NCBI GenBank assembly: GCA_016212295.1 | Contig: JACRGO010000119.1 | Location: 1 to 9,373, forward strand | Direction of reading: 5' to 3' | Origin: Nitrospinota bacterium | GTDB lineage: Bacteria; Nitrospinota; Nitrospinia; JACRGO01 | Length of the DNA stretch: 9,373 bases | Shown: positions 1 to 9,373 of the stretch, piece by piece | Layout of the letters: each line of letters opens with the position of its first letter | Numbering within the stretch: the stretch's first letter is position 1 | Notes under the pieces: model-generated | What the model saw: the letters and a program-made list of their open reading frames with translations, nothing else | The model's database searches: none | Told to the model about the DNA's origin: nothing | Translations under genes and position numbers: made by a program

Positions 1-244
1 ATCCAAAGGTGTCTCCAATGTCGCGCAAAAGATGAGGCAACTACACCGTAGCGCCAGGTTGGTCTTCGATTACCTGCGCATGACAAAAAACTCCTGCACC
101 CTTAATGGCGTGTGAGATATGGTAGAACAAATTTACCGTGGCCTCTTGCCAAGGCAGCCATGCGCGGTGCGTTCGATAGGCGCGGCTGCCGGACGCCATG
201 GGCCGGTTGACAGTTTTCAGTTGACAGGGGAGACAAGCTTTCCC
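1..244. other. Left-edge stretch with no firm gene
   Basis: No gene can be assigned with confidence. On the minus strand an ATG-started frame of 52 codons runs from 199 to 41 (peptide segments AWLPWQEATVNLF and GAGVFCHAQVIEDQPGATV), without a Shine-Dalgarno. On the plus strand a frame open from the window edge stops at 113-115 and could be the tail of a truncated gene. Both cannot be coding over the shared part, and neither resembles a family I know. At 207-227 a 14-bp unit (TTGACAGTTTTCAG) is followed by a second TTGACAG, the type of degenerate tandem repeat common in spacers of environmental bacteria. No convincing terminator was found for the minus-strand gene that ends at 245. Confidence 0.4.
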
Positions 245-1270
245 TTATCTATGTTCAAAACTTTTTATTCTCAGCCCATCCAATTGGGATTCAGAGATCG
301 CTTGCGCCATAAGCGATTCCTCGCTCCCCTCCCCTCCCCTGCTGAATTTCACTTCAACCGCTTCGTCCTTAGGGGCGGAGCTGTATCTCACAACAATCCG
401 GGATATAAGCGGCGCCCATGAGGCGCTGTCCGTCCCGCGCGCAAGACCAAATGGACCATTGTGCCCGGCCAAGATGAATTTTAAATCGCCCGGCTCAACA
501 CTTTTTTCCAGCGCGGTGTTTTCAGTCTCGTCTCTCCCTAAAATCACCCGGCAATGGTCGGAAAGCCTGAAATGGCGGCCTATCCTGAGAAGACGGGCGT
601 CCTGGACACGAAAAACACCGGAATGGTCCAAAAGGTCCTTTACCTTCCCGGCGAACCCCTTTTCCGTGAGGAGGCATCCGCCGGAGGAACATGGAAAGTC
701 CTCGATATGGTACTCCCCAGCCAACCGGATTTGTTCTTTCCTGGACCTGCCGTTTATCTTCAGAAGCTTTTCCCTGTCCACTATCCCTTCCTTTTCGGGA
801 ATGGTCTCCGGCATGAGCCGCGCGCAGAGCGGCCTCAGGATGTACCCTTCCAGTCCGCTCTCCTTTTCAATTACGCGCATGGTGTCCCTTCGCTGCGACA
901 TGGGCCGTTGTCCAATCACTTCGCCGGTAAAAACGAAGGACGCGCCTACCTCCCGCATGTATTCGCCCGCCTTTTTGAACATCATGATTCTGCAATCGAT
1001 GCACGGATTCAGCGCGCGTCCATAGCCATGCCTGGGCTTCCTCAACATCTCCAGATATTCTTCGCCGTGGTAGAGACATTTGATCTTCAGGCCGAATTCA
1101 TTGGATACCTTCACCGCCTCGCTTTTACACCCGGCGTTTTTCGAGGTGCAGGCGCAAAAGGGGCTCATGAAATTCAATGCTATTACCTCTATTCCCTGCT
1201 CCTGTATCACTTTAACGGCCAGGGTGCTGTCCAGGCCGCCGGACAGAAGGCCTATCGCTTTTGTGCTCAA
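245..1270 (-). CDS. PP-loop ATPase, ThiI/MnmA-like, with NFACT-R (DUF814)-like C-terminus
   Basis: A 341-residue cytoplasmic protein of the adenine-nucleotide alpha-hydrolase (PP-loop) superfamily. The ATP pyrophosphatase loop SGGLDS is at residues 10-15, directly after the first beta strand, as in tRNA-thiolating enzymes such as ThiI and MnmA. Cysteines cluster as C39-x-C41, C48, NPC90-x-x-C93, C194 and C199. C90/C93 and C194/C199 lie near places where thiolation enzymes carry catalytic or metal-binding cysteines. From about residue 225 the chain has an RNA-binding-like look (GRHFRLSDHCRVILGRDE, then TEN), resembling NFACT-R/DUF814. Likely role: ATP-dependent adenylation and sulfur transfer to an RNA base; the exact base cannot be read from sequence. 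Start: TTG at 1270-1268, chosen because a strong AAGGAG lies 9 bases upstream and the PP-loop is at the normal N-terminal distance. It is transcribed away from leuC and has no partner gene here. The fold is secure; the specific substrate is not. Confidence 0.82.
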   Translation of the reverse strand: MSTKAIGLLSGGLDSTLAVKVIQEQGIEVIALNFMSPFCACTSKNAGCKSEAVKVSNEFGLKIKCLYHGEEYLEMLRKPRHGYGRALNPCIDCRIMMFKKAGEYMREVGASFVFTGEVIGQRPMSQRRDTMRVIEKESGLEGYILRPLCARLMPETIPEKEGIVDREKLLKINGRSRKEQIRLAGEYHIEDFPCSSGGCLLTEKGFAGKVKDLLDHSGVFRVQDARLLRIGRHFRLSDHCRVILGRDETENTALEKSVEPGDLKFILAGHNGPFGLARGTDSASWAPLISRIVVRYSSAPKDEAVEVKFSRGGEGSEESLMAQAISESQLDGLRIKSFEHR

Positions 1271-1279
1271 TTTTCAAAT

Positions 1280-1285
1280 CTCCTT
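1280..1285 (-). promoter_or_regulatory. Shine-Dalgarno for the PP-loop gene (decides a TTG start)
   Basis: AAGGAG read on the minus strand, 9 bases before the TTG at 1270-1268. No ATG or GTG in this frame lies close to the site, so it is the main support for the TTG start. Confidence 0.75.
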
Positions 1286-1303
1286 AAATTATTACGTCCA
1301 AAA

Positions 1304-1332
1304 ATTTTGCGTTTTCAGCTCGGATTTTTCAA
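1304..1332 (-). promoter_or_regulatory. Possible sigma70-type promoter for the PP-loop gene
   Basis: On the minus strand, TTGAAA (1332-1327) and CAAAAT (1309-1304) are separated by 17 bases, about 34 bases before the start codon and upstream of the Shine-Dalgarno. The region is AT-rich, so a chance match is possible. Confidence 0.3.
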
Positions 1333-1492
1333 CCGCGGTTTTAAAGCGTCTAAATTTACCCTGGCTGCCGCCGCGCCGCTCTATCTTTTTTTAATATAAA
1401 TCAAAAAAAAGAAAATTTACAACAAACCATAAGAAATTTTGCGGCATTTTAGCCCTTTTAAAAGTTTCAGTCCAAATCCTTTTATTTTAACG

Positions 1493-1556
1493 CTTCCTGG
1501 GAACGCAGCCGTCCAGACTGCGTAATGCTGGCGAGGACGCCCGCGCTCCCAGCAAG
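1493..1556. repeat. GC-rich imperfect inverted repeat, REP/MITE-like
   Basis: Two 17-base arms, 1498-1514 (TGGGAACGCAGCCGTCC) and 1535-1551 (GGACGCCCGCGCTCCCA), are complementary at 14 of 17 positions around a 20-base centre, with weaker complementarity just outside (CTTCC against CAAGG). The segment is sharply GC-rich inside an AT-rich spacer. Its minus-strand text (GGGAGCGCGGGCGTCCTCGC) looks to me like the dispersed repeats scattered through spacers of many environmental bacteria. That resemblance is from memory, and copy number in this genome cannot be seen. No long T-run follows either arm, so a terminator is less likely than a dispersed palindrome. Confidence 0.55.
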
Positions 1557-1592
1557 GAAAAAAACAAGGGAAAGGAATTGTTTTGTGCATTC

Positions 1593-1673
1593 GGTAATTG
1601 TAATTTGTAATTTATTTGTAATTTGCTGTTTGTCATTTGGGGTTTTGCTTTCCTCTGATTGCGGCGAAGCCGC
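1593..1673. repeat. AT-rich degenerate tandem repeat plus small hairpin
   Basis: From 1593 to about 1627 the motif TGTAATTT recurs with slight changes, then continues as TGTTTGTCATTTGGGG. A perfect 5-bp stem GCGGC-GAA-GCCGC follows at 1661-1673. On the minus strand it reads as runs like CAAATTACAAATAAATTACA, a style of low-complexity spacer repeat seen in many candidate-phylum genomes. No function can be read from it. It ends about 50 bases before the leuC start and may carry or displace leuC control signals. Confidence 0.45.
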
Positions 1674-1685
1674 GCCATGCGTGCC

Positions 1686-1714
1686 TTGTATTTCTCCCGC
1701 CATTTTGCAATAAT
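1686..1714 (+). promoter_or_regulatory. Candidate leuC promoter placed for a leaderless transcript
   Basis: TTGTAT (1686-1691) and AATAAT (1709-1714) are spaced by 17 bases. The -10-like box ends 7 bases before the ATG at 1722, so transcription would start at or beside the A of the start codon. No Shine-Dalgarno is present, which fits leaderless initiation. The -35 box is weak (only TTG matches). Confidence 0.35.
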
Positions 1715-1721
1715 AGCACCA

Positions 1722-2990
1722 ATGAAAATGACGATAACTGAAAAAATCCTGGCGGCCCATTGCGGCCAAAAAGAAGTGCGGACAGGCGACCTGATCAACG
1801 CGCGGGTGGATATCGCGCTTGGCAATGACATTACAGCCCCCATAGCCATTAAGGAATTTGAAAAAAGCGGGGCGAAGAAGGTCTTTGACAAGGAAAAAAT
1901 CGTCCTTGTGCCGGACCATTTCACGCCTAACAAGGACATCCTTTCCGCTGAACACGCGAAAATTTTGCGGGAATTCGCCCACCAGCAAGATATCACCCAT
2001 TATTTCGAGCTTGGCAGGATGGGGGTGGAACACGCCCTGCTCCCCGAGGAAGGCATTGTCGTGCCGGGCGACCTCATCATAGGGGCCGACTCCCACACAT
2101 GCACTTACGGGGCATTAGGCGCATTTTCAACCGGCGTCGGTAGCACCGACCTGGCGGCGGCAATGATAACCGGTGAGGTATGGTTCAAGGTTCCGGCCTC
2201 AATGCTCTTCGTTTACTCCGGCAAACTCAAGAAATGGGTTGGCGGAAAAGACCTTATTCTCTACACCATAGGAAAAATAGGAGTGGACGGGGCAAGCTAC
2301 AAGAGCATGGAATTTTCCGGCGAAACCATTGACTCGCTTGACATAGACGGCAGGTTCACAATGGCGAACATGGCCATAGAAGCCGGGGCGAAAAACGGAA
2401 TATTCCATGTGGACCAAGCGACGGAAAGCTATTTAAAAGGCAGGGCCAAGAGGCCATACACTATTTTTAAAAGCGACCCCGGCGCCCAATATATGGAAAA
2501 ATATGAATTCAACTGCAGCCAGATCGAACCCCAGGTGGCCTTCCCTCACCTCCCTGAAAATTCAAGGCCCGTCACGGAAGCCGCGGATATCACCATAGAC
2601 CAGGCGGTTATAGGTTCATGCACAAACGGACGATATTCCGATTTACTGGAGGCGGCCACGATTCTCAAAGGCAGGAAGGTCAATAAAAACGTCCGCTTGA
2701 TAATCATTCCAGCGACCCAAAAAATATATAAACAGGCCATGAATGACGGCCTTTTGGATATCTTTTTGGATGCGGAAGCAATAGTCAGCACCCCGACCTG
2801 CGGTCCATGCCTTGGCGGCCACATGGGTGTCCTTGCCAAAGGGGAAAGGGCCATCGCGACCACAAACAGGAATTTCGTTGGGAGGATGGGCCATCCCAAG
2901 AGCGAAATCTACCTCTCCAACCCTTCAGTTGCCGCGGCCTCCGCTGTTTTGGGCAGAATTGCCCATCCCATTGAAGTCGTAGGGGAATAA
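1722..2990 (+). CDS. leuC: 3-isopropylmalate dehydratase large subunit (LeuC, HacA-type)
   Basis: Aconitase-superfamily enzyme of 422 residues, the usual length for the HacA/LeuC type 2 family. With a small LeuD subunit it isomerises 2-isopropylmalate to 3-isopropylmalate in leucine synthesis. The three cysteines that hold the [4Fe-4S] cluster are present: C300 in [11 protein letters not shown], and C360 and C363 in TPTCGPC. Other family blocks are [20 protein letters not shown] (121-140) and the C-terminal [11 protein letters not shown] (382-392). The start is set at ATG 1722 because the family N-terminus (MTITEKIL) begins here; ATG 1728 is nearly as good, and the frame stays open upstream to a TTG at 1659 without family similarity. 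There is no Shine-Dalgarno. leuD is not next door: the stop overlaps the start of a membrane/TPR gene, so the small subunit must be elsewhere. Homoaconitase or a related hydro-lyase cannot be fully excluded. Confidence 0.93.
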
Positions 2991-4801
2991 TGCCTCCCAA
3001 GGGCACGGCAAGCTCTAAAGAACGGTTGAGGAAATTTGCGCGGAAGACGCAAATTTCTGAACGTAATAATATAGCCTTCCTCCTGTGCCCCCTCATATCC
3101 ATCCTGTTATTGGCTTATTTTAATACCTTCTCAGGGCCTTTTATTTTCGACGACAGACACCTTGTCACGGAAAACCGCGGGATCAAGCAGTTAGACAACA
3201 TTTACCTGGCCGTGGCTTACGACACCCCCAGCAGGCCGGTCATGATGCTCTCCTTTGCCGTGAACTATTATTTAGGAGGCTTGCAAGTCTTTGGTTACCA
3301 TCTCGCCAATCTTTTGATCCACTCCTTTTCCTGTCTGCTCCTCTTTGCTCTCGTACTGAGGACCCCTTACCGCATTCAAGCCAGAGAAAAAACCAGCTTC
3401 GCCATGCTCTCCTCACTCCTCTTTGCCGTACACCCAGTGTATACAGAGGCTGTAACCTATATCTCCTCCCGGTCGGAACTTCTGTGCGTCTTTTTTTACC
3501 TCCTGTCCTTTTATTTCTTCCTCGGTTTCCGGTTATCCCGCAACAACCACAAAAAAAAAATTCTCTACCTTCTCGCCCTGGCCTGTTATTTTTTGGCCTT
3601 TTGGGCCAAGGAAATCGCCATCACCTTCCTTGCCGCCATTATTCTCCATGACTTCTTTTTCTTTCATCAAGGGACGGATAATAGAATGCAGGGCATGGGT
3701 TTATCCGGCCGAATAAGCTCTTTTCTCAAGGAAAGGGGAATTCATCACCTGCCTTTTTTACTGGAGGCCGTCCTTTTTTTCATAATGCGTTATTTTTACC
3801 TGGGAGAAGTATTGGAAAAGGACAGCTCCTTTGTCCAAACCTACGGACGGATGGCTTATTTTTTGACTCAATGCCGGGTAGTTACATTTTATTATGTCCG
3901 GAAATTCTTCGCCCCTTTCAACCTGAACTTCGAGCCGGATTATCCTGTGGTGCAATCCTTTTTTGCCATCTCAACGGAGATTTACATTCTTTCCGCGTTT
4001 TTTCTCATAACCTTGCCCTTTCTAACCCTAAAAAAAAACAAAGCCGCCGCCTTTTTCCTCTTCTTTTTTCTGATAGCCCTGACTCCCACGTCCAGCATTG
4101 TCCCCATACTTGACGTGGCCGTGGAACACAGGCTCTATTTGCCTGGTATCGGCTTGGTCCTCCTGGCCGCCTGTTTGTGCTCAGCCTGTGCCGGCTTTTG
4201 CGGACGTAAAATGTATCCGGTTTTTTGGACACCCGTTGTTTTACTCTTGCCGCCTCTTTTGCTTTCCATCGGGTGCATAAAAAGAAACAGCGTTTACAGG
4301 TCCCCGGAAGCGATATGGGAGGACACAATCGCAAAATCACCCCATAGGGCAAGGCCATATTTCGGGTTGGGCTATTATTATTATGAGGCCGGAGAAAAAC
4401 AAAAAGCCCTCCTGTTTTATAAGAAGGCGCTAAGCATCAAACCCGACTACCCGGATTTGCATATGGCCTTTGGCGAGTTTTATAAAAAGGAAGGACTCCT
4501 GGACCTGGCGCTGGAGCACGCTGAAATAGCCGTGGCTTTAAATCCAAAGTACGCCTTTTACCATAATCTTCTTGGGGACATTTACCAAAGGAAGGGGCTG
4601 CCTGAAAAATCGGCCGGGGAATTCATGCAAACCATCCGGCTCAAACCCCTATATCCTCCAGGCCATTACAATCTTGGAAATTATTACGCCGGGAAAGAAG
4701 AATATAAAAAGGCGGCGGAACTATACAGGAAGGCATTGAGCCTGGACCGCTCTTTTGTGGAAGCCCGAAAAAACCTGGAATTGGCTGAATCCCTGTTTTG
4801 A
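2990..4801 (+). CDS. TMTC-like polytopic membrane protein with C-terminal TPRs (probable GT-C glycosyltransferase)
   Basis: A 603-residue inner-membrane protein. After a basic N-terminus (1-25) come many hydrophobic segments, roughly 28-45, 84-100, 105-124, 137-150, 164-181, 190-220, 255-272, 330-346, 352-368, 384-402 and 409-429, then a soluble TPR tail with four units at about 453-486, 487-520, 521-554 and 555-588. The first loop carries FIFDD (51-55); an acidic pair here is the catalytic or metal site of GT-C glycosyltransferases. HPVYTEAVTYISSRSELL (148-165) and VEHRLYLPGIG (378-388) are hallmarks of the TMTC/DUF1736 group, whose eukaryotic members are O-mannosyltransferases using a lipid-linked sugar. 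A role in protein or surface glycosylation is inferred. The ATG overlaps the leuC stop by one base (TAATG) and no separate ribosome-binding site is evident, so translation is probably coupled to leuC, although the functions are unrelated. Phenylalanine and leucine content is very high, as expected for the membrane part. Confidence 0.85.
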   Translation: MPPKGTASSKERLRKFARKTQISERNNIAFLLCPLISILLLAYFNTFSGPFIFDDRHLVTENRGIKQLDNIYLAVAYDTPSRPVMMLSFAVNYYLGGLQVFGYHLANLLIHSFSCLLLFALVLRTPYRIQAREKTSFAMLSSLLFAVHPVYTEAVTYISSRSELLCVFFYLLSFYFFLGFRLSRNNHKKKILYLLALACYFLAFWAKEIAITFLAAIILHDFFFFHQGTDNRMQGMGLSGRISSFLKERGIHHLPFLLEAVLFFIMRYFYLGEVLEKDSSFVQTYGRMAYFLTQCRVVTFYYVRKFFAPFNLNFEPDYPVVQSFFAISTEIYILSAFFLITLPFLTLKKNKAAAFFLFFFLIALTPTSSIVPILDVAVEHRLYLPGIGLVLLAACLCSACAGFCGRKMYPVFWTPVVLLLPPLLLSIGCIKRNSVYRSPEAIWEDTIAKSPHRARPYFGLGYYYYEAGEKQKALLFYKKALSIKPDYPDLHMAFGEFYKKEGLLDLALEHAEIAVALNPKYAFYHNLLGDIYQRKGLPEKSAGEFMQTIRLKPLYPPGHYNLGNYYAGKEEYKKAAELYRKALSLDRSFVEARKNLELAESLF

Positions 4802-4829
4802 CTTTTCGCGGCCTAAAAAAAACTTTTCC

Positions 4830-4857
4830 TTGCAAACGCGCCTGTTTTTGATAAAAT
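4830..4857 (+). promoter_or_regulatory. Candidate promoter for the receiver-domain gene
   Basis: TTGCAA (4830-4835) and TAAAAT (4852-4857) are separated by 16 bases in the short gap after the TMTC-like gene. The box lies 30 bases before the ATG at 4888, leaving room for a leader with the Shine-Dalgarno. It suggests the receiver gene is not simply the third gene of the leuC operon. Confidence 0.4.
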
Positions 4858-4887
4858 GGGTGACATTTCTAAATAAAAGAGGTGGAT

Positions 4888-5328
4888 ATGAGCCTGATAA
4901 ATTTTGAACACACAATAATGGTAGTGGACGATGATCCGGACGTATTGGAACTCCTTGGGATAAGAATAAATCTGCTGTTCTCCTGGGAAGTCATCAAGGA
5001 GTCAAACGCCATGGACGCCCTTGAAACCCTCGGTAAGAGGGACATCCCGATAGTAATAACCGATATCAATATGCCTGACATGAATGGAGTCGACCTCTTG
5101 AAAAATATCAAATCACTGCTGAAGGGGACGCAGGTCATTGTAATGACCGCGGGCACCTCAACCATAAACTGCATAGATTGTTTCCGGCACGGAGCAACGG
5201 ATTTCCTCGTCAAACCCTTTTCCGAGGAGGACGTCAAGAAGGTCCTTAATAATGCCATGGAGCGAATTGAACGCTGGAAGCAATTCATTCAACACCGGAA
5301 GGTTGGCGAGGGCTTTGTTTGGAGATAG
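4888..5328 (+). CDS. Stand-alone CheY-like response regulator receiver protein
   Basis: A 146-residue single-domain response regulator. All phosphotransfer residues are present: acidic cluster D14-D15-D16 (VVDDDPD), phospho-acceptor D59 in TDINMPDMNG, T87 in IVMTAGTS, and K109 in FLVKPF. After the receiver fold (about 8-127) only a short charged tail remains, with no DNA-binding or enzymatic output domain, so it likely acts by protein contact or as a phosphorelay step. The start at ATG 4888 is chosen because AGAGG (4878-4882) lies 5 bases upstream; a GTG at 4882 lies inside that site and is less likely. No histidine kinase is in the window, so it is an orphan here. The gap of 86 bases after the upstream stop, with a promoter-like pair, suggests separate transcription. 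Confidence 0.9.
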   Translation: MSLINFEHTIMVVDDDPDVLELLGIRINLLFSWEVIKESNAMDALETLGKRDIPIVITDINMPDMNGVDLLKNIKSLLKGTQVIVMTAGTSTINCIDCFRHGATDFLVKPFSEEDVKKVLNNAMERIERWKQFIQHRKVGEGFVWR

Positions 5329-5348
5329 GGGAAGTGATTTTCGTATAC

Positions 5349-5376
5349 GTTCAAGGTTCAAGGTTCAGGGTTCAGG
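5349..5376 (+). repeat. Four tandem 7-bp repeats, GTTCA(A/G)G
   Basis: GTTCAAG, GTTCAAG, GTTCAGG, GTTCAGG in perfect 7-base phase, followed by a decayed GTTGAAA. A related set lies on the opposite strand at 5546-5566. Confidence 0.85.
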
Positions 5377-5545
5377 GTTGAAAAATCGCCAAACACGGCA
5401 ATGCAAGGGCGAATGATTATCCGCCCCAACAAGGTTTTTTTAGGCGCTCCACATTAAACCTGTTGATTAACCTGCTTTTAGCAGCGCTCAATGAAAATCC
5501 ACATGGATACGCGGGTTTTGGAGATAAGCGTGGATACAGGGCTTT

Positions 5546-5570
5546 CTAAAACCTGGAACCGTGAACGGTT
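5546..5570 (-). repeat. Degenerate 7-bp repeats on the minus strand, overlapping a small palindrome
   Basis: Read on the minus strand: GTTCACG (5566-5560), GTTCCAG (5559-5553) and GTTTTAG (5552-5546), in 7-base phase and in opposite orientation to the copies at 5349-5376. Overlapping them is a perfect AACCGT-GA-ACGGTT palindrome at 5557-5570. Confidence 0.55.
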
Positions 5571-5581
5571 ACAACTTTTTA

Positions 5582-5610
5582 TTGCAATTCCGGCCGTTTG
5601 GCATTATATT
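5582..5610 (+). promoter_or_regulatory. Candidate promoter for the 72-residue gene
   Basis: TTGCAA (5582-5587) and TATATT (5605-5610) with a 17-base spacer, 54 bases before the ATG at 5665. The -35-like hexamer is the same TTGCAA as in front of the receiver gene. Confidence 0.45.
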
Positions 5611-5664
5611 TATCTATGGGAATAAAAAAATCAATCCCTTGATTGCTCGCAAAAGGAAAAAATC

Positions 5665-5883
5665 ATGATAGGAAAAAATCAACTGACCCCGGAGTCTCCC
5701 GTTCGAAACCACGAAGTATTAAGATCGGCTTATCCGAGCAGCAAAATGGACGCTAATAATAACACGCAAATGATCGGCCCTGGCGCCACTCTTGAAAAAT
5801 CAAGAAAGCTTTCGAGTTTCGTTACAGGAGAGATGAACGCGATTTTATTCGGAAAGGGGCACAACACCAATATTTTCGCTTAG
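5665..5883 (+). CDS. Small hypothetical protein, 72 residues
   Basis: I do not recognise the family. It is a soluble, polar protein of 72 residues without signal peptide or membrane segment. The first half is rich in Asn, Ser and Pro (about 5-36); the second half (37-72) looks more structured, with MIGPGATLEKSRKLSS and VTGEMNAILFGKG. Support for being real: ATG at 5665 with AAAGGA 7 bases upstream, a promoter-like pair 54 bases upstream, and a stop only 2 bases from the stop of the convergent gene, leaving no spare DNA. The IGPGAT and FGKGHNTNI stretches faintly recall bactofilin N-terminal text, but the length and the rest do not fit, so no function is assigned. Confidence 0.55.
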   Translation: MIGKNQLTPESPVRNHEVLRSAYPSSKMDANNNTQMIGPGATLEKSRKLSSFVTGEMNAILFGKGHNTNIFA

Positions 5884-5885
5884 CC

Positions 5886-6293
5886 CTAAGCTCCCCACCA
5901 TCTCTTCAAATTTCCAAACAATATTACAATAAATCCCAGGAGAAGGAAGGCGGCGAGACCTGAAAGCACAAGCACGAAAAAACTTTTGTAATAAGACCTC
6001 ACCTTTTCATCCATCCGCCTTTCAATTTCATCCAATTTTTTATCCACCCGCTTTTCAAGAACTTCCATCTGCCGGCTCATGAAAAGCTCCGCTTCCTCCC
6101 TGGCTTCAGAGATGGCCTCTTTTTTTTTCTTGTCTATATAATTATCGATTTTTTCCGGCCCTTTTTTCATGCCCTCGGCCGCCTTTTCTCCGGCGCGCGC
6201 GACAGCTTCCTTTACCAGCAGCTTCCCTGTGTCTTTCACGGCCTGTTTGATGGCGGGCGCCATTTTTATCGCTATGTCTTTTATGGAAATCAT
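5886..6293 (-). CDS. Coiled-coil protein with C-terminal membrane anchor, unknown function
   Basis: A 135-residue protein of unknown family. Residues 1-45 form an amphipathic Ala/Lys-rich helix; 46-100 are strongly charged and predicted coiled coil (EKRVDKKLDEIERRMDEKV); 105-127 is one hydrophobic segment (FFVLVLSGLAAFLLLGFIVI), followed by a basic/aromatic end (KRWWGA). This is a tail-anchored layout with most of the protein probably in the cytoplasm. It could tether or stiffen something at the membrane; phage-holin accessory proteins have a similar shape, but no phage genes are near. The start at 6293 has no Shine-Dalgarno; a promoter with 17-base spacing lies so close that the transcript would begin 2-3 bases before the ATG. 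The stop is 2 bases from that of the convergent 72-residue gene. Confidence 0.72.
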   Translation of the reverse strand: MISIKDIAIKMAPAIKQAVKDTGKLLVKEAVARAGEKAAEGMKKGPEKIDNYIDKKKKEAISEAREEAELFMSRQMEVLEKRVDKKLDEIERRMDEKVRSYYKSFFVLVLSGLAAFLLLGFIVILFGNLKRWWGA

Positions 6294-6302
6294 TTTATGT
6301 TG

Positions 6303-6331
6303 ACTATAACAAAAGGCGGAACAGGTTTCAA
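6303..6331 (-). promoter_or_regulatory. Promoter for the coiled-coil gene, near-leaderless
   Basis: On the minus strand TTGAAA (6331-6326) and TATAGT (6308-6303) with an ideal 17-base spacer. The -10 box ends 9 bases before the ATG at 6293, so the expected transcript start is 2-3 bases ahead of the start codon, which fits the missing Shine-Dalgarno. Confidence 0.5.
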
Positions 6332-6370
6332 TAAAACAACCGGACGCTTTTTAATGACGGACAATTCGTG

Positions 6371-6376
6371 TAAAAT
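6371..6376 (+). promoter_or_regulatory. -10-like box 7 bases before the DHS-like start codon
   Basis: TAAAAT ends 7 bases before ATG 6384. No good -35 hexamer is seen at 16-18 bases (only a T-rich run), and no Shine-Dalgarno precedes the ATG. It is read as a possible leaderless start, diverging from the coiled-coil promoter. Confidence 0.3.
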
Positions 6377-6383
6377 TTTAACC

Positions 6384-7313
6384 ATGAAAAAAATCGATTT
6401 TAAAAAAATAAAAACCTATCCCATTGCCGAGCGCAAGAACAAGGTCTCAATAAAAGAGTTCGTCAATCCGCAAAAATGGAAAGACAGCAAAAAGATAAAT
6501 GACCTCTTCCCCGGCATTTTAAAAGGCAACGATCTCAGGGAAATTGTGAAGGCAATGCTGGAAGCCAGAAGACTCGGCAAACCGGTCCTGTGGGCAATCG
6601 GCGCGCATGTGATCAAGTGCGGGTTGAGTCCACTCCTCATTGACCTTATGAAGGAAGGGCTTGTATCCGGGATCGCCATGAACGGCGCGGGGGCAATCCA
6701 TGATTACGAAATCGCGATGACCGGCATGACCTCCGAGGACGTGGCGGAGGAGATCCAGGAGGGGCGCTTCGGCATGGTGGAGGAGACCGGCGCCAATATG
6801 GCCGCCGGTTTAGCGGCGCATCTTGAAGGCGAGACCGGATTGGGTGACGCCTGGGGCAAGGACATATTGAACAGAAATTATCCGCGCTTGGATTACAGCC
6901 TCATGGCGGAAGGAATAAAAAACCGTATACCCGTGACCGTGCATCCGGCCATTGGAACGGACATCACCCACATCCACCCGGACTTCGACGGAGCGCTTCT
7001 GGGCAAAGGCGCGCAAAACGATTTCAGGATTTTCACGGGTTCAGTGGCCTGCCTTGGAGACGGCGGCTGTTATCTCAATATAGGCTCGGCAGTGGTACTG
7101 CCCGAGGTTTTTTTGAAGGCCGTATCCGTGGCCCGTAACCTGGGACACGGCGTGGAAAATTTCACTTCGGTGAACATGGACATGATCCAGCACTACCGGC
7201 CCCGCGAAAACGTCATCGGCAGGCCCACTTTGAATAAAGGAAAGGGCTATTCCCTCACCGGCCACCATGAAATAATGATACCCCTCCTTTACCATCTCCT
7301 GCTCGGCGCTTAA
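6384..7313 (+). CDS. Deoxyhypusine-synthase-like protein (NAD-binding DHS fold), function uncertain
   Basis: A soluble protein of 309 residues. The block LWAIGAHVIKCGLSPLLIDL (69-88), followed by GLVSGIAMNGAGAIHDYEIA (92-111), has the order and spacing of the deoxyhypusine synthase nucleotide-binding region, where a strand-turn with Thr-Ala-Gly-Gly precedes an acidic pair. IPVTVHPAIGTDITHIHP (182-199) matches the next DHS block. True DHS makes deoxyhypusine on eIF5A, a protein bacteria lack; bacterial relatives include homospermidine synthases and uncharacterised proteins. The active-site lysine motif near the C-terminus of DHS (SWGK) is not visible: the comparable stretch reads YRPRENVIGRPT (271-282). 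A polyamine or amine-transfer role is therefore only a guess. Start at ATG 6384, where family-like sequence begins (MKKIDFKKI); the frame is open back to ATG 6297, but that extension overlaps the divergent promoter and looks non-coding. Confidence 0.7.
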   Translation: MKKIDFKKIKTYPIAERKNKVSIKEFVNPQKWKDSKKINDLFPGILKGNDLREIVKAMLEARRLGKPVLWAIGAHVIKCGLSPLLIDLMKEGLVSGIAMNGAGAIHDYEIAMTGMTSEDVAEEIQEGRFGMVEETGANMAAGLAAHLEGETGLGDAWGKDILNRNYPRLDYSLMAEGIKNRIPVTVHPAIGTDITHIHPDFDGALLGKGAQNDFRIFTGSVACLGDGGCYLNIGSAVVLPEVFLKAVSVARNLGHGVENFTSVNMDMIQHYRPRENVIGRPTLNKGKGYSLTGHHEIMIPLLYHLLLGA

Positions 7314-7413
7314 TTCAAGAACATTATTAAGGAATGCAGGAGAAGAGAAAGAGCTATTTTAAAAATGAAGAAAATTTATACCTGTTAAACTCCCCGATTG
7401 CAAAGAGGTAACA
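7314..7413 (+). other. Gap with a 25-codon frame before the toxin remnant
   Basis: A short frame with ATG at 7334 and stop at 7409-7411 (MQEKRKSYFKNEENLYLLNS at its start) ends 2 bases before the ATG of the toxin remnant. Its position is where an antitoxin would sit, but 25 residues are too few to assign, and AAGGA is too close to its ATG to act well. It may be the tail of a deleted antitoxin gene or chance. Confidence 0.2.
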
Positions 7414-7560
7414 ATGAATTTAGGGGATGTCGATGAGGCATATACCTGGTACGAAGATCGCAGACCTGGCTTGGGAGAAGATTTTCTATGCTGCAATGAT
7501 AATCAATCTTTTGCAACTTCTAATTACCATCAACTGAAAAAACCGCCGTTTACTCTTTAA
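7414..7560 (+). pseudogene. ParE/RelE-type toxin remnant, truncated
   Basis: A 48-codon frame. Its first 25 residues contain VDEAYTWYEDRRPGLGEDFL, the alpha-helical N-terminal signature of ParE/RelE-family toxins (D-x-A-x-x-W-Y-E-x-x-x-P-G-L-G). A normal ParE is about 95-105 residues: the first beta strand before the helix is missing, and after FL the sequence no longer looks like the family and soon stops. AGAGGT (7404-7409) lies 4 bases before the ATG, so the start region may survive although the product cannot fold as a toxin. The following frame belongs to a different family, which points to deletions that joined pieces of a gene cluster. Confidence 0.6.
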
Positions 7561-7673
7561 GTCCAATTGGATTAATGGGAGGCTCTTTGCCGCAGCGCCA
7601 ACAAAGACTTGTTGAAGCATGGGCGGAGTTGCATCAAGAAGAACTAATTGAGGACTGGGAAAGACTTCAATAA
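7524..7673 (+). pseudogene. DUF4160 C-terminal remnant
   Basis: This frame opens just after a stop at 7521-7523 and encodes 49 residues with no proper start (first ATG at 7575). The text AVYSLSPIGLMGGSLPQRQQ, then LVEAWAELHQEELIEDWE, matches the C-terminal half of DUF4160 proteins as I know them (a Tyr-rich strand, G-x-L-P-x-R, then W-A-x-L-H-x-x-E-L-x-x-x-W). The N-terminal half with its usual HFH region is gone. DUF4160 genes usually precede DUF2442 genes in a toxin-antitoxin-like pair, and a DUF2442 start does follow at 7720, which supports the call. Confidence 0.6.
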
Positions 7674-7719
7674 GGAAGCCCCCCTTTTAAAATTGATCCC
7701 CTTAAATAAGGAGAGAAAA

Positions 7720-7809
7720 ATGAACCACCCAATTTATCGTGTCGTGTCCTTTGAAATCATTGGAGACTATAAAATACGTATTATTATTGATCACTCTTGT
7801 CCAAAATAG
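7720..7809 (+). pseudogene. DUF2442 gene interrupted by the insertion sequence
   Basis: ATG 7720 has an excellent AAGGAG (7708-7713) 6 bases upstream. The first 24 codons (HPIYRVVSFEIIGDYKIRII, then ID) match the N-terminus of DUF2442 proteins, normally about 80-100 residues. From 7798 the frame enters the left inverted repeat of the insertion sequence and stops at TAG 7807-7809, inside the repeat. About three quarters of the gene is lost; the rest does not reappear after the right end of the element. With DUF4160 just upstream this was the second gene of a DUF4160-DUF2442 pair. Confidence 0.7.
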
Positions 7810-7820
7810 AAATTGATTAA
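7798..7820 (+). repeat. Left inverted repeat of the IS4-family element
   Basis: 23 bases beginning TGTCCAAAATAGAA. Pairs with 9173-9195 with 3 mismatches, all in the inner 9 bases. It supplies the stop codon that ends the DUF2442 frame. Confidence 0.85.
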
Positions 7821-7823
7821 AGT

Positions 7824-7892
7824 GCCCTCCTGTAGGAATGTGTTATAGAATGTAGTTGCAAACCATCATTCTATTACAAACCTAAGGAGGGC
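7824..7892 (+). promoter_or_regulatory. Long 5' hairpin hiding the transposase ribosome-binding site
   Basis: The 5' arm 7824-7852 (GCCCTCCT, G bulge, TAGG ... AGAATG) pairs with the 3' arm 7867-7892 (CATTCT ... CCTA-AGGAGGGC). About 21-22 base pairs form, the outer 8 being perfect, and the Shine-Dalgarno AAGGAGG (7884-7890), 8 bases before ATG 7899, lies within the 3' arm. An extended -10-like box (TGTTATAGA, 7841-7849) inside the 5' arm could start a native transcript near 7856, lacking the 5' arm and leaving the site free. Transcripts entering from outside would fold and block translation. Confidence 0.6.
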
Positions 7893-7898
7893 AAGACT

Positions 7899-9095
7899 AT
7901 GGTAAAGGTATCCAGTTTGTTTAGTCAATTGCTTCAGCATTTTCCCCGGTCCGAATTTCAGCAATTGGTAAAAAAGCATCAGGCGGAATATAAATCTAAA
8001 GGTTTTTCATGCTGGACCCAGTTTGTGTCCATGCTATTCTGCCATATGGCGCATGCGGATTCTCTTCGTGAAATATGCGGAGGTTTGGCCTGTTGTATAG
8101 GAAAACTCAGGCATTTGGGCATACTGAAAAGTCCCAACAAATCCACCCTGTCTTATGCAAACGAGCATCGACCTGCGTCTTTATATGAAGAATTGTTTTG
8201 GATCGTTATGAATCGTTTACGCTCAAATGGAGGCATGGGGTATAGGAAAAAGCAGTTTCGTTTCAAAAACAAACTCCTCAGCTTCGATTCCACCACGATA
8301 TCACTTTGCCTCAGCCTCTTTCCTTGGGCGCAATTTCGCCGGTCCAAAGGCGGAGTCAAAGTTCACGTTCTCTTGGATCACGACGATTATATGCCTTCTT
8401 TTGTCCAGATTACTGAAGCGAAACATCATGACCATACCGTGGCTCGCCTTTTAAATCTTACCCTTGGGTCTATTGTAGCTTTTGACCGGGCTTACAACGA
8501 CTACCCGCTTTTCGGCCAATGGACTGATATGGGTGTTTATTTCGTTACCAGAATGAAAGAAAATGCGGTCTTCAAAGTTACTGAAGAACGCAAAATTCCC
8601 CAAAACCGCTCTATTTTGGCGGACCAGATCATTAGCCTTACCGGCATTAAAGCTGAAGAACGGTGTCCGCATCTCCTCAGGCGTGTGGTGGTCCGGGACG
8701 AAGTCAATGGCCGTGAAATTGTCCTGCTGACTAATCACCTGGAATTCGGCTCCAGCACTATTGCTTCCATCTACAAAGATCGCTGGGAAATCGAGATTTT
8801 CTTTAAAACCCTTAAACAGCATCTGAAAGTTAAAACCTTTATTGGAACAAGTGAAAACGCATTGCGCATTCAAATTTGGACAGCCTTAATAACGCTGATG
8901 CCGCTGAAATACCTCCATCACCTGTCAAAGGCCCAATGGTCCATGTCAAATCTTGCCGCCATGTTAAGGTTGAATCTCTTTAGTTACAGGGACTTAGTGG
9001 AGTGGCTCCACGACCCCTTTGGAAAACCGCCAATAACACCAGAAAATTCACCGCAATTTCAATTCCCGGGTTTTGGACAGGCAACTTATGGATAA
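7899..9095 (+). CDS. IS4-family DDE transposase
   Basis: A full-length transposase of 398 residues. The N-terminal 70 residues (FSQLLQHFPRSEFQQLVKKH, then FSCWTQFVSMLF and DSLREICGGL) are a DUF4372-type DNA-binding region. The RNase H-like catalytic core follows: D130 in LLSFDST, D196 in IVAFDRAYNDY, and E299 within the IS4 signature Y292-(2)-R295-(3)-E299-(6)-K306 (YKDRWEIEIFFKTLK). It cuts and joins the element ends. No frameshift or stop interrupts it and all catalytic residues are present, so it may be active. A strong AAGGAGG lies 8 bases upstream but is in a hairpin. It is the only gene in the element. Confidence 0.93.
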   Translation: MVKVSSLFSQLLQHFPRSEFQQLVKKHQAEYKSKGFSCWTQFVSMLFCHMAHADSLREICGGLACCIGKLRHLGILKSPNKSTLSYANEHRPASLYEELFWIVMNRLRSNGGMGYRKKQFRFKNKLLSFDSTTISLCLSLFPWAQFRRSKGGVKVHVLLDHDDYMPSFVQITEAKHHDHTVARLLNLTLGSIVAFDRAYNDYPLFGQWTDMGVYFVTRMKENAVFKVTEERKIPQNRSILADQIISLTGIKAEERCPHLLRRVVVRDEVNGREIVLLTNHLEFGSSTIASIYKDRWEIEIFFKTLKQHLKVKTFIGTSENALRIQIWTALITLMPLKYLHHLSKAQWSMSNLAAMLRLNLFSYRDLVEWLHDPFGKPPITPENSPQFQFPGFGQATYG

Positions 9096-9136
9096 AAAAG
9101 TAAAATAGGAAACCTTAACCTGGAAATTTGAATTTT

Positions 9137-9147
9137 CTTGTCCAAAA
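9137..9147 (+). repeat. Subterminal direct copy of the IS left-end sequence
   Basis: CTTGTCCAAAA is identical to 7796-7806 at the left end of the element, in the same orientation, about 50 bases inside the right end. It could be a second transposase-binding site or a leftover of an earlier end. Confidence 0.4.
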
Positions 9148-9172
9148 ACGTTGAAAATAAAGGGACAATAAT

Positions 9173-9195
9173 ATTAAAAAATTCTATTTTGGACA
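9173..9195 (-). repeat. Right inverted repeat of the IS4-family element
   Basis: Read on the minus strand it begins TGTCCAAAATAGAA, identical to the outer 14 bases of the left repeat, and matches 20 of 23 positions overall. Confidence 0.85.
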
Positions 9196-9373
9196 GCAAT
9201 GTTACTTCCCATATTTTTTCGTTCCTTTGTGCCTTTGGTTTGCTCCAGCTCTGCTGGATTGTTCTATTCAATTGAAACGTATTGAAATTGGTAATTGTTT
9301 ATTCGCCAATTAGCTGCGCTATGGCGTGTGAAAGTAATTGAGCACGCGAAACATAGCGGTATCGGTAAGTGTG
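9196..9373. other. Right flank of the IS, no gene assigned
   Basis: The DUF2442 frame does not resume here. At the edge a plus-strand frame opens at TTG 9295 (FIRQLAALWRVKVIEHAKHS) and a minus-strand frame runs in from the edge to a stop at 9301-9299 (YVSRAQLLSHAIAQLIGE); neither can be assigned. ATGGCGTGTGA at 9321-9331 also occurs at 105-115. The AAAGGCACAAAGGAACG-like text on the minus strand near 9210-9235 looks like ordinary degenerate spacer sequence. Confidence 0.4.

Follow-up and report, generated by a model that had tools for sequence, protein, structure and literature searches.

In IS10 (Tn10), RNA that enters from outside the element forms a structure covering the transposase ribosome site, a control known as fold-back inhibition, and the native promoter is internal and yields RNA without the upstream arm. 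In IS50 (Tn5), a hairpin in read-through RNA reduces transposase translation, and the transposase and the inhibitor are made from separate starts. IS10 also has a mapped antisense RNA, RNA-OUT, and is subject to Hfq control (PMC5006887). In ISPpu9 of Pseudomonas putida, a structure in the 5' untranslated region (UTR) hides the ribosome-binding site (RBS) in the native mRNA, and the antisense RNA Asr9 opens it (PMC8450116). In the main text of the 2008 study of the IS4 family (PMC2266710), we found no such leader structure, and a literature search of limited coverage returned no earlier description of leaders in the DUF4372 group and no paper pairing DUF4372 with a transposase. The class of mechanism is already known from IS10 and IS50, and any novelty for the DUF4372 group is bounded by that limited search.

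The element compared with these systems here lies in the window (the whole stretch of 9,373 nucleotides that was analyzed), where the following features were assigned.

7792 to 9201, + strand: IS4-family insertion sequence of 1410 bp with imperfect terminal repeats CACTCTTGTCCAAAATAG / CATTGCTGTCCAAAATAG (identity to other copies; 17-nt inverted repeat).
7823 to 7836, + strand: outer part of the 5' arm (TGCCCTCCT, bulged G, TAGG), from the fold and from complementarity retained in relatives.
7841 to 7851, + strand: putative -10 box of the transposase promoter (TGTTATAGAAT), within the 5' arm, from position-specific -10 enrichment in relatives.
7858 to 7860, + strand: apical loop, from the fold, with the predicted transcript start (~7858) placed 7 nt past the -10 box.
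7881 to 7893, + strand: outer part of the 3' arm, with the Shine-Dalgarno (SD) sequence AAGGAGG at 7884 to 7890, from the fold and the RBS opening cost.
7899 to 9095, + strand: transposase gene, 398 aa, with DUF4372, DDE_Tnp_1, and the Y-R-E-K motif YKDRWEIEIFFKTLK (translation; Pfam; NCBIfam).

Three more partial copies in the same genome together define both ends of the element: the left end at 7792 is the exact onset of identity to copies L003 and L005, and the right end at 9201 is the last position of identity to copy L002. The transposase scored 254.3 bits against the NCBIfam model transpos_IS4_1 (cutoff, 115), as expected of an IS4-type DDE transposase; Pfam matched DUF4372 and DDE_Tnp_1; and the translation carries Y-KD-R-WEI-E-IFFKTL-K, the YREK motif of the published IS4-family feature list (PMC2266710). 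The NCBIfam score, DDE_Tnp_1, and the YREK motif bear out the family assignment made in an earlier, sequence-only reading of this DNA. The motif, the 5'-CA ends, and the length of ~1.4 kb are shared with the IS4-family subgroups of De Palmenaer et al. (2008; PMC2266710). With IS10, the element has in common membership in the IS4 family in the broad sense, an outside-RNA structure over the ribosome site, and an internal native promoter (here predicted), but the IS10 transposase belongs to another IS4 subgroup, and IS10 adds RNA-OUT and Hfq. For an IS10-like antisense promoter, a promoter scan gave only a minus-strand consensus match at 7928 to 7899, at chance level. The read-through hairpin is shared with IS50, its effect on translation being predicted in the window element, whereas separate starts for transposase and inhibitor set IS50 apart. 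An RBS hidden by 5' UTR secondary structure is shared with ISPpu9, the main alternative type, which differs in having that structure in its native mRNA, with Asr9 to open it.

The left flank ATTATTGAT (7783 to 7791) and the right flank TTACTTCCC (9202 to 9210) do not match and share no target duplication, which in the IS4 family measures ~8 to 13 bp. The 9 bp of TTACTTCCC, the right flank in the window, directly precede the left end of copy L005. Because of this correspondence and the mismatch of the flanks, the flanks in the window contig (C69) probably come from two copies that assembly or recombination has joined. Insertion into a DUF2442 gene, as proposed in the sequence-only reading, is not upheld from this contig because of that probable join, and the 27-aa fragment at 7721 had zero Pfam matches. 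By eye, the part of the left flank before this fragment (7416 to 7720) resembles fragments of a RelE/ParE-type toxin gene and of another small gene. Elsewhere in the window (245 to 1270, minus strand), a ThiI-like domain is fused to an NFACT-R_2 RNA-binding domain.

The fold of 7800 to 7900, a check that the sequence-only reading had called for, reached -31.5 kcal/mol versus -15.5 +/- 3.2 kcal/mol in 200 dinucleotide shuffles, none of which was as stable (z of -5.07). The resulting hairpin spans 7823 to 7893, within one base of the position first given for it. Its outer stem pairs TGCCCTCCT (7823 to 7831) with AGGAGGGCA (7885 to 7893); the pairing is perfect, as had been claimed, but extends over 9 bp instead of 8. 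Inward of this stem lie a bulged G (7832) and four pairs (7833 to 7836 with 7881 to 7884), and an inner stem (7845 to 7852 with 7867 to 7874) contains the -10-like box. All seven bases of AAGGAGG are paired and fall within the 3' arm, where they had been placed before; the outer part of that arm comprises 13 paired bases, and the ATG follows at 7899. An Rfam search gave matches at chance level only.

Relatives were gathered from species genomes and plasmids, and a search of viral contigs gave zero relatives. The hosts include Desulfobacterales, Desulfovibrionales, Magnetococcales, Bacteroidota (Persicobacter and Chitinophagaceae), Clostridium, Synergistaceae, and Candidatus Fermentibacteria, as well as Acinetobacter (ISAbe18-like) and Sinorhizobium (ISRm16-like). 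With starts set by tblastn together with the choice of SD and start codon, 88 distinct leaders were obtained; in most of these, the SD, the start codon, or both fall within a hairpin, in relatives down to ~30% protein identity. The arms are often unrelated in sequence yet complementary, as can be seen by setting the window pair TGCCCTCCT/AGGAGGGCA beside L013 (ACGCCTCCGG/CCGGAGGCGT), L100 (GGCTCGGA/TCCGAGCC), L121 (ATAGCCAGTGTGA/TCACACTGGCTAT), and L087 (GCATGCCCCGTC/GACGGGGCATGC).

Pairing was assessed with a register-free test of the best helix between positions -105 to -38 and -28 to +4, in which the upstream part alone was shuffled with dinucleotides kept. The native arms scored at a P value of <=0.05 in 32 of 78 nonredundant leaders and at <=0.01 in 16 of 78; the combined P value of 5e-22 overstates independence because the elements share ancestry. 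When arms were swapped among 41 elements of at least 38% identity, the mean score fell from 22.2 for an element's own arms to 15.3. An earlier ensemble test, in which the whole upstream region was shuffled, was weaker: in 37 of 81 elements, no more than 2 of 50 shuffles equalled or exceeded the observed value. A whole-leader MAFFT alignment was dropped since it misaligned the arms, and the outer stems were therefore aligned manually, with the SD as anchor. In the resulting 17-element alignment, 85.6% of cells pair and 7 of 9 pairs are changed on both sides; the hand-set register favors pairing, and its controls are confined to shuffles, slides, and the register-free test. Doubly changed cells numbered 23 versus 5.7 +/- 1.9 in shuffles and 0 to 5 in registers slid by 1 to 3. 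The computation thus establishes both the structure and its conservation through compensatory change, and the covariation that the sequence-only reading had named as the point on which its proposal could fail is present. Since relatives in several phyla retain the hairpin despite changed sequence, it is probably a real brake.

The energetic consequence of the upstream arm was computed as the cost of opening positions -16 to +3 in 31 elements. The mean predicted cost, 14.1 kcal/mol for the long RNA, drops to 6.0 kcal/mol for the predicted native RNA and to 6.6 kcal/mol after shuffling of the upstream part. Starting the RNA at the predicted site lowers the cost in 30 of the 31 elements; in L109 and L100, truncation is predicted to help little or not at all. 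In the window, the cost falls from 21.6 kcal/mol when the 5' arm is present to 6.9 kcal/mol when it is absent, so that the structure over the ribosome site is lost in computation when the arm is removed.

Where the native transcript would start is suggested by the position of the -10-like box. The earlier claim of such a box in the 5' arm is confirmed in the window, where the best hexamer, TAGAAT at 7846 to 7851, matches at five of six positions, and in relatives, where the box recurs and in some cases has the consensus form. The window hexamer alone is not significant (P value of 0.08), and an alternative, exact TGnTATAGA reading at 7841 to 7849 is weaker at its last position. No -35 accompanies the window box, and a consensus scan of 7400 to 7900 gave zero plus-strand sigma-70 sites. 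Among relatives, when the stretch from the arm start to the SD is scanned, the best-matching -10-like hexamer sits mostly 16 to 26 nt past the arm start; it is the consensus TATAAT in L099, L100, L105, and L109, preceded by TGn in three of these four, and no good -10 stands at the expected place in L008, L089, L061, and L011. A hexamer-only test in fixed windows found -10 enrichment solely at 12 to 30 nt downstream of the arm start (Fisher P value of 0.0012), with none in the windows before (P value of 0.42) or after (P value of 1.0). When leaders were anchored on the hexamer, the TG ahead, the -10 itself, and an A-rich loop behind were conserved and the 5' arm held almost no conserved information; selection biases the hexamer and TG columns of this alignment but not those downstream. 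A TTnGCnnAAAAA-like stretch is conserved after the -10 box, near the predicted start (for example, in L099, L100, L105, L109, and L013), and may act as a start sequence or enhance translation.

We propose, with a probability of about 0.75, that the hairpin distinguishes outside from native transcripts in the manner of IS10 and IS50. RNA from a promoter outside the element would contain both arms and fold so as to hide the SD and, in many relatives, the start codon too, so that transposase would not be made. The element's own weak promoter, with its -10 within the 5' arm, would yield RNA that starts in the loop, lacks the 5' arm, and leaves the ribosome site open; the outcome would be low transposase output independent of the insertion site. 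As in IS10 and IS50, the ribosome site of the transposase lies under the hairpin computed for read-through RNA, here with compensatory change. The -10 enrichment is found where it would be expected if the native promoter lay within the 5' arm or past it. The read-through protection first put forward is partly supported: it retains its hairpin, overlap with the ribosome site, covariation, and recurrent -10 box and loses its example of an insertion into DUF2442.

The hairpin might instead be a general brake present in every transposase RNA, the native start lying upstream of it or at the element end and the structure being opened by a small RNA, a protein, or temperature. The weak consensus of the window promoter fits such a brake, as does the precedent of ISPpu9, whose RBS-blocking 5' UTR is opened by antisense RNA (PMC8450116). 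A distant DUF4372 clade points the same way: it has a compact hairpin near the ATG, within the final 60 nt of the leader (of 27 leaders tested, 14 at a P value of <=0.05 and 7 at <=0.01), and its native RNA may carry both arms. In that clade (L112, L117, L127, L128, L059, L042, and related leaders), the hairpin covers the SD or ATG, and a conserved CGAyTTGAA element that is perhaps part of a promoter lies upstream of it. However, the mere 31 bp between the element end (7792) and the 5' arm (7823) leave too little room in the element for a complete -35/-10 promoter starting RNA upstream of the arm, and the -10 enrichment lies inside the arm with none upstream. Because the end is so near and the -10 is so placed, discrimination between native and outside RNA is favored over an arrangement of the ISPpu9 type, and we consider a general brake unlikely.

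Readings in which RNA translation plays no part fare worse. Insertion sequence ends often have subterminal sites, and the inverted repeat, close to the left end, could work as DNA, as a transposase or host-factor site or a cruciform, its overlap with the ribosome site being accidental. The arm sequences are unrelated between relatives, however, and so are ill suited to one common recognition site, and the 3' arm nevertheless keeps its place over the SD or start codon; we regard this explanation as very improbable and rejected it. We also rejected a terminator or attenuator that would halt incoming transcription, which we rate lower still: the leader does contain a strong stem-loop, but a run of T after the 3' arm is missing (AGACTATG), and the hairpin is not among the calls of a terminator scan.

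A broader form of the proposed discrimination between native and outside RNA is more tentative, and we give it slightly less than an even chance: a promoter within one arm of an RBS hairpin may be an old and near-universal device of a large DUF4372 lineage of the IS4 family in several phyla, with arms that drift under the constraint of pairing while promoter function holds the -10 and the loop. Thorough work on read-through protection is limited to a few elements, and these leaders offer many divergent natural examples, across which the constrained parts can be seen, namely the base pairing, the -10, and the placement of the structure over the SD or start codon. An observation on a single case thereby becomes a testable rule at the level of the family, and the results suggest that such leaders could help in recognizing intact, autonomous copies.
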